Source: Corynebacterium tuberculostearicum (GTDB lineage: Bacteria; Actinomycetota; Actinomycetes; Mycobacteriales; Mycobacteriaceae). From it: a stretch of DNA of 64,000 nucleotides. A program made the translations under genes and the position numbers. This document shows, one piece after another, positions 1 through 64,000 of the stretch (position 1 is its first letter; each line of letters starts with the position of its first letter). Where the stretch lies: positions 1,054,001 to 1,118,000 of the forward strand of contig NZ_CP073096.1 in the NCBI RefSeq assembly GCF_030503735.1. The letters are read 5' to 3'. A model generated the notes under the pieces. That model searched no databases, was not told where the DNA came from, and was given only the letters and a program-made list of their open reading frames with translations.

Positions 1-747
1 ATGGCGCGCAGCTAGGCGGTGCAGCTCGTCTACTCCTACCGCAGAGGTAAAGCCCTCGATGCGGAAATTGGAGGGGTGCACTTTCAAGATAGCGCCCGTA
101 TTGTCCCCCAGCGCACGCTCATAGTCCACCAGGTGGGTGCGGTTGGTAGCGCCGACTTCCTTTAAGCGGGTGGCGGTGGATTCGATGAGCTCGGGCAGGC
201 GAAAGCCCGCACCGATTTCGATAAGCTCGCCGCGCGAGATGATGACCTCCTTACCAGGGGCAAGCGCGGCGGTGGCCAGCAGCAAGGCGCTGGCACCGTT
301 ATTTACCACCAGCGCATCTTCTGCACCGGGGCAAGCCGCAAGCAGCGCGGCCGTAGCGCCAGCTCCCCGGTTCTTGGAGCGCTTGCCGGATTCTAGGTCC
401 ATTTCCACATCGGTATAGGAGGCGGCATCGTAGAGGGCGTCTACTGCGGCGCTGGGAAGCGGAGCGCGCCCTAGGTTGGTATGGATGATGACACCGGTGG
501 CGTTGATGACCGGCCGCAGGGAATGCGAATTCTTCTCCTCTAGCCGCTGCGCGATAGCTGCGGGAAGCTCACTAATGGGCACTCCGCCACGGCGGGCTTG
601 GCTGACTGTGACCTGGATAATCGCGCGGATGGTGTGCTCGGCAAGGCGCTGGCGCGCGGCAGCTACTTCTGGCAGCTGGAGCAGCTCGTCCATGCGCGGG
701 ATATTCCTGCGGGGATCGGGGCTGGCAGCCGGCGTGGGCGTGGGCAC
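1..747 (-). CDS. selA: L-seryl-tRNA(Sec) selenium transferase, partial (C-terminus outside window)
   Basis: SelA is the PLP enzyme that converts Ser-tRNA(Sec) to Sec-tRNA(Sec) using selenophosphate. The reverse strand is open from 747 to the window edge (249 codons). The translation contains the family hallmark RPVINATGVIIHTNLGRAPL near residue 80 and the N-terminal helical domain that binds tRNA-Sec. I chose GTG at 747 because a strong ribosome site (AAGGAGG, 757-763) lies 9 bases upstream. An ATG at 755 reads into a stop after two codons, so it cannot be the start. The gene lies directly downstream of tRNA-Sec on the same strand and is divergent from selD, so all three sel genes are clustered. 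selB is not in view and may follow selA beyond the left edge. Confidence 0.95.
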   Translation of the reverse strand, partial: MPTPTPAASPDPRRNIPRMDELLQLPEVAAARQRLAEHTIRAIIQVTVSQARRGGVPISELPAAIAQRLEEKNSHSLRPVINATGVIIHTNLGRAPLPSAAVDALYDAASYTDVEMDLESGKRSKNRGAGATAALLAACPGAEDALVVNNGASALLLATAALAPGKEVIISRGELIEIGAGFRLPELIESTATRLKEVGATNRTHLVDYERALGDNTGAILKVHPSNFRIEGFTSAVGVDELHRLAARH

Positions 748-772
748 TATGGCATTCCTCCTTACGCGCGAG

Positions 773-867
773 TGGCGGAGACGGACAGGAATCGAACCTG
801 CCAGACCGAGATGCTCGGCCTCACCGGTTTTGAAGACCGGGGCGCCCACCAGGACACGTACGCCTCC
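773..867 (-). tRNA. selC: tRNA-Sec (anticodon UCA)
   Basis: The reverse strand folds into a long tRNA of 95 nt with an encoded CCA end (773-775), an 8-bp style acceptor stem starting GGAGGCG, a long variable arm (GGCCGAGCATCTCGGTC), a T-arm with GGTTCGATTCC, and anticodon TCA (831-833 on the plus strand). These are the features of bacterial selenocysteine tRNA, which is charged with serine and converted by SelA. It sits between selA (same strand) and selD (divergent). Confidence 0.97.
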
Positions 868-1025
868 GTATGCTCACCTTACACGGGCATTCCACGGTAC
901 CGAGACACCTACCAGAAGCTACATTCATCGCGGTGCGCCATAGTGGCTCCTGCGCCGCCCGAAGAGATTCCTTAGCGGCGCACTATTCCCCTTTAATACG
1001 CAGCAAGGGGCTCCCGTAGAACTAG

Positions 1026-1031
1026 TAAAAT
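1026..1031 (+). promoter_or_regulatory. Probable -10 box of a leaderless selD transcript
   Basis: TAAAAT lies six bases upstream of the selD ATG at 1038 and there is no ribosome site between them. A transcript starting at or very near the ATG is expected, which is common in Corynebacterium. No clear -35 box is visible. Confidence 0.5.
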
Positions 1032-1037
1032 AGCCGT

Positions 1038-2021
1038 ATGACCGAAGATATTAAGCTCACCTCTTTTGCCGCCGGCGGCGGCTGCGCTTGTAAGATCCCC
1101 GCTGGCCAGCTCGAATCCGCCGTCGAGGGCCTCATTGGCAAGGCCGACCCCAACGTGCTGGTTGGCTTGGACGATGGCGACGATGCCGCGGCCGTCAAGA
1201 TCCAAGATGGTCTGGCGGTTATCTCCACCGCTGACTTTTTTACTCCTATGCTCAATGATCCCTACGACTGGGGACGCGTGGCCGCGGCCAATGCACTCTC
1301 TGATGTCTACGCCATGGGCGGTACCCCGGTTACCGCCATCAACCTCGTGGGCTGGCCCAATGAAAAGCTTGGCCTGGATGTCCTGCGCGAGGTCTTGCGC
1401 GGCGGCATGGACATAGCCACCGAAGCCGGCATCTCCATTACCGGTGGCCATTCCATCACCGCCCCTGAGCCGCTCTACGGTATGGCCGCCACCGGTATCG
1501 TCGCCCCCGATAAGCTCATGCGAAACGACGCCGCTAAGGCTGGTCTTCCTATCACGCTGACCAAGCCCATCGGCGTAGGCATCCTCAATAACAAGCACAA
1601 GGCCACCGGCGAGGTATCCCAGGCCGCGGTAGATTCCATGACCGCCTTGAACCGCGAGGCCGCCCACGCCGCGGTGGAGGCGGGCGTACGCGCGGCCACC
1701 GATGTCACCGGCTTCGGGCTGCTCGGCCACTTGTACAAGATGTGCCGCGCCTCCGGCATCGCCGCCGAGCTCGATTTCTCCGCCGTGCCCACCATCGAGA
1801 GCGCAAAGGAAGCACTGGCAGAGGGCTTCATCCCCGGCGGTTCCCGCCGCAACCTGGACTGGGTGCGCCCACATCTCGATTCCTCTTTGAGCGAGGAAGA
1901 GCTAGTGCTGCTTGCCGACGCCCAAACTTCCGGCGGTCTCCTCCTCATCGGCGAGGTCCCCGGCTACCCAGTTATCGGTTACACCACCGAGCGCACCAGC
2001 GACGCCTATATCAAGGCCTAA
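1038..2021 (+). CDS. selD: Selenide, water dikinase (selenophosphate synthetase)
   Basis: SelD makes selenophosphate from selenide and ATP, the selenium donor for SelA. The 327-residue protein carries the N-terminal catalytic loop GGGCACK, with Cys16 and Lys19 matching the Cys17/Lys20 pair of the E. coli enzyme; the catalytic position is cysteine, not selenocysteine. Further family motifs are LDDGDDAAAVKI, DVYAMGGTPVTA, GGHSITAPEP and DVTGFGLLGHL. The start is an apparently leaderless ATG. It is divergent from tRNA-Sec/selA. The following lipoprotein ATG comes one base after the selD stop, so the two are probably co-transcribed. Its job here is almost certainly to support the selenocysteine formate dehydrogenase encoded just downstream on the other strand. 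Confidence 0.96.
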   Translation: MTEDIKLTSFAAGGGCACKIPAGQLESAVEGLIGKADPNVLVGLDDGDDAAAVKIQDGLAVISTADFFTPMLNDPYDWGRVAAANALSDVYAMGGTPVTAINLVGWPNEKLGLDVLREVLRGGMDIATEAGISITGGHSITAPEPLYGMAATGIVAPDKLMRNDAAKAGLPITLTKPIGVGILNNKHKATGEVSQAAVDSMTALNREAAHAAVEAGVRAATDVTGFGLLGHLYKMCRASGIAAELDFSAVPTIESAKEALAEGFIPGGSRRNLDWVRPHLDSSLSEEELVLLADAQTSGGLLLIGEVPGYPVIGYTTERTSDAYIKA

Positions 2022-2022
2022 G

Positions 2023-2613
2023 ATGCAGCGACAGATTCCCTATCTTTTCGCCCTCACCGCCACCGCCCTCGCCGCATCGGGGATGGCGGGGTGTTCCACT
2101 GAGGAGGCATCGACAAGCGAGTGCTCCCCGGTCGATCCCGCCGCGGTGCGCGAGGCCCTGCCGGATTCGCTCGGTGAAGCCAAGCTCGACACCCAGTCAG
2201 CTGAAAAGGATGATCATTCTTTTTCCGCGCTCTACCGCGCAGAGGATAAAGAGCAGGTCAGCTTGCTAGGAACCAAGTATGAGGCCGAAGGAATGCCCAT
2301 TTGTCCTGCTGACCCCGATGAAGCCGCTCGGCGCTATTTGGAGCTGTTACAAGATGACCTCAACGAGCAAAACGCCGCCCAGCAGCGCCCAGCCAATGAC
2401 TACTCCCCCTTCGAATTCACCTCCGCTGACCGGCGCTTTTATTGCAGCGCTTGGCCGGTGAAGGATTCGGTATCTACCACCTGCGTGACCACCGTGGGCG
2501 ATGTAGCGCTGAACTACTACCTCCACCGCGATGGCCACGACTCCACGGCCGAACAGCAACGCATGGAAGACATCGGCGCGGAGCTCTCGCCCTCCCTGCA
2601 GGACTTGGTTTAG
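2023..2613 (+). CDS. Putative secreted lipoprotein, function unknown
   Basis: This is a 196-residue protein starting at the ATG one base after the selD stop. It has a lipoprotein signal peptide: a hydrophobic segment (YLFALTATALAASGMAG) ending in a lipobox with Cys at about residue 24, so it should be anchored on the outer face of the membrane. The mature part is acidic, has several cysteines (CPADPDE, FYCSAWPV, TTCVTT) and no family I can name. An upstream ATG at 1912 is in frame but lies inside selD and would destroy the signal peptide. The 3' end overlaps the end of the convergent NrfD gene by a few bases. Tight coupling to selD suggests, but does not show, a link to selenium or formate metabolism. 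Confidence 0.75.
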   Translation: MQRQIPYLFALTATALAASGMAGCSTEEASTSECSPVDPAAVREALPDSLGEAKLDTQSAEKDDHSFSALYRAEDKEQVSLLGTKYEAEGMPICPADPDEAARRYLELLQDDLNEQNAAQQRPANDYSPFEFTSADRRFYCSAWPVKDSVSTTCVTTVGDVALNYYLHRDGHDSTAEQQRMEDIGAELSPSLQDLV

Positions 2614-3725
2614 TCTGGGCTCACCACATCATGGTCGAGGCCTTGCTCGCGCCGGCGCTTTTCCGCACGGCGCTTTTGCGGCCCGATGGTAGTCTCCGGA
2701 TTCTTCACTGCTTCTAGGCCCGCGTTGAGCACGCCAAAACGCGTGCATGCAGATCCTGCCAAAAGCGATAAGCCTGCGGCCACCGATACCGCGCGAGATT
2801 TCGTGGCCGCCGCGAGCGCGCTACCTACGCCACCGGCCGCAATGAGGTATTCCGAGGCCTTCATCAGCGCGCCCGGCTTGCCCTCGTGCAGCGCCTCCCG
2901 CGGTTCCGGCTCCATGCCATCTTCCAGCACCTTCGTCGCCGCCAAATCGCTAGCCGCAGCCGCCATACCCAGCGCGCGGGCCGGACCGGCGTACTCGACT
3001 GGGGTGGTCACCATAGCCATGCCTGATGACGCTGCCGCTGCCGAAGACACGAATACGTACGGCAGGTGCTTTTTCATGTCATTCCACACCGGGTTCGAGG
3101 TATTCGACAACAGCACTGCCGTATAGCCCGCTAGCGGGCCACCGAGCACGCCAACTACCACCCCGGCTGGGGCGGCCGACTTTTTCAGCGCCGTGCGCAC
3201 CATCTTTGGCAGCGGCAGCGTATGGCCCGTCAGTGCGTCCACTTCTGCCGCGGCAGGAAGAGCGGCCGCGCTCGCGAAACCAGAGAGGATCCAGGATCCC
3301 ATGGACATCGGCGAAGTCACCTTAAAGACACGGAACATGTTCAAAGCGCGCTCCGGGCGGCCCAAATCCAGAATCAAAAAGACCGATCCCACGGCCGCGG
3401 CACCAAAGGCAGAAATGCGGGTGGTACGACGCAGCGGCGCATTCCCTACAGCCTGCGCACCCGCTGCCAAAAGCCCCGAGCCGCCGCTAACACCGCCTAA
3501 GAAAAGGTAGGCACCAATCGGCCATTCCCACGGCGGGGCCTTGACCACTGGGCGGCCGTAGTAGGACGAGAACTCGAAGTCCTGCGCCATCCGCTCTTCT
3601 TTTGAACCATCCTGCGCGCCCGCGCCTGGTCGCTTACGATTCTTCTTCGGCTTTGTGCCATCGAACTTGCGGTAGCGATTGCGACGCTCCGGCTGCGGCG
3701 GGCGATATTGATCAAAGCTGCTCAT
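2610..3725 (-). CDS. NrfD/PsrC-family membrane subunit of formate dehydrogenase
   Basis: This 371-residue integral membrane protein has about eight hydrophobic segments after a soluble basic N-terminus of about 60 residues. The first segment includes PPWEWPIGAYLFLGGVSGGSGL, and RPERALNMFRVFKVTSPMSMGSW follows; both are typical of the NrfD/polysulfide-reductase membrane subunit family, which anchors molybdenum-enzyme complexes and passes electrons to or from menaquinone. Its ATG overlaps the stop of the Fe-S subunit gene (ATGA), so translation is coupled. The operon order catalytic subunit, Fe-S subunit, NrfD subunit supports a three-subunit membrane-bound formate dehydrogenase. Confidence 0.88.
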   Translation of the reverse strand: MSSFDQYRPPQPERRNRYRKFDGTKPKKNRKRPGAGAQDGSKEERMAQDFEFSSYYGRPVVKAPPWEWPIGAYLFLGGVSGGSGLLAAGAQAVGNAPLRRTTRISAFGAAAVGSVFLILDLGRPERALNMFRVFKVTSPMSMGSWILSGFASAAALPAAAEVDALTGHTLPLPKMVRTALKKSAAPAGVVVGVLGGPLAGYTAVLLSNTSNPVWNDMKKHLPYVFVSSAAAASSGMAMVTTPVEYAGPARALGMAAAASDLAATKVLEDGMEPEPREALHEGKPGALMKASEYLIAAGGVGSALAAATKSRAVSVAAGLSLLAGSACTRFGVLNAGLEAVKNPETTIGPQKRRAEKRRREQGLDHDVVSPD

Positions 3726-4780
3726 TTGCGTCCCCCAATCAAAAAGGAACCGGCCACAGCTAGAGCCATGCCGCCGATAGCCTTTGCTGCAGTCTTATAC
3801 ATCTGTGGCAAATCCGCCGTCGGTACCCTCGGGTCCGGCGGCAGACCGTAGACCTCCGGAGAATCCAAAAGCAAGAAGATGGACCCGGTTCCACCTACGC
3901 CATCATCCTGATTCGCACCGTATAGCCGAGCTTCGGTCAATCCCTGCTCATGCAACACCCGCACGCGTTCCTTGGCCGCAGCCAACATCTCTTCATACGG
4001 GCCGAACTGAATGGAATCCGTGGGGCACGTTTTGGAGCAGGCGGGCTGCTCCCCCTGCTTCAGCCGGTCATAGCACATGGTGCACTTCTGGGCGACGCCC
4101 AGATTCTTAATCGGCATCTCCTCGCCCGGAGTATGGTCTGGGCCCTGAGGCGCCAGCTGCTTGAGCTTTTTAAGCACATTGACGCCAGCATGGGAATTAT
4201 CCACGTGGTCCACGGTGGCGGTTTTATCGTATTTCAGCGCCACGCCACCATCATCGCGGCGCTCAATGACTCCGAAAGGACAACCTGCCACACACGTGCC
4301 GCAACCATTGCACACATCATCCTGGACCACGACGGTGCCGAACTCGGTGCGGAAAAGCGCACCCGTGGGGCACACATCTAGGCAGCCTGCATGCGTGCAG
4401 TGCTTGCACACGTCCGAGGACATGAGCCACCGGAATGTATCGGTATCCGGAGGGGTGGTATCAACCTCTGGGGCCTGGTCCTTTATCGAAGGCATGCCCA
4501 AGGATATGAGATTCTTTCCCTCCTCGCGAGCATGCTCGATACGCTCATTGTTTTGCTCTACAAAGGCCACATGCCGCCACGTATTAGCACCAAGTGCCCC
4601 CGTATTGTCGTAGGAGTCACCAGTGACGCCGTAGCCTTCAACCGGGTTGCGGTTCCACTCCTTGCACGCCACCTCACAGGCCTTACAACCAATACAGATG
4701 GAAGTATCGGTGAAAAAGGCCATGCGGCGGTACTTATCGTAGCCGTGCCGGCGGGCGTCCTCGGTTAGTAGATTCGTCAT
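3722..4780 (-). CDS. fdhB: Formate dehydrogenase iron-sulfur (beta) subunit
   Basis: The 352-residue protein belongs to the 4-cluster ferredoxin-like electron-transfer subunits. Four Cys groups are visible: ICIGCKACEVACKEW near residue 28, CKHCTHAGCLDVCPTGAL near 125, CNGCGTCVAGCPFGV near 157, and CTMCYDRLKQGEQPACSKTCP near 235. A single C-terminal hydrophobic helix (AIGGMALAVAGSFLIGG) can anchor it in the membrane. It transfers electrons from the catalytic subunit to the NrfD-like quinone-reactive subunit. Its start is next to the stop of fdhA and its stop overlaps the start of the membrane subunit gene, so the three genes are one operon. Confidence 0.93.
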   Translation of the reverse strand: MTNLLTEDARRHGYDKYRRMAFFTDTSICIGCKACEVACKEWNRNPVEGYGVTGDSYDNTGALGANTWRHVAFVEQNNERIEHAREEGKNLISLGMPSIKDQAPEVDTTPPDTDTFRWLMSSDVCKHCTHAGCLDVCPTGALFRTEFGTVVVQDDVCNGCGTCVAGCPFGVIERRDDGGVALKYDKTATVDHVDNSHAGVNVLKKLKQLAPQGPDHTPGEEMPIKNLGVAQKCTMCYDRLKQGEQPACSKTCPTDSIQFGPYEEMLAAAKERVRVLHEQGLTEARLYGANQDDGVGGTGSIFLLLDSPEVYGLPPDPRVPTADLPQMYKTAAKAIGGMALAVAGSFLIGGRK

Positions 4781-7700
4781 TTACTTACCCTCTTCGCTTT
4801 CCTCGCCGTTCTCGCCGGGTTCGTCCGCGTTCGCGGGCTTCTGCACTTCTGGGTTATAGGTGAAGGAATCATCCACGGTGAGTAGATCATTGCCGGAATC
4901 CAAGTTCAGATGCGCGCGCTTCTGATACTCCTTGAGCATCTCCACTCGGGCCTGACCACGCGGGCGGCGCCCCGGCTGGATATCGCATGCACCAATCTTG
5001 GAATTCTGGATGAATACGTTCGGCTCCAGCGTCAATCCCAGAAGATCATTGGCGCCGTCACCGGCCACCGCCGTGGAATCGGACTCGCCATAGTGAAACG
5101 GCAAACCGATCTGGTGGAATTCCTCGCCATTAATCTTCATCATCTGCATGCGATCGGTAACCAAGACCTGCGCCTCAATCACGCCGCGGGGCGAGATGAT
5201 TGTGGCCCACTTACCATTTTCCAGCCCGCGCTTTTCCGCCAAGGCCTTATCAACCTCACAGAATAGGCCAGGCTGCAGCTCCGCCAAATACGGCAGGCGG
5301 CGCGACATCGCACCCGAGGTATACATCTCGGTGAGGCGATAGGTGGAGAATACGAACGGGAACACCTCCGAACCGGGCTCGCCTGGTTCTGGGCGCGACA
5401 GGTTATCTGGGCGCTTAATGATCAGACGCGTCGGCGATTGCTGCTGCTTGTACAGCACATTGTTCACTGGGGACTCGTGCGGCTCATAGTGGGTGGGCAA
5501 CGGGCCGTCGGAAAGCCCCGACGGCGCAAACAGCCAACCACGGCCATCCGCCTGCATGATGAAGGCATCGGTGCCGTCGAGGGCCTCCGGGCCCACGGCG
5601 TCGACCGGAGCCTTATATTCCGGCGCCTTAGTAACTGGGAAGTCCGGCACGTCATCGCCAACCCACTTTCCTAGGTCAGCGTCCCACCAGACATACTTCT
5701 TGCGCTCGGACCACGGAGTGCCATCCGGCTTCGCCGATGCGCGGTTGTAGAGCAGGCGGCGGTTCGCCGGCCAGACCCAACCCCACTCCGGAGCCACCTC
5801 ATTTTGCTCCGAACCTGGCACCTTACGGGCGGACTGATTAATGCCGTCCTTAAACACACCAGTGTAGATCCAGCAGCCACCGGAGGTGGTGCCGTCATTT
5901 TTCATCTCTACGAAGGCGGGCAAAAGCTCGCCCTTCTTCGGACCGTCAAGGTAGTAGCCGTTTATCTCCTTGAGGATGTCCTCAGAATCCGGCTCGCCCT
6001 CCTCGGTTTCCACATAGTCCCACGTAACCTTTTGCAAAGGCAGGTCACGCGGATCGGTGGAATCGCGCAGGCGCTCCTTAATCTTCTTGCCCAACTGGTA
6101 GAAGAACCACAGGTCACTCTTGGCCTCGCCCGGCGGCGGCGCTGCTTGGAAGCGCCACTGCAGCATGCGCTGCGTCTGGGTAAAGGTGCCAGCCTTTTCC
6201 ACATGGGTTGCCGCTGGCATCAAGAAAACCTCGGTGCCGATATCTTCGGTTTTGAGTTCGCCGCTCTTGATTTCCGGCGAATCCTTCCAGAAGGAGGCGG
6301 TCTCAATCTCCTGGAAATCGCGCACTACCAGCCACTTCAGCGCGGCCAAACCGCGGCGCTGCATTCCGCCATTGGACTGCGCCACGGCCGGATTCTGGCC
6401 AAAGACAAAATAGCCTTCCACCTGCTCATCCAGCATCGCCATGAGAGTCTCATAGGTCGAATGCGCGCCAGAGATGCGCGGCATGAGGTCATAGCCCCAA
6501 CCATTGTTCTTGGTTGCCGCATCGCCCCAATAGGACTTCATCAGCGAGACTGCGTAATTCTCACCAATCTGCCAAAAGCCCTTCTGCGACTCGTTACGGA
6601 TACCATCGACGAACTCTGGCCAGCTTTGCTTATCGACACTCGGCATAGGCAAATAGCCCGGCAGTGAATGGAACAACGTCGGAATATCAGTAGAACCCTG
6701 AATCGAAGCGTGGCCGCGCAGCGCCATAATGCCTGAGCCAGGACGGCCCACATTGCCGGTCAGCAGCTGCAAAATAGCTGCGGTACGGATGAACTGCGCA
6801 CCCAGGGTGTGCTGCGTAAAGCCCAACGCATAAGCAAAGCAGGTAGTTCGCTCGGGCGTAGAGTTCTGTGCTATTGACTCGGCTAGATAGAAGAAGTCCT
6901 CCTGCGCAATACCACAGGTCTCCTCCACTGCCTCAGGCGTATAGCGCGCGTAATGCCGCTTGAGAATCTGGAAGACGGAATTCGGATGCTCCAGCGATTC
7001 ATCGCGTTCCACATTCCACGACGCACCCTCCGGCTTTTGCACGTACTGCCACGAATCCGTGACGTACTTTCCTGTTTCCGGATCATAACCAGAGAACAAA
7101 CCATCCAAGTCCTCGGTGTCCTGATAGTCCTCCGAGATGATCATCGGAGCATTGGTATACGCCACCACATAATCATGGAAATACAGCTCATTTTCCAGCA
7201 GGTAATTAATAACCGCACCCAAAAGCACCACGTCCGTGCCGCCGCGAATGCCGATGTGGCGGTTCGCAAACGCAGACGTGCGCGTGTACCGCGGATCCAC
7301 GTGAATGATGCGTGCACCACGCTTCTTGGCCTCAACCACCCACTGGAATCCCACTGGGTGACACTCGGCCATGTTAGAACCCTCAATGACGATGCAGTCC
7401 GCATTCGCCATATCCTGCAGCGGTTGGGTTGCGCCGCCGCGGCCAAACGAAGTTCCTAGACTAGGAACAGTAGCGGAGTGTCATATGCGTGCCTGATTCT
7501 CAAGCTGTATCGCGCCGGCGGCGGTAAATAACTTCTTAATGAGGTAATTTTCCTCATTATCCAAGGTCGCACCGCCCAAACCGGCGATACCCATCGTGCG
7601 ATTAAGGCTGCGTCCCTCATCGTCCACGTCCTGCCAGCCATTGCGGCGGGCCTCCAAGAAACGATCCGCGATCATCTCCATCGCGGTATCTTCATCAAGA

Positions 7701-8047
7701 TCCTGCCACTCCGTTGAGTGCGGGGCACGGTACTTAACCTTGGTCAGACGCGTAGCGGAGTTAATCAGCTGTTCCGATGCTGAGCCCTTTGGGCACAGGC
7801 GCCCGCGAGAAATAGGCGAATCCGGATCGCCCTCCACTTGAATGACGCGGTCATCTTTGACATACACACGCTGCGAACAGCCCACCGCACAATACGGGCA
7901 CACCGATTGCACCACGCGGTCTGCTTCCACCGTGCGTCCATGCTTATCTTTGCTCTTTTGCGACTGCGTGTTGACGTCCCTACCAAAGGGATCACCGCTG
8001 CGCAGCTGGCGCACAACCGGCCAGTTGAGAGGGCTAAAGCGAGACAT
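4781..8047 (-). CDS. fdhA: Selenocysteine-containing formate dehydrogenase catalytic (alpha) subunit
   Basis: This is one gene interrupted only by an in-frame TGA at 7481-7483 that must be read as selenocysteine (residue 189; 1,088 residues in all). The residues around it read NQARI-Sec-HSATVPSLGTSFGRGG, matching the active-site pattern of formate dehydrogenases (xxUHxPTVxxLxxTFGRGAMTN). Upstream is the 4Fe-4S motif CPYCAVGC ... RLCPKG. Downstream are molybdopterin-binding segments such as DCIVIEGSNMAECHP and HVDPRYTRTS. I prefer ATG at 8047; a TTG at 8071 extends the frame by eight residues but has no ribosome site. There is no twin-arginine signal, unlike E. coli FDH-N, so the active site is probably cytoplasmic. 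A SECIS-like hairpin follows the TGA, and the selA, selC and selD genes adjoin the operon. Confidence 0.95.
7452..7483 (-). promoter_or_regulatory. SECIS-like hairpin and selenocysteine UGA codon of fdhA
   Basis: On the minus strand, 12 bases after the UGA (7483-7481), lies a perfect 7-bp stem with a three-base loop: GTTCCTA-GTC-TAGGAAC (7468-7452). Bacterial SECIS elements sit inside the reading frame just after the UGA and present a GU dinucleotide in the apical loop to SelB. Counting the U of UGA as 1, the loop G and U fall at 23 and 24 and a U is at 17, the positions I recall as important in the E. coli fdhF SECIS. Confidence 0.85.
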
Positions 8048-8094
8048 ATCCCTAAATCTATATTTAGACAAGCCAAAAAGCCAGAAAGGCTACC

Positions 8095-8682
8095 CTAACT
8101 AGCCTGCACCGCCCATAGTGCCCGCTTGACCCCCTCGGCGATCTCTTCCAGCTCCATCATCGGCTTATTTGTCTTGTTCTGCTCCTTGAGGTAGGGAACG
8201 TGCACAAATCCCACCTGCACATCCGTTCCTGCAAAATGCTGCAGCAGACCATACAACAACTGATTGCAGACAAAGGTTCCAGCCGTATTTGACAGTTGCG
8301 CCGGAATATCTCCCAACGCCTTAACCATTGCCTTAACCGGCAACGTGGAAAGATACGCCGCTGGGCCTTCATCCACAACCGGTACATCCACCGGTTGGTA
8401 CCCCGCGTTGTCTGGAATTTCGGCATCCATGACATTGATCGCGACCCGCTCTGGGATGATGCGCTCCCGTCCGCCGGCTTGACCAAGGCAGACGACTGCA
8501 TCCGCTGATTCTTCTTCGGCGGCCTCAGTCACCCTACGCAGCGATTCCCCGAACCTCGTTGGAACAACCAGTTGTGAAATCTCCGCGCGCCCGATGCGCC
8601 CAGGTAAGTGATTCAACACTTGCTCCGTAGGATTTATACTCTCTCCGCCAAAAGCATCGAATGCAGTCACGAGGATTTTCAT
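8095..8682 (-). CDS. pcp: Pyroglutamyl-peptidase I
   Basis: This cytoplasmic cysteine peptidase (family C15) removes N-terminal pyroglutamate from peptides. The 195-residue length is slightly short for the family (about 210). The catalytic triad is visible: Glu78 in GGRERIIPERVAIN, Cys139 in NTAGTFVCNQ, and His161 in VGFVHVPYL. The N-terminus MKILVTAFDAFGGESINPTE is typical. It lies upstream of the formate dehydrogenase operon on the same strand with a short gap, but no functional tie to it is evident. Confidence 0.95.
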   Translation of the reverse strand: MKILVTAFDAFGGESINPTEQVLNHLPGRIGRAEISQLVVPTRFGESLRRVTEAAEEESADAVVCLGQAGGRERIIPERVAINVMDAEIPDNAGYQPVDVPVVDEGPAAYLSTLPVKAMVKALGDIPAQLSNTAGTFVCNQLLYGLLQHFAGTDVQVGFVHVPYLKEQNKTNKPMMELEEIAEGVKRALWAVQAS

Positions 8683-8712
8683 GCCGCCAGTATTCCAGAT
8701 GCTATGCGGGCG

Positions 8713-8778
8713 CGTCCTTCGCGCTCACCGGCGAAGGAGTTTTGGTGTTGCGGAACTGCACTAGTGAGCGGAAAGGGG
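8713..8778. repeat. Imperfect palindromic intergenic repeat, unit 1
   Basis: The left arm GTCCTTCGCGCTCACCGG and right arm AGTGAGCGGAAAGG form an imperfect hairpin between pcp and the nuclease gene. The same arm sequence recurs in two more units (8799-8865 and 10025-10095). Confidence 0.6.
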
Positions 8779-8798
8779 ACTCAAAAACTCATCCCCTA

Positions 8799-8865
8799 CC
8801 CTTCGCGCTCACCAGAAACCGTCCTTCGAGGCGTTTTACTCTTAACCGTGAGCGCGAAGGACGGG
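8799..8865. repeat. Palindromic intergenic repeat, unit 2
   Basis: The arms CCCTTCGCGCTCACC and GTGAGCGCGAAGGACGGG are strongly complementary over about 13 bases with a loop of roughly 38 bases. It lies immediately downstream of the nuclease stop codon (minus strand) and could also act as a transcription terminator or mRNA-stabilising structure. Confidence 0.65.
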
Positions 8866-8871
8866 CTCCTA

Positions 8872-9954
8872 TCAGATCTGCTGCTTCGTAGTGCAGTCGA
8901 TCTTCGCATAGGGCCGACCCTTCTTATCCACGGACGTCAGTGCGTAGTTTCCATTATATGCGCGGCAGCCGGTATATGTATCAACCACCGGCGCCGGTTG
9001 AGGAGCCGCTTGTTGCTCGGCCGGCTGATACGCCGGGCTCTCGGAATCCTGCGTTGGTTGCTCCGCTACCTCCACCTCGGGTGCACTTTCCTCGGCCTGC
9101 CCGCGCTCTTCTTGCCGTTGCTCTTCTACTCGGCGCTCTTCCTCCTGGCGCTCCTTCTCGCGCTTTTCTTCCTCTCGCTCTTGTTCTTCTAGCTCATTAA
9201 TCTTTTCTCGAGCCTGTTTCTCATTTCCCCGAAGCTCGCGTTCTTTATTGGCTGCAATCTCTTTCGGAGCATCCGGATAAGCGGTCTTTTGGAAGGTGCT
9301 CCGACCGTCCTTAGAGCGAGTCAGGGCTACCAAACCCGCCTTTGCAGCAGCGGATTGATTTATGTAGTCCTCATAAGCTGGGATGTCCCCTGCCTCAATT
9401 CCTGCAAAAGCTGCAGCTGCAGCTTCGGCGATACTACGTGCTTCGGCCATCTCTTCGTCACTGGAAACTTTGCATTCATCCGAAACCGCAAAGATTCCCT
9501 CGCCGGCATCTTTAGGTGCACGTTCGGCCTTTTGCACTTCTTCGTAAAACTTGTCATTTCCTCCGAATACAACGGCAGCGGCTAATCCTTCTGCTGCAAT
9601 ATCGGCGTTAACAAAGTCGTCCTCAAGGAATGCCCCAGCAAGGGTGCGGCCGTATTTATCCGTACTTTCTGAGTCATACTCCAACCGGAGTTCAGTCCCC
9701 TGCGGCAGCCGCCTTTCCAAATAGTGCTTCGCTTCTTCCGCGAGACATTCGCTGGGCTCCCCGTTATGGCCGATTTCCGGCGTATCGATGTTCAGCAGTC
9801 GCACCCGGGTATTTTCACCGTCTATATCAACGTCGATGGTGTCGCCATCGATGACCCGATTAACCACAACCGTGTCTTCATCATCGCCGCCCAAGGCAAT
9901 AAAAGCTACAGCTCCAACCGCGAATATACCGACGAGGGGTTTGACCCAACCCAT
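8872..9954 (-). CDS. Membrane-anchored or secreted thermonuclease-family (SNase) protein
   Basis: The 360-residue protein starts with a hydrophobic signal or anchor (residues 5-22) followed by a staphylococcal-nuclease domain (about 28-150). The catalytic residues are present: DGDT at 36-39 for calcium, Arg52 and Glu60 in VRLLNIDTPE, and Arg103 in DKYGRTLAG. A long Glu/Arg-rich, probably coiled-coil stretch (REKINELEEQEREEEKREKE and beyond) leads to a Pro/Gln-rich linker and a small C-terminal Cys-pair domain (TGCRAYNGNY ... AKIDC) resembling calcium-binding excalibur-type tails of extracellular nucleases. The start has GGAG nine bases upstream. It is flanked on both sides by palindromic repeats. 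A role in extracellular DNA degradation is inferred. Confidence 0.85.
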   Translation of the reverse strand: MGWVKPLVGIFAVGAVAFIALGGDDEDTVVVNRVIDGDTIDVDIDGENTRVRLLNIDTPEIGHNGEPSECLAEEAKHYLERRLPQGTELRLEYDSESTDKYGRTLAGAFLEDDFVNADIAAEGLAAAVVFGGNDKFYEEVQKAERAPKDAGEGIFAVSDECKVSSDEEMAEARSIAEAAAAAFAGIEAGDIPAYEDYINQSAAAKAGLVALTRSKDGRSTFQKTAYPDAPKEIAANKERELRGNEKQAREKINELEEQEREEEKREKERQEEERRVEEQRQEERGQAEESAPEVEVAEQPTQDSESPAYQPAEQQAAPQPAPVVDTYTGCRAYNGNYALTSVDKKGRPYAKIDCTTKQQI

Positions 9955-10024
9955 AAATGCGTCTCCTGAGATAAAGAAAAAAGATACTTAAAGTTAGCAG
10001 TGAGGCACAAGGTGATTATTCAAC

Positions 10025-10095
10025 CCCTCCCTCCGCGCTCACCGGCAATAGAAAACCACCTCAAACATCTCACTGCGTGAGCGCAAAGGGCTGAG
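10025..10095. repeat. Palindromic intergenic repeat, unit 3
   Basis: CCCTCCGCGCTCACCGG and CGTGAGCGCAAAGGGCTGAGG form the arms of an imperfect hairpin in the gap between the nuclease and symporter genes. It shares the CGCGCTCACC core with the two units at 8713 and 8799. The rest of the gap 9955-10230 shows no gene. Confidence 0.6.
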
Positions 10096-10230
10096 GTGGA
10101 AACGCCGTTAGTGATGCCGCATCTTGTACCTGCGGGCATTCAGGGAATAAGGTGAGCAGTATTGAAGTTGAACCGAACAGTATCTGGCGAATAGTCCGAT
10201 CTGTCCATTTTTGTTTTCAAAGGAATCTTT

Positions 10231-11592
10231 ATGTCTCAACAAGAGTCTTCGCGCTCCAAGCTTCCCGGCTGGGCCACGGGATTCGGTGCGCAGGTCATCG
10301 CAGGCCTTATTATCGGCCTTATCCTGGGCTTCATTGCCTCCGGCATGGATACTGATCCAGATAACCCCGGCTGGTTAACTACCCTGCTCACCGGCGTCGG
10401 TGGCGCCTACGTGCAGCTGCTCAAGGTGATGATCCCGCCGCTGATTTTCGCGGCCGTCGTCACCTCTGTCGCCAACCTACGCAAGGTAGCCAACGCCGCT
10501 TCCCTAGCGATTTCCACGTTGGCGTGGTTCGCAATCACCGCTTTCTTCTCTGTTCTGACGGGCATCATTGTCGCCGTGGTAATGAAACCGGGCGTCGGCA
10601 CAAGCGTTGACGCAGCTACCGCGCAGGATCCTTCCCATGTTGGCTCGTGGACCGCGTTCTTTGAGCAGCTGCTGCCGCAAAATTTCCTCGGCCTTTCTGC
10701 CTCGCTTTCCGACGGCGAAGTTTCCCTCAGCTTCGGTGCCCTCCAGCTCCTTGTCATCTCGCTGGCCATTGGAATCGCCGCAGTCAAGACCGGCAAGTCT
10801 GCTGAGCCTTTCTTGCGCTTTACCGAGTCCTTCCTCAAGGTCATCCAGGTTATCTTGTGGTGGATCATCCGCCTGGCGCCGATTGGCACCGCAGCGCTTA
10901 TTGGCAAGGCCGTAGCTACCTACGGCTGGGACGCACTGGGCTCGCTGGGCAAATTCGTTCTAGCTATGTACGTGGGCCTCGGCTTGGTATTCGTCGTCAT
11001 CTATCCGGCCGTACTGAAGTTCAACAAGATTCCGGTCATGGGCTTTTATAAGCGCGTATGGCCAGTCACTTCGTTGGGCTTTGTCACCCGTTCTTCTATG
11101 GGCGTTATGCCAGCCACTGAGCGGTTTAGCGAAAAGGCAATGGGTGTTCCGTCCGAATATGCGTCCTTTGCCGTGCCGCTGGGTGCAACCACAAAGATGG
11201 ACGGCTGCGCTTCCGTCTACCCGGCCATCGCAGCCATCTTCGTTGCCCAATTCTATGGAGTTGACCTCGACTTCTCGCAGTATCTCCTCATCATCTTCGT
11301 TTCCGTTATCGGTTCTGCAGCTACCGCAGGTACGACGGGTGCAACGGTCATGCTCACACTAACCTTGTCTACGCTGGGCCTGCCACTGGCCGGTGTCGGC
11401 CTCTTGCTAGCCATCGAGCCGATTATTGATATGGGCCGCACCGCACTTAACGTCACTGGACAAGTACTGTGCGCGACCATCGTCGCCAAGCGCGCTGGAA
11501 TCCAAGACAGAGCAACCTGGGATGCTGCAGAAAGCGGCGTCAGGGACATTATGGATTCTGACTCGGCCGAGGCTATTGGAGTCAAGGCTTAA
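10231..11592 (+). CDS. Dicarboxylate/amino-acid:cation symporter (DAACS family)
   Basis: The 453-residue membrane protein belongs to the GltP/DctA/SstT family that imports C4-dicarboxylates, glutamate or serine with sodium ions or protons. About eight hydrophobic helices plus re-entrant loops can be recognised. The serine-rich hairpin TRSSMGVMPAT and the signature segment ATTKMDGCASVYPAIAAIFVAQ are present, as is EPIIDMGRTALNVTGQ in the last transmembrane helix, which carries substrate-binding Asp and Asn residues. The start ATG follows AAAGGAATCTTT. It is a single gene closed by a strong bidirectional terminator. The exact substrate cannot be told from the sequence. Confidence 0.93.
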   Translation: MSQQESSRSKLPGWATGFGAQVIAGLIIGLILGFIASGMDTDPDNPGWLTTLLTGVGGAYVQLLKVMIPPLIFAAVVTSVANLRKVANAASLAISTLAWFAITAFFSVLTGIIVAVVMKPGVGTSVDAATAQDPSHVGSWTAFFEQLLPQNFLGLSASLSDGEVSLSFGALQLLVISLAIGIAAVKTGKSAEPFLRFTESFLKVIQVILWWIIRLAPIGTAALIGKAVATYGWDALGSLGKFVLAMYVGLGLVFVVIYPAVLKFNKIPVMGFYKRVWPVTSLGFVTRSSMGVMPATERFSEKAMGVPSEYASFAVPLGATTKMDGCASVYPAIAAIFVAQFYGVDLDFSQYLLIIFVSVIGSAATAGTTGATVMLTLTLSTLGLPLAGVGLLLAIEPIIDMGRTALNVTGQVLCATIVAKRAGIQDRATWDAAESGVRDIMDSDSAEAIGVKA

Positions 11593-11618
11593 GCCAGTCT
11601 CCTAATTCAAGCAAAAAG

Positions 11619-11657
11619 AAAAGCCCGCAAGGTTAACCGTTAACCTTGCGGGCTTTT
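11619..11657. terminator. Bidirectional intrinsic terminator
   Basis: AAAAGCCCGCAAGGTTAAC, a two-base centre, and the exact reverse complement form a very strong hairpin with A and T runs on both sides. It lies between the convergent symporter and DUF2382 genes and serves both. Confidence 0.95.
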
Positions 11658-11669
11658 GGCTATGCGCTT

Positions 11670-12590
11670 TTACTTCTTCTTGAAGCCATCAACACCATCG
11701 GTGTCGATCTGCTCCTTGCGCAGCTCCTCAGTGCGGGTCTCGGTATCGCGGACGGTATCCTTCTTCAGGTTGACTTTCTCGACCGGGACGGTTTCCTTGT
11801 CGATGTTCACGCGCTCCTCGTGCAGAGTAACGGAAGCTTCCTCAGAGTCGCCAGAGATAGCGCCGTTGTAGTTATTGGCTTCCTCAGCGTTGATCGGGGT
11901 GCGCTCGACACGAACTTCCTCGCGGTCAACCGGAACCTCAACGGTCTCAGTATCGGTCACGACATACTTACGCAGGCGAGCCTCACCGGTAGCTACGCGC
12001 TCCTTGTTGACGTTGAGCTGCTCCTCAGAGCGGATGAGCTCACCGTCGTTGTTCGTACGTGCAGCAGCATCGTCTGCGACGCCAGTCTTACGCTCGGCGT
12101 GAGCGGCGTCGGTAGCTGCCTTATTTTCATCGGCTCGTGCACCAGCAACACCTGCACCTGCAGCGCCTGCGCCAGCACCAGCTGCGCCTGCACCAGCGGT
12201 CAGGTTGTGATCCTTGTCAGCGCCAGCCTGCACGTCGCGCTTAGAGTCAAGGTTGGAATCCTTGTAGTCGGTAACGTCTTGTGCGTTTTCCAGGCCGTAG
12301 TGCTTGAAGATATCGGATTGTGCTTCTGGGGTCAGCGGCTTATCGGAGTCGAAGTCTGGTGCATCCTTGATGCGATCTTTGGAGAAGCCCAGCTTCAGGT
12401 CATCACCGGAGAAATCATGACCACGCAGCGGAACCAAGCTGGAGTTCATGCCGAACAGGCCGTGGTTAACCTCAACGAAGGTCGGCTGGCCGGACTGGTC
12501 ATCAACGAATACCTCGTTGACATCGCCGAGCTTCTCGCCGTCCTTGTCGTATGCGGTGGCGTTAAAAAGGTCCTTAATGTTCTTACCCAC
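11670..12590 (-). CDS. PRC-barrel and DUF2382 domain protein (stress-response type)
   Basis: The 306-residue soluble protein has an N-terminal PRC-barrel domain (about residues 5-80, NIKDLFNATAYDKDGEKLGDV ...), an Ala/Gly-rich spacer (GAGAAGAGAGAAGAGVAGAR), and a C-terminal DUF2382 domain (about 180-290) rich in charged repeats such as NKERVATGEARLRKYVV and VPVDREEVRVERTPI. DUF2382 proteins are often associated with stress responses in bacteria, and their molecular role is unsettled. I chose GTG at 12590 because AGAAAGGA lies about ten bases upstream and the PRC domain starts just after it. The frame stays open upstream to 12716, but those residues look like translated leader. Confidence 0.88.
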   Translation of the reverse strand: MGKNIKDLFNATAYDKDGEKLGDVNEVFVDDQSGQPTFVEVNHGLFGMNSSLVPLRGHDFSGDDLKLGFSKDRIKDAPDFDSDKPLTPEAQSDIFKHYGLENAQDVTDYKDSNLDSKRDVQAGADKDHNLTAGAGAAGAGAGAAGAGVAGARADENKAATDAAHAERKTGVADDAAARTNNDGELIRSEEQLNVNKERVATGEARLRKYVVTDTETVEVPVDREEVRVERTPINAEEANNYNGAISGDSEEASVTLHEERVNIDKETVPVEKVNLKKDTVRDTETRTEELRKEQIDTDGVDGFKKK

Positions 12591-13109
12591 TGTCAGTAAA
12601 TCCTTTCTGCTATTGGTATAGCTATCTTCAACCAAACAAAAGGACATTTTCTTACCCCCCCAACACGTGGAGTGCGGGGGTGAAAATCTCTTTTTGTTTG
12701 CTGTGACAACCACCATACGGAGAATTCAAGTTTTTTCGACCGACAGCAGAGAAAATTCTGCAATTTCTTCACTGATTGCCCAGTTCATGCAGCTCAGAAA
12801 GCACTATAACGGTTTTATAACATCCGAATAATTGCACCGTAAAAGCCAGGAACGAGAAGACTCGATGTCGAATAGCGTGCCCACAGTGCCCATAGTCAAT
12901 AGACTCAACAATCACCAAATTTCCCAACACCAAAAACACCCCCGAACGGAGGAAACAGGAAACATTCAGGTTTCTCTACATAGGGGGTAGCTACTTTCCG
13001 GATTTTTACAGAAGGAACACAGCGTGCATACACCCAAACAGGTAGTCACACATATTGGTCTAGTCGGGTAGAGCCCTAAAACGGAGATGAAAACGGAGTT
13101 GCTTTAGGT
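12591..13109. other. Intergenic region without a recognisable gene
   Basis: About 520 bases between the DUF2382 gene and the cation efflux gene. The part next to 12590 is probably the promoter and leader of the DUF2382 gene, with a C-run and inverted CAC-rich segments around 12655-12680. I see no RNA gene, repeat or convincing small ORF in the remainder. Confidence 0.6.
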
Positions 13110-14021
13110 TTAGCGGAACAGGTATGGCCGCCGATGGTCCAAACCTGCTGGTTCCACGTGGATAAATGCACTGCAGCCCTGAAATAGCTCGTCCAAGGCG
13201 ATCTCCACGTCATCGGCAACTTCATGGGAGCGCATAACGCTCCACTCTCCTGGCACTTCCATGGTGAGATACACCAGACGCTGCCGACCAGAAGCCACGG
13301 TACGCCGATCTGTAAAGCTAACCTCGTGCTTCTCTTCCAATCGTGCCAATAGCTGGCGAATCTGTCTCTGTTCCTCCTCCGGGAGGGCCTCAGAAAGCAG
13401 GCGGCTTACGGAATCGCTTAGGAGGGTATAGCCAGTCCATAAAATGTTGATACCCACGGCCAATGCCACCACTGGGTCCAGCCACATCCATCCAGTAAGA
13501 TACACGGCGGCGATGCCGACTAGGACGCCGACGGAAGTCCAGACGTCGGTAAGCAAGTGATGCCCATCCGCATTCAAGGTAGCGGAACGGTAGTGTTTGC
13601 CCGCACGAATAAGGGCGATGCCGACCAAGCAGTTGAGAACGGAAGAAAGCGTGGAAAGCGCCAAGCCCCAACCGGGTTCCGCAATGGGCTGAGGCACAAA
13701 AAAGCGCTGAATAGCCGTGTAAATAATCATGCCTGCCGCGATGAAAATCATCGCGCCCTCCACCAAGGCAGAAACGTACTCGGCCTTACCATGGCCAAAT
13801 TGGTGGTTATCATCGGCCGGCTTGGCAGCAATACGCAGCGCATAAAAACCTGCAACGGCTGCCACCAAATTAACTACGGATTCGAGGGCATCGGAAAGAA
13901 AACCCACGGAGCCTGTAAACCACGCGGCCAATGCCTTGAGAGCGATGGTGGCCGCCGCAGCGGCAATGGAAAGCTGCATGAAGCGCTCTAAGACGCGCTG
14001 TTCAGAGCCTGGATGGGGCAT
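13110..14021 (-). CDS. Cation diffusion facilitator, probable manganese/divalent metal exporter
   Basis: The 303-residue protein has the CDF architecture: six transmembrane helices (about residues 15-200) and a cytoplasmic C-terminal domain. The metal-binding motifs are FLSDALESVVN in helix 2, HQFGHGKAEY after helix 3, and ADGHHLLTDVWTS in helix 5. The C-terminal domain contains RRTVASGRQRLVYLTMEVPG. I chose ATG at 14021, seven bases after GGGAGA, over GTG at 14027. CDF exporters move Zn, Fe, Co or Mn out of the cell. The 5' leader has conserved elements of the manganese-sensing yybP-ykoY riboswitch, so manganese efflux is the best inference. Confidence 0.92.
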   Translation of the reverse strand: MPHPGSEQRVLERFMQLSIAAAAATIALKALAAWFTGSVGFLSDALESVVNLVAAVAGFYALRIAAKPADDNHQFGHGKAEYVSALVEGAMIFIAAGMIIYTAIQRFFVPQPIAEPGWGLALSTLSSVLNCLVGIALIRAGKHYRSATLNADGHHLLTDVWTSVGVLVGIAAVYLTGWMWLDPVVALAVGINILWTGYTLLSDSVSRLLSEALPEEEQRQIRQLLARLEEKHEVSFTDRRTVASGRQRLVYLTMEVPGEWSVMRSHEVADDVEIALDELFQGCSAFIHVEPAGLDHRRPYLFR

Positions 14022-14059
14022 AGTCACTTCTCCCTTCGGTTCGATTGCGGACCGAAGGT

Positions 14060-14175
14060 CTCGTTCACGACCACGACGAGCGCGGACGCTGGCTGGCCGG
14101 GCTATACGCCAGTATGTCGACCAGGCATCTCGGTTAAACCGAGGGAACTACTCCCCTTCAGGAAATTTCAACCTT
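14060..14175 (-). ncRNA. Candidate yybP-ykoY (manganese) riboswitch upstream of the CDF gene
   Basis: On the minus strand the leader carries GAAGGGGAGTAG (near 14160-14148), then CTCGGTTTAACCGAGATGCC, then GTCGACATACTGGCG (near 14121-14107), in this order and at the right spacing. These are the loop motifs I recall for the yybP-ykoY family, in which GGGGAGUAG and CAUACU loops meet to bind Mn2+. The boundaries are approximate. I made the call from motif memory only. Confidence 0.65.
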
Positions 14176-14203
14176 ATAGGGGCCTTGAATCTGGCGCAAG
14201 ATC

Positions 14204-14230
14204 AAAAAGCCACGGGAGGCACCCGTGGCT
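14204..14230 (-). terminator. Intrinsic terminator of the DJ-1/PfpI gene
   Basis: On the minus strand AGCCACGGG-TGCC-TCCCGTGGCT is followed by a T-run (TTTTT at 14204-14208). It lies between the end of the PfpI-like gene and the leader of the CDF gene. Confidence 0.85.
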
Positions 14231-14246
14231 ATATGCGGAAAGAGCT

Positions 14247-14780
14247 TTAGTGCTGGCCCTCCGCAAATTCCTCAACCAGCTTAGCGTTAAAGGCTGGGAG
14301 ATCATCCGGCGTGCGGGAAGAAACCAAGCCCTGGTCGCAATGGACTTCCTCGTCCACCCAAGTGGCACCAGCATTGCGCAAGTCTGTCTGCAGGGATGGG
14401 AAGGAGGTAAGCGTGCGGCCCTTGAGGGCATCAGCGTCCGTCAAGATCCATGCACCGTGGCAGATTGCACCGAGCGGGAGGCCCTTGCTCATGTGGTTAC
14501 GCACGATTTCTACTGCGGCCTTATCCAAACGCAGCAGGTCAGCATTGTTGGTACCGCCGGGCAAGATGATGCCATCGCAAGACTCGCCGGTAGAGTCAGC
14601 GGTAGTGGCATCCACGGAAATCTCCGTACCCTTCTTACCGGTGATGGTGCCGGCCTCTGGGGCGATAACACGCACGGTTGCTCCGGCGTTCTTCACGGCC
14701 TCCAGCGGGGAGGTTAGCTCAGAGTCTTCAAAGTCATTGGTAGCGATGATGGCAATGGTCTTGTTTTCTAGTTCAGCCAT
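14247..14780 (-). CDS. DJ-1/PfpI family protein (type 1 glutamine amidotransferase-like)
   Basis: The 177-residue protein fits the PfpI/YhbO/DJ-1 family, which includes stress-induced deglycases or glyoxalases and peptidase-like proteins. The nucleophile elbow GAICHGAW places Cys107 and His108, and Glu18 (NDFEDSEL) is the conserved acidic partner. GIILPGGTNNADLL and DEEVHCDQGLVSSRTPDDLPAF are typical of the subfamily. The start has AAAGGAGGC upstream. It is monocistronic with its own terminator. The true substrate is unknown. Confidence 0.9.
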   Translation of the reverse strand: MAELENKTIAIIATNDFEDSELTSPLEAVKNAGATVRVIAPEAGTITGKKGTEISVDATTADSTGESCDGIILPGGTNNADLLRLDKAAVEIVRNHMSKGLPLGAICHGAWILTDADALKGRTLTSFPSLQTDLRNAGATWVDEEVHCDQGLVSSRTPDDLPAFNAKLVEEFAEGQH

Positions 14781-14909
14781 AATGCGGCCTCCTTTGTTCG
14801 GGTACGCCGCCCACAGTAACGCGGAGTTATTCTATTCGCGACCTTCTTTTCTCCTTTGGGGCCAAGACCCTCGCCCTCCGCCAAAGACCAAGCTCAGACC
14901 GGCGTGGAA

Positions 14910-15995
14910 TCAGCCGCCAATTTTAAAGTCGCATACATCGCCATCCTGCATGATGTAGTCTTTGCCTTCTTGGCGGACCTTGCCGTGTGCGCGGGCCTCT
15001 GCCATGGAGCCCGTCGCCACGAGGTCATCGTAGGAAACGATCTCGGCCTTAATGAACTTCTTCTCAAAGTCAGTGTGAATAACGCCAGCGGCCTGCGGGG
15101 CGGCAGAGCCCTGCTTGATAGTCCACGCGCGGGCTTCCTTCTCACCTGCGGTGAGGTAAGTCTGCAGCCCCAGGGTGGCGAAGCCTGCCTTGGCCAAGGT
15201 AGCCAGGCCGGGCTCATCTTGGCCTACGGCCTCGAGCAATTCGCGCGCTTCGTCTTCTTCCAGCTCGAGCAGCTCGGTTTCGGTCTGTGCGTCTAGGAAA
15301 ACGGCCTCGGCTGGGGCAACGAGCTGGCGCAGTTCTTCCTTCTTAGCGTCGTCGGTAAGCACGGCCTCGTCCGAGTTAAAGACATAGAGGAAAGGCTTGG
15401 CAGTCATCAGGTGCAGATCGCGCACGAGGGAAAGGTCAATCTCGCCCTCCTTCGCGGCGGCGAAGAGGGTGCGATCATCTTCCAGAATCTCCTGGGCCTT
15501 CTTGGTTGCTTCCACCTCAGCGACCAGGTCCTTATTCTTGCGCGCATCTTTTTCTAGACGTGGCAAGGCCTTTTCGATGGTCTGGAGGTCCGCAAGGATG
15601 AGCTCGGTATTAATAACGGAGATATCGTTGCGCGGGTCAACCTTGCCATCGACGTGGATGACGTTGTCATCGGAGAAAGCGCGCACCACCTGGCAAATGG
15701 CATCCGCCTCGCGGATATTAGCTAGGAAGGCATTGCCCATGCCCTCGCCCTGGGAGGCACCGGAGACGATGCCGGCGATATCCACGAACGATACGGTGGC
15801 AGGAAGAATGCGCTCAGAGTTAAACATTTCCGCCAAGCGGGTTAGGCGGGCATCCGGCAACTCCACCAGGCCCACGTTGGGCTCGATGGTGGCGAACGGG
15901 TAGTTCGCCGCCAAGATCTCAGAACGGGTTAGGGCATTAAACAAAGTGGACTTGCCCACGTTGGGCAGGCCGACGATTCCTAGTGTAAGACTCAC
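14910..15995 (-). CDS. ychF: Ribosome-binding ATPase YchF
   Basis: This is the full-length 361-residue YchF, an Obg-family protein that prefers ATP and binds ribosomes. The P-loop GLPNVGKSTLFNALT is at residues 8-22, followed by VDIAGIVSGASQGEGMGN (G3), the helical insertion around residues 130-190, and the C-terminal TGS domain ending IMQDGDVCDFKIGG. It stands divergent to the AI-2E transporter gene, matching the position of Rv1112 in the mycobacterial block. Confidence 0.97.
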   Translation of the reverse strand: MSLTLGIVGLPNVGKSTLFNALTRSEILAANYPFATIEPNVGLVELPDARLTRLAEMFNSERILPATVSFVDIAGIVSGASQGEGMGNAFLANIREADAICQVVRAFSDDNVIHVDGKVDPRNDISVINTELILADLQTIEKALPRLEKDARKNKDLVAEVEATKKAQEILEDDRTLFAAAKEGEIDLSLVRDLHLMTAKPFLYVFNSDEAVLTDDAKKEELRQLVAPAEAVFLDAQTETELLELEEDEARELLEAVGQDEPGLATLAKAGFATLGLQTYLTAGEKEARAWTIKQGSAAPQAAGVIHTDFEKKFIKAEIVSYDDLVATGSMAEARAHGKVRQEGKDYIMQDGDVCDFKIGG

Positions 15996-16042
15996 GGGGC
16001 CAATCCTAACGCACCCGCTTTCTTTTAAGGCAAGATGGTGGG

Positions 16043-17512
16043 GTGAGTTCTGATAGCCAACCGCTGCCCGATGACCCTCAAGCAGGCTTGGGCGATAAGT
16101 TTGATGAAAGCTTCGATACCAGCAAGCTGGAGGATGTATCGCCGCATCCGCCAGGCGATCAGGTTGACCGCTCGGTCATCGCCGGCGAGGTGGTTAAGTC
16201 CGCGTCCCTGTGGGCGGTCCGCCTACTCATCATCTGCGTGTTCCTCTATGCCCTCTACCGCCTGCTCGGTAATTTCTGGCAGGGCATCTTGCCGGTACTT
16301 TTGGCGCTTATCATTTGCACCGTCCTAGCGCCCGTGGCTAAGAAGCTGCGCGGTATAGGCCTTCCCGCCGCTTTGGCGGCCGCCGTAACTATTTTGGTGT
16401 CTTTCACAGCCGTGGGTGGGCTCATTGCCTTCGTCGCGCCAGACTTCATGCGTCAATCCCGTTCGCTGTATTTGCAGACGGTGTCCGGCATCCAAAGCTT
16501 GCAACTATGGGCCCAGGGCCCGCCTCTCAACCTCGATAGCGAGGATATGAGCAGCTATATCGATGAAGCGGCTTCCTGGCTGCAGCAGCGCGCCGGTGCC
16601 ATCGCCGGATCGGTCTTCACCGGCATCGGCACGGCCACATCGATCCTGGTCACCCTCTTTATCGTGTTGGTGCTTACCTTCTTCTTCCTCAAGGACGGCG
16701 CCAAGTTTTTGCCTTGGCTGCGCGATGCTACCGGCAAGCGCGCCGGCTGGCACCTCACGGAGCTGCTTACTCGCGCCTGGAATACGCTGGGCGGTTTCAT
16801 TCGCGCCCAGGCGGTTGTCTCGCTTGTCGACGCCATCTTTATCGGCATCGGCCTCGCCCTTATCGGCGTCCCTTTGGCCATGGCCTTGGCGATTATCACC
16901 TTTATCGCCGGGTTTATCCCCTTTGTAGGTGCCATCGTGGCCGGCGCCCTTTCGGTCACCATTGCGTTGGTGTCCCTTGGAATCACCAAGGCCTTACTGG
17001 TTTTAGGCCTAGTTCTGCTGGTCCAACAGTTGGAGGGCAATGTGCTCTCGCCGTGGCTGCAGTCCAAGGCAATGGACCTGCACCCAGTCATCGTCTTGGT
17101 CTCCGTGACGGTCGGCTCCGCTCTCTTTGGCCTCGTGGGTGGTTTCCTTGCGGTTCCAACCGCCGCAATGTTTGCCGTGGCCTACCGCTACGGGCAGGAC
17201 ATGATGAAGCTCCAGTCCGGTGAAAAGACCGCAGCAGATTTGGACTTTTCCACTGTGGCTGGCTATCTCATCGGCCGCTACACCGAAGACCAAGGGCGTT
17301 ATAAGCGCGAGGCGTGGCTACAAATGCCAGACTATGCTGCCCCAGAAGGCGCGTTTGCCGACGTCTCTGCTGACGGCGATTTAGACTCCCTCGACGCCGC
17401 CCTCAACGTAGAGTCCACTCCACAGGAGCATCGAAAACCCGGCATGCGCGCTAACCTGCGGCGTGCGCGCGACTCCTTCGAAGAGCTTTTGAACGGAGAT
17501 TCGAAAAAGTAG
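16043..17512 (+). CDS. AI-2E/PerM-family transporter
   Basis: The 489-residue membrane protein has an acidic N-terminal tail of about 50 residues, then seven to eight hydrophobic helices with the family features FIPFVGAIVAGALSV and QQLEGNVLSPWLQSKAMDLHP (about residues 290-350). The charged C-terminal tail is about 90 residues. The family includes TqsA, an autoinducer-2 exporter, and Na+/H+ antiporters; the substrate is not predictable. The start is GTG with a weak site, and few other starts are available upstream of the first helix. Confidence 0.9.
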   Translation: MSSDSQPLPDDPQAGLGDKFDESFDTSKLEDVSPHPPGDQVDRSVIAGEVVKSASLWAVRLLIICVFLYALYRLLGNFWQGILPVLLALIICTVLAPVAKKLRGIGLPAALAAAVTILVSFTAVGGLIAFVAPDFMRQSRSLYLQTVSGIQSLQLWAQGPPLNLDSEDMSSYIDEAASWLQQRAGAIAGSVFTGIGTATSILVTLFIVLVLTFFFLKDGAKFLPWLRDATGKRAGWHLTELLTRAWNTLGGFIRAQAVVSLVDAIFIGIGLALIGVPLAMALAIITFIAGFIPFVGAIVAGALSVTIALVSLGITKALLVLGLVLLVQQLEGNVLSPWLQSKAMDLHPVIVLVSVTVGSALFGLVGGFLAVPTAAMFAVAYRYGQDMMKLQSGEKTAADLDFSTVAGYLIGRYTEDQGRYKREAWLQMPDYAAPEGAFADVSADGDLDSLDAALNVESTPQEHRKPGMRANLRRARDSFEELLNGDSKK

Positions 17513-17548
17513 TAGGTTGTGTCGGCAGCACATGCCATGCTGGAGACT

Positions 17549-18619
17549 ATGACTTCCACTTTGCCCGTGCTGCTACTTCTTATCGGCCTTATCCTTGGCG
17601 CGGTGATGGGCTGGCTAGCCCATTCCTACTCCGCCACTCGTTCTGCGCCGAGCGCCGAACACCGCGCGCTACAGGATTCACAGCGCCGCCAAGCCGAGCT
17701 CCAACCGCTAGAAAAGGCCATGGACCGCTTGGGATTTCAGCTCCAAGAAATTGAGGAAGATCGCAGCGCGCTGCTCGCATCCCTATCGAGCCAAGTACAG
17801 GCGGTTACCCGTACCTCCTCCCGTCTTAATGAACGCACCGATAAGCTCGTCAGCGCCTTGCGCTCGCCGAATGTTCGTGGACGTTGGGGCGAGGTGCAGT
17901 TAGAGCGCGTTGTCGAACTTGGAGGCATGACCAAGCATGTGGACTTTGACTGCCAAGTCTCTGCGCCGCTCGGCGGGCGAATAGTTCGCCCGGACATGCT
18001 CATCAACTTGGCCGGTGGCCGCCATATCATCGTGGACGCCAAGGTTCCTTTTACTTCTTACCTCGATGCCCTTGAAACAGAGGACCCAGAAGAACACGCT
18101 GGTTTCCTGCGCCGTCATGCACATTTGATGCGCGGGCATATTCAAGCTCTGTCCCAAAAGGACTACATCGAAGCTTTTCAGCCCACTCCGGAGTTCGTGA
18201 TCCTTTTTGTTCCTGCCGATCCTTTCCTCGATGCCGCCCTTTCGGTGAATCCTGAGCTCATCGAGTATGCCTTTGAACACAACGTGGTGATCGCCACCCC
18301 CAGCTCCCTTTTTGCACTCTTGCGCACGGTGGCTATGGGCTGGCAGCAAGAGGACATTTCTGCCAAAGCCAAGGAGGTCCAGCGCTTAGGCCGCGAACTA
18401 TACACGCGCCTGAATACCCTATCTGCGCATTATGGAAAGGTTGGTCACAACCTAGAAAAGGCGGTCGAGGCCTATAATGCCACACTGTCCTCACTCGATT
18501 CACGCGTGGGTGTTACCGCCCGGAAATTGCATGAGATGGATATACCGGGCCGCACGGACCGCACTCCTCGTGAACCGTTGCCCATTGACACCTGGCCCCG
18601 CGGGCATTCAGCACCATAA
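17549..18619 (+). CDS. rmuC: DNA recombination protein RmuC
   Basis: The protein has an N-terminal membrane helix (LPVLLLLIGLILGAVMGWLA) followed by a coiled coil and the RmuC nuclease-like core: SPNVRGRWGEVQLERVVELGGM, PDMLINLAGGRHIIVDAKVP and ATPSSLFALLRTVAMGW. RmuC limits DNA inversions and is thought to be a PD-(D/E)XK-type nuclease tethered to the membrane. I prefer ATG at 17549, which places the helix at the N-terminus; GTG at 17519 would add ten residues. It follows the transporter gene within 40 bases. Confidence 0.9.
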   Translation: MTSTLPVLLLLIGLILGAVMGWLAHSYSATRSAPSAEHRALQDSQRRQAELQPLEKAMDRLGFQLQEIEEDRSALLASLSSQVQAVTRTSSRLNERTDKLVSALRSPNVRGRWGEVQLERVVELGGMTKHVDFDCQVSAPLGGRIVRPDMLINLAGGRHIIVDAKVPFTSYLDALETEDPEEHAGFLRRHAHLMRGHIQALSQKDYIEAFQPTPEFVILFVPADPFLDAALSVNPELIEYAFEHNVVIATPSSLFALLRTVAMGWQQEDISAKAKEVQRLGRELYTRLNTLSAHYGKVGHNLEKAVEAYNATLSSLDSRVGVTARKLHEMDIPGRTDRTPREPLPIDTWPRGHSAP

Positions 18620-18663
18620 ATCTGGCGCTTTGGTGCGTGGAAATGGCCATAGCTAGGTACCAA

Positions 18664-19485
18664 CCGGTAGGATCTTTCGACGTGTCACAAGCCAAGCAAA
18701 GAAAGTCCTCCGCCGCCCAAAGCTCCGGTCTCCCCAGTATCGCGCTGGGCAAGGGCCTTGGGCTGCTCGCGGCAATCTTGCTCACCGGCGCGTTGATTTC
18801 CATCCTTATGGGTGCCCTGGGATGGGTCTACCTCGCGTTCCTTGTCATCGGCTCGCTACTGGTAGGCCTTGTAGTAGAAGAACGCGGCCTTTTCCTTACC
18901 GTTGCTTCCATCCCCATTTTCTACGCCTTCACGGTGGTATTGGCCGGATTCTTTATCACTAAGGCCAACCTGCCCGAGGGAGCTTCATCCTTTTCCAAGA
19001 CCGCGATTGTCACTTCGGCTTTTCCCCTTGTACAAAACTTTTTGTGGCTCCTCATCGCTTTGGTAGGAGCGGGGGTCATTGGCTGGCTACGGTGGGTGCG
19101 CTACCGCAAGACTGCTCGGCGCATCGTCGATAGGGAGGCTGCTTCGCGCCGTACTGAAGCGGAACAAGACCGCCGCAATCGTGCAGAGCGCCTTTCTGTA
19201 GCGGAGTTAATGGCGCGAGATAAACCCGTAAAAGATTCTAAGGCCCCCAAAGCCACTCCGCAGCGTACTCGGGCCGCCCACACGCTGAAGAAATCTCGCC
19301 CCGCGCCGAAGGACCGCCTGCGCGGCCGCGATCGCGAGGAGCGGCGCCGCCTGCAACAAGAAGAGCGCGAGAACCCACGCCGCCCAGATCCATCCCGGCG
19401 CGCCGGCGACTCGGTACCCGCTTCCAAAGCGCAGAAAGAACAGACCAAACAAGGGTGGGACGATAACCTCTACGACGAAGATTAA
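18664..19485 (+). CDS. DUF6542 membrane protein
   Basis: The protein has four hydrophobic helices (for example ALGKGLGLLAAILLTGALISILMG split over two segments, and VGAGVIGWLRWVRYRK) and then a highly basic, Arg/Lys/Ala-rich tail of about 130 residues that should face the cytoplasm. It corresponds in position to Rv1111c between ychF and ispH. Its function is unknown; the tail suggests nucleic-acid or membrane-surface binding. The start is unclear. The frame is open from 18637 (ATGGAAATG), but the region before 18664 has no good ribosome site, so I mark a slightly later start. Confidence 0.7.
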   Translation, partial: PVGSFDVSQAKQRKSSAAQSSGLPSIALGKGLGLLAAILLTGALISILMGALGWVYLAFLVIGSLLVGLVVEERGLFLTVASIPIFYAFTVVLAGFFITKANLPEGASSFSKTAIVTSAFPLVQNFLWLLIALVGAGVIGWLRWVRYRKTARRIVDREAASRRTEAEQDRRNRAERLSVAELMARDKPVKDSKAPKATPQRTRAAHTLKKSRPAPKDRLRGRDREERRRLQQEERENPRRPDPSRRAGDSVPASKAQKEQTKQGWDDNLYDED

Positions 19486-19492
19486 AAACAAA

Positions 19493-19518
19493 AAGGCCCG
19501 TTTCCGGGCCTTCCTTCG
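19493..19518. terminator. Intrinsic terminator between convergent DUF6542 and ispH genes
   Basis: AAGGCCCG-TTTC-CGGGCCTT forms an 8-bp hairpin flanked by A-rich sequence on the left (a T-run on the minus strand) and CCTTCGTTTT on the right. It can act in both directions. Confidence 0.85.
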
Positions 19519-19551
19519 TTTTAACTGCTTTGCCGCAGTGCTAGGCACCGC

Positions 19552-20502
19552 TTAGGTGCGAGCTGGGCGCAAATCACGTGGGAGGGCAAAGGTAATGGTC
19601 TCGGTGGAAGTGGTGACCTGCTCTACATCGCTGTACCCGCGCTCATCTAGGAACTCCAATACCTCACGTACGAGCAATTCCGGAACGGATGCGCCACAGG
19701 TAACGCCGACGGTGCGGACGTCTTCCAGCCAAGCATCATCGATTTCCTTGGCAAAATCCACAAGGTGAGAGGCCTTGGAGCCAGCCTCGAGTGCTACCTC
19801 TACCAAGCGCACCGAGTTAGAGGAATTTTTTGAGCCCACCACAATCATCAGGTCGCACTTAGGTGCGATGGCCTTGACAGATTCCTGGCGGTTTTGGGTG
19901 GCGTAGCAAATATCGTCTGAAGGCGGGTTCTCTAGGTGTGGGAAGCGCTCGCGCAGCTTGTTGACAATGGTAATGGTCTCATCTACTGAAAGCGTAGTTT
20001 GGGAGAGCCAGATTAGCTTTTCATCCTGTAGGAAATCCGGCAGCTTAGCAACGCCGTCTACACCATCGACAAGGTGGGTGACCTCAGGAGCTTCACCGGC
20101 GGTTCCTTCCACCTCTTCGTGACCCTCGTGGCCAACCAAGAGGATATGGTACCCATCGCGCTGGAATCGTTGGGCTTCCTTGTGCACCTTGGTTACCAAA
20201 GGACAAGTCGCGTCCAATGTAAGTTGCTTTCGCTCCGTAGCCTCCGCGCGCACGGCGGGGGAAATGCCGTGGGCTGAGAATACTAGATGAGCACCTTCGG
20301 GCGCTTCAGAAGCCTCGTTAACAAAAATGACGCCGCGTTCTGCCAAAGATTCTACGACGTAACGATTGTGCACGATTTGTTTGCGTACATAAATGGGCGC
20401 GCCGTACTTTTCTAGCGCCTTTTCCACGGTCTCGACCGCGCGGTCTACACCTGCGCAGTATCCGCGCGGAGCCGCAAGGAGAACATTTTTACCATCAGTC
20501 AT
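19552..20502 (-). CDS. ispH: 4-hydroxy-3-methylbut-2-enyl diphosphate reductase
   Basis: IspH catalyses the last step of the MEP isoprenoid pathway, making IPP and DMAPP. The 316-residue protein has the three cluster-binding cysteines: [14 protein letters not shown] near residue 15, [12 protein letters not shown] near 100, and [13 protein letters not shown] near 280. It also has [26 protein letters not shown] and TTLSVDET, all diagnostic. It matches Rv1110 in position. Divergent from xseA. Confidence 0.98.
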
Positions 20503-20643
20503 GGCTCCCAGAGTATCGAAACACTACACAAAACAATAGTGGACCCACACGCCACCATTCTGCCTACCCCAAGAGAGACGGAAGGGCGCACTGGCCCTTA
20601 AACTAGGGAGAAAATCACGGCAGACTGAAGAAAGGGAGGCTGT

Positions 20644-21885
20644 GTGAATCAACCGGCAAATACCCCGGAGACTCCCTGGCCCGTTGGCAAGGTCAATGAC
20701 CAAGTCAAGGGCTGGATCGAGCGGCTAGGTTACCTGTGGGTAGAGGGACAGTTGACCCAAATCAATTTTAAACCCACGTGGAAGCTGTCCTACCTCACGC
20801 TGCGAGACGTGCAGCAGGAAAAGTCCGTCCAGCTAACCTGCCCATCATCCATGCTGCAATCTTTATCGGCACCGCTCAAGGACGGCGACCGCGTCATTGT
20901 TTATGGAAAACCGGCTTTCTATGCCGGCCGTGGCTCCTTCTCGCTGTGGACCACGGAGATTCGCCATGTCGGAATCGGCGATTTATTAGCCCGCATTGAA
21001 AAATTGCGCCAGCAACTTTCCGCCGAGGGCTTATTCGATCCCTCTCGCAAACGGACGCTTCCCTATCTGCCGTACAAGATTGGATTAATCACCGGCCGTG
21101 GTTCAGCTGCGGAGCGTGATGTGATGTCAGTTGCCCATGACCGATGGCCAGCAGTGCAATTCCACGTTATTAATACCGCAGTCCAGGGCGCAAATACCGT
21201 GCCAGAAATTATTGATGCACTCCAGCAGCTCGACGCCGATCCAGAGGTAGATGTCATCATCATTGCCCGAGGTGGCGGATCTGTGGAAGACCTCCTGCCT
21301 TTTTCTGAGGAAGCGTTGCAACGCGCTGTGTCCGCGGCTGGGACTCCGGTGGTCTCCGCCATTGGTCACGAGCCCGATAGCCCGGTGCTTGATAACGTGG
21401 CTGACCTTCGTGCGGCCACGCCAACGGACGCTGCAAAGCGCGTCGTGCCTTCCGTGGTTGAGGAGCGCGCCGTAGTCGCCGAGGCCCGGTCGCGCATAGC
21501 CGGTGCCCTTCGCGGGTGGGTAGAAAGGGAACGGCGAGGTCTAGACAATATCCGCTCTCGGCCCGTCATGGCGGACCCGATGACGCCCATCCGTGCCCGC
21601 CGTGAAGAGGTAGACCGCACCCGCACCACCATGCGCCGAGAGATGGATGTCATGCTCGAGCGCGAGGCTCGCCATGTGGAATCTCTCCGCGCGCGCATTT
21701 CGGCGTTGGGACCTTCGGCAACGCTGGCCCGTGGGTATTCCATCGTGCAGGTGGTACCCAAGGATGGTTCCGACCCCGAGGTTGTTACCTCTTATGAGCA
21801 ATCCCCTCCCGGCGCGCAATTGCGCATTCGCGTGGGCGATGGGTCTATCACCGCTGTTTCTATGGCCTCCCAGGCCGCCGATTAA
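20644..21885 (+). CDS. xseA: Exodeoxyribonuclease VII large subunit
   Basis: XseA forms the catalytic part of exonuclease VII, which degrades single-stranded DNA from both ends. The 413-residue protein has an N-terminal OB-fold (GQLTQINF ... SYLTLRD), the catalytic domain with [18 protein letters not shown] and [22 protein letters not shown], and a helical tail ending [10 protein letters not shown]. The GTG start follows AAAGGGAGG closely. xseB follows after 21 bases. I saw no missing motif. Confidence 0.97.
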
Positions 21886-21906
21886 TCACTATACGAGGAG
21901 AAAATA

Positions 21907-22176
21907 ATGTCCGATGACACAATTGGTACCGGCCAACCGGGCCAGGATGCCTTTACCCCAGTAGAAGAACTGAGCTATGAACAAGCCCGCGAGGAGCTTA
22001 TTGAAACCGTCAAAATCCTAGAGCTCGGCCAAATGGGCTTGGACGAATCACTGAAGTATTGGGAGCGCGGTGAGGCGCTTGCCCGCGCATGCGAGGCGCA
22101 CCTAGACGGCGCGGCAAAGCGCGTGGAAGATGCCCTTGATAAGGCCGAAGAAGCACAGACTGAGGGAGAAAACTAG
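21907..22176 (+). CDS. xseB: Exodeoxyribonuclease VII small subunit
   Basis: The 89-residue, mainly helical protein has the family core [18 protein letters not shown] and [27 protein letters not shown]. XseB subunits wrap around XseA and are needed for activity. The ATG follows GAGGAGAAAATA. Its stop overlaps the GTG start of the next gene (TAGTG), so the three genes are probably one operon. Confidence 0.96.
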
Positions 22177-22544
22177 TGCAAATATATGGATACCCCGGCG
22201 AAAGAGTGGATTTCGTATCAAAATCTGCAGCCGCCGGTTCCATCATGGCAGGAGATTCACGCGAGTACGTCGAGGAATTCTTCGGCCCAGCGCATACCCG
22301 TAGCGAAGACGAGATCAGCTACTTTTCCCGATCCGTGGTACTGCGCTTTGAAGATGACAAGGTCCGCGAGATTGCCCTTTATCCGCAGCGCTCCAAGCGT
22401 GAGCGCATTGAAGTCTTCGTAGGAAAGACGCGCCTTAGCGGCCTCGATGCGAGTAGTGTAGCTGAAGTCGTTGCCCGCACGGGAGGCGGTCTTACCGCCT
22501 TCCCCACGGAAGAAGGATTGGGCGAGGTTATTTTTCGGCTATAG
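22176..22544 (+). CDS. Conserved hypothetical protein translationally coupled to xseB
   Basis: A 122-residue protein starting with a GTG that overlaps the xseB stop. It contains AAGSIMAGDSREYVEEFFGPA and a DEISYFSRSVVLRFEDDKVREIALYP segment, giving an alpha/beta look with no signal peptide. I do not recognise a family. The 3' end overlaps the convergent DUF4245 gene by 17 bases. The coupling suggests an accessory role near DNA repair, but nothing in the protein shows it. Confidence 0.7.
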   Translation: MQIYGYPGERVDFVSKSAAAGSIMAGDSREYVEEFFGPAHTRSEDEISYFSRSVVLRFEDDKVREIALYPQRSKRERIEVFVGKTRLSGLDASSVAEVVARTGGGLTAFPTEEGLGEVIFRL

Positions 22545-23097
22545 GCGCGGCGTCGATAAACGCTGCGGTGGCGGCCTCGAAATCGCTGTCATTAGCGGCT
22601 CCGGAGATGATGAGGCGGGCATCGCCCAAATCCGTGATCCACAAGCGACGCACGGACCCCTCGTCGCTTTCAAGTACCCGCACTGTTTTGCCCCCAACCT
22701 CGCGAGTGGAGGCAATACCGCGGTAATCGGCGTCGTATTCTTCCCCTGCTTTATCGGCCGCGATCTGTGTCTGAGTAGATTCCACAAACCCTTGGTCTGC
22801 GGTTACCCAGCTCACCACGGTGGCGTTTTCTCCGCCCAGATCAACGCGGCGAGCGGCATTAGCCTCCCAGCCCTCTGGCATATCGGGGTTCCGGATCGCG
22901 CCTACGCCTGCGCGGGCTTGGGTTTCAAGGAAGGTTTGCTCATCTACTTCCTGCGCCGCCCCCTGCTTCGTTTCGGAATTAATCGAGCAAAGGCCTGTAG
23001 CTCCCACGGCCAGCAGCATCATGATCACCACGACGGCGAGGGACAGGGAAATATCCTTCGCACCTTCAAAAATCTTTGGTCTTTGTTCTGCAGCCAC
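22528..23097 (-). CDS. DUF4245 membrane-anchored protein
   Basis: The protein has one N-terminal transmembrane helix (SLAVVVIMMLLAVGATGLC) and an extracytoplasmic domain with features of DUF4245: IRNPDMPEGWEANAARR, VSWVTADQGFVESTQT and RLWITDLGDARLIISGAA. Its position next to glpX and fumC matches Rv1100 in M. tuberculosis. Function unknown. I chose GTG at 23097, preceded by AAGG, since earlier in-frame starts would put about 35 basic residues ahead of the conserved part. Confidence 0.85.
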   Translation of the reverse strand: MAAEQRPKIFEGAKDISLSLAVVVIMMLLAVGATGLCSINSETKQGAAQEVDEQTFLETQARAGVGAIRNPDMPEGWEANAARRVDLGGENATVVSWVTADQGFVESTQTQIAADKAGEEYDADYRGIASTREVGGKTVRVLESDEGSVRRLWITDLGDARLIISGAANDSDFEAATAAFIDAAPIAEK

Positions 23098-23285
23098 GCG
23101 CCTTAGTATCGCACGCCCTGCTTGCAAAAAGCCACACGGCCCCTTCTTCCCCGCAAGTTTGGATAAACCCCCACAAATGGGGCGCAAAACCGAACCCATT
23201 AGAGCAAAAAAGTGCGAGAATGGAAAGGTAGAGCATCAAGGGGAACACCCCTCGATGAGAAAACTATGGAAGGCAACCACTACAC

Positions 23286-24299
23286 ATGTCCGAAAATACG
23301 TCTTATCTTCCCGACCGCAACCTAGCAATGGAACTGGTTCGTGTCACCGAGGCAGCAGCGCTTGCTTCCGGCCGCTGGGTAGGCCGCGGCCAGAAGAATG
23401 AGGGCGATGGCGCGGCGGTCGACGCCATGCGCAAGCTCATTAACTCCGTGGCAATGAACGGCGTCGTTGTCATCGGCGAGGGCGAAAAGGATGAGGCCCC
23501 GATGCTGTTCAACGGCGAAGAGGTGGGCACCGGCGAAGGTGCCGCCATGGATATCGCCGTAGACCCAGTCGACGGCACTCGCTTGATGGCAGAAGGCCGC
23601 CCCAATGCCATCTCTGTCATCGCCGCTGCCGAGCGCGGGACCATGTATGACCCTTCCGCAGTCTTCTACATGGAAAAGATTGCTGTCGGCCCAGAGGCCG
23701 TGGGGGCCATTGACATCAATGAGTCTGTGGAGTGGAATATCCAATCCGTGGCCAAAGCGAAGAATATTCGCCCCTCCGACCTCACCGTTGTGGTTCTGGA
23801 TCGCCCACGCCACGAGCAGCTCATCTCAGAAATTCGCGCTGCAGGAGCCAAGGTGCGTCTCATTATGGATGGCGACGTAGCCGGCGCCATTGCCACCTGC
23901 CAGGACTCCAACTCCATTGACATGATGATGGGCATCGGCGGCACGCCAGAAGGCATCATCACGGCTTGCGCTATGCGCTGCATGGGCGGCGAGATCCAGA
24001 GCAAGCTGTGGCCTAAGGACGAAGAGGAAGCCGAGAAGGCCCGTGCCGCCGGCCACGATTTGGACCGCGTGCTCACCACCGCTGACCTGGTCTCCTCTGA
24101 GAATTGTTATTTCGCTGCTACCGGCGTAACGAATGGTGACATGCTTCGCGGTGTTTCCTACCGCAATTCCGGCGCTACCACTCGCTCTCTAGTCATGCGC
24201 TCCAAGTCTGGCACCATCCGCTACATTGACTCCATCCATAAGCTGTCCAAGCTGCAGGAATATTCCGTCGTGGATTACAACACCCCGACCAAAAAGTAG
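23286..24299 (+). CDS. glpX: Fructose-1,6-bisphosphatase class II
   Basis: GlpX is the gluconeogenic FBPase of Corynebacterium and Mycobacterium. The 337-residue protein shows the metal-binding and phosphatase motifs [31 protein letters not shown] and [12 protein letters not shown], and [20 protein letters not shown]. The start ATG follows GGAAGG at a suitable distance. It lies directly upstream of fumC in the same direction, 85 bases apart, which is the conserved actinobacterial pairing. Confidence 0.97.
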
Positions 24300-24384
24300 G
24301 GTTCACCCCCGAAGGCGGCCCTCCCCACAAATCTCCGCCATACTGAATGGCACACACTAAACAAGTAACTGAGGTGATCTTCAC

Positions 24385-25785
24385 ATGACTGAATACCGCA
24401 TTGAACATGACACTATGGGCGAAGTAAAGGTTCCCGCAGATGCCCTCTGGCGTGCACAAACCCAGCGCGCAGTGGACAACTTCCCCATCTCCGGCCGTGG
24501 CCTAGAAAATGCCCAGATCCGTGCTCTTGGCCTGCTTAAGGCAGCCTGCGCCCAGGTAAATAAGGACTCCGGCAAGCTGGACGCAGACAAGGCCGATGCC
24601 ATCATTTCCGCCGCTACCGAAATCGCGGAGGGCAAGCATAACAACGCCTTCCCAATCGACGTGTTCCAGACCGGCTCCGGTACCTCTTCCAACATGAATA
24701 CCAATGAGGTTATCGCCTCCTTGGCACACCAAAACGGCGTGGAGATTCACCCGAATGACCACGTGAATATGGGTCAGTCCTCCAATGACACCTTCCCCAC
24801 CGCCACACACGTGGCTGCCACGGAAGCTGCCGTTAATGACCTCATACCGGGCTTAAAGGTCCTCCACGAGTCCTTGAGCAAGAAGTCCAAGGAATTCGCC
24901 GATGTGGTCAAGGCCGGCCGCACCCACCTGATGGATGCCACCCCAGTCACCCTTGGCCAGGAATTCGGCGGCTATGCCCGCCAGGTGGAGTTGGCGATCG
25001 AGCGCGTCGAGGCTACCCTGCCGCGCTTGGGCGAGCTCGCTATTGGCGGTACCGCCACCGGTACCGGCCTCAACACGTCTGCAGACTTCGGCGCAAAGGT
25101 CACCGAGGAGCTCAAGAATCTCACCGGCGTCCAAGAGCTGAAGGAAGCAGAAAACCACTTTGAGGCCCAGGCTGCCCGCGATGGCTTGGTGGAATTCTCC
25201 GGCGCTATGCGCTCGGTTGCTGTATCCCTCAATAAGATTGCTAATGACCTGCGCATGATGGGTTCCGGCCCGCTGACTGGCCTGGCAGAGATTCACCTGA
25301 AGGACCTGCAGCCGGGTTCCTCCATCATGCCGGGTAAGGTCAACCCGGTTATCCCAGAGGCCGTCACCATGGTGGCGGGCCAGGTGGTGGGCAATGATGC
25401 CGCAGTTGCCTTCGGCGGCGCTCAGGGCCACTTCGAGCTCAACGTCTTCATCCCGATGATGGCGCGCAACGTACTCGAGTCCGCTCGTCTGCTGGCTAAT
25501 GCTTCCCGCGTCTTCGCTGATAAGTGCATTGATCACATCGAGGCCAACGAAGAGCGCATGAAGCACTTTGCGGAGTCTTCCACCTCCATCGTGACCCCGC
25601 TCAACTCTGCCATCGGCTACGAGAACGCAGCAAAGGCAGCAAAGCACGCCCTGCACGAGAAGATCACCGTCCGCCAGGCCGTTATTGACTTGGGCTTTGT
25701 CGACGGTGAAAACCTCACCGAGGAAGAGCTGGATAAGCGCCTCAATGTATTGAGCATGACTAACCGCGACCGCGATAACTTCTAA
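24385..25785 (+). CDS. fumC: Fumarate hydratase class II
   Basis: FumC interconverts fumarate and malate in the TCA cycle. The 466-residue protein has all class II signatures: [52 protein letters not shown] and the superfamily loop [15 protein letters not shown], which carries the catalytic serine. The ATG is preceded by ACTGAGGTGATC. A strong terminator follows. It is the last native gene before the IS110 insertion region. Confidence 0.98.
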
Positions 25786-25803
25786 GTAATCGCCGCACCG
25801 CTT

Positions 25804-25834
25804 CCCCGCCCGGGCAGGACTCGGGCGGGGTTTT
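25804..25834 (+). terminator. fumC intrinsic terminator
   Basis: CCCCGCCCG-GGCAGGACT-CGGGCGGGG forms a GC-rich stem followed by TTTT, 18 bases after the fumC stop. Confidence 0.92.
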
Positions 25835-25850
25835 GCATGTCTAGGGGTAG

Positions 25851-27427
25851 GGGGGTGTCCCTATGTTTTTGTCAAGTGCCAGACCGATGTTGACGAGCAC
25901 AGTCTTGGGAGTAGTTTCTTAGGCGTGCCTAGGAGCCGGCCAGCGTGTGCTGGTCGGCTTCGTCTTTGGGGCTTTATGCGGCGACGGGGCGTGGCGGGAT
26001 TTCGCGGAAGAACTCCTTGTTTTTCAGCATCGCGTAGATGACATTGCATCGGCGTCGTGCCAGGCAGATGACTGCTGCGTTGTGGCGTTTTCCTTCAGCG
26101 CGTTTGCGTTCGTAATACCGCCGTGACGGTTCGTGGCTGCGGATAACTGCGAATGCGGAGTAGAACAAGGCGTTTTTCAGTCGTTTATTGCCTGACCGTG
26201 CCGGGAATTCACCTCTGATCGACGAACCGGATCGTCTAGTCACGGGTGCTATTCCAGCATAAGCAGCTAAGTGGCCAGCACTAGCGAAGTCGGAGCCATC
26301 ACCGATCGCAAGAAGGATCTGCGCTGCGGTCTTGATGCCGACTCCGGGCATACTCATCAAGACCTCACAAAGAGGGAAATCAGCGAGCATCTCTTCAACC
26401 TGCTCAGCAATGGTGTTTCGTTGCTCTTTGAGGGCCTGGATGTTTGCAGCCAGTTGAGGAATTACTAACTCGGCGGCATCGCTTCCAGGCACGGTGACTG
26501 TTTGAGCTTTCAGCGCTGTAAAAATGTCGTCTACCAGCGGGGTGGGGTCTTTACGTGTGCGCTTGATCATCCAGTTCAACACTCGTTGGTATCCGGCTCT
26601 TTTTAGCCCCTGCGGTCCCTTGTAATGGATCAATAATTCCAGGATCGGCGTGCGAGTCAGGGTGCTACCAGCAAAAACTCGTTCCAGGCTGGGGTAGATC
26701 TGGGTGAGGACACTGCGAAGCCGATTGACAGTGCGAGTGCAATCGCGGGCGATGTCATCATCGAAGCCGGACAGCATCTTTAGGGCGGAGAGTACCTCAT
26801 CATTGCGGTCGACGGCACGTAGCGTGTGGGGCATTGTGCGGGCGGTGTCGGCGATGATGAATGCGTCGCGTTTGTCTGTTTTGCACGTCCCGGATAGAGA
26901 TCTGCAGCTTTGCGCATCGCAAGACCTGGCAGGTATCCGACTTCGCAACCGCAGTCCCGGGCTACAGCAATCGGTAGTGCGCCGATGGTGTTGGGTTGGT
27001 CGACGATCACGAGCACGGTGCCAAGCTTCTGAAGCTGGTGAAAAACGCCTGCTAGTTCGGATTCGAGTTGAGGCAACGGTTTGTCGAAGACCTTGTTGCC
27101 ATCACGGTCTAAGGCGCAGGCGTGGTGTTCAGATTTGCCGACGTCTAACCCAAGGAATATGTCGATGGAATGCTCCGGAGACATGATGAGCTCCTAGAAA
27201 ACGAGATGGGTATGGCGTTGTTCCAGTCGCTGGTGTCATGACCTTCGTTGCAAGCACCCACGTTACAAAGAGACCTAGTTTAAAACTGGCCGTGTCCCTA
27301 TCAGCTGTCATCGAAAGTCCTGGCACCCGGCGGCAACACCCCCCGGATTATGGAAACTACAGGGCAGGTAAGCCATACCGGGACCAGCGACTATCCCCAT
27401 TATCGGGGACACTCACAAGGTAACGGG
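25851..27427 (-). mobile_element. IS110-family insertion sequence, copy 1 (transposase frameshifted)
   Basis: A 1,577-bp segment nearly identical to 30122-31699. The shared part runs from GGGGGTGTCCCTATG to GGTAACGGG. Comparison of flanks gives the ends; there are no obvious terminal inverted repeats, as expected for IS110. This copy lacks one T near 26879, which breaks the transposase. It starts about 20 bases after the fumC terminator and both copies have the same orientation. Confidence 0.92.
25974..27184 (-). pseudogene. IS110-family transposase, frameshifted
   Basis: The N-terminal part (27184 back to about 26880) encodes SIDIFLGLDVGKSEHHACAL and the C-terminal part encodes SMPGVGIKTAAQILLAIGDG. 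They are in different frames because the run TTTT near 26878-26882 has one base fewer than the TTTTT of copy 2. Otherwise the sequence matches the intact 403-residue copy. It cannot make full-length protein without frameshifting, so this copy probably moves only with help from copy 2. Confidence 0.92.
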
Positions 27428-27475
27428 AATGCGACCGGGGAAGCCCAACGCATGTGGGCCTCGAGCATTCGCGTT

Positions 27476-29242
27476 TTAGCGCTTCAGCCCCGCGATCATG
27501 GTCTTCAAGTTGCTGCGCAGGAAATCCTCGTAGGTTCCCGCGACCGTGCCCGGCTTGCCGAGCTCATCGGAGTGCAGTGGCTCGTCGAAGATCGGAATCC
27601 CGGCCTCCTTCGAGACGGTCTTCATGGGGCGCGTATCCACGTTCGACTCCACGAACAGGTGCTTCGGGCGCTTGTCCTTCAGCTGGCGCACGAGGTGTCC
27701 GATCTGCGCGGGGGAGCCGTTTTCATCCGTGTCGATCTGCCAGATATACAGCTGCTCCATGCCGTAGGTGTCGACCATGTATTGGAAGGCATGTTCACTG
27801 GCCACGAGCACACGATCCTCCTTCGGCAGCGCACCGATCTGCTCGCGGTAGTCGGCGTCGATGCTCTCCAGCATGGCCTTGTACTCCGCCCCCTTCTCCT
27901 CGATGTGCTCGGCACGCTCGGGCAGGGCCTCGGCCAGCGCCGCGGTCACGTTCTCGGCCATCGCGATGCCGACGGTCGGGTCCAGGAAGGCGTGCGGGTT
28001 GATCTCCTGATTGCCCTTTTCGTCCTTGAGGTACTTCGGTTCCACGCCCTTGGTGGCCTCGACCATCTGGGAATCGTCCAGGCCCGCGGTGTTTTTCAGT
28101 TTCGCGAGCCAGCCGTGCTCACCGCCCTCGAGGTTCAGCCCGTTGTAGAACAGCAGGTCGGCGTCGCTCGTCGCATCCAGGTCCGCGGGCAGGGGGTCGT
28201 AGTCGTGCGGGTCCGTGCCGGTCGGCACGAGGTTATGGACGTCCACCGCCTCGCCGCCGATCTCCTCCACCAGGTCCGCCAGCAGCGTGAAGGTGGTGAC
28301 GACGTTCAGCTGCTCACCGTCTGCCTTCTCCTCCGTCGAGAAGGTCACGGCCCCGAACACGAGGGCACCGCCCACCAGGAGGGCCAACAGCGCGGCCAGT
28401 GGCTTATTGCCCAGCGAGCGAGCAATCAGTCCCTTGCCTGGCGCGAAGAGGAAAGCCAGCAGGAACAGCGCGCTGGCGGTCAGCACGATCGTCACGCCGG
28501 AGGACACGTTGTAGCTATAGCTCAGGAACAGCCCCACTACGGAGCTGAGCGCCGAGATCGCCACTGAAAGCCCGATCATCACTCCCAGCCGGTTCGTCAG
28601 CAGGTACGCCGCCGACGCCGGAGTAATCAGCAGGGAGACCACCAGGATCACGCCCACCGTCTGCAGGGAAATGACCGTCACCAGCGTGAGCACCACCATC
28701 AGCCCGTAGTGGATTGCCCGCACGGGCACGCCAGCCGACTGCGCCATGACGGGGTCGAAGGTGCTGAGCTTGAGCTCCTTGTAAAAGACCAGCGTGAGAA
28801 TCAGCACGGCAGCGGCAATACCGATCGAGAGGTTGCGGTCGGCGTCCTGAACGGTCAGGACGTTGCCGAAGAGGATCTCCGTCAGATCCGTCGCCGTCTG
28901 CGCTTTCGCCATGAGCAGCACGCCGATCGCGAAGAAGGTGGAAAAGACGATGCCGATCGCCGAATCGTTCTTCACAGTGGAGCGTTCGCTGATCAGCCCG
29001 ATCGCCAGTGTGGCGAGTAGACCCGCGACCACCGCCCCGAGGAAGAGGTTCGTGCCGAGCAGGTAGGAGGCCGCGACCCCCGGTAGTACGGCGTGCGAGA
29101 TGGCGTCGCCGATCAGGGCCATGCCGCGCAGCACGATGAAGCTGCCGACGATGCCGCAGGCCACGCCCACGATCACCGAGGTGATCAGCGCTTTTTGCAG
29201 GTAGCCGTGGCTGAGTAGTGAGTCGAGGAACTCCGCGATCAT
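27476..29242 (-). CDS. Metal ABC transporter: fused ABC-3 permease and substrate-binding protein
   Basis: The 588-residue protein joins two usual subunits. Residues 1-285 are an ABC-3 permease with eight or so helices (GIVGSFIVLRGMALIGDAISHAVLPG, a permease signature). After another hydrophobic helix (ALLALLVGGALVFGAV), residues 310-588 form a cluster-9 metal-binding protein: GTDPHDYDPLPADL, NPHAFLDPTVGI, ASEHAFQYMVDTYG, and LHSDELGKPGTVAGTYEDF. The His/His/Glu-His/Asp pattern resembles the Mn/Fe type (PsaA/MntA) more than the ZnuA type. No lipobox is needed because the fusion is membrane-anchored. The ATG overlaps the ATPase stop (ATGA). GC content is higher than in surrounding core genes, which suggests transfer. 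Confidence 0.92.
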   Translation of the reverse strand: MIAEFLDSLLSHGYLQKALITSVIVGVACGIVGSFIVLRGMALIGDAISHAVLPGVAASYLLGTNLFLGAVVAGLLATLAIGLISERSTVKNDSAIGIVFSTFFAIGVLLMAKAQTATDLTEILFGNVLTVQDADRNLSIGIAAAVLILTLVFYKELKLSTFDPVMAQSAGVPVRAIHYGLMVVLTLVTVISLQTVGVILVVSLLITPASAAYLLTNRLGVMIGLSVAISALSSVVGLFLSYSYNVSSGVTIVLTASALFLLAFLFAPGKGLIARSLGNKPLAALLALLVGGALVFGAVTFSTEEKADGEQLNVVTTFTLLADLVEEIGGEAVDVHNLVPTGTDPHDYDPLPADLDATSDADLLFYNGLNLEGGEHGWLAKLKNTAGLDDSQMVEATKGVEPKYLKDEKGNQEINPHAFLDPTVGIAMAENVTAALAEALPERAEHIEEKGAEYKAMLESIDADYREQIGALPKEDRVLVASEHAFQYMVDTYGMEQLYIWQIDTDENGSPAQIGHLVRQLKDKRPKHLFVESNVDTRPMKTVSKEAGIPIFDEPLHSDELGKPGTVAGTYEDFLRSNLKTMIAGLKR

Positions 29243-30048
29243 GCTGTCTCCTCCTGGAGGGCTGCCTGCCGTGGCGTGGGGTGGGCTGGTGCTGACGGCT
29301 CGCGGATGACGAGCGCGCCGAAGGCCTTCTGCAGCACGTCGGGGACGAAGACCTCCTCGGTGGGACCCGCCGCGACGAGCTCGCCGTTGAGGACGATGAG
29401 GTCGTTGTAGTAGCCGCGCACCGTGTTCATGTCGTGGTGCACGACGACGACGTGCTTGCCCGCGTCCGCCATCTGCCGCAGCAGGGTCACGATCGTCTTC
29501 TCGCTGGGGACGTCGATGCCGACGAAGGGCTCGTCCAGGAAGATGTACTCCGCGTCCTGGACGATGGCGCGGGCAAAGAGGACGCGCTGGAACTGTCCGC
29601 CCGAGAGTTCGCTGATGTGGCGGTGGCGAAAGTCCCACATGTCGACGTCCTTGAGAGCCTGGGTGGCTGCTTCGCGTTCGGCCTTGCCGGGGCGGTGGAA
29701 AAGACCCAGGCGCGGGTAAGTGCCCATCAGGACGGTGTCGAAGACGCTGGTGGGGAAGTTGCGGTCGAGGTCAGAGCGCTGCTCGATATAAGCGATTGCG
29801 CGGCGCTGCTCGGCGGGGGCCTTGCCGTCGAGGGTGACGGGGTAGCCGGCAGGGGCGCCGGTGGGGCCTGTGCCGTGGACGTTGTGTTTGTCCAGGATCT
29901 GGAGCATCGCCTTCATGAGGGTGGATTTGCCTGAGCCGTTGGGGCCGATGATGCCGTGCATGCCGGGGGAGTCGAGGGTGAAGCTGATGTTCCGAATCGC
30001 GGTGTTCGCGCCGTAGCTCACGCTCAAGTTCTGGACGCTAATACTCAT
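29239..30048 (-). CDS. Metal ABC transporter ATP-binding protein
   Basis: This is the ATPase of the operon. Walker A is GPNGSGKST (about residue 36), the Q-loop follows in YIEQRSDLD, the ABC signature is LSGGQFQRV, Walker B is YIFLDEPFVGID, and the switch His is in VVVHHD. The sequence is typical of the Mn/Zn family (FDTVLMGTYPRLGLF). I chose ATG at 30048; a TTG at 30057 extends it by three residues. It is the first gene of a two-gene operon that completes a metal importer together with the fused permease/binding protein. Confidence 0.93.
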   Translation of the reverse strand: MSISVQNLSVSYGANTAIRNISFTLDSPGMHGIIGPNGSGKSTLMKAMLQILDKHNVHGTGPTGAPAGYPVTLDGKAPAEQRRAIAYIEQRSDLDRNFPTSVFDTVLMGTYPRLGLFHRPGKAEREAATQALKDVDMWDFRHRHISELSGGQFQRVLFARAIVQDAEYIFLDEPFVGIDVPSEKTIVTLLRQMADAGKHVVVVHHDMNTVRGYYNDLIVLNGELVAAGPTEEVFVPDVLQKAFGALVIREPSAPAHPTPRQAALQEETA

Positions 30049-30070
30049 GGCAGCCAAGAATAGTGTTCAG

Positions 30071-30094
30071 TTCAATGAATCACCAAATTCAATG
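30071..30094. promoter_or_regulatory. Possible metal-regulator operator upstream of the transporter
   Basis: TTCAATG occurs twice, 17 bases apart (30071 and 30088), and TGAAT-CACCAAA-ATTCA (30076-30091) is an inverted repeat. It lies 22-45 bases upstream of the ATPase start, where a DtxR/MntR- or Zur-type repressor could bind. The assignment to a regulator is a guess. Confidence 0.4.
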
Positions 30095-30244
30095 TATGGA
30101 ACTTTGGGGTGGGGTGGTGTTGGGGGTGTCCCTATGTTTTTGTCAAGTGCCAGACCGATGTTGACGAGCACAGTCTTGGGAGTAGTTTCTTAGGCGTGCC
30201 TAGGAGCCGGCCAGCGTGTGCTGGTCGGCTTCGTCTTTGGGGCT

Positions 30245-31456
30245 TTATGCGGCGACGGGGCGTGGCGGGATTTCGCGGAAGAACTCCTTGTTTTTCAGCA
30301 TCGCGTAGATGACATTGCATCGGCGTCGTGCCAGGCAGATGACTGCTGCGTTGTGGCGTTTTCCTTCAGCGCGTTTGCGTTCGTAATACCGCCGTGACGG
30401 TTCGTGGCTGCGGATAACTGCGAATGCGGAGTAGAACAAGGCGTTTTTCAGTCGTTTATTGCCTGACCGTGCCGGGAATTCACCTCTGATCGACGAACCG
30501 GATCGTCTAGTCACGGGTGCTATTCCAGCATAAGCAGCTAAGTGGCCAGCACTAGCGAAGTCGGAGCCATCACCGATCGCAAGAAGGATCTGCGCTGCGG
30601 TCTTGATGCCGACTCCGGGCATACTCATCAAGACCTCACAAAGAGGGAAATCAGCGAGCATCTCTTCAACCTGCTCAGCAATGGTGTTTCGTTGCTCTTT
30701 GAGGGCCTGGATGTTTGCAGCCAGTTGAGGAATTACTAACTCGGCGGCATCGCTTCCAGGCACGGTGACTGTTTGAGCTTTCAGCGCTGTAAAAATGTCG
30801 TCTACCAGCGGGGTGGGGTCTTTACGTGTGCGCTTGATCATCCAGTTCAACACTCGTTGGTATCCGGCTCTTTTTAGCCCCTGCGGTCCCTTGTAATGGA
30901 TCAATAATTCCAGGATCGGCGTGCGAGTCAGGGTGCTACCAGCAAAAACTCGTTCCAGGCTGGGGTAGATCTGGGTGAGGACACTGCGAAGCCGATTGAC
31001 AGTGCGAGTGCAATCGCGGGCGATGTCATCATCGAAGCCGGACAGCATCTTTAGGGCGGAGAGTACCTCATCATTGCGGTCGACGGCACGTAGCGTGTGG
31101 GGCATTGTGCGGGCGGTGTCGGCGATGATGAATGCGTCGCGTTTGTCTGTTTTTGCACGTCCCGGATAGAGATCTGCAGCTTTGCGCATCGCAAGACCTG
31201 GCAGGTATCCGACTTCGCAACCGCAGTCCCGGGCTACAGCAATCGGTAGTGCGCCGATGGTGTTGGGTTGGTCGACGATCACGAGCACGGTGCCAAGCTT
31301 CTGAAGCTGGTGAAAAACGCCTGCTAGTTCGGATTCGAGTTGAGGCAACGGTTTGTCGAAGACCTTGTTGCCATCACGGTCTAAGGCGCAGGCGTGGTGT
31401 TCAGATTTGCCGACGTCTAACCCAAGGAATATGTCGATGGAATGCTCCGGAGACAT
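30245..31456 (-). CDS. IS110-family transposase (DEDD recombinase)
   Basis: The 403-residue protein has the N-terminal RuvC-like DEDD domain (DIFLGLDVGKSEHHACAL, VLVIVDQPNTIGA, DKRDAFIIADTA) and the C-terminal Tnp20 domain (LMSMPGVGIKTAAQILLAIG, AAYAGIAPVTRRSGSSI) that contains the catalytic serine. These enzymes excise a circular form and insert it at sites guided by a bridge RNA. The full reading frame compared with the broken copy shows this is the functional one. Confidence 0.95.
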   Translation of the reverse strand: MSPEHSIDIFLGLDVGKSEHHACALDRDGNKVFDKPLPQLESELAGVFHQLQKLGTVLVIVDQPNTIGALPIAVARDCGCEVGYLPGLAMRKAADLYPGRAKTDKRDAFIIADTARTMPHTLRAVDRNDEVLSALKMLSGFDDDIARDCTRTVNRLRSVLTQIYPSLERVFAGSTLTRTPILELLIHYKGPQGLKRAGYQRVLNWMIKRTRKDPTPLVDDIFTALKAQTVTVPGSDAAELVIPQLAANIQALKEQRNTIAEQVEEMLADFPLCEVLMSMPGVGIKTAAQILLAIGDGSDFASAGHLAAYAGIAPVTRRSGSSIRGEFPARSGNKRLKNALFYSAFAVIRSHEPSRRYYERKRAEGKRHNAAVICLARRRCNVIYAMLKNKEFFREIPPRPVAA

Positions 31457-31699
31457 GATGAGCTCCTAGAAAACGAGATGGGTATGGCGTTGTTCCAGTC
31501 GCTGGTGTCATGACCTTCGTTGCAAGCACCCACGTTACAAAGAGACCTAGTTTAAAACTGGCCGTGTCCCTATCAGCTGTCATCGAAAGTCCTGGCACCC
31601 GGCGGCAACACCCCCCGGATTATGGAAACTACAGGGCAGGTAAGCCATACCGGGACCAGCGACTATCCCCATTATCGGGGACACTCACAAGGTAACGGG
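31457..31699 (-). ncRNA. Candidate IS110 bridge-RNA region (non-coding end upstream of transposase)
   Basis: 243 conserved bases upstream of the transposase contain no gene but several hairpins, for example TCCCC-GATAAT-GGGGA near 31670. In studied IS110 elements such as IS621 this end is transcribed into the bridge RNA that pairs with target and donor DNA. The same region exists in copy 1 at 27185-27427. Exact RNA ends cannot be seen. Confidence 0.5.
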
Positions 31700-31760
31700 C
31701 GTCGGCAAGCGCTATGGCATAGCACACATTAGAGGAAGCGCACCTCTAAAATCACCGATT

Positions 31761-31809
31761 TTGCACTTGGTGTAAGTTTGCACCGAGTGTAAAGTTGCAA
31801 CGCGTGCAA
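31761..31809. promoter_or_regulatory. Triple palindromic operator for the TetR regulator
   Basis: Three near-identical palindromes start at 31761, 31778 and 31795, exactly 17 bases apart: TTGCACTTGGTGTAA, TTGCACCGAGTGTAA and TTGCAACGCGTGCAA. The third covers the first codons of the TetR gene. This is the expected place for autoregulation of the TetR-MFS operon. Confidence 0.8.
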
Positions 31810-32427
31810 GAAGAACTATCACTACGCGAGCAGAAACGCCTTGAGACACGCCTGCGCGTAGAGGATGCCGCCACAAAGCTGGTGGATGAGCAGTCCTTTA
31901 GCGCGGTCACGATTGAGCGGATCTGCGAAGTAGCCGGTATTTCTCGGCGCACCTTCTTCAATTATTTCGACTCCAAAGAATCCGCTGTACTGGGAGCTCC
32001 AAGTACCGAGTTCACGGAGAAGATGCGGGAGTCCTTCCTCGAAGAGCCAACAACCAGCATGGTGGGACTGGTTCTCCAGCTGGTCAGGCAGCACATGGAA
32101 GGCCACCATATCAACCCGACTATCCGAGAGCGCCGCAAGCGCATCGCTAATGAGCCCGATGCAGCAGCTGCAGCGATAAGCCGGAAGCGCGCTAAATCCA
32201 TCGAGCTCATCGATCTCATTGAAGAACGCCTCGTACAAGAACCGGAGCTTCGCGTCCTCTCTAGCTGTTCCTCCAACACCGAGGCGATGCTCATCGCCGG
32301 CCTCGTCCGCGAGGCCTTGTGGCTAGCGATGGCATCCCCCGATGCAGATTGCAGCGAAGACCTCGACGCACGTCTCGATACTTCATTTACGCTTATAACT
32401 GATTTTATGAAAGGAATGCGATGGTAG
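31795..32427 (+). CDS. TetR/AcrR-family transcriptional regulator
   Basis: A 210-residue repressor-type protein with the TetR DNA-binding domain at residues 18-62 (VEDAATKLVDEQSFSAVTIERIC, then EVAGISRRTFFNYFDSKESAV) and a helical ligand-binding domain. It overlaps the downstream MFS gene (ATGGTAG), so the two are one operon and it presumably controls the pump and itself. The start is uncertain: TTG at 31795 and GTG at 31804 both lie within the third operator palindrome and have no ribosome site, so a leaderless transcript is possible. Confidence 0.9.
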   Translation: MQRVQEELSLREQKRLETRLRVEDAATKLVDEQSFSAVTIERICEVAGISRRTFFNYFDSKESAVLGAPSTEFTEKMRESFLEEPTTSMVGLVLQLVRQHMEGHHINPTIRERRKRIANEPDAAAAAISRKRAKSIELIDLIEERLVQEPELRVLSSCSSNTEAMLIAGLVREALWLAMASPDADCSEDLDARLDTSFTLITDFMKGMRW

Positions 32428-33989
32428 ATGCGGCCACGAAGGCCCCTTCGCAGGGCCAGTCCCGAGCCGATAACCTCGGGCTCATTTTCTCGGCCTTGAT
32501 GCTCACCATGCTGATGAGCTCCCTCGGCCAAATGATTTTCTCCTCAGCTCTCCCCACCATCGTTGGTGAGCTCGGCGGCGTCGACCACATGAGCTGGGTC
32601 ATCTCCGCCTTCCTTGTCACCATGACCATCGCTATGCCTATTTCCGGCAAGTTGGGTGACATGCTGGGCCGCAAGTGGCTCTACATCGGCGGTATCGCCA
32701 CCTTCGTTGTGGGCTCCACGCTAGGCGGCTTTGCCGACTCCATGACACTGCTCATCATCGCCCGCGCTGTGCAGGGCTTTGGTGCAGGTTTTATGATGAT
32801 TTCTTCTCAGTCCATCATCGCCGAGGTGACCTCCTCCCGCGAGCGCGGCAAGTTCATGGGCATCATGGGCGGCGTCTTTGGGCTCTCCTCTGTCCTCGGC
32901 CCCGTCCTCGGTGGTTGGTTTACCGATGGCCCGGGCTGGCGCTGGGGCATGTGGATGAATATCCCCCTCGGCATTTTGGCTATTATCGTGTGCACCCTAG
33001 TGCTGCACCTGCGCGTTGGCGACGCTGACATGAAGCGCTTCGACTGGCTCGGCGCCACCTTTATCGCGATCACTACCGCTTCCCTTATCCTCATGACCAC
33101 TTGGGGCGGCACTGAATATGAGTGGGGCTCGTCAATGATCCTCACGCTCGGCGCCATCACCATCGTTGGCGCAATCATTACCGTTCTGGTGGAACTGCGC
33201 GCTAAGGAGCCACTCATTCCGGTTCGCCTATTTAAGAACCGCAACATGACCCTGACTACCTTGTCCGGCGTGGTTCTTGGCCTAGCGATGTTCGGCGTTC
33301 TGGGCTATATGCCTACCTACCTACAGATGGTTCACACCCTGACCCCGACCAAGGCGGGTCTCATGATGATTCCGATGATGGTGGGCCTTATCGGCACTTC
33401 CACCGGTGTAGGCTTCATCATTGCAAGGACCGGCAATTATAAGATCTACCCCATTATTGGTTTGGCTATTACCGCCGGCGCATTGTTCTGGATGTCCCAC
33501 CTTACTGTGGAGACTTCACTAATGCAGTTGGGCTGCGAGTTCCTCGTCTTCGGCATCGGCTTGGGCATGGTGATCCAGGTCCTCGTGCTCATTGTCCAGA
33601 ACTCTTTCCCGCTGTCCCAGGTGGGTACGGCTACCGCGGCGAATAACTTCTTCCGCCAAATCGGCTCCGCCCTCGGTGCTTCTTTGGTTGGCTCCATGTT
33701 CATCCACAATATGAAGGATGAGATGGCCACCCGCATGCCGGAGGCATTCCAGAAGATGGGCCCGGAAGGTGCTGCCTACGCTGAGAAGTTTGGCGATGCT
33801 AGCGGTGGCGCGAATAACCTCACCCCGGATCTGGTTGCGTCCTTCCCCAAGCCGATCGAGGAGGCAATCCTCAATTCCTATAATGACGGCCTGACCCCGG
33901 TCATCGCGCTGATGGTCCCCCTAGCCATTGTCGCACTGCTGCTCCTCCTGCCACTGCGCCAGGAGCGCCTGAAGGAAACGATTAACTAA
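32421..33989 (+). CDS. MFS drug-efflux transporter (DHA2, EmrB/QacA-like)
   Basis: The 522-residue protein has about fourteen transmembrane helices, the count of the DHA2 family of proton-driven multidrug exporters. Visible motifs are SWVISAFLVTMTIAMPISGKLGDMLGRK (motif A region, helix 2-3 loop), RAVQGFGAGFMM and GVFGLSSVLGPVLGGWFTD (motif C, antiporter type). The last helix is followed by a short basic tail. The ATG overlaps the TetR gene by seven bases and is preceded by GAAAGGAATGCG. The substrate is unknown. Confidence 0.93.
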   Translation: MVDAATKAPSQGQSRADNLGLIFSALMLTMLMSSLGQMIFSSALPTIVGELGGVDHMSWVISAFLVTMTIAMPISGKLGDMLGRKWLYIGGIATFVVGSTLGGFADSMTLLIIARAVQGFGAGFMMISSQSIIAEVTSSRERGKFMGIMGGVFGLSSVLGPVLGGWFTDGPGWRWGMWMNIPLGILAIIVCTLVLHLRVGDADMKRFDWLGATFIAITTASLILMTTWGGTEYEWGSSMILTLGAITIVGAIITVLVELRAKEPLIPVRLFKNRNMTLTTLSGVVLGLAMFGVLGYMPTYLQMVHTLTPTKAGLMMIPMMVGLIGTSTGVGFIIARTGNYKIYPIIGLAITAGALFWMSHLTVETSLMQLGCEFLVFGIGLGMVIQVLVLIVQNSFPLSQVGTATAANNFFRQIGSALGASLVGSMFIHNMKDEMATRMPEAFQKMGPEGAAYAEKFGDASGGANNLTPDLVASFPKPIEEAILNSYNDGLTPVIALMVPLAIVALLLLLPLRQERLKETIN

Positions 33990-34281
33990 TGTCTCTTTCC
34001 CCTGCTGAAGTACAGGCTACAAGCCGGGAGCTGCATGCCCTGCGCGATGCGCCCCGCTTGCCGACGCCCCCGTAGAGTCCGCCCTCGGCTACGCCCCCGG
34101 CGGCCTGCAAGCGGCGCTGGATATTGAATCCCGCCCCATCGAGGTGTGGCGCACTAGGGACTACCTGGTTTCCCTAGCTCGCGCACACGGCACTCCGATT
34201 CCGCACTTTAGCCGCCTGAGCGACGCAATGCGCACTCGAACTCAGCATTGGTTCGGCTCTTGGGATGTACCTGAGGTCTAG
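33989..34281 (+). pseudogene. Small conserved protein gene, frameshifted
   Basis: An ATG overlaps the MFS stop (TAATG) and reads MSLSPAEVQATSRELHALRD before a stop at about 34075. In another frame, from about 34060 to 34281, the sequence continues as DAPVESALGYAPGGLQAALD and on to a natural stop. Together they look like one protein of about 97 residues with one base lost near 34055-34065. I do not recognise the family. Sequencing error is possible. The rest of the gap to 34381 is non-coding. Confidence 0.7.
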
Positions 34282-34381
34282 GTGCCCATATGGAACGCGA
34301 CCACAACCCCAGGGTCAACAAGATCTCCTAGGAGAAAGTGTTGTAAAACCCCTCTGAATTCAAGAAGCACTAAGCAAAAAG

Positions 34382-34427
34382 AAGAGCCCTCGCTCGCACT
34401 ACAATCGTTGTGCGAGCAAGGGCTCTT
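34382..34427 (-). terminator. Intrinsic terminator of the GNAT gene
   Basis: AAGAGCCCTCGCTCGCAC and GTGCGAGCAAGGGCTCTT form a long, nearly perfect stem with a ten-base loop. On the minus strand it is followed by CTTTTTG. It sits 15 bases past the acetyltransferase stop. Confidence 0.9.
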
Positions 34428-34441
34428 ATGCGCTGGAAAAG

Positions 34442-35020
34442 CTAACGCTTCTTTTCCTCTGGTTTGGGCAAAAGCAGCTCATAGACGTCGGTATCGCGCC
34501 ACTGCCCTGCAAGCTCACCGTAGGTCATTTTGGCCATGTGCGAGTAGGTGCCCACTTTGACGAACCCGCGAGACTTATGCAGCCCTGCAGACCCTGTATT
34601 TTCAGGGAAAATCCACGAATGGATAGCCCACTTATGCAGGTCTACACAAACCTCAATAAGGCGGTCCAAGAGGGCGCCGCCAATGCCACGCCCCTGTGCC
34701 TCGCTGCCCAAGTAGATGGAGTCTTCTACAACTCCATGGAAGACGGTACGAGTAGATACCGGCGCTGCAGAAACCCACCCTAGGACCTTTGAATCATCAT
34801 CTTCTTCCACTGCCACGTGGACCGAAGGCATAATCTTGCCGGATTTGAACTCTTCAAAGGTCAAGGAGCGGGTCTCATAAGTGGCGTGCCCAGTATTGAG
34901 CCCCTGTTCATAGATCTCGCGCATCTGGGGATAGTCCGCCGCAGTAAAGGCGCGAATGCGGAAATCTTTCTTCTTCTCGTCCGAAGACGTCTGCTTGGCG
35001 TTCTCGCTCATATACAACAT
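34442..35020 (-). CDS. GNAT-family N-acetyltransferase (phosphinothricin acetyltransferase-like)
   Basis: The 192-residue protein has the PAT-type GNAT fold: IRAFTAADYPQMREIYEQGL at the start, VEDSIYLGSEAQGRGIGGALLDRLI for the acetyl-CoA loop (QGRGIGG), and NTGSAGLHKSRGFVKVGTYSH near the end. These enzymes acetylate amino groups of small molecules such as phosphinothricin or methionine sulfoximine; the real substrate is unknown. A second ATG at 35011 is equally plausible. No ribosome site is evident, so a leaderless start is possible. Confidence 0.88.
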   Translation of the reverse strand: MLYMSENAKQTSSDEKKKDFRIRAFTAADYPQMREIYEQGLNTGHATYETRSLTFEEFKSGKIMPSVHVAVEEDDDSKVLGWVSAAPVSTRTVFHGVVEDSIYLGSEAQGRGIGGALLDRLIEVCVDLHKWAIHSWIFPENTGSAGLHKSRGFVKVGTYSHMAKMTYGELAGQWRDTDVYELLLPKPEEKKR

Positions 35021-35088
35021 TATTACTGGGCTTTGCCCATCTTCGCCACGCTGTACACATAAAGATCGCCAGGCGCGAACATCTCCTT

Positions 35089-36453
35089 CTAGTTTCCACC
35101 TTCCAGCAGGTCGGTGACCAGCTCAGCAATAGCTGAGCGCTCGGAGCGCTGCAGAGTGATGTGGGCAAAAAGCTCATGCCCCTTGAGCTTTTCAATCACT
35201 GCTTGGACTCCGTCATGGCGGCCCACGCGAAGGTTATCGCGCTGCGCTACGTCATGAGTTAGTACTACGCGAGAGCCCTTGCCCAAACGGGAGAGCACGG
35301 TAAGCAATACATTTCGCTCAAGGGACTGCGCCTCATCCACGATGACAAAGGCATCATGCAAGGAACGGCCGCGAATATGCGTCAGCGGCAAGACTTCAAT
35401 GAGTCCGCGCTCATGCACCTCTTCCATGACGTTTTCAGATACGAGCCCTTCAAGGGTGTCATAGACCGCCTGCGCCCACGGGTTCATCTTGTCTGATTCG
35501 GTACCAGGAAGATATCCCAGCGATTGTCCGCCTACGGCATACATCGGGCGGAAGACTACAATGCGGCGGTGTTCGCCATGCTCCAGTACGGCTTCCAGCC
35601 CGGCGCACAGCGCAAGTGCCGACTTGCCAGTGCCGGCGCGACCGCCGATGGAGACAATCCCTACGCTTGGGTCCATCAGCAGATCCAAGGCGATACGCTG
35701 CTCCGCGGAGCGCCCCTGGAGGCCAAACGCATTCGCGTCACCGCGAACTAGCTCCACCACTCCGTCAGCGCTCATCCGCCCCAGTGCAGACTGGGCTCCG
35801 GCCACCAAAGTCAATCCGCAATGCACCGGCAGCTCATCAACACAAGTACCCTTTTCCGTCTCGACACCGTCTAGCATGACTTCCCCATCACGATAGAGCG
35901 CATCGATGACATCGGAGCTAGTGTGCACCGTAGCCATACCGGTATAACCAGTCAGGACCACGTCTTGGGCGTGATACTCATCTGCCTGCACGCCCACCGC
36001 GCCGGCTTTCACGCGCAAAGGCACGTCCTTGGTCACCAGCACGGTGTCTTTTCCTTCATGCGCAAGGTTGAGCGCACAGGCCAAGATGCGGTGGTCTCCC
36101 TCTGGTCCACGGAATGCTGCGGGAAGCAAAGATTGGTCTTGGTGATTGAGCTCCACGCGAAGGGTGCCGCCATCGACGTTAACCGGTACCGGCTGGTCTA
36201 GTGCTTCATAGGTAGCGCGCAGCCCCTCCAAAAAGCGAAGAGCTTGGCGGGCGAACCAGCCAAGCTCCGGGTGATGACGTTTTCCTTCCAACTCGGAAAT
36301 AACCACAACGGGAAGGACAACGTCGTGCTCTGCAAATTTGCGCAGAGCCCAGGGGTCAGAGAGCAAGACCGAGGTATCCACTACATAGGTCTTGGTAGCG
36401 ACGGAGTTTTCGGTAGTGGCAAGCGGAGTAGAAAGTACAGAGGAACGAGTCAT
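35089..36453 (-). CDS. PIN-PhoH fusion protein (PhoH2-type RNA helicase/RNase)
   Basis: The 454-residue protein has an N-terminal PIN ribonuclease domain (residues about 20-150; [57 protein letters not shown]) with the conserved acidic residues, and a C-terminal PhoH ATPase domain (Walker [19 protein letters not shown] near 255; Walker [15 protein letters not shown]). It corresponds to Rv1095 PhoH2, described as a sequence-selective RNA-unwinding ribonuclease. No separate antitoxin ORF is seen upstream within the 136-base gap. Confidence 0.94.
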
Positions 36454-36587
36454 GGTGGCAGGGTTCTCCCTTGGTGTGCGGTAGATCAGACTTCTTCCGA
36501 ATCACCCCAAATACCGGGGTTGCGACCCAAACTAGGCACTGAAGGTTGAAATTACATGGGTGCAAGATGAACTTTAAGAAAACGAAA

Positions 36588-36617
36588 AATCCCTCCGCAG
36601 CATATGCTGCGAAGGGA
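36588..36617 (-). terminator. Intrinsic terminator of the LGFP lipoprotein gene
   Basis: ATCCCTCCGCAGCA and TGCTGCGAAGGGAT pair in an almost perfect hairpin, followed on the minus strand by TTTTTCGTTTTC. It ends the lipoprotein transcript before the PhoH gene. Confidence 0.85.
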
Positions 36618-36636
36618 TGGACTCGAAAAGAGCTAT

Positions 36637-37281
36637 TTACTTCTCTACGGAAGAGGTAAACTTGCCACTCTCGTCCTGGAGCCAAGAGATAACGCCGTCA
36701 TCGAACTGCTGGGTCCAGCCCTTGCCCTCAGCAGCCTTCTCCTCAGGAGCCTTAGGCAGGCCTACCTCAGCGTCTAGGCCGCCCTGGTCCTTCCAAGTCT
36801 CCGCAATCTTGCCAACGATGGGCTGTGCGCCTTCGTCATCGTCAAAGGTCAGCAGGTTGCCACCGTCGAAAGTAGCTAGGAACTCGTCTTCATCGCTCTG
36901 TTCGATGCTCTGTACATCGCCCCACTCGGCCTTCTTCTCTTCAATAGCGGAAGCAAAATCAGCCGGGACTTCTACGTCACCATTTGCGGTAGCGATGGAC
37001 TTGGTAGCACCGTCCTTGTCATCAGCGTCATCCTTTTCATCTGCATCGTCAGACTCGGAATCAGCCGCATCCTCGGACTCGGAGGAATCTGCGTCCTTGT
37101 CCTTATCAGAAGTAGCCTCAGCCGCTGCGGAACCGGCAGCATCGGTAGCGTCTGCCGCTACGGAGCCTGCACTGTCCTTAGCGTCATTAGCTGCATCCTC
37201 AGCATCGGAGCAAGCAACAAGGGCAACGGATAGGGTTGCGGCTGCAAAACCACCTGCAATGCGACGGGTCATCTTCTGCAT
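36637..37281 (-). CDS. LGFP-repeat lipoprotein
   Basis: A 214-residue secreted lipoprotein. The signal peptide ends with a lipobox (LSVALVAC, Cys at about residue 24). It is followed by an extremely acidic, Asp/Ser/Glu/Ala-rich low-complexity linker (residues 30-95) and a C-terminal LGFP-type repeat (PIVGKIAETWKDQGGLDAEVG and WTQQFDDGVISWLQ). LGFP repeats are thought to tether proteins to the corynebacterial envelope. The linker could span the cell wall. The 147 bases upstream (to 37428) hold no other gene. Confidence 0.85.
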   Translation of the reverse strand: MQKMTRRIAGGFAAATLSVALVACSDAEDAANDAKDSAGSVAADATDAAGSAAAEATSDKDKDADSSESEDAADSESDDADEKDDADDKDGATKSIATANGDVEVPADFASAIEEKKAEWGDVQSIEQSDEDEFLATFDGGNLLTFDDDEGAQPIVGKIAETWKDQGGLDAEVGLPKAPEEKAAEGKGWTQQFDDGVISWLQDESGKFTSSVEK

Positions 37282-37428
37282 TACTGCATCAGCCTTTCAT
37301 TGAGAAAGTAAGTTAATTCTAAATTCATGATTAAAATCGCCGCTCGCGGCGAATGACGCCCACCGTAACGACGCTACCCAGCCGGCGCCACCCACACGGA
37401 CAGGAATTAGACAGCTTACAATAATCCG

Positions 37429-38103
37429 CTACCGTCGTTTGCTCTGCTTAATCCCCTTCTTCGCCTTTTGTAACGAATTGTTAACGTTTCTGCGAGCTTG
37501 CTTAGCTTTAGCTTTTTCCCGAGCGCTACGCTTCGGCTTTTCTTGGCGCGAGGAACGCGCCGTCCGGCCCTTGGCAATGCCTACAAAATCCTGAATTGCC
37601 TCCCCGTCATGCTCCTTGCGCCAGACCAAGGCAATCTCAGTCACTGGAATGGACTCATCATTAAGACCCAGCGGCACTACTTGCTTCTTGCTTAGGACCT
37701 TGAGCAGCGGGCGTGGGGCGATGGCGATGCCGACATTAGCCGCCACTACTTGAAGGGCGTCTCGGACCGCAGGGACATCGACAAGCCCGGAGTCGTCGAG
37801 GCGGTAGTTGAGGTGCTCATCGGCGACGTCGGCAAGCGCGAGCTCCTCCCCCACCTCCGCGTATACGGAGTCTTTAGGCACCGCAATGCCCGGCGCCTCC
37901 TCATACAGGCGGACCACATGAAAAGTGTCATCAACGCGCGCATCCGGCAGACGCGCAAGGGCCACATCCACTTTTCCGGCCAAGAGCGGGGCTAACGCAT
38001 CGTCCGCATCAACCGCATATAGGCCGCCATGAGCAGTGTTTTCTTCAAACCGGCGAAACCATTTTCCAGGCTCCGTGCCGGTGGCAAAAGCTAAGCGCAG
38101 CAT
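37429..38103 (-). CDS. LysR-type substrate-binding domain protein lacking the DNA-binding domain
   Basis: The 224-residue protein begins MLRLAFATGTEPGKWFRRFEE and contains a LysR effector-binding fold (GKVDVALARLP, VVAANVGIAIAPRPLLKVL, IALVWRKEHDGEAIQDFVGIA). There is no winged-helix domain in front; instead the C-terminal 50 residues are a strongly basic Arg/Lys tail (KPKRSAREKAKAKQARRN). The frame is open to 38226, but the preceding residues run into the divergent gene and look non-native. It faces a DUF5997 gene 35 bases away, the typical corynebacterial pair. A ligand-sensing role with non-specific nucleic-acid contact is a guess. Confidence 0.83.
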   Translation of the reverse strand: MLRLAFATGTEPGKWFRRFEENTAHGGLYAVDADDALAPLLAGKVDVALARLPDARVDDTFHVVRLYEEAPGIAVPKDSVYAEVGEELALADVADEHLNYRLDDSGLVDVPAVRDALQVVAANVGIAIAPRPLLKVLSKKQVVPLGLNDESIPVTEIALVWRKEHDGEAIQDFVGIAKGRTARSSRQEKPKRSAREKAKAKQARRNVNNSLQKAKKGIKQSKRR

Positions 38104-38138
38104 GGAGGACAGTCTACTGAAAGTGCTACGGTGAAGGC

Positions 38139-38504
38139 GTGACTGAAGAACAAAAGCAACCATCCGGCACCGCCATGCGTGCCCAAACCGCGGCGAAGAA
38201 GCTAGGCATCTACTTGCCCGCCGCACCCGACGAGTTTCAAAACAGTGCCGTTAGCCACGAAGAGCTGCGAGAATTGCAGCATAACCCACCCGAGTGGCTA
38301 CAAACTCTGCGCCGCGAAGGCCCCCACCCACGGCCGGAAGTCGCCCATAAGCTGGGTATTTCCGTCAACGCGCTGAAAAAGAATGATATGGATAAACCGC
38401 TGACTACAGCGGAAATCAATCAGCTGCTCCAAGAGCAGCCGGAATGGCTCCAGCAGGCCCGCGCCACCATGGCGCAGGCCCGTGGCCATGAGGTGAAGGA
38501 CTAG
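38139..38504 (+). CDS. DUF5997 family protein
   Basis: The 121-residue protein reads [21 protein letters not shown], then [20 protein letters not shown] and [21 protein letters not shown], the pattern I recall for DUF5997, a small actinobacterial protein always close to a LysR-like gene. HTH-like helices ([14 protein letters not shown]) suggest DNA binding. Start is GTG at 38139, probably leaderless. The 3' end overlaps the convergent glyA by four bases. Confidence 0.85.
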
Positions 38505-39784
38505 ACCAGCTTCCAGTCCTCGAGGCCCTCATATAGCGGATAGTGCTGGGCGATCTTGTCCACCCGAGCGCGCAGGGTCTCTACGTCGGCATTCTTACCC
38601 TGTGCTAGGGCGGTGCCAATAATATCTGCGACCTCGGTAAAGGCCTCGGCATCCAAACCGCGGGTAGCCAGCGCAGAAGTACCAATGCGCAGGCCAGAAG
38701 TGACCATCGGCGGGCGGGGATCGTTTGGCACAGCATTGCGGTTAACGGTAATGCCTACCTCATGCAGCAAATCCTCTGCCTGCTGTCCATCCAACTCGGA
38801 ATTGCGCAGGTCCGCTAGGACCAAATGCACATCGGTGCCACCGGTAAGCACATCCACGCCAGCGACCTTCGCGTCCTCTGCGGTGAGACGCTCAGCCAGA
38901 ATGCGGGCACCTTCTAGGGTGCGCTCTTGGCGCTTCTTAAACTCCTCGCTGGCAGCAATCTTCATGGCGATAGCCTTGGCTGCGACCACGTGCATTAGAG
39001 GACCGCCCTGCTGGCCGGGGAAGACGTTGGAATTTATCTTCTTGGCATAATCCTGCTTTGCCAAAATCATTCCGGAGCGCGGACCGCCCAAGGTCTTGTG
39101 CACGGTGGTAGAAACGATATCCGCGTGAGGCACTGGGCTCGGGTGCAAGCCGGCAGCCACAAGGCCAGCAAAGTGAGCCATGTCTACCCACAGGTAGGCG
39201 CCAACCTCATCAGCAATCTCACGGAAGGCTGCGAAGTCCATGGTGCGCGGATAGGCGGACCATCCACCGATAATGACCTTCGGCTTTTCCTTCAATGCCT
39301 GTTCGCGCAGCTTATCCATGTCTACGCGCATAGTGTCAGGGTCAACCTCATATGCAGCGACGTCATAAAGCTTGCCCGAGAAGTTCAGCTTCATGCCGTG
39401 GGTTAGGTGGCCGCCGTGTGCCAAGGACAGGCCCAAAATTTTATCGCCTGGCTCAGCAATTGTGGACAATACCGCTGCGTTTGCCTGTGCACCCGAGTGG
39501 GGCTGGACATTGGCAAATTCCGCGCCAAAGAGATCCTTAGCGCGATTGCGGGCAAGGTCCTCTACGACGTCGACATGCTCGCAGCCTCCGTAGTAGCGGC
39601 GGCCGGGATAGCCCTCCGCGTACTTATTGGTCAGCACAGAGCCTTGCGCTTGGAGCACTGCGCGAGGCACAAAGTTCTCAGAGGCGATCATCTCCAGAGT
39701 CTCGCGCTGGCGGGAGATTTCTCCCTGGATAGCACCGAATACATCCGGATCAAGATCGCGAAGGTCAGAGGTAAAAGAAGCCAT
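38501..39784 (-). CDS. glyA: Serine hydroxymethyltransferase
   Basis: GlyA interconverts serine and glycine with tetrahydrofolate, the main source of one-carbon units. The 427-residue PLP protein includes [31 protein letters not shown] and [12 protein letters not shown], and the PLP lysine motif [17 protein letters not shown] near residue 230. It is divergent from coaA with a 118-base shared promoter region, as in C. glutamicum and mycobacteria (Rv1093/Rv1092c). Confidence 0.98.
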
Positions 39785-39902
39785 AAAGGTGTGGTCCCCT
39801 TCTCAAAATCAAGCGGTATGGGCTGCTGCATATCTTATCGTGCCACGCACCCTAAGGGGGCATACTTTTACCCTCTAAATACACAAGTGCGACAATAGAG
39901 CC

Positions 39903-40829
39903 ATGGCGCGCACTTTGGATTCCAGCCCTTACCTAGATTTTGACCGTGAGACTTGGCGTGAACTGCGTAAATCCATGCCGCAGGTACTTACGGAAAACGA
40001 GGTGGAGCAGCTTCGTGGTTTAGGCGACCGCATTGACCTCGCTGAGGTAGCTGATGTCTATCTCCCCCTCTCCCGACTCATCCATATGCAAGTTACCGCT
40101 CGCCAGCAGCTCACCACGGCTACTGAAACCTTTTTAGGCAACCCTGCTACGCATGTTCCCTTTGTCATCGGCGTAGCCGGATCAGTGGCCGTAGGAAAAT
40201 CCACCACCGCGCGCCTCCTCCAGGTACTGCTGCAGCGTTGGGACTCCCACCCCAAAGTAGAGCTCGTTACTACTGACGGCTTCCTCTTCCCCACTAAGAC
40301 TCTTAAAGAACGGGGCCTCATGCAGCGCAAGGGTTTCCCGGAATCCTATGACCAACGCGCTCTCCTCCGCTTCGTTACCGACGTTAAATCAGGCAAACCA
40401 CTAGTTAAGGCCCCTCTCTACTCCCACATCACCTATGACATCGTGGACGGGGAAAATCAAGAGGTTCATCAGCCAGACATCCTCATTCTCGAGGGGCTCA
40501 ACGTCTTACAAACCAGCCCTACGCTGACCGTTGCGGACCTCTTTGACTTTTCGGTTTACGTCGATGCCCGTACAGACGATATCGAGCAGTGGTATATCGA
40601 TCGCTTCCTCACCCTGCGCCACACCGCTTTCCGTGAACCAAACGCCCACTTCTCTTCTTATGCAGACATGGACGATGAAGAAGCCCGAGCTCAAGCCCGT
40701 GAAATCTGGCAGTCCATCAACCTGCCCAACTTGGTGGAAAATATCCTTCCCACGCGCGTGCGTGCCTCACTCGTGCTTAGGAAGGGCTCGCATCACTTAG
40801 TAGAGCAGGTGCGCATGCGCAAGCTTTAG
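39903..40829 (+). CDS. coaA: Pantothenate kinase type I
   Basis: CoaA phosphorylates pantothenate in the first step of coenzyme A synthesis. The 308-residue protein has the P-loop [18 protein letters not shown] near residue 95, then [26 protein letters not shown], and [22 protein letters not shown]. The ATG is preceded by GACAATAGAGCC, consistent with a -10 box and a leaderless or near-leaderless transcript. Convergent with the isoprenyl transferase gene, only three bases apart. Confidence 0.97.
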
Positions 40830-40832
40830 CGC

Positions 40833-41609
40833 CTATTTTCCAAAGCGGCGCGAGCGTTGCGAGTAGTCGCGCAATGCGCGGAGGAAATCTACCTTGCGGA
40901 AAGCAGGCCAGTAGGTATCAGTAAACCAAATTTCAGAGTAAGCAGCCTGCCACAGAAGGAAACCAGATAGCCGCTGCTCACCCGAGGTTCGGATGACCAG
41001 ATCTGGGTCCGGAAGCCCCTTGGTATAGAGGTGTTCTCCAATTGATTCCGCGGTGACCCGATCCGCCATTTCCGCTGCGGATGTTCCCATTTCTGCTTCG
41101 GCACGCACCAAGTTCTGCACTGCGTCCACGATTTCTTGGCGCCCGCCATATCCCACGGCCACGTTGACGATGACCCCGGTATTATCTTCAGTATTTTCCG
41201 CTGCCGTGACCATGCGTTGGCGAATATCATCCGGAAGCAGATCTAGGTGCCCTACTAGGCGCACCTGGCACTCCACATCGCTGTGGGATAAGTGAGTGAC
41301 CACATCTGAGATGATGTCAAAGAGAAGTTTGACCTCCTGTTCGCTACGTTTCAAATTCTCCGTGGACAAGAGGTAGATGGTGACTACTTCAATATCTGTA
41401 TCGCGGCACCATGAGATCATCTCGCCGATCTTTTTCGCGCCTTGGCGGTGGCCGTGGCTGATATCGGTAAAACCTGCCTCACGTGCCCACCGGCGATTGC
41501 CATCGGCCATGATGGCTACGTGCTTAGGCTGTGGCTTACCCTTGATAAGGTGCGCTAGACGGGCTTCATAGGCTGGGTAGGCCAGCTGCTTGAGAAAACT
41601 CACGCTCAT
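40833..41609 (-). CDS. uppS: Short-chain cis-isoprenyl diphosphate synthase (UppS family, Rv1086-like)
   Basis: The 258-residue cis-prenyltransferase has the diphosphate-binding MADGNRRWARE and GHRQGAKKIGEM segments, LSTENLKRSEQEV, and the C-terminal RTSGEQRLSGFLLWQAAYSE and WPAFRKVDFLRAL. By position (next to mca and coaA) it corresponds to Rv1086, the omega,E,Z-farnesyl diphosphate synthase that primes decaprenyl phosphate synthesis in mycobacteria; Corynebacterium normally has a second, longer-product enzyme elsewhere. Chain length cannot be decided from the sequence alone. Confidence 0.93.
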   Translation of the reverse strand: MSVSFLKQLAYPAYEARLAHLIKGKPQPKHVAIMADGNRRWAREAGFTDISHGHRQGAKKIGEMISWCRDTDIEVVTIYLLSTENLKRSEQEVKLLFDIISDVVTHLSHSDVECQVRLVGHLDLLPDDIRQRMVTAAENTEDNTGVIVNVAVGYGGRQEIVDAVQNLVRAEAEMGTSAAEMADRVTAESIGEHLYTKGLPDPDLVIRTSGEQRLSGFLLWQAAYSEIWFTDTYWPAFRKVDFLRALRDYSQRSRRFGK

Positions 41610-41621
41610 CAGTTTATACGC

Positions 41622-41933
41622 CTAGAAAATGGACTTCTTGCGGTTATCGTAAATGCCGGCTTCCTTCATCGCCTCGTCCACGGCTTCCTCATCAAAGGGA
41701 TCAATGCCGTGGTCCTCCGCAAACATCATGCGGCGGCGAAAGCGCGAATAACGACGATGAAAGTTCCACCCTGCAACTAGCACGCCGACGCCCATAAGCG
41801 CCAAGATAAGAAGGCCGATGGGCGATGCCTTGCCAAACTCTGGCCCCATTGGGCCGCCTTCCGCGCCCTCGGTTCCTTGGGCTAAAACAAATACGTCGTT
41901 CGCGGCAAGGACGAAAGAGTTATACATGCTCAT
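41622..41933 (-). CDS. Small single-pass membrane protein
   Basis: A 103-residue protein with a short N-terminal extracytoplasmic part, one transmembrane helix (PIGLLILALMGVGVLVAGWNF) and a basic then acidic cytoplasmic tail (RRYSRFRRRMMFAEDHGIDPFDEE). It lies three bases after mca in the same direction, matching Rv1083 next to Rv1082 (mca). Function unknown. Confidence 0.8.
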   Translation of the reverse strand: MSMYNSFVLAANDVFVLAQGTEGAEGGPMGPEFGKASPIGLLILALMGVGVLVAGWNFHRRYSRFRRRMMFAEDHGIDPFDEEAVDEAMKEAGIYDNRKKSIF

Positions 41934-41936
41934 GTC

Positions 41937-42827
41937 CTAAGCCTCCTCTTTCTCTTCGATGCCTGCAAATAGATCGTTTTCTGGCAATGAGGTGGAAACG
42001 CGAGTCTTGGCCAGCTCAAACTCTTCGGTAGGCCACAGGCGCTGCTGTACCTCCACCGGTGTAGCCAAGAAAGCGCCTGCCGGATCGATCTGTGTGGCAT
42101 GAGCCCGCAGGGCTTCTTCGCGATTGCTGAAGTACTCCGCGCATTCCACCTGAGTGGTCACACGGGCCATGATATCGCCAAAAGTGGTATCCCAGCGCGC
42201 CAACATCGGCCCATAGGGACTGGTTTTACCTTCCTCAAGAAGCAAATCATGGAACATCTTCATGCGCTGGTAGACAAACCCATGCGAGTAGTACAGCTTC
42301 AATGGAGACCACGGCTCGCCCAACTCAGGGTGATATTCAGGGTCTCCTGCCTTCTCCCATGCGATCATGGAAGCACGATGCACCATCAGGTGATCCGGGT
42401 GTGGATAGCCACCATTCTCGTCATAGGTGACGATAACGTGCGGACGGAACTCGCGGATTACCTGCACGTATTCTTGAGCAACGGCGTCATCCCCCAGCAA
42501 GGCAAAACAACCTAGCGGAAGCAGTTCCTCCATCGACTTACCTTCAACCGGATCAGGCAAGCCCGAATCAACGTGGCCCAGCCAGCGATGTTTTACGCCC
42601 AGCGCCCGCGCCGCCTGAGCCATTTCTTCACGTCGAACCTCGCCCATATTTTCTATAATCCCAGGGCGGTCCATGGCAGGGTTAATCACATCGCCGCGCT
42701 CGCCGCCCGTACAGGTCAGCACCAAGACGTCGTTACCTTCAGCAGCGTAGCGCGCGGTGGTTGCCGCACCCTTAGAAGACTCATCATCTGGGTGCGCGTG
42801 GATAGCTAGTAGGCGAAAATCGCTCAC
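41937..42827 (-). CDS. mca: Mycothiol S-conjugate amidase
   Basis: Mca cleaves mycothiol conjugates of toxins so that the mercapturic acid can be exported. The 296-residue zinc amidase has the LmbE/PIG-L motif IHAHPDDESSKGAAT near residue 9 and the third zinc ligand in YPHPDHLMVHRAS near 150. It has CTGGERGDVINPAM near residue 39. Mycothiol is made only by Actinobacteria, so the gene supports the taxonomic call. The start ATG is preceded by AAGGGGATGG. Confidence 0.96.
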   Translation of the reverse strand: MSDFRLLAIHAHPDDESSKGAATTARYAAEGNDVLVLTCTGGERGDVINPAMDRPGIIENMGEVRREEMAQAARALGVKHRWLGHVDSGLPDPVEGKSMEELLPLGCFALLGDDAVAQEYVQVIREFRPHVIVTYDENGGYPHPDHLMVHRASMIAWEKAGDPEYHPELGEPWSPLKLYYSHGFVYQRMKMFHDLLLEEGKTSPYGPMLARWDTTFGDIMARVTTQVECAEYFSNREEALRAHATQIDPAGAFLATPVEVQQRLWPTEEFELAKTRVSTSLPENDLFAGIEEKEEA

Positions 42828-42920
42828 TGAAAATCCATCCCCTTATTTCTAGGTTCTCTGAACAGATGAATATCCTAGTAGATAATTGGAAAACAGTAGT
42901 CCTCGACTAGAGTAGAGGAC

Positions 42921-43391
42921 ATGACTTCCGCCGGAAAATCTCGCCCAGCCGCCCGCTATGGTTCCCGCGGCTCCTCTGAAAAGAACTCTGGTAGCTGGAC
43001 TAATAGAGCATTGGTGCTCATCTTTATCGCCATTTTTATCGCGCTTATCTTTTTTGGCTTCCGGTATTTCCAGCAAAAGGAAAGCGTCAATGCGGAGGTG
43101 TCTATCGTGACTCAGAAAGTCCTCAGCGATGATTCCACTCGCGTGTGGGTCGATGTCACCCGCAACCACACTGATGAAGATGCCTATTGCATTGTCCAAG
43201 CCTTTGACTATTCCAAAGCCGAAGTAGGCCGGCGCGAGTTTCCTGTCCCCGCTGGCGGAAATGAAACTCAGCGCATCGCCGTAGATGTTCCCACTAATGC
43301 TCGCGCCGTCGCTGGGGGTGCCTACGGTTGCTCCGGCAATATTCCAGAATATTTAGATATGGATAATCCTGACTACGCGGAAAGCCGCTAG
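42921..43391 (+). CDS. DUF4307 membrane protein
   Basis: The 156-residue protein has a basic N-terminus, one transmembrane helix (ALVLIFIAIFIALIFFGFRYF, residues 31-51) and an extracytoplasmic domain with TRVWVDVTRNHTDEDAYCIVQAFDY. This is DUF4307, corresponding to Rv1081c between mca and greA. Function unknown. ATG has GAGGAC just upstream and a TAGAGT -10-like box at 42909. Confidence 0.87.
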   Translation: MTSAGKSRPAARYGSRGSSEKNSGSWTNRALVLIFIAIFIALIFFGFRYFQQKESVNAEVSIVTQKVLSDDSTRVWVDVTRNHTDEDAYCIVQAFDYSKAEVGRREFPVPAGGNETQRIAVDVPTNARAVAGGAYGCSGNIPEYLDMDNPDYAESR

Positions 43392-43511
43392 CCGCGTGTG
43401 CTAGGATTTGTAGCGCCTAGAACTGGGCATTTGCCAAGTTCCACTTTAACTTTTGGCCCCAGACAAAAGCAGGGGCTTTGACCACAATTCCTATCTACGG
43501 AAGGTTGCAGA

Positions 43512-44033
43512 ATGGCTGAGCAGCAAAAGCAGTACATCACCCCAGAAACCAAGGCGAAGCTCGAGGCCGAGCTGCAGGAGCTCATTGATCACCGCCCAGT
43601 TGTCGCGGCAGAGATCAACGAGCGTCGTGAGGAAGGCGACCTCAAAGAGAACGCCGGCTACGATGCCGCGCGTGAAATGCAGGACCAAGAAGAGGCCCGC
43701 ATTAAGCAGATCTCTGAGGTTCTTGCGAATGCCACCACCGAGCGCGGCGCTGTTCAAGAAGGCGTTGCACACACCGGCTCCGTAGTCCACGTTTACTACA
43801 ACGGCGACAAGGAAGATAAGGAAACCTTCCTCATCGGTACTCGAGCTGCTGCTTCCGATAACAAGGATCTAGAGACCTACTCCGAACAGTCCCCGCTGGG
43901 CGCTGCCATCCTCGGCGCCCAGGAGGGAGAGACTCGCGAGTACACCGCCCCAAATGGCAAGACCATTTCGGTCACCATCGAATCCGCTGCGCCGTACGAT
44001 TCTGCTAAGGCCGCCACTCCGCGCGAGTCCTAA
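43512..44033 (+). CDS. greA: Transcription elongation factor GreA
   Basis: GreA rescues backtracked RNA polymerase by stimulating transcript cleavage. The 173-residue protein has the N-terminal coiled coil with the tip acidic residues in NERREEGDLKENAGYDAAREMQ and the C-terminal FKBP-like domain (SEQSPLGAAILGAQEGETREYTAPNGK). It is slightly longer than E. coli GreA, as usual in Actinobacteria. ATG is preceded by ACGGAAGGTTGCAGA. Confidence 0.97.
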   Translation: MAEQQKQYITPETKAKLEAELQELIDHRPVVAAEINERREEGDLKENAGYDAAREMQDQEEARIKQISEVLANATTERGAVQEGVAHTGSVVHVYYNGDKEDKETFLIGTRAAASDNKDLETYSEQSPLGAAILGAQEGETREYTAPNGKTISVTIESAAPYDSAKAATPRES

Positions 44034-44073
44034 TTCTTTAATCATTTACCACTCTGGAGAAAGAGCAAACCCC

Positions 44074-44349
44074 ATGAAAAAGTTCTCCCGCTATGCCGCT
44101 GCCGGCCTCGTATTCACCGCTGGCCTTTCCCTCGCTGCCTGCCACCCGCCGAATCAGCAGGACTCTGATTCCAAGGTAGAAAACGCCTCCACTTTCACCG
44201 GTGAAGCCCCAATGCAGAAGGATGCTGAGACCAGCTCTTCCGCACCCAATCCCGCCGTTGAAGAAGCACCTGTGGTTGAGCCCGGTGCTCCAGAAGAGCC
44301 GGTTCAGCCGAATCTGAACGGTACTGCCACCGAGCTGCCACAGCAGTAA
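44074..44349 (+). CDS. Small Pro/Glu-rich lipoprotein
   Basis: A 91-residue predicted lipoprotein: MKKFSRYAAAGLVFTAGLSL, then the lipobox AAC with Cys at about residue 23, then a Pro, Glu, Ser-rich tail with no clear fold. The ATG follows GGAGAAAGAGCAAACCCC. It lies 40 bases downstream of greA in the same direction and ends at a strong terminator, so it is probably co-transcribed with greA. I do not recognise it. Confidence 0.78.
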   Translation: MKKFSRYAAAGLVFTAGLSLAACHPPNQQDSDSKVENASTFTGEAPMQKDAETSSSAPNPAVEEAPVVEPGAPEEPVQPNLNGTATELPQQ

Positions 44350-44360
44350 AAGGCTGATTT

Positions 44361-44392
44361 AAGGGGCCGAGGGATTTCCTCGGCCCCTTTTT
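44361..44392 (+). terminator. Intrinsic terminator after greA/lipoprotein
   Basis: AAGGGGCCGAGG and CCTCGGCCCCTT form a GC-rich stem followed by TTTTTG. The flanking convergent gene ends at 44397, so it may serve both directions. Confidence 0.92.
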
Positions 44393-44396
44393 GTTG

Positions 44397-46241
44397 CTAT
44401 TTTTCTGGGTTTACTTCCCTTACCCAGTCCCCGATAACACCGGGCACCACAGCTGGCGGCTCACCCAGAAGGTCGCGCTTATTCGGGTCCCTCTCTACCT
44501 GCGTAGTCACGGACTTTACTCTCTTTTTCTCATTGTCTTTGCCGCGCATACCCATCATTGGTCCATATGCTCGAGCACCACCAGTGGCACGGCCGGAATT
44601 CCCGCCTCGAGATGCCGCAGCACCTTCGCTACTGCCGGATCCCACACCAGACCCAATTCCCCCACTGTTACGGAAGCTCATACCTCCACCAGCACCCGCG
44701 CCACCACTCAGACCAGAGCGCATACCCGCACCTGCTCCTGAGCCAACACCGGCAAAGGGGACTCCGCTTCTCGCTCCGCGCCCGAGACCTTGTCCCAAGT
44801 GCGTTCCTCTTGCTCCCCGGATCATTTCGCCACTGCTTCCCCGACTACCTGTGGCTGGGGCATACCCACCGCGGACCGTATGCCTTGCTTGGACACCGCG
44901 ACCCGCTTCTGCCGTTCCTCCGGCTGCCATCGTCGGAGCCATTCCTCCAACAACGGGTTGCGCGGTGCTTGCCGGTGCAACTGTTCCGCTACCGTTTACG
45001 GCTCCACCATTGAGGCTTGCATTAACGGGATGTGCCAAGCCACTAGGAAGCTGTCCCATCGCGCCAGCCGGCCCAGTCATACCCGGCATCGAGGCTCCTT
45101 GGGTCGCAACCTCATGCCCTCCGACATTGACTTTGTCCCCCAATGCCAGCTTCTCCAATGCATTCCTACCGCTAGTACGCATCTCATCGTGAAAATCGCT
45201 AATTTCCTGCGGACTCATCCCCACTGCTTCTAGCCCCTGCACATTCCCATTAACAACGTCAAAGTTTCCTGGCCCCAGGTCTCCTCGCGCAATCGCCTCC
45301 GCAATATTCTTAGGCCACACCACTCCCTCGGTGTTATATCGTTGCCCATCGCCTTCGACACCAGCAAGGCCCGCTTCAACTCCGCCGCCACCCGACGCCG
45401 GCGATTGTTCCATCAAGGCATGCTGGTACGGCATGGCCTCTACCGCAAAGCGCTGCAAGTCCGGCTGCAGCGTGGCCAAAGCCGCCTTCTCCGCAATCTC
45501 TCGTTCCAACGGTTCTGGGATGGCCATCACCTCCATCGCCATTGCCATCGCGGTAGGCTGCATTCCCATGAGCTTAGCGTGAAAACCAGTCAGCTTTGCC
45601 CCCATAACCTCAGCGTTTGCCACAAAATGGCTTCCCGACGCCGCCACTTCACGAATCTTCGCTGCCGCCCGCGACGTGGCCTCACTGTCATTTTCGCTTT
45701 CCAAAGACCCCGCTGCTTCCTCAAGTCCACTGACAATTTCGCTTACTTCCGACGCCAGCGAACTCCACCGAGCATTTGCCTCCGAGACGCTCCAAATCTG
45801 TGTCGACATCAAGTCTGTTGCTAACTTCACGATGTCAGTGCCCACATTCACCACCGGCATAGTAAAGCCAAACGGGGTATACCCCGGCTCCGGCTGGTTC
45901 ATAATCGGCATCGACTCTACGCCAATATCACCACCCGCATCTGCTATCTCCATTCCCCGGCTATTCGCGTCCTCCTGAGCCTGAAACCCGCGGGCCTCTC
46001 GTCCTAAGCTGTCATCCAACCATTCAAGTTGTTGAGAAAACGCCCTGATCGAATTACTAGCCGAGCCTGGATCTGTCTCAAGCACTCGCTGGTGGACGGA
46101 CCCGACATGGTCTATCCCTATGACTGGAGAGAATCCCGCATTAATTGGTGACCTAGCTTGTGCTACTAATGAGTTCATTTCGCGCCGCATTGCTGAAGTT
46201 TTCAATGCTGCAGACAAGATACTTTCCGTACGAATTTTCAT
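44397..46241 (-). CDS. Large helical, Gly-rich protein with WXG100/PPE-like features
   Basis: The 614-residue protein has no signal peptide. Its N-terminal 300 residues are mainly helical and Ala/Glu/Met-rich, with stretches such as ARWSSLASEVSEIVSGLEE that resemble type VII secretion (WXG100/PPE-like) substrates. The remaining half is low-complexity Gly/Ser/Ala/Arg (for example GGAGAGGGMSFRNSGGIGSG). It ends in a charged segment. ATG is preceded by GGGGGAAGA. The upstream partner is a DUF3558 lipoprotein 19 bases away, so the pair is an operon at the cell envelope. Base composition and low complexity differ from neighbouring core genes. Function is unknown; the type VII assignment is an inference from shape only. 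Confidence 0.7.
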   Translation of the reverse strand: MKIRTESILSAALKTSAMRREMNSLVAQARSPINAGFSPVIGIDHVGSVHQRVLETDPGSASNSIRAFSQQLEWLDDSLGREARGFQAQEDANSRGMEIADAGGDIGVESMPIMNQPEPGYTPFGFTMPVVNVGTDIVKLATDLMSTQIWSVSEANARWSSLASEVSEIVSGLEEAAGSLESENDSEATSRAAAKIREVAASGSHFVANAEVMGAKLTGFHAKLMGMQPTAMAMAMEVMAIPEPLEREIAEKAALATLQPDLQRFAVEAMPYQHALMEQSPASGGGGVEAGLAGVEGDGQRYNTEGVVWPKNIAEAIARGDLGPGNFDVVNGNVQGLEAVGMSPQEISDFHDEMRTSGRNALEKLALGDKVNVGGHEVATQGASMPGMTGPAGAMGQLPSGLAHPVNASLNGGAVNGSGTVAPASTAQPVVGGMAPTMAAGGTAEAGRGVQARHTVRGGYAPATGSRGSSGEMIRGARGTHLGQGLGRGARSGVPFAGVGSGAGAGMRSGLSGGAGAGGGMSFRNSGGIGSGVGSGSSEGAAASRGGNSGRATGGARAYGPMMGMRGKDNEKKRVKSVTTQVERDPNKRDLLGEPPAVVPGVIGDWVREVNPEK

Positions 46242-46260
46242 TCTTCCCCCGAGTTAGTCA

Positions 46261-46983
46261 TTAAAGTAATTGAACCATTATTTGCTCGACTTTCGAGCAT
46301 TTCTCTTGAAGATTGCTCTCAAAGCCGTAACCAGAATGGCTTACGGTGATATAGCCACGCTCTGTCTGAACTCCGCCAGTGCAGAACATGTCATCAAACA
46401 ACCCATTTTTGACAAATTCCACTGGCAATAGTTTTTCATCACTGTGTGACTTTTTGAGTTCTAACAGTTGCTCACTCTCCGGAGTCCTTATCGAACTCGA
46501 AAATCCCACGACTCCCGAGCGTTGAGAAGTTTCATTGAAGGAATACGTGCAAAGAGAAAAGCCAGATTCCCTTACTACATCTCCCTCCAGCTCTCCGACT
46601 CCCGAATTTTGCAAAACTTCGTGTGGAATCTCCGTACACGGGTCGAAAAGCTCGAAATTTGGATCAGCCGGATCAAATTCCCCCAATGGCGGCAGGACGC
46701 CGGATGATTTCCCCGTCCCCGTGGCGCCGGCCTCCCCCGAGTGGCCGGCGCCATCCGCATCCTTCTCGTCAGGGGTGAGTGCCGATTCCCCCCGATCGTC
46801 GTCCGCATCATCCCCCGGATCACCGTTGGCTCCCCCTGCACCGTCGGCCGAACTATTGCCGCCAGATACATCCACTTTCGTGGTTTCCTCTGACGCGCTC
46901 CTCGTACCGATGTCCGCAACGCAGCTGCTCAACATAACGATGCTGCTGACCATCAACGTTGCTACGGTGACCTGACGCTTCAC
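46261..46983 (-). CDS. DUF3558 lipoprotein
   Basis: A lipoprotein: basic N-terminus, hydrophobic core and lipobox (VATLMVSSIVMLSSC), then an acidic low-complexity linker (GDDADDDRGESALTPDEKDA) and a C-terminal DUF3558 domain (FDPCTEIPHEVLQNSGVG, SGFSLCTYSF, FCTGGVQTERGYITVSHSG) with paired cysteines. I chose GTG at 46983, which has AAGGA five bases upstream and gives a normal signal peptide; an ATG at 47082 would add 33 residues ahead of it. It is the first gene of the pair with the Gly-rich protein. Function unknown. Confidence 0.82.
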   Translation of the reverse strand: MKRQVTVATLMVSSIVMLSSCVADIGTRSASEETTKVDVSGGNSSADGAGGANGDPGDDADDDRGESALTPDEKDADGAGHSGEAGATGTGKSSGVLPPLGEFDPADPNFELFDPCTEIPHEVLQNSGVGELEGDVVRESGFSLCTYSFNETSQRSGVVGFSSSIRTPESEQLLELKKSHSDEKLLPVEFVKNGLFDDMFCTGGVQTERGYITVSHSGYGFESNLQEKCSKVEQIMVQLL

Positions 46984-47303
46984 AACAATCCTTCGCGCAC
47001 TCACTTTCTGACGAGAGGAACAGGATGAGTGAAACAGAGAACTTTTCACTTCGTATCTCCCGTTCCGGTTCACAGCATGCATGATCCTCTAAGAATTTTC
47101 TACGCAACCACGAAGGTTAACGACAATTTAACAAAACTATTTGTCCCATACGCCACATCCATAACGGGCAAAAGGCGAAGTTTCCTGCTCATTAGCTGTG
47201 CTATACCTGAGACGGATTTGTCGACCAACCCAAGACTAAACCCTTACTTTATCCCCCAGCATTACCCCATTAATTACAGGTTTGTAAGCAGTTTTGGACA
47301 ATG
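46984..47303. other. Intergenic region upstream of the DUF3558 gene
   Basis: About 320 AT-richer bases between the DUF3558 start and the terminator of the Bax-inhibitor-like gene. It probably holds the DUF3558 promoter. I see no RNA gene or conserved small ORF. Confidence 0.5.
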
Positions 47304-47330
47304 AAAAAGGCCCGCACCAAGGTGCGGGCC
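47304..47330 (-). terminator. Intrinsic terminator of the BI-1-family gene
   Basis: GGCCCGCACC-AA-GGTGCGGGCC is a perfect 10-bp hairpin. On the minus strand it is followed by TTTTTCATTG. Confidence 0.93.
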
Positions 47331-47347
47331 AAGGACAAACAGAAAGG

Positions 47348-48115
47348 TTAGTCGCGCTGGAAGTAGCTCAACAGACGCAGAATTTCGGTGTAGAGCCAGA
47401 CCAAGGTCACCGCAAGGCCAAGAGCCACGCCCCACGCCTGCTTTGCAGGTGCACCAGCGCGAATCATGCGGTCAGCCTGATCAAAGTCGGTCAGGAAGGA
47501 CAATGCACCAAGCACGATGCACACAAGCGAGAAGATAATGGCAATCGGGCCGCCATCACGCAGCGGGTTGAAGTCAAAGAAAATCGCGCCCAAGAAGTTA
47601 ACAAGTGCCATAACCGCGACACCGGCAACCAAACCAAAGAGAATCTTGGTGAACTTTGGGGTCACCTTCACTGCGCCAGTCTTGTACACAATCAGCATGC
47701 CAATGAATACGCCAATGGTGCCGATGATGGCCTGGCCAATGATGGCTGTGCCTCCCTCACCTTGGAAGTTCACGTTGGTGAACATCAGGGAGAAACCACC
47801 GACGAACAGGCCTTCAAACACGGCGTAAATCAGCGTCACTGCAGCGGAGCCCCACTTCTTGCCAAAAGAGGCTACAAGCACAGTGATGAACCCACCGATG
47901 CCACCAACCAAAGTCAAAGCCATGGCAATACCAGGGTTTACCGTTCCAAGGTAAAAGTTGATGACTGCGGCGACAATGATAATGCCGAGGGTAATTCCCG
48001 TTTTGGTGACTACATCATCAACCGTCATGGGGCGGGCGGAATCATCACCGTAACCAGAGCTCTGGCGGTTACTGCTTTCGGTCAGAGAACTCATTACCGG
48101 ATTGCTTGAACGCAC
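47348..48115 (-). CDS. Bax inhibitor-1/YccA-family membrane protein
   Basis: The 255-residue protein has a polar N-terminal 35 residues then seven transmembrane helices, with the family features AVFEGLFVGGFS, GLVAGVAVMALVNFLG and SLVCIVLGALSFLTDFDQADRMI. The Asp pair in LTDFDQAD near helix 6 is where the pH/calcium-sensing aspartates of BsYetJ lie. GTG at 48115 has AAAGGA six bases upstream. It is the last core gene before the integrated element. Confidence 0.92.
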   Translation of the reverse strand: MRSSNPVMSSLTESSNRQSSGYGDDSARPMTVDDVVTKTGITLGIIIVAAVINFYLGTVNPGIAMALTLVGGIGGFITVLVASFGKKWGSAAVTLIYAVFEGLFVGGFSLMFTNVNFQGEGGTAIIGQAIIGTIGVFIGMLIVYKTGAVKVTPKFTKILFGLVAGVAVMALVNFLGAIFFDFNPLRDGGPIAIIFSLVCIVLGALSFLTDFDQADRMIRAGAPAKQAWGVALGLAVTLVWLYTEILRLLSYFQRD

Positions 48116-48348
48116 GGTTGTCCTTTCTAAGAGAGGTGCAGATTAACTTTCTCATTACGATCAACGAGATAGCCCAGCATTAAGTTCCACGATTTTTACT
48201 TTTGAGTAGAAATTCTGTGTGGCGCCTCCACAAGGGCGCTGTGGAAGATGTCCGCCTCGAGCCCTTGACTTAGTACCTGCATGTATGGCGCAAATGCGAA
48301 AAATGCACATGCCTTCGACATCACCATCTTTGAGCTGCACTGAAAACG

Positions 48349-48386
48349 AAAAATCTCGAGACATCGACCGGAACGATGTCTCGAGA
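48349..48386 (-). terminator. Intrinsic terminator, original tRNA terminator left at attL
   Basis: TCTCGAGACATCG-N7-CGATGTCTCGAGA is a perfect 13-bp hairpin. On the minus strand it is followed by TTTTTCG. It lies ten bases beyond the tRNA 3'-half at attL, where the tRNA gene would have ended before the element integrated. Confidence 0.8.
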
Positions 48387-48395
48387 CTTCACATG

Positions 48396-48430
48396 GTGCC
48401 CCCAGTGGGACTCGAACCCACACTGAATCG
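48396..48430. repeat. attL: 35-bp duplicate of the tRNA 3' half
   Basis: These 35 bases match 57955-57989 exactly, starting GTGCCCCCAGTGGGAC and ending CACACTGAATCG; both flanks differ. The copy holds the T-arm and acceptor strand of the tRNA but not the anticodon arm. It marks the left end of the integrated element. Confidence 0.95.
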
Positions 48431-48545
48431 TTCTAAAATCTAAGTCATAGGCTACTTTTCTGGCGGTTAATATTCCTATTGTTGCAGGTAGGAAGTTTAC
48501 CTATTCCGGATAGAGTTAAGCTTTTCGACTATTTCTTACTATTTT

Positions 48546-48563
48546 TTGGACACTTTTTGGACA
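48546..48563. repeat. 18-bp repeat near attL (possible integrase arm site)
   Basis: ttggacactttttggaca occurs here and at 57891-57908 near attR. Each copy contains TTGGACA twice. Here it overlaps what was the 3' end of the integrase gene. Confidence 0.65.
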
Positions 48564-48638
48564 CCAGGACCTGACCCCTTTTTGGTGGACACCTGATATC
48601 CAGCCCGGTTGGGCTGGGAAGAAAGGTAATCTACCACC

Positions 48639-48938
48639 ATGTCCAGGTATTCCGAACAGTTCAAACGCGATGCCGTGGCCCTCTATGAAAACAATGAGGA
48701 CCTCTCGTTGAACTCAGCATCAGCGGAGCTCGGTATTAATCGAGCCTCGCTGCATTCTTGGGTCAAAAAGTACGGCACCGGCAAACGTGCCCGCATTAAA
48801 GCCGTGCATGATAAAGCCCAAGCGACGAATGATTCTGAGCGAATCCGCCAGCTGGAAAAAGAGAACGCGAAGCTGCGCGAAGAACGCGATATCCTGCGCA
48901 AGGCCGCGAAATATTTTGCCGAAGAGACACGCTGGTGA
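48639..48938 (+). CDS. IS3-family transposase OrfA
   Basis: The 99-residue protein has an HTH (YSEQFKRDAVALYENNEDLS and SASAELGINRASLHSWVKKY) followed by a leucine-zipper-like coiled coil (IRQLEKENAKLREERDILRK), the standard OrfA layout. ATG at 48639 follows GAAAGG. The stop overlaps the OrfB start (GTGA). Confidence 0.95.
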   Translation: MSRYSEQFKRDAVALYENNEDLSLNSASAELGINRASLHSWVKKYGTGKRARIKAVHDKAQATNDSERIRQLEKENAKLREERDILRKAAKYFAEETRW

Positions 48939-49831
48939 TCCGCTTCCAGTTTGTCTATGACCACCGAACCGAGTACTCGGTTAAGCGGATGTGCCACGTT
49001 TTAAAGCTGAATCGTTCCTCGTTCTATAAATGGGTCAGCACCCGTAAAAAGCGCAGGTTAAAGATGTATTCCGATGCCCTTATTGGTGCAAGAATTACAA
49101 CCATCTTTGATGATGAGAACGGGCTTTATGGTGCTAAACGCATCGCCGCAAGCCTCAAGGAAGACCCAGCGTATACCCCGGTCAATCATAAGAAGGTTGC
49201 ACGCATCATGAAAAACATGGGGCTAAAAGGCTTTAGCAAACGGCGTCGATGCATCACCACCAGGCGCAAGCCTGGTCACCGTGTCATGCCAGATCTAGTA
49301 GGCCGTACATTCACAGCTGACGAGCCGAACCGTGTGTATGTCGGCGACATTACCTACCTGCCGTGTAAGGGTGGCAAGAACATGTATTTGGCTACAGTCA
49401 TTGACACCTATTCACGGAAACTTGCAGGTTATGCACTCGCAGACCACATGCGTGTCTCGTTGGTCATTGATGCTCTAGCCCACGCACATGGTGTGCGTGG
49501 AAGTCTTGACGGGGCCATTTTTCATTCCGATCACGGCAGCGTGTACACCTCACAAGCGTTTAGAAAATACTGCTCGTCGCTGGGTGTACGCCAATCCATG
49601 GGCGCGGTAGGAACGAGTGCCGATAATGCCCTGGCAGAGTCATTTAACGCCACCCTAAAACGTGAAGTGCTGCGTGATCGGAAAATCTTTGACAATCCGA
49701 TAACCTGCCGGCAGGAAGTCTTCCGGTGGTGCATGCGCTACAACACGCGCCGGCGACACTCGTGGTGTAACCTTCTAGCTCCCGATGACTTCGAAGCACT
49801 CGCATCAGCTACACTGACCAAAGCAGCATAG
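48935..49831 (+). CDS. IS3-family transposase OrfB (DDE integrase)
   Basis: The 298-residue protein has the HTH_21 region (GLYGAKRIAASLKEDP) and an rve integrase core with the DDE triad: Asp in VYVGDITYLPC, Asp in AIFHSDHGSVYTS, and Glu in SADNALAESFNATLKREV, with the D-35-E spacing. In many IS3 elements OrfAB is made by frameshifting; here the overlap GTGA also permits coupled translation. All catalytic residues are present, so the element may be active. Confidence 0.95.
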   Translation: MIRFQFVYDHRTEYSVKRMCHVLKLNRSSFYKWVSTRKKRRLKMYSDALIGARITTIFDDENGLYGAKRIAASLKEDPAYTPVNHKKVARIMKNMGLKGFSKRRRCITTRRKPGHRVMPDLVGRTFTADEPNRVYVGDITYLPCKGGKNMYLATVIDTYSRKLAGYALADHMRVSLVIDALAHAHGVRGSLDGAIFHSDHGSVYTSQAFRKYCSSLGVRQSMGAVGTSADNALAESFNATLKREVLRDRKIFDNPITCRQEVFRWCMRYNTRRRHSWCNLLAPDDFEALASATLTKAA

Positions 49832-50982
49832 CTAACCCCCCGACGTGTCCACTTTCCGGGGGTCAGGCCCCCATCTAGCGCTGCATTCACTAAATCGCCA
49901 ATGGGGACACCATTGTCATTGCGTTGGACGTAAACACGCTCCGTCAACAAGCTAGACGAATGCCCCAAAACCTCCGCCGCCTTCGCCGGGCCTAATTCGT
50001 CATAGACGATAGTCCCAAGGGTCTTTCTAAGGGTGTGTATCGTCACCCAGCTAAATTCTTCGCCGCGCCACTGCCTAAGCCAACGGTTGAAATTGTTCTC
50101 CCAAAGATACGTCCCCGCCCCGGACGGGAACACCATCTCTAAGACTCCGTACTTTTCTTTTCGACGCTGCAGAATCTCAACACACATTCGGGACAACTGG
50201 ATCGGGCGGGCCGCGTTAACAGTCTTTCCTCCGTCTTGTCGAATCAGTCCAGTGTCTTTCGAGTAGACCATTGATCCACTTACCCGAAGAATTGGCGGCT
50301 CAACTTCTAAGTTAATGTCACTCCACCTAATCCCCAGTACTTCGCCGGCGCGCAGGCCGGTAGCTAAGCTAACATCCACGACGTCCTGGAGTGTCTCGTT
50401 CCCAGACTTAGCAATCTGCGCTCGAAACCTTGGAATTTCTTCCAGCGTTAACGCTCGGACTTCTTTTTGCTCAACGGTGACCGGTTCGACTACTTGCATA
50501 GGGTCGGACGGAATCAACCCGTATCTTGCCGCCATTTTGAAAGCGCCCTTCAACACGGTTCGCACATTAGGGGCAACGCCCGAAGGCAGGGCCTGGAGCC
50601 AACTATTCAAGTAAGACGGAGTGACTTCCCGAATACGCATCTCCCCGAAGGCGGGGACAATATGACGGTCAATTGAATTACGGTAACGGTCACGCGACTG
50701 GGGGCGAACCTTCTTCTTCGTCTCCAACCAGTGCTCCATCAAATCAGAAACTGGACTCGTCGTTGTAAGAACTTCAGAATCCGAAGCCCCTAACTTCTCT
50801 GTGCATTTCGCCTTAACAGCGTTGACGGAGCCGGATTTTGAATTGCCCCGTGCTCGGACACGTACTGTTTCACCGTTCCATAGGCGAAGCCGCGTGGAAG
50901 ACTGCCACTTCCCGGACTCCAACTGTTTGGAAGATATTTCGCCCCACGTTCCCAGTGGCGTAGCCGGCCTACCGCGAGCCAT
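49738..50982 (-). CDS. Tyrosine recombinase (integrase), C-terminal tail replaced by IS3 sequence
   Basis: The phage-type integrase has an N-terminal arm-binding and core-binding region and the catalytic residues: Arg in ATGLRAGEVLGIRWSD, HTLRKTLGTIV (His-x-x-Arg), LGHSSSLLTERVYVQ with the nucleophile Tyr. Native sequence ends at VPIGDLVNAALDG; the next 30 or so residues come from the IS3 element. Joining across the IS restores a tail GPGVQKVSKK and a stop at 48539-48541. I chose ATG at 50982 (MARGRPATPLG); it overlaps the repressor end by 14 bases. It should catalyse integration at the tRNA site. Confidence 0.9.
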   Translation of the reverse strand: MARGRPATPLGTWGEISSKQLESGKWQSSTRLRLWNGETVRVRARGNSKSGSVNAVKAKCTEKLGASDSEVLTTTSPVSDLMEHWLETKKKVRPQSRDRYRNSIDRHIVPAFGEMRIREVTPSYLNSWLQALPSGVAPNVRTVLKGAFKMAARYGLIPSDPMQVVEPVTVEQKEVRALTLEEIPRFRAQIAKSGNETLQDVVDVSLATGLRAGEVLGIRWSDINLEVEPPILRVSGSMVYSKDTGLIRQDGGKTVNAARPIQLSRMCVEILQRRKEKYGVLEMVFPSGAGTYLWENNFNRWLRQWRGEEFSWVTIHTLRKTLGTIVYDELGPAKAAEVLGHSSSLLTERVYVQRNDNGVPIGDLVNAALDGGLTPGKWTRRGVSYAALVSVADASASKSSGARRLHHECRRRVL

Positions 50983-51502
50983 CGCCACGCGTCGTTTCTT
51001 CGAATTCCCAGGAGTCGCCGAGCTTCGACTCCAGCTTTCGCGCATCTTCCACGAATGCTGAATCATGCTTCAAGAGAGCGCGGAAAGAGCTATGCGACGA
51101 CCGAGTAATTGCTTGTAGTTCCTCACTGTCATCACTTTCCGGCACATAGTCCTCGCGATACTTTCCCGTGCAAACTTCATGCCAAGCCGTCCATGCCCCC
51201 AACTCCAGTCTGAGCGAGTAGCGACGGGAGTGATAAGTCTTCAAGTCAGCTTGGATTTCGGTATACGAATGACCGATTGGAGCTTCGATGAAGGCGTCGA
51301 GAGGGACTTCGAAGAAGTTGGCAAAGTGCATCGCCTCATTGACCTTCATGGGTTGCTCCCCTTCCTCAATGCGCCTTAGCGAAGTCGAATGGAGAGTTAG
51401 ACCATTCTTTTCTTTGATTCCGTCAATTAGTGCCTGCCTGGACATGTTGGCTGCTGTGCGCAGTGCTTTTAGGTTCATCGCAGCATAAGAGTCGTTTGTC
51501 AT
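50969..51502 (-). CDS. XRE-family repressor of the integrated element
   Basis: A 177-residue protein. The N-terminal HTH (residues 10-65) reads LKALRTAANMSRQALIDGIK, then LTLHSTSLRRIEEGEQPMKVNEAM, as in Cro/CI-type repressors. The C-terminal part (AWTAWHEVCTGKYREDYVP) has no known dimerisation or peptidase motif. ATG at 51502 is preceded by GGAAAGG. The integrase gene overlaps its 3' end, so both are one transcript. It is divergent from the AlpA-like and replication genes, the usual lysogeny switch arrangement. Confidence 0.88.
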   Translation of the reverse strand: MTNDSYAAMNLKALRTAANMSRQALIDGIKEKNGLTLHSTSLRRIEEGEQPMKVNEAMHFANFFEVPLDAFIEAPIGHSYTEIQADLKTYHSRRYSLRLELGAWTAWHEVCTGKYREDYVPESDDSEELQAITRSSHSSFRALLKHDSAFVEDARKLESKLGDSWEFEETTRGDGSR

Positions 51503-51532
51503 CGAGATATACCTTTCCAAGTAGTATCGAAT

Positions 51533-51612
51533 TGTGTTGCACATCCTGACATGTGGTGCTAGTGTCATATTGTGTAACACAGTTTGATAGTTCATTTCAT
51601 TCTGTGTTGACA
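51533..51612. promoter_or_regulatory. Divergent control region with three related operator-like sites
   Basis: TGTGTTGCACA (51533-51543), TGTGTAACACA (51571-51581, a perfect palindrome) and TGTGTTGACA (51603-51612) lie between the repressor and the AlpA-like gene. The third overlaps a TTGACA -35-like box of the rightward promoter. They are probably repressor operators. Confidence 0.65.
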
Positions 51613-51643
51613 TCTTAACCGCTACTGACACTAGGAGATCGAA

Positions 51644-51883
51644 ATGGACATACTTCCTCCATCTCTTTCCGTATCCCAAGCACTTCTATTCCTCGGAAAC
51701 GTAAGCAAGAGCACGTTCTACGCTTCGATCCGAAACGACACGTTCCCGTCCCGAGTGCTTCGCATCAACAACCGCATCGTCATCCCCACAATGCCCCTCC
51801 TTGAAGCTGTTGGTATGCCCGCAGATAAGGCTCTCGAAATGCTCAACCAAGCTGTTACCAACACCGAGAAGGAGGTGGCGTAG
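51644..51883 (+). CDS. AlpA/excisionase-like HTH protein
   Basis: The 79-residue protein has the MerR-like helix-turn-helix of excisionases and AlpA regulators: LSVSQALLFLGNVSKSTFYASIR followed by FPSRVLRINNRIVIP. Such proteins act as directionality factors or activators of element genes. ATG is preceded by CTAGGAGATCGAA. It is the first gene of the rightward operon, divergent from the repressor. Confidence 0.82.
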   Translation: MDILPPSLSVSQALLFLGNVSKSTFYASIRNDTFPSRVLRINNRIVIPTMPLLEAVGMPADKALEMLNQAVTNTEKEVA

Positions 51884-52255
51884 GTGATGAAGCAGTACCT
51901 AGCCCAGGACTCGCTGGCGTATCTCGCTGATAGCGTGCTCGCTTCGCTCGACGCCGCTAACGCAGAGATTCAGGACATCAACGGTCGTTGCCCGGAGTTC
52001 GACGAGCTACCGGAGAACCTGCAGAACGCTATCTACATCCTCGACGGCATCCGCGAAGCAGTCCGCAAAGAAGCCATGCACCACAACGTGCACCGCGCCA
52101 CTCACTACAGCAATGGTCTTCCGGTTCGTCTGCATTACAAGGGCGAAGTCGTTACGGACCCCGAAGGCATGAGCTACCGGCCGGACAACATCGCCACGAT
52201 GCACCCCGGTGGCACGCCAGACGCTGTAATCCCACCCCAAGACAACGCCGCATAA
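51884..52255 (+). CDS. Hypothetical protein of the satellite element
   Basis: The 123-residue protein has a helical N-terminal half (SLAYLADSVLASLDAANAEI, ELPENLQNAIYILDGIREAV) and a more extended C-terminal half. GTG at 51884 is eight bases from GGAGG; ATG at 51887 is an alternative. It abuts the AlpA-like gene stop (TAGGTG) and is in the same operon. I recognise no family. Confidence 0.7.
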   Translation: MMKQYLAQDSLAYLADSVLASLDAANAEIQDINGRCPEFDELPENLQNAIYILDGIREAVRKEAMHHNVHRATHYSNGLPVRLHYKGEVVTDPEGMSYRPDNIATMHPGGTPDAVIPPQDNAA

Positions 52256-52265
52256 GGAGAAGAAA

Positions 52266-52817
52266 TTGACCACCCCTAATAAGAAAACCCTCGCAGGTGC
52301 TGGGAACACCAACGAGGGAGCAGGCGAGACTGGTAAAGGCTCGTACACCCGTAATCATAGCAGCCGTGAACTTCGCCGCGCTATCGGCAAGATTCAGGCC
52401 GCTATCTCCAACAACAACCGGGCCCTTCGCCAAATCAACGAGAAATCACTCAACGCCACCCCGGCCGAGTTCCAGGACCTCGACGCGAAATTCGGAGAAG
52501 TTCAGAAAGCTAACACTGTCCTGACTAAGCAGCTCCGTTCCCTTGTCGAGGAACACCACCAATTGATGCAACAGAAGCGTGATGCAGCCAAGCAGCACGA
52601 GGAAGAAAAAGCCCGCCACGATGCCCGCAGGCGCGAAGAAATCACTCGCATCACGGGCCATTCTGATTGGTCACCTATGGACCTGAAATACATGCTCGTT
52701 GAGCGCTACCGCGAAGGCGGCGACTACATGACCGTCCTCGACGCAATGAAGGCCATTGACGACCTCGACCTACAGCGCGCAGGTCTTACTTCTTGGGGAG
52801 AAAGTGTTGACGAATGA
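52266..52817 (+). CDS. Coiled-coil hypothetical protein of the satellite element
   Basis: The 183-residue protein starts at TTG 52266, seven bases after AAGGAG. Its middle part is a long charged coiled coil (AIGKIQAAISNNNRALRQIN, then QKANTVLTKQLRSLVEEHHQ and KQHEEEKARHDARRREEI). The C-terminus is MDLKYMLVERYREGGDYMTV. It overlaps the next small ORF by ATGA. A structural role such as scaffold or adaptor is possible but not shown. Confidence 0.7.
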   Translation: MTTPNKKTLAGAGNTNEGAGETGKGSYTRNHSSRELRRAIGKIQAAISNNNRALRQINEKSLNATPAEFQDLDAKFGEVQKANTVLTKQLRSLVEEHHQLMQQKRDAAKQHEEEKARHDARRREEITRITGHSDWSPMDLKYMLVERYREGGDYMTVLDAMKAIDDLDLQRAGLTSWGESVDE

Positions 52818-52906
52818 TTGCAACTGACCTTCTCGACCAGGCCGACGCCCTTCTCGTTGCTGACGCTATGGACCTACTCGACAACCTTGACTTTATTGCC
52901 GATTAG
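52814..52906 (+). CDS. Tiny ORF (30 residues) translationally coupled to the coiled-coil gene
   Basis: ATG overlaps the preceding stop (ATGA). The product MIATDLLDQADALLVADAMD and ten further residues is acidic and amphipathic. Short coupled ORFs are common in phage operons. No family is recognised. Confidence 0.5.
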   Translation: MIATDLLDQADALLVADAMDLLDNLDFIAD

Positions 52907-52932
52907 TCACCGGCTAGCCCGACTGGCAGGCA

Positions 52933-53004
52933 CCCGGTTTCGAGCACCGGGCGGGCACGAACCGTACACATGCGGAACCCCGCCGAGTGGGCACCTCGAC
53001 GGGG
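52933..53004 (+). other. Two hairpins upstream of the replication gene
   Basis: CCCGGT-N7-ACCGGG (52933-52951) and CCCCG ... CGGGG enclosing CGAGTGGGCACCTCG (52978-53004) lie in the 124-base gap before the replication gene. They may control its expression or form part of an origin. No clear gene is present. Confidence 0.4.
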
Positions 53005-53030
53005 TAATGCGGGAGGAAGGATTTTCCTAA

Positions 53031-55142
53031 ATGCCAGAATACAACACCGCCCGAACATCATTCGAGCGTGTAATCGAAGCCGTAGAAGAAGCTGGCCTTC
53101 ACATCACCTACAGGAGTAGCACGCAGGCAAGTTTCCAGACACCCGGCCATTCGGCAAACGACCGGGGCACCTCCATTACCTACAACGGCAAGCAAACACT
53201 CATCTACTGCCACAACGGAGAGACCGACGACGTCCTCGACGCCCTGGGGCTCACCGCCCGTGACCTCTTCGACGAGGAGACCGGGGCACGCTATGACTAC
53301 GGCGATGGCCGTATTGTATGCCGAGACCCTGCAAAGGTATTCAAGCAACTAGGTAACACGAAGGGCTCTAACCTTTACGGACTCGACAGCCTATCCAACG
53401 ACGGGCCGGTCTACGTCGTCGAAGGTGAAAAAGACGCAGACACTGCCGCGCATGTCTGGCACGCTGCCGCCGTGACACAGGCCCAGGGTGCCAGCACAGG
53501 CCCGGAACGAGCCGACTGGGCACCCATCGCCGACCGCGACGTCATCATCATCGCCGACAACGACGAACCCGGCCGCAAACGCGCCGACAAAGTCTTCACC
53601 TACCTCACCGGAATGTCACCTCGCCCGAAGTCGATCATCATCAAGGCCGCGAAAGAAGGCAAGGACTTATCCGACCACATCGCGGCCGGCCATACCGACG
53701 ACGAGCTCGTCGACCAGGGCATCAAAATAACCCGCCGCCGTGTGAAGCTCACCCCGGCGACGCGCATCAAGACCGAAACCATCGAGTGGGTTATCGACCA
53801 GTGGATCCCCGCCGGAATGCTCACGCTACTCGCCGGCCGTGAAGGCATCGGCAAGTCGACCATCGCGTGCGACTGGGTTTCCATGTTGAGCAAGAAGGGC
53901 GTGAAGTGCGCCTACCTCAATTCCGAAGACTCCCGTTCCTACACCGTGAAACCACGCTTGCAAGCCGCTGGTGCGAACCTCGACAACGTCTTTTTTATCG
54001 ACGTGGAAACCGAAACCGGAAACGAGGGGCACCTCAAACTTCCGCAGGACACCAACCTTCTCTTCGACGAGCTCAATAACCAGGGCGTGAAGTTCGTTGT
54101 CCTCGACGCGGCGAAATCTTCGATGGATCCGAAGCTCGACGGTTACAAGGACGACCACGTCCGCCAATTCCTCGAGCCCCTCGCCGCCGCTGCAGACCGC
54201 TACGGCATCACCGTCGTCGGCCTCGCGCACTTCGGCAAGGCCGAGGGGAAAGACACTGGCAAACTACTTCTAGGCTCCATTGCATGGTCTCAAATTGCCC
54301 GCAGCGTGTTGTCTGCTGCAATGGACGACGACGGCCGACTCATTGTCTCGAACACGAAGGCAAACCTCGCACGTGGCATTGTCTCGCGTGAAGCGCACCT
54401 TGTTTCACGCCCCGTCAAACTTAGCGACGGCACCCTTACCGAATTGGGTGCCATCGAGTGGGGAGAGTTCACCGACACCGTCGCGACCGAGCTACTCGAC
54501 CGCCAGGCCGACGAAGACGCCGACGACCGCACCGATGCGGAAATCTGGCTAACGGACTACCTCACAGAGCGCGGCCCAACACCACGCGCCGAAGTACTCA
54601 AGGCTGCGGCCAAAGCGAGCGTTGCTTCAGAGCGCACTATCAAGCGAGCGTTCAAAACGCTTAATGGAATTTCCGAGTCTCAAGGCTTCCCTCGAGTAGC
54701 TACGTGGTCACTTCCCAGTGGGGACAGTCGGGACAAGACCACCCTACACACAAATAAGAGTGGCCCAACTGGCCCAACTGGCGATGACCTGCAGAAACAG
54801 AGTGGCCCAACTGGGGAAGAAATGCAGTTGGGCCACGGGTTAAAGAGTGGCCCAACTGGGCAACTTTTCCAGTTGGATCACCCTCAAGAAAGTGAGCCAA
54901 CTGAACAAATTTCGCGCCAAGCTCCTCGACCAGGACGCGTGACCAACGAGACTCGCGCCGCCGTCCTCGACGCGCTCTACGACCAATTCGGACAATCCCC
55001 CGCCGTCGTTAAAGGCTCACTCACTCAAGACCAGATCGCCGAAATTGGCGACCTCGACAACTACCTCAACACCCTTGTCGACGACGGGCTCATCGCCCGC
55101 GACAACAAAGGCAAGTACCTCAAACTCAAGGAGACCGCATGA
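53031..55142 (+). CDS. Replication protein: TOPRIM domain fused to RepA-like AAA ATPase/helicase
   Basis: The 703-residue protein combines a primase-like N-terminal part, a TOPRIM domain (YVVEGEKDADTAA with Glu131; VIIIADNDEPG with Asp176/178), and an AAA/RecA-type ATPase (Walker A AGREGIGKST at 268-277; Walker B VKFVVLDAAKSS near 360). Then comes a long C-terminal region with winged-helix-like segments (VLKAAAKASVASERTIKRAF) and a linker of SGPTG repeats at about 575-610. It likely starts replication of the excised element. ATG follows GGGAGGAAGGATTTTCCTAA. Repeats in the DNA of the linker look like iterons (see findings). It overlaps the next gene by ATGA. Confidence 0.9.
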   Translation: MPEYNTARTSFERVIEAVEEAGLHITYRSSTQASFQTPGHSANDRGTSITYNGKQTLIYCHNGETDDVLDALGLTARDLFDEETGARYDYGDGRIVCRDPAKVFKQLGNTKGSNLYGLDSLSNDGPVYVVEGEKDADTAAHVWHAAAVTQAQGASTGPERADWAPIADRDVIIIADNDEPGRKRADKVFTYLTGMSPRPKSIIIKAAKEGKDLSDHIAAGHTDDELVDQGIKITRRRVKLTPATRIKTETIEWVIDQWIPAGMLTLLAGREGIGKSTIACDWVSMLSKKGVKCAYLNSEDSRSYTVKPRLQAAGANLDNVFFIDVETETGNEGHLKLPQDTNLLFDELNNQGVKFVVLDAAKSSMDPKLDGYKDDHVRQFLEPLAAAADRYGITVVGLAHFGKAEGKDTGKLLLGSIAWSQIARSVLSAAMDDDGRLIVSNTKANLARGIVSREAHLVSRPVKLSDGTLTELGAIEWGEFTDTVATELLDRQADEDADDRTDAEIWLTDYLTERGPTPRAEVLKAAAKASVASERTIKRAFKTLNGISESQGFPRVATWSLPSGDSRDKTTLHTNKSGPTGPTGDDLQKQSGPTGEEMQLGHGLKSGPTGQLFQLDHPQESEPTEQISRQAPRPGRVTNETRAAVLDALYDQFGQSPAVVKGSLTQDQIAEIGDLDNYLNTLVDDGLIARDNKGKYLKLKETA
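54757..54903. repeat. Iteron-like repeats inside the replication gene
   Basis: agagtggcccaactgg occurs at 54757, 54799 and 54844. CCCAACTGG follows the first copy directly, inverted partial copies lie at 54825-54836 (CAGTTGGGCCAC) and 54869-54876 (CCAGTTGG), and a diverged copy lies at 54891. Directly and inversely repeated short motifs of this type are typical of Rep-binding origins. Confidence 0.7.
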
Positions 55143-55336
55143 AAACCCCTCGTCCGTTCCGCCGTGTACGACTTTCAACGCTTAGTGACAATGGCGATAC
55201 TCTCGCTGTGCGTATGCGCCGCGACGCCCAACGCCCTAACCGTATTTTCGTTGAATTCCCCAAGTGTGCACTCATGACTGAACAACAGGCCATCGACCTC
55301 GCCAATGCTATCGCCGACACCATTGAGGAAGAGTAG
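55139..55336 (+). CDS. Small hypothetical protein of the satellite element
   Basis: A 65-residue basic/helical protein coupled to the replication gene by ATGA. It ends RIFVEFPKCALMTEQQAIDL, then ANAIADTIEEE, similar to the end of the following small protein, so the two seem to be paralogues. Function unknown. Confidence 0.68.
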   Translation: MKTPRPFRRVRLSTLSDNGDTLAVRMRRDAQRPNRIFVEFPKCALMTEQQAIDLANAIADTIEEE

Positions 55337-55342
55337 AACGCC

Positions 55343-55519
55343 ATGCCGAAACCGAAAATCCGCAGACTCAACGGTAAGCGTTTCACGTTCAAAATTGAAC
55401 GCGACAAGTTCGACCCGGAGCGCATTTTCTGTATCTTCCCGTGGGGTTACCTCTCAATCACTGAAGCTGAATCACTGCGTTTAGCAAACGCGTTCTACCG
55501 GGCGGCTGTAGATGGGTAG
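55343..55519 (+). CDS. Small hypothetical protein, paralogue of the preceding ORF
   Basis: The ATG at 55343 starts 58 residues: MPKPKIRRLNGKRFTFKIER, then RIFCIFPWGYLSITEAESLR and LANAFYRAAVDG. The segment RIFxxFPxxxLxxTExxxxxLANAxxxA is shared with the 55139 protein. It is short but in a gap-free operon and follows six bases after the previous stop. Confidence 0.65.
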   Translation: MPKPKIRRLNGKRFTFKIERDKFDPERIFCIFPWGYLSITEAESLRLANAFYRAAVDG

Positions 55520-55611
55520 AGCCACGCCCTAGACGTGAACACATCCACGCTGGTAGAATGGTCAATATAGGGCGTCGTCCCTATTCCCTACCCCTAGAAG
55601 AAAGGAAAATC

Positions 55612-55917
55612 ATGAAACAGGTATTCCCCTGTCATGAGGATCGGTCACCATTGACCGAAGAAGAAATCGCAGCGGGCCGCGAGAATCTTGGCCGCCAAAT
55701 TGAAGATGCACGCGATGAAATCACCAAGCTAGAAAAGAAGCTCTACTGGGCACGCCGCAAGCGTGACGCCATCATCCGTGGCTACATCGGAGCCTACGAC
55801 GGCACCATCGCCGACGCCGCAAAGCTCGCAAGCCTAGACCGCAGCTCCATCTCCAAAATTCTCTACCCCAACGCAAAAACTATTGCCCGTCGACTCAACC
55901 CCAAGGCAGGTGCCTAA
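55612..55917 (+). CDS. Small helical protein with an HTH-like C-terminus
   Basis: The 101-residue protein starts at ATG 55612, preceded by AAAGGAAAATC. A coiled coil (NLGRQIEDARDEITKLEKKL) is followed by a possible HTH (TIADAAKLASLDRSSISKIL) and a basic end. It could be a regulator of the capsid genes that follow two bases after its stop, or a small assembly factor. The frame is open to 55558, but those residues have no ribosome site. Confidence 0.65.
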   Translation: MKQVFPCHEDRSPLTEEEIAAGRENLGRQIEDARDEITKLEKKLYWARRKRDAIIRGYIGAYDGTIADAAKLASLDRSSISKILYPNAKTIARRLNPKAGA

Positions 55918-55919
55918 CA

Positions 55920-56807
55920 ATGTCCAGTTTCTATCCAAGCCCTAATCCGATATCCGTACTTACGAACGTTCCTGGCATCTCGATCGACATGTTCGTCGGT
56001 GGTGACAGTGAAGCGCTCATCAGTAACGAGATTGCAGCGCGCACCGAAAACGCGCTCATTCGCACCATCTTCCGCGATTCGGAACAACTCGCAACCGGCG
56101 GCCTGTACTACAACCAACTGTCGAATGAACAGATCAAGTCCATCGGCGAAGCTGCTGAACGGCAGCCCGGCGAAGAGTTCGCACTCGTGTTTCAGCCTGA
56201 ATCGAAGGCACTTGTTGAACGCGTCCACCAGTTCGGAGCAAAGTCTCAAATTACCTACGAAGCTATCCGCCGCAACAACGTTGACGAAATGACCCGCCTC
56301 GTAGACTTCCTATCTCTGACAATCCTGCGCAAGCTAGACGCCTACGTCATGGATATCCTGACTAAGGCTGTCAACGCCGGCATTACCGCCAAGGCTGATT
56401 CTCCGGCACTGTCTACTGCCATTGGCCGCGATACGCCCATCGCAGGCACCAGCCTTGGGCACCTCATCAACGCCATCGCCCAGGGGGCCGACAATGACCT
56501 TGCAGTCGACTATGACACTCTCGTGCTTAACCCTGTTCCCGCATCGCAGCTAAAGATTCAGGAAAAGGTAACCGGCATCTCCCTCGCCGAGGACTTCGGA
56601 GTCAATGTTGTCACCTCGCGTGAGTTCGGCCCCGACATGGGCTACCTCGTCGACACCACCCGTGCGGGCGAAGTCTACTGGGAAGACCCTCTTACTAACG
56701 AAGTGATTGACGATAAAAGCCGCCACATCTACGACATTCAAGCGTGGGCAACCCCGGCTGCAGCAATCACCACCCCGCACGCCATCAACATGATCAGCTT
56801 CAACTAG
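55920..56807 (+). CDS. HK97-fold-type major capsid protein
   Basis: The 295-residue protein resembles actinophage major capsid proteins. After an N-arm comes a helical region with the spine-helix-like EMTRLVDFLSLTILRKLDAYVMDILTKA. Then there is a central strand DYDTLVLNPVPASQL and the C-terminal GYLVDTTRAGEVYWEDPLTN with IYDIQAWATPAAAITTPHAI, typical of the last beta strands of the A and P domains. There is no scaffold or protease gene before it, and the N-terminus has no obvious long delta domain. The decoration-type gene follows at 13 bases, preceded by AGGAGG. The capsid call rests on recognised segment patterns, not on a database hit. Confidence 0.8.
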   Translation: MSSFYPSPNPISVLTNVPGISIDMFVGGDSEALISNEIAARTENALIRTIFRDSEQLATGGLYYNQLSNEQIKSIGEAAERQPGEEFALVFQPESKALVERVHQFGAKSQITYEAIRRNNVDEMTRLVDFLSLTILRKLDAYVMDILTKAVNAGITAKADSPALSTAIGRDTPIAGTSLGHLINAIAQGADNDLAVDYDTLVLNPVPASQLKIQEKVTGISLAEDFGVNVVTSREFGPDMGYLVDTTRAGEVYWEDPLTNEVIDDKSRHIYDIQAWATPAAAITTPHAINMISFN

Positions 56808-56820
56808 GAGGTCCAATACC

Positions 56821-57198
56821 ATGTTCGACAATCAAACCTATGACCGCTTCGCCCCGGCCGACGACATAACTGCACATGCCGCCGCAGCGGTAAAGGGCCG
56901 GCACTTCGTCGCCTTCACCGGAGAAGAGACCGACGGCCACGCCCAGGTCGTGCCCGCCACTGCAGGCAGCTACCCGGCCGGGGTCGCCGCCTATGACGCC
57001 ACCGAAGGCAACCTCGTAGGGCTCAAGCGCGGCAACCGTGTCATCACCGTTGCAGCATCCTCCGATATTCCATCCGGCACCGCAGTCGAAGTGGGAGAAG
57101 ATGGAACCGTCATGGCGCACACGTCCGGTCAAATCGTCGGCACAGTCTACGCAAAGGGAGACATCGCCGGAACCGTACTGGTTGCCATCAACCTTTAA
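56821..57198 (+). CDS. Capsid decoration/cement-type protein
   Basis: The 125-residue beta-rich protein resembles the DUF2190-like/head decoration proteins found beside capsid genes: AGVAAYDATEGNLVGLKRGN, ITVAASSDIPSGTAVEVGED and GQIVGTVYAKGDIAGTVLVAI. These small barrels sit on capsid surfaces and stabilise them. ATG follows AGGAGGTCCAATACC, the strongest ribosome site in the element, which fits a structural protein. It is the last gene before the attachment site. Confidence 0.75.
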   Translation: MFDNQTYDRFAPADDITAHAAAAVKGRHFVAFTGEETDGHAQVVPATAGSYPAGVAAYDATEGNLVGLKRGNRVITVAASSDIPSGTAVEVGEDGTVMAHTSGQIVGTVYAKGDIAGTVLVAINL

Positions 57199-57954
57199 GG
57201 TCACCATGCGGTAACCTATAAGTAATACTCACGGTGCTACCTCTTTTGTTTCCTCATTTGGGCTACGTATCCACGTGGCCCATTTGTGGTTTTCGCCCCG
57301 TCAACCCCAATGTGGCACGTAGGCTCGAGATATGGGGCTGGGCTGCACCTCTTATCGCCCTTAACCCCGCAACCTAGACCTCAAGGCAGGCGAACAGTTG
57401 GCGATCCTCTAGGCCAGGGGGTGGCTAAAAAATCTGGCGACCTCCCTCCCTGACACCGCCCCGTCCGCATGCAGTCAGGGATTCTCTCTCTGGGGCGTAA
57501 GGGGGGGTCGTGCGCGTATAGAGAGGTATACCGGTAACTTTTTGGCACCCTGAAGAAAAGCCTGATAGCCAGGCCGAGCGAAGTCTGAGCAGAAAGACCG
57601 GGATAAAATGACCATCCCTGAGAGATTGTCACCTTGTTTTCCCTGTTCAATTTTGCCGTTTAAGGCGATGAACTTTCGTTCGGGTATGCCAGTCCCCTTC
57701 AACTGCTTAAACGGACGTGAGGGCGTCATTAGTGGCAGATTCGCCACTAACCTCGGGTACTGGTGCAGTCCATGGGACACGGCAGGAGAAGAGTAACTCT
57801 ACTCCTACTAATCGCACCCAGCCCGGCCTGCTTTCCCGTCTCGAACGAGACCACCCCGACCTGGTGCTGCAGGTCAGGGCGGATTTTTATTTGGACACTT
57901 TTTGGACAGTTTTCGCTGTCTTGTCACTATTTCCCAGCGTTTCCGCTGGTAGTA
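57199..57954. other. Structured non-coding right end of the satellite element
   Basis: About 755 bases with no convincing gene. It contains CCCTGAC ... GTCAGGG (57448-57480), GTATA-GAGAGG-TATAC after a G-run (57501-57531), CCGTTTAAG ... CTTAAACGG (57656-57714), TTAGTGGC-AGATTC-GCCACTAA (57729-57750), and two hairpins next to the tRNA (57905-57920, 57934-57949). Open frames here have no ribosome sites or protein-like composition. Packaging, attachment-arm or small-RNA functions are possible. Confidence 0.6.
57891..57908. repeat. 18-bp repeat near attR (possible integrase arm site)
   Basis: An identical copy of ttggacactttttggaca at 48546-48563. It lies about 47 bases inside attR. Confidence 0.65.
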
Positions 57955-57989
57955 GTGCCCCCAGTGGGACTCGAACCCACACTGAATCG
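57955..57989. repeat. attR: 35-bp repeat within the intact tRNA gene
   Basis: It matches 48396-48430 exactly and covers the T-arm and 3' acceptor strand of the complete tRNA. The element therefore restores the 3' half of the tRNA on integration. Confidence 0.95.
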
Positions 57990-58029
57990 ATTTTAAGTCG
58001 ACTGCCTCTGCCGATTGGGCTATGGGGGC
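57956..58029 (-). tRNA. tRNA with UAA anticodon, tRNA-Leu(UAA) with short variable arm
   Basis: The minus strand folds as a class I tRNA of 74 nt. The acceptor is GCCCCCA/TGGGGGC with discriminator A, and the D-arm is GCC ... GGC. The anticodon arm is GTCGA-CTTAAAA-TCGAT, giving anticodon TAA after U33. The variable region is about five bases and the T-arm is GTGGG-TTCGAGT-CCCAC. CCA is not encoded. The anticodon reads UUA (Leu), although leucine tRNAs usually have a long variable arm. It is the integration site of the element. Confidence 0.88.
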
Positions 58030-58065
58030 GCGAGAAATATTTTAGGCCACCGCACCCCATAAGAG

Positions 58066-59031
58066 TTAACGAGGGGTACCCTCCGCGACTAGACCAGCGA
58101 TAATGCCATCGAGAATGTCCTTTTCGCTAATGAAAAAGCTACGTGCATCGCCATTGCGCTCGATAAGCTGCATGATGCCTTCCACGGCTATTGCCCCACC
58201 ACCGATGACATCGGCACGGCCGGGGTGAATGACCGGGTTGAGGGCACGGACGTCGGAAGGCAAGCCAATAAGCTGCTGTAAAAGCACCCGCAATGCCTCA
58301 AAACGAAGTTCAGAGCCGTGAATAGCATCGGCGTCGTAACGCTCAAGGCCTTGCGCCAGAGCAGACAGAGTAGTGAAAGTGCCAGCACAACCGACGATGG
58401 TGCGTGCCTTATCAACGGGCACAATCTTTTCCACCTCGGCTGTGCGCTCAGCAACGTACTCCGTAGCGATCTCAATCTCGGATTCGGTTGGCGGATCTGT
58501 ACGCATAATGCGCTCGGTGAGTCTGACACACCCCATGCGAGCCGAGTGAGTTCCCAAGATCTCTCCGTCGGCAGTGCCCACCACGAACTCAGTCGAGCCG
58601 CCGCCCAAGTCAATCACACAAAATGGGCCGCGGTCTGGCTCAAGATCGGCTACTGCCCCATTGAAGGACAGCAGTGCTTCTTCCTCACCGGAAACGACCT
58701 CAGCCTGAGCACCTGGCTGAATTTGGCCGAGCAGCTCAGCGGTCATATTGAAAAATTCCTGCTGATTCTTCGCATCGCGCGTAGCTGAAGTAGCTACCAT
58801 CCGTACGCGAGTAACCTTTTCAAACTTCATCTGCCGCACGTAGCCTTCCAATGCCACACGCGCCCGCTCCAAAGCCTCTGGAGCGATTTCACCCGTGGCA
58901 TCCACCCCCGCGCCTAAGCGGATAATCTCCATCGTACGAGTAATATCGCGGATCTTGCCCTCATCCTGAACTTCAGAAATAAGCAAGCGAATTGAATTGG
59001 TGCCGCAATCAATAGCAGCAACGCGAGTCAT
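58066..59031 (-). CDS. ppx: Exopolyphosphatase / pppGpp phosphohydrolase (Ppx/GppA family)
   Basis: The 321-residue protein has the actin-like ASKHA fold: phosphate 1 loop VAAIDCGTNSIRLLISEV, the catalytic Glu region (VSGEEEALLSFNGAV), and phosphate 2 loop CVIDLGGGSTEFVVGTADG near residue 140. It lacks the C-terminal HD-like domain of E. coli Ppx and so matches the short actinobacterial Ppx2 (Rv1026). It degrades long-chain polyphosphate or pppGpp. Lies downstream of the DUF501 gene, ten bases apart. Confidence 0.95.
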   Translation of the reverse strand: MTRVAAIDCGTNSIRLLISEVQDEGKIRDITRTMEIIRLGAGVDATGEIAPEALERARVALEGYVRQMKFEKVTRVRMVATSATRDAKNQQEFFNMTAELLGQIQPGAQAEVVSGEEEALLSFNGAVADLEPDRGPFCVIDLGGGSTEFVVGTADGEILGTHSARMGCVRLTERIMRTDPPTESEIEIATEYVAERTAEVEKIVPVDKARTIVGCAGTFTTLSALAQGLERYDADAIHGSELRFEALRVLLQQLIGLPSDVRALNPVIHPGRADVIGGGAIAVEGIMQLIERNGDARSFFISEKDILDGIIAGLVAEGTPR

Positions 59032-59041
59032 TGTTCTCCTC

Positions 59042-59590
59042 CTACTCCGCGTTAGAAAAGTCGAACTGCGCTAGGTCAATCCCCAGCTCTTCTACGGTAG
59101 GCCAATCCTCAGGGATGACAGTTCCCCGCAGCTTGCCGTGATCAGCGGCCATAGCCACTGCTTCAGTTCCTAGTTGGAAATGATTCGGGCCTTCCGCAAG
59201 CGCATAGGCAATTAGGACATGCAGGCACTTCACGCGGTCCGGCATGCCGCCGCCAGAGAACTCGGTTCCTAAGTCTTCTATTTCATTACGCTTGGCCAAG
59301 AAGTACTCGTGGGCACGCTGGTAGTCGGCGGCCAATTGCTCATCCTCACCCAAGCGGGCTTCCATCCACTTCATGACGTGCGCAACCTCCAAGCGGGAAG
59401 CCTCGGTCGTAAGCCGTGGGTCAGTGAGGTAGTAAAGGGTGGGAAATGGAGTGCCGTCGGCAAGCTTGGGTGCAGTCTTAATCACCGCGGGCTGCCCATC
59501 TGGCGTGCGATAGGAAACTTCCAGCACCCCTCGCGGCGTGCGGCCCAATTGCTCAGTTACTACAGCGATATCTGCATCAGTGACGGTCAT
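59042..59590 (-). CDS. DUF501 family protein
   Basis: The 182-residue protein contains the conserved core QLGRTPRGVLEVSYRTPDGQ, PTLYYLTDPRLTTEASRLE, EFSGGGMPDRVKCLHVLIAY. It corresponds to Rv1025 in the conserved eno-ftsB-DUF501-ppx cluster. The biochemical role is unknown. Close spacing on both sides suggests an operon. Confidence 0.95.
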   Translation of the reverse strand: MTVTDADIAVVTEQLGRTPRGVLEVSYRTPDGQPAVIKTAPKLADGTPFPTLYYLTDPRLTTEASRLEVAHVMKWMEARLGEDEQLAADYQRAHEYFLAKRNEIEDLGTEFSGGGMPDRVKCLHVLIAYALAEGPNHFQLGTEAVAMAADHGKLRGTVIPEDWPTVEELGIDLAQFDFSNAE

Positions 59591-59598
59591 GCGGATAA

Positions 59599-60159
59599 TT
59601 ATCGCACATCCGCCTTCTCTTCCGGCGGCGGCTCAATCGGAAGATGATTTACCTGTTCGGAAGGAGCTTCCTCCTCAGGCGGTTCAGCCACCGAATCCCA
59701 TAGCACCTCGTACCACTGACGGGAATCTTCTTCCTCCTGGCCATCAGTAGTGAGCTGGTTATCCGGCTTAATCTGCGGGTCTATGATGCGGTACGCAGTT
59801 TCACCCTCGTCCACGACCCCGAATCGGCGCCGGGCTTCCTGCTTGATGTACTCATCGGATTTATACTTATCAATCTTTTCCAGCAAGGCCGCCTTTTCAT
59901 CCTGCTTGGCAGCAATGGACTCATGTAGACGAGCTATTTCAGAACGGCCGTGATAATAGTTGCGCAACGGTACAGCGATAGCCAGCAAGACGATGAGCAC
60001 AATGACCACAATGACGCCCACCCCAGCGATGCTCATTCGATCTGGCTTCTGCGTCTTCTTCTGCTGTGCACGTTGAGCTTTGCGAATATCCGCAGCACGC
60101 GAAGCTACCGGAACCCTAGTGCGGCTCCGGTTTCGCTGCTTCTTCTTTTCGCGTGCCAT
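59599..60159 (-). CDS. Septum formation initiator (FtsB/DivIC-like) protein
   Basis: The 186-residue protein has a basic cytoplasmic N-terminus (KKKQRNRSRTRVPVASR), one transmembrane helix (GVGVIVVIVLIVLLAIAVPL, about residues 46-66) and a periplasmic-side coiled coil (SEIARLHESIAAKQDEKAAL). YIKQEARRRFGVVDEGETAY is the DivIC/FtsB motif after the coil. The Pro/Glu-rich tail is typical of Actinobacteria (Rv1024-like). It likely joins FtsL/FtsQ-like proteins in the divisome. Confidence 0.92.
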   Translation of the reverse strand: MAREKKKQRNRSRTRVPVASRAADIRKAQRAQQKKTQKPDRMSIAGVGVIVVIVLIVLLAIAVPLRNYYHGRSEIARLHESIAAKQDEKAALLEKIDKYKSDEYIKQEARRRFGVVDEGETAYRIIDPQIKPDNQLTTDGQEEEDSRQWYEVLWDSVAEPPEEEAPSEQVNHLPIEPPPEEKADVR

Positions 60160-60227
60160 AGGCTTTTTATCCTAACGCCGTCACTCCCGTAACAGCGGCG
60201 TGGCACGCGCAAGTTGGATACACTAAA

Positions 60228-60818
60228 GCAAAATCTCCGTCTCCTGACTGCGGTCTACTTCTTGCCGGATGCGGCCCCTCCGCCCAAGATGGCGAGTATC
60301 CCGTCTATGGCGATGACTACGACTTAAGCACCACTGATGGCATGGCCGAATACCTTAAGGAATATAAAACCCTGCCCGATGACTTCATGGAGCACGACGT
60401 TGAACAGCTCGAAAGCGAGTACAAGCCCGAAAGCTTCGAATTAAACGCGGAGAACCTAAAGAAGGCAGGCAAGGCCAGTTGCAAGAATGACGAATTATTC
60501 GAAATCTCCAAAGGCTACATAGTGGGCGATACGGAGAAATTCGGAGAGGCACTCATGGCGGATGGCGGCCCCGAGGAAAAGTTCGGCGACGTGCTTGATG
60601 AGCTGGGCGTTCCAGACGACGCCCCTGATAAAGACAAATGTATGGCAGCCACGATGTCCCCATTGGGGGTGATTATGACTTGTGGCGATGAATTCAGCGG
60701 CGAAGAACTAGATAAGGCGATGAAACCATTCACGGAAGCTAGGGCACTAGCTCCGCTCTTCTCAAACTTACCCCGTCCCTATGCGCGACAGCGGTGGCAC
60801 GACTTGCCACTTTTGTAA
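60228..60818 (+). pseudogene. Degraded lipoprotein gene, start missing
   Basis: The frame ending at 60818 is open back to about 60162. It contains a lipobox-like segment DCGLLLAGCGPSAQDGEYPV near 60246-60305, and then an acidic protein (YLKEYKTLPDDFMEHDVEQL) with Cys pairs in the style of corynebacterial lipoproteins. There is no in-frame ATG, GTG or TTG ahead of the lipobox; the first ATG is at 60342, after it. A lost start or frameshift in the signal peptide is likely. The last 25 residues (PFTEARALAPLFSNLPRPYA) look unlike the rest and may reflect a second frameshift. Alternatively a shorter cytosolic ORF 60342-60818 is made. Confidence 0.55.
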
Positions 60819-60960
60819 GCGCAGGCGCTTAAGGCAGTCATCGCTCGCAGCATTTCGCACCTTTATTCGGAATTAACCTTGCGGATGTCGGCGGGGTGGT
60901 TTATGCTGTAGAATATAAATTCGATTGGGTGTGCGATTTATTTTAGAGGGGGACCATTCC

Positions 60961-63409
<2,449 letters not shown>

Positions 63410-63484
63410 TCATAAAAATGTTCGCTCTGGACCAGCTGGCCCAGCTACGTTCTCAATTGTTCCAGAAAACTTTGCTGTGTGACA

Positions 63485-64000
63485 CTACTTGGCAGATTGT
63501 GGAACGGAGTAGGCATTGGCGGCGTGTGCAACTTTATGCAAATACTCGCTGGACTGGTTGTAATTTAGGATTGCTTCCTCCCATTGATCTGGGTCAGAGA
63601 GATCTCTGTCACCAAAGCATAAAAGTCCGGCTGCACCGATAGCGGCGTCATCGATCTGGTTGGGATCCGCCTTCCCATCGCCGTTAGCATCAGCACCCAC
63701 CGATTCCCACGTCGTTGGGATAAACTGCATTGGCCCGACGGCGCGATCATATTCCGAATCCCCATCGATTTCGCCATTGTCAGTATCTGGGGTGTGAGCT
63801 GTATTGTTGAGGCCGTCTAGGGCAATGCCGTTAATCGGTGGTTGGGGGTAGCCGGCGTCGTCAAGCTTGGAGGACTTAAACCAATTGCCGTTATAGGTGC
63901 CATGGCGGGTTTCCACGTAGCCGAGTCCCGCGAGGGTATTCCAGCGCAGGTGGCACCCCGGCCACTTTTGCTGAGCGATGAGTTCGGCGTTGCCATAAGC
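63485..64000 (-). CDS. Lytic transglycosylase (LpqU-like), partial (N-terminus outside window)
   Basis: The frame is open from 63485 to the window edge (171 codons plus stop). The visible part is a soluble-lytic-transglycosylase-type domain: NTLAGLGYVETRHGTYNG holds the likely catalytic Glu, followed by RAVGPMQFIPTTWESVGADA and DANGDGKADPNQIDDAAIGA. A C-terminal helical end (NYNQSSEYLHKVAHAANAY) completes it. It would cleave glycan strands of peptidoglycan during growth. Position next to eno matches LpqU (Rv1022). The signal peptide is expected beyond the edge. Confidence 0.92.
   Translation of the reverse strand, partial: AYGNAELIAQQKWPGCHLRWNTLAGLGYVETRHGTYNGNWFKSSKLDDAGYPQPPINGIALDGLNNTAHTPDTDNGEIDGDSEYDRAVGPMQFIPTTWESVGADANGDGKADPNQIDDAAIGAAGLLCFGDRDLSDPDQWEEAILNYNQSSEYLHKVAHAANAYSVPQSAK

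What the first reader, a model, noticed from the sequence alone, without database searches (positions are those of the whole stretch)
48396..57989. Small tRNA-integrated satellite with a capsid and decoration gene pair but no other virion genes
Seen: integrase, XRE repressor, AlpA-like protein, TOPRIM/AAA replication protein and, as the only virion-type genes, an HK97-type capsid protein and a decoration-type protein, all within 8.3 kb after removing the IS. There is no terminase, portal, protease, scaffold, tail or lysis gene. Known: capsid-forming PICIs carry whole head and packaging modules, while other satellites redirect the helper capsid. Inference: this element is a third layout that supplies only the shell and cement proteins and borrows portal, terminase and tail from a helper, perhaps to set capsid size or to poison helper assembly. 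It could be an undescribed class of corynebacterial satellite.
Basis: partly seen in the sequence, partly recalled or inferred. Interest (0 to 1): 0.92.

Follow-up and report, generated by a model that had tools for sequence, protein, structure and literature searches.

The report
Corynebacterium satellite making its own shell
A small piece of mobile DNA in a Corynebacterium chromosome carries genes for a virus-type shell but none that we could recognise for a portal, DNA-packing motor or tail; it belongs to a family of similar 8-11 kb elements that probably build their own shell and borrow the rest of the particle from a helper phage.

Summary
An element with an exact 35-bp repeat at both ends sits in a tRNA-Leu gene; a related species has the same site empty. 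It is 9,559 bp with an IS3 copy, about 8.25 kb without. It encodes integrase, repressor, primase/helicase, an HK97-fold capsid protein and a cement protein. No terminase, portal, protease, scaffold or tail gene was recognised.

It is not a deletion remnant. With 18 comparable elements it makes 19: 16 in 15 of 242 Corynebacterium genomes, 3 in other genera of the family. Fifteen of 19 have att repeats at both ends. None of 1,741 ORFs matches terminase or portal profiles that find these genes in 16 and 17 of 18 phage loci. Fourteen of 19 also carry a head protease plus scaffold; the window and two others have only capsid and cement. Satellite capsids fall on one side of one tree branch.

Best reading: satellites that make their own small procapsid and take portal, terminase and tail from a helper; the window is a reduced form. 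Borrowing is inferred. Known relatives in layout: cf-PICIs and mycobacterial capsid-bearing PICI candidates (phiRv1/2, phiBN42_1).

The parts
48396..48430 (.). left att repeat (35 bp, exact copy of the tRNA-Leu 3' end)
   Evidence: empty site in L090
48545..48563 (.). left copy of a 19-bp direct repeat, probable integrase arm-type site
   Evidence: arm-site role inferred; comparable repeats just inside the att sites of L025, L027, L029, L033, L038, L047
48567..49871 (+). IS3-family insertion sequence (orfA 48639-48938, orfB 48935-49831), at the 3' end of the integrase gene
49738..51066 (-). tyrosine integrase; last codons lie inside the IS; Phage_integrase profile matched to position 170 of 172
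50969..51679 (-). XRE-type repressor (true start uncertain; 50969-51604 was scanned)
   Evidence: phrog_3 5e-5
51644..51883 (+). AlpA/excisionase-like HTH protein
   Evidence: HTH_17 E 0.02 (weak); blastp relatives in L035, L031
51884..52255 (+). 123-aa protein, 86% identical in the C. minutissimum element (L034)
   Evidence: dN/dS 0.19
52266..52817 (+). 183-aa coiled-coil-like protein, 59% identical in L034
53031..55142 (+). TOPRIM/AAA replication protein (primase/helicase)
   Evidence: relatives in L034, L025, L026, L031, L032
55139..55519 (+). two small ORFs of 65 and 58 aa, function unknown
55558..55917 (+). 119-aa protein, coiled-coil and HTH-like by eye, in the slot held by the HTH gene c11 in other elements (no profile match to c11)
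55920..56807 (+). HK97-fold major capsid protein, 295 aa
56821..57198 (+). cement/decoration protein, 125 aa
57199..57889 (.). stretch with no recognisable gene; holds a scaffold or protease-scaffold gene in most relatives; possible site of ori or packaging signal (inferred)
57890..57908 (.). right copy of the 19-bp direct repeat
57955..57989 (.). right att repeat within tRNA-Leu(taa) 57955-58029 (-)

Best explanation
The element is a phage satellite of a capsid-making lineage of Corynebacterium and related genera. It integrates at a tRNA (shown by att repeats and an empty site), replicates with its own primase/helicase (inferred from domains), and on helper infection makes its own HK97-type shell and cement (inferred from conserved intact genes). 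In most relatives its own protease and scaffold complete a procapsid. It then takes portal, terminase, connector and tail from the helper (inferred from their absence in every member examined). The shell is probably small, so that an 8-11 kb genome fits and the helper genome does not. The window copy is a reduced form that would also need a scaffold, and any protease, from the helper.
For: Att repeats at both ends in 15 of 19 elements, 14 of them at recognised Ser, Val, Thr, Lys, Leu, Ala or Arg tRNA genes, spacing 9.4-11.2 kb. Empty site. No terminase or portal match at E < 0.1 among 1,741 ORFs of 19 elements, while the same kind of profiles find a terminase in 16 and a portal in 17 of 18 phage loci (the profiles were built from these loci). 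Capsid-cement block kept while replication modules change: TOPRIM/AAA, D5-type, Prim-Pol, initiator. Protease and scaffold come together: 14 have both (10 with the phrog_3894-type protease, 4 ClpP-type), 5 have neither. Satellite capsids on one side of a branch, 99/98, and 82/99 with 16 more viral rows. Purifying selection, L031/L033 dN/dS: capsid 0.06, cement 0.10, scaffold 0.20. The phages nearest in the first tree (L069, L072) have terminase and portal.
Against: No helper, induction or particle is known. Own genome shows no phrog_9 terminase (the family rings in 4 of 14 control genomes), so no resident helper of that type. The window copy lacks scaffold and protease and carries an IS at the integrase 3' end, so it may be decaying. 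The tree program flags long branches for the window clade and for L047/L148, so their placing may be false, and only 78% of bootstrap trees keep the split in the larger set. Four phage-labelled rows (L041, L043, L160, L168) show neither terminase nor portal in the DNA held; L041 is not cut short by a contig end, so a capsid-bearing locus without them also exists among phage-type capsids. L071 and L073 have no recognisable cement (L073 is on a short contig). L026, L028, L032 and L073 lack a found att pair. L025/L026 capsid dN/dS is 0.37 at low divergence. The capsid was not found in the one other genome of the species, whose contig ends at the att.
Confidence: 0.6

Rival explanations
1. Interference: the capsid and cement proteins are made to mix with or poison the helper's capsid, forcing small or dead heads, while the satellite DNA is packed in a mixed or helper-made shell.
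For: The reduced members (window, L047, L148) have shell and cement but no recognised scaffold or protease, so a shell of their own is hard to build without helper parts. Size redirection by other satellites is established (P4, SaPI; passage of PMC10690885).
Against: 14 of 19 members carry a protease and scaffold, which poisoning would not need. Capsid under strong purifying selection between L031 and L033.
Confidence: 0.17
2. The window copy is a decaying member of a real satellite family: it has lost its scaffold/protease gene and its integrase tail, and no longer moves. (This can be true together with the best explanation for the family.)
For: IS at the end of the integrase; about 690 bp without a gene where most relatives have the scaffold; closest replication-module relative L034 has the protease-scaffold.
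Against: Two further elements with att repeats at both ends (L047, L148) have the same short layout with a different capsid clade. The window capsid has a 96% identical relative counted in 21 member sequences on 16 contigs. The integrase profile is matched to 170 of 172 positions.
Confidence: 0.25
3. A deletion remnant of a full prophage.
For: The genes are of phage origin and full phages of the genus have related capsids.
Against: Comparable gene sets between att repeats in 15 of 19 elements at several tRNA genes; capsids apart from those of phages; no portal or terminase match.
Confidence: 0.04
4. The element codes for its own packaging parts, unrecognised because they are too diverged or too small.
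For: Several ORFs have no match. The HTH gene c11 next to the capsid hits a small-terminase family weakly (phrog_57).
Against: The ORFs over 250 aa that were scanned are integrase, primase, capsid, protease-scaffold, repressor, transposase or without match; portals and large terminases of the phages seen have about 410-610 aa.
Confidence: 0.07
5. A domesticated protein compartment (encapsulin-like) carried on an island.
For: Encapsulins are among the best structural matches.
Against: A phage capsid family profile matches above cut-off; a cement gene and an integrase accompany the capsid, and protease and scaffold genes do so in most relatives.
Confidence: 0.02

Closest known systems
Capsid-forming PICIs (cf-PICIs)
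   Same: Satellites with their own capsid gene that take the tail from a helper (definition from a passage of PMC10690885)
   Different: cf-PICIs code for portal, connectors, HNH and both terminase subunits; portal and terminase were not found here
Mycobacterial candidate PICIs, including phiRv1 (9.3 kb), phiRv2 (10.8 kb) and phiBN42_1
   Same: Integrated elements with integrase and capsid; phiBN42_1 has integrase, excisionase, primase, prohead protease and capsid (passages of PMC10654092 and PMC3986857). PMC10654092 says induction by phages has not been demonstrated
   Different: Sequence relation to the present family not tested here; some mycobacterial ones carry portal and terminase (phiBN44_1, phiMCAN_1); no shell-plus-cement subset described in the passages read
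Streptomyces Mulch/Flayer satellites
   Same: Actinobacterial satellites with their own capsid genes; capsids of about 43 nm reported (passages of PMC10690885)
   Different: They carry terminase and portal, lack recognised primases and parasitise virulent phages
Head module of Gordonia phages such as Nettuno
   Same: ClpP-type protease-scaffold (37% identical to the L050 protein), cement-type protein and capsid of related families
   Different: Preceded by small terminase, large terminase and portal, with the cement-type gene before the capsid; in most satellites the scaffold follows capsid and cement and the rest is missing

Membership tests
Phage satellite (PICI-like integrative element) | Small element with integrase, repressor and replication gene between att repeats, no tail or lysis genes | tested here: met
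   lysis genes only through the family scans
Phage satellite (PICI-like integrative element) | Induced and packaged by a helper phage | not testable with these tools
   no particle or induction data; no phrog_9 terminase in own genome
cf-PICI | Own major capsid protein | tested here: met
cf-PICI | Own head protease | tested here: not met
   not found in the window; present in 14 of 19 elements
cf-PICI | Own portal and head-tail connectors | tested here: not met
   no portal, adaptor or stopper match in 1,741 ORFs of 19 elements; the stopper profile recognises only 1 of 18 phage loci, so that part is weak
cf-PICI | Own large and small terminase | tested here: not met
   weak phrog_57 hits through HTH genes such as c11; the small-terminase profile recognises only 3 of 18 phage loci
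cf-PICI | HNH nuclease | tested here: inconclusive
   window ORF 52266-52817 hits an HNH family only at E 0.07; not among the 25 commonest families; no dedicated search
Mycobacterial candidate PICI | Integrase plus major capsid protein in a phage-like region without a full prophage (criterion of PMC10654092) | tested here: met
Mycobacterial candidate PICI | Shared ancestry with phiRv1/phiRv2 | not tested
   no sequence of those elements was compared
Corynebacterial capsid-satellite family described here | Capsid within the satellite capsid group | tested here: met
   long branch noted
Corynebacterial capsid-satellite family described here | Cement gene beside the capsid | tested here: met
   17 of 19 elements, window included
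Corynebacterial capsid-satellite family described here | Protease and scaffold genes (common, not universal) | tested here: not met
   14 of 19 have both; the window, L047, L148, L071 and L073 (short contig) have neither
Intact prophage | Packaging, tail and lysis genes | tested here: not met
Encapsulin | Cargo protein with targeting peptide next to the shell gene | not tested
   a phage capsid family matches instead

The most novel reading that the evidence does not exclude
An old, separate class of satellites in Corynebacterium and sister genera whose strategy is to replace only the shell of the helper: they make their own capsid, cement and usually protease and scaffold, and graft helper portal, terminase and tail onto it. 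The minimal members would show that swapping the capsid and cement proteins alone is enough to redirect head size and packaging.
Probability: 0.4. Interest if true: 0.8.

Novelty: new variant of a known kind. Interest (0 to 1): 0.62.

Why it matters
Known satellites either redirect the helper's shell or bring a whole head and packaging set. A lineage that brings the shell but no portal or motor would lie between the two, and would show that the portal vertex can be exchanged between different head systems. It gives named, fetchable examples (C. minutissimum ATCC 23348, C. hylobatis YIM 101343, Corynebacterium sp. Marseille-P4321) in which an open question, what capsid-bearing 10-kb prophage-like elements of actinobacteria are for, can be tested outside M. 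tuberculosis.

Tried and rejected
Deletion remnant: rejected for the family (15 of 19 with att pairs, no portal or terminase match, capsids apart from phage ones). Encapsulin: rejected on family profiles. A scaffold hidden in the window: a profile of 13 scaffold C-terminal parts gave only E 9.1, to the capsid ORF itself; the 183-aa protein was considered, but its homologue sits in L034, which has its own scaffold. Close capsid relatives by scan with A1: none in genome contigs or viral contigs; other alignments did find loci. Phylum search with A1: the own genome plus one weak hit in 396 genomes. Nucleotide search in plasmids and phages: none. Anti-phage defence genes: a PADLOC scan of 137 satellite ORFs gave 21 families; not followed. 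A resident helper: only the phrog_9 family was sought.

Rows dropped or unexamined: phage_L076 (long branch) was left out of the second tree. Of 34 Corynebacterium genomes with a capsid match (own included), 15 hold satellites, 12 hold only loci set down as phage type (G193 uncertain), and 7 (G071, G108, G121, G138, G178, G205, G222) were not examined; G120 holds one of each. Of 13 genomes matched in the order search (own included), 8 places were fetched and 4 genomes (G307, G413, G453, G598) and a second place in G569 were not; L074 is unclassified. Of 23 viral-contig loci, 15 were drawn as maps and 17 put in the tree. L030 is the same place as L048.

Limits: the PHROG and Pfam scans of 137 ORFs show only the 25 commonest of 100 and 28 families. 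Single terminase profiles found 6, 6 and 10 and portal profiles 7, 7 and 10 of 18 phage loci, together 16 and 17 of 18; they were built from these same loci, so a very diverged gene could be missed. Element ends of L026, L028, L032 were set by eye for the ORF count. L027 and L034 give weak hits (4e-6, 6e-5) to the phrog_3894-type protease besides their ClpP-type one.
Full report
What is there. Between two exact 35-bp repeats at 48396-48430 and 57955-57989 lies a 9,559-bp element; the right repeat is the 3' part of tRNA-Leu(taa). In a related species (G106, L090) right flank, one copy of the 35 bp and left flank follow each other, at about 85.6% identity on both sides. Two other species appear to have other inserts at this site (L091; G043 with a second att copy 3.2 kb away), so it looks like an integration hotspot. 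An IS3-family copy (48567-49871, 1,305 bp) sits at the end of the integrase gene; by subtraction the element is about 8.25 kb without it.

Gene content. Integrase, a repressor, a weakly AlpA-like protein, two proteins without a clear family, a TOPRIM/AAA primase-helicase, small ORFs, a capsid protein and a cement protein. The capsid protein exceeds the NCBIfam cut-off for a major capsid protein (149.9 against 120 bits). Its model, weak over most of residues 1-97 but better in 101-295, has 267 PDB matches at E <= 0.001; the 50 listed are phage capsids, encapsulin-type shells and an engineered nanocage. The cement model matches the phi29 head-fibre base, chains of the Haloferax tailed virus 1 capsid structure and the TW1 capsid/stabilising-protein entry. 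No other virion gene was recognised.

A family, not a remnant. Relatives of the capsid were found in 22 of 242 Corynebacterium genomes with the window protein and in 34 of 242 with a profile of 16 capsids, own genome included. Of these 34, 15 hold satellites (16 elements, the window included), 12 hold only loci set down as phage type (one, G193, uncertain), and 7 were not examined. In the order search 13 of 397 genomes matched, own included; among the 8 places fetched, three more elements (L070, L071, L073) lie in other genera of the family. Of the 19 elements, 15 have direct repeats of 24-51 bp at both ends, 14 of them at a recognised tRNA gene (Ser, Val, Thr, Lys, Leu, Ala, Arg), with spacing of 9.4 to 11.2 kb. 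The exceptions are L026, L028, L032 and the contig-limited L073. L028 has a serine recombinase at its other end, 47% identical to one in the IMG/VR contig L156, which itself holds capsid, cement and scaffold. Named hosts are C. minutissimum ATCC 23348, Corynebacterium sp. Marseille-P4321 and C. hylobatis YIM 101343.

What the family shares. Replication modules differ between members (TOPRIM/AAA, D5-type helicase, Prim-Pol, initiator). The block around the capsid is kept. By profile search over all ORFs of at least 40 aa: cement in 17 of 19; scaffold in 14 of 19; a head protease in the same 14 (10 of the phrog_3894 N-terminal type, 4 of ClpP type); neither in the window, L047, L148, L071 and L073. 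In the first type the two parts of one phage protein family (phrog_3894: residues 5-152 and about 244-438 of 458) are split, the protease part lying before the capsid and the scaffold part after the cement (in L070 the cement precedes the capsid). All 14 satellite scaffolds end in WVR (one followed by S; L156 too), while three homologous phage or phage-like proteins looked at (Nettuno, L069, L076) do not. The HTH gene c11 lies before the capsid in 17 of 19 elements; it resembles excisionases and, weakly, a small-terminase family. Its role is open.

What the family lacks. Profiles seeded from three terminases and three portals found 6, 6, 10 and 7, 7, 10 of 18 phage loci singly, 16 and 17 of 18 together, and nothing at E < 0.1 in 1,741 ORFs of 19 elements. 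Adaptor (15 of 18 phage loci), small-terminase (3), stopper, tail-terminator and major-tail profiles (1 each) also found nothing there; all but the adaptor are weak tests. Other ORFs over 250 aa that were scanned are replication proteins or have no match.

Descent. In a tree of 44 capsids, all 19 satellite rows and the 6 metagenome relatives of the window capsid fall on one side of a branch (99/98) from all 19 phage-labelled rows. With 16 more viral rows, and L076 left out, the split remains with lower support (82/99, 78% of 200 bootstrap trees). The program warns that the window clade and L047/L148 are long branches whose joining may be false. Of the phage-labelled rows, L041, L043, L160 and L168 show neither terminase nor portal in the DNA held; the last three are cut by contig ends or lie on short contigs, L041 is not. 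The phage rows nearest in the first tree, L069 and L072, carry large terminase and portal. Between L031 and L033 dN/dS is 0.06 for capsid, 0.10 for cement, 0.20 for scaffold and 0.10 for integrase; between the two copies in one genome (L025/L026) it is 0.37 for capsid at low divergence. The shell genes are therefore in use at least in the L031/L033 lineage.

How it most likely works. Shown: integration at a tRNA, conserved shell genes, no recognisable packaging or tail genes. Inferred: on helper infection the satellite replicates, makes its own shell and takes portal, terminase and tail from the helper; genome length suggests a small shell. The window form, with shell and cement only, would also need helper scaffold. 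The same short layout with a different capsid clade (L047, L148) speaks for a working form, but decay of the window copy is not excluded. No helper was identified; the own genome has no phrog_9 terminase.

Comparison. By the definition in PMC10690885 (passages) cf-PICIs carry portal, connectors and terminase; this family fails the portal and terminase tests. Mycobacterial candidate PICIs are defined by integrase plus capsid, include phiRv1/phiRv2, and some have terminase or scaffold genes (PMC10654092, passages); phiBN42_1 has integrase, excisionase, primase, prohead protease and capsid (PMC3986857, passages). So the general layout is on record; sequence kinship with the present family was not tested. 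PMC10023795 (passages) says only that smaller actinobacterial elements could be satellites. Searches of the open-access library listed no report of corynebacterial capsid-bearing satellites by title, abstract start or the passages read; three of them listed only part of what matched (25 of 6,653, 15 of 21, 12 of 17), and most subscription papers are not held.

Verdict. Real, recurrent, and a new variant of a known kind; the mechanism is plausible but unproven.

Noticed in passing
window 773-867: tRNA-Sec gene (ARAGORN; Rfam RF01852), pointing to selenoprotein machinery in this Corynebacterium.
   Followed up: no
window 48567-49871 and G000:C1 2129992-2146989, G000:C4: The IS3-family element has six further near-identical full-length copies in the genome, four of them within about 17 kb.
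   Followed up: no
G181:C15 start; L091; G043:C1 880762-884438: The tRNA-Leu att site looks like a hotspot: other small inserts seem present in two species, and the contig of the one other genome of this species ends at the att.
   Followed up: partly
L025-L036, L038, L048, L070, L156 scaffold proteins: Satellite scaffold proteins end in a conserved WVR tail; three phage or phage-like homologues looked at continue differently. It may be a docking peptide for capsid or helper portal.
   Followed up: partly
L027, L031, L033, L035, L038, L047, L048, L070, L071, L073, L148: WhiB-like ORFs lie upstream of the capsid block in 11 of 19 satellites.
   Followed up: no
window 54720-54900 (inside the primase gene): The primase protein has a run of repeated SGPTG-type peptides between its ATPase part and C-terminal part.
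   Followed up: no
L041 / L154 (G193): Capsid, cement and scaffold of phage type with no terminase or portal recognised in the stretches fetched, beside a protein matching phrog_3895 (ADP-ribosyltransferase) and weakly a head protease family; not classified.
   Followed up: partly
L071 (G624): A second, 28-bp copy of the att core lies about 5.8 kb past the satellite's right end, with further integrase pieces: probably a tandem array of integrative elements at one tRNA-Ser.
   Followed up: no
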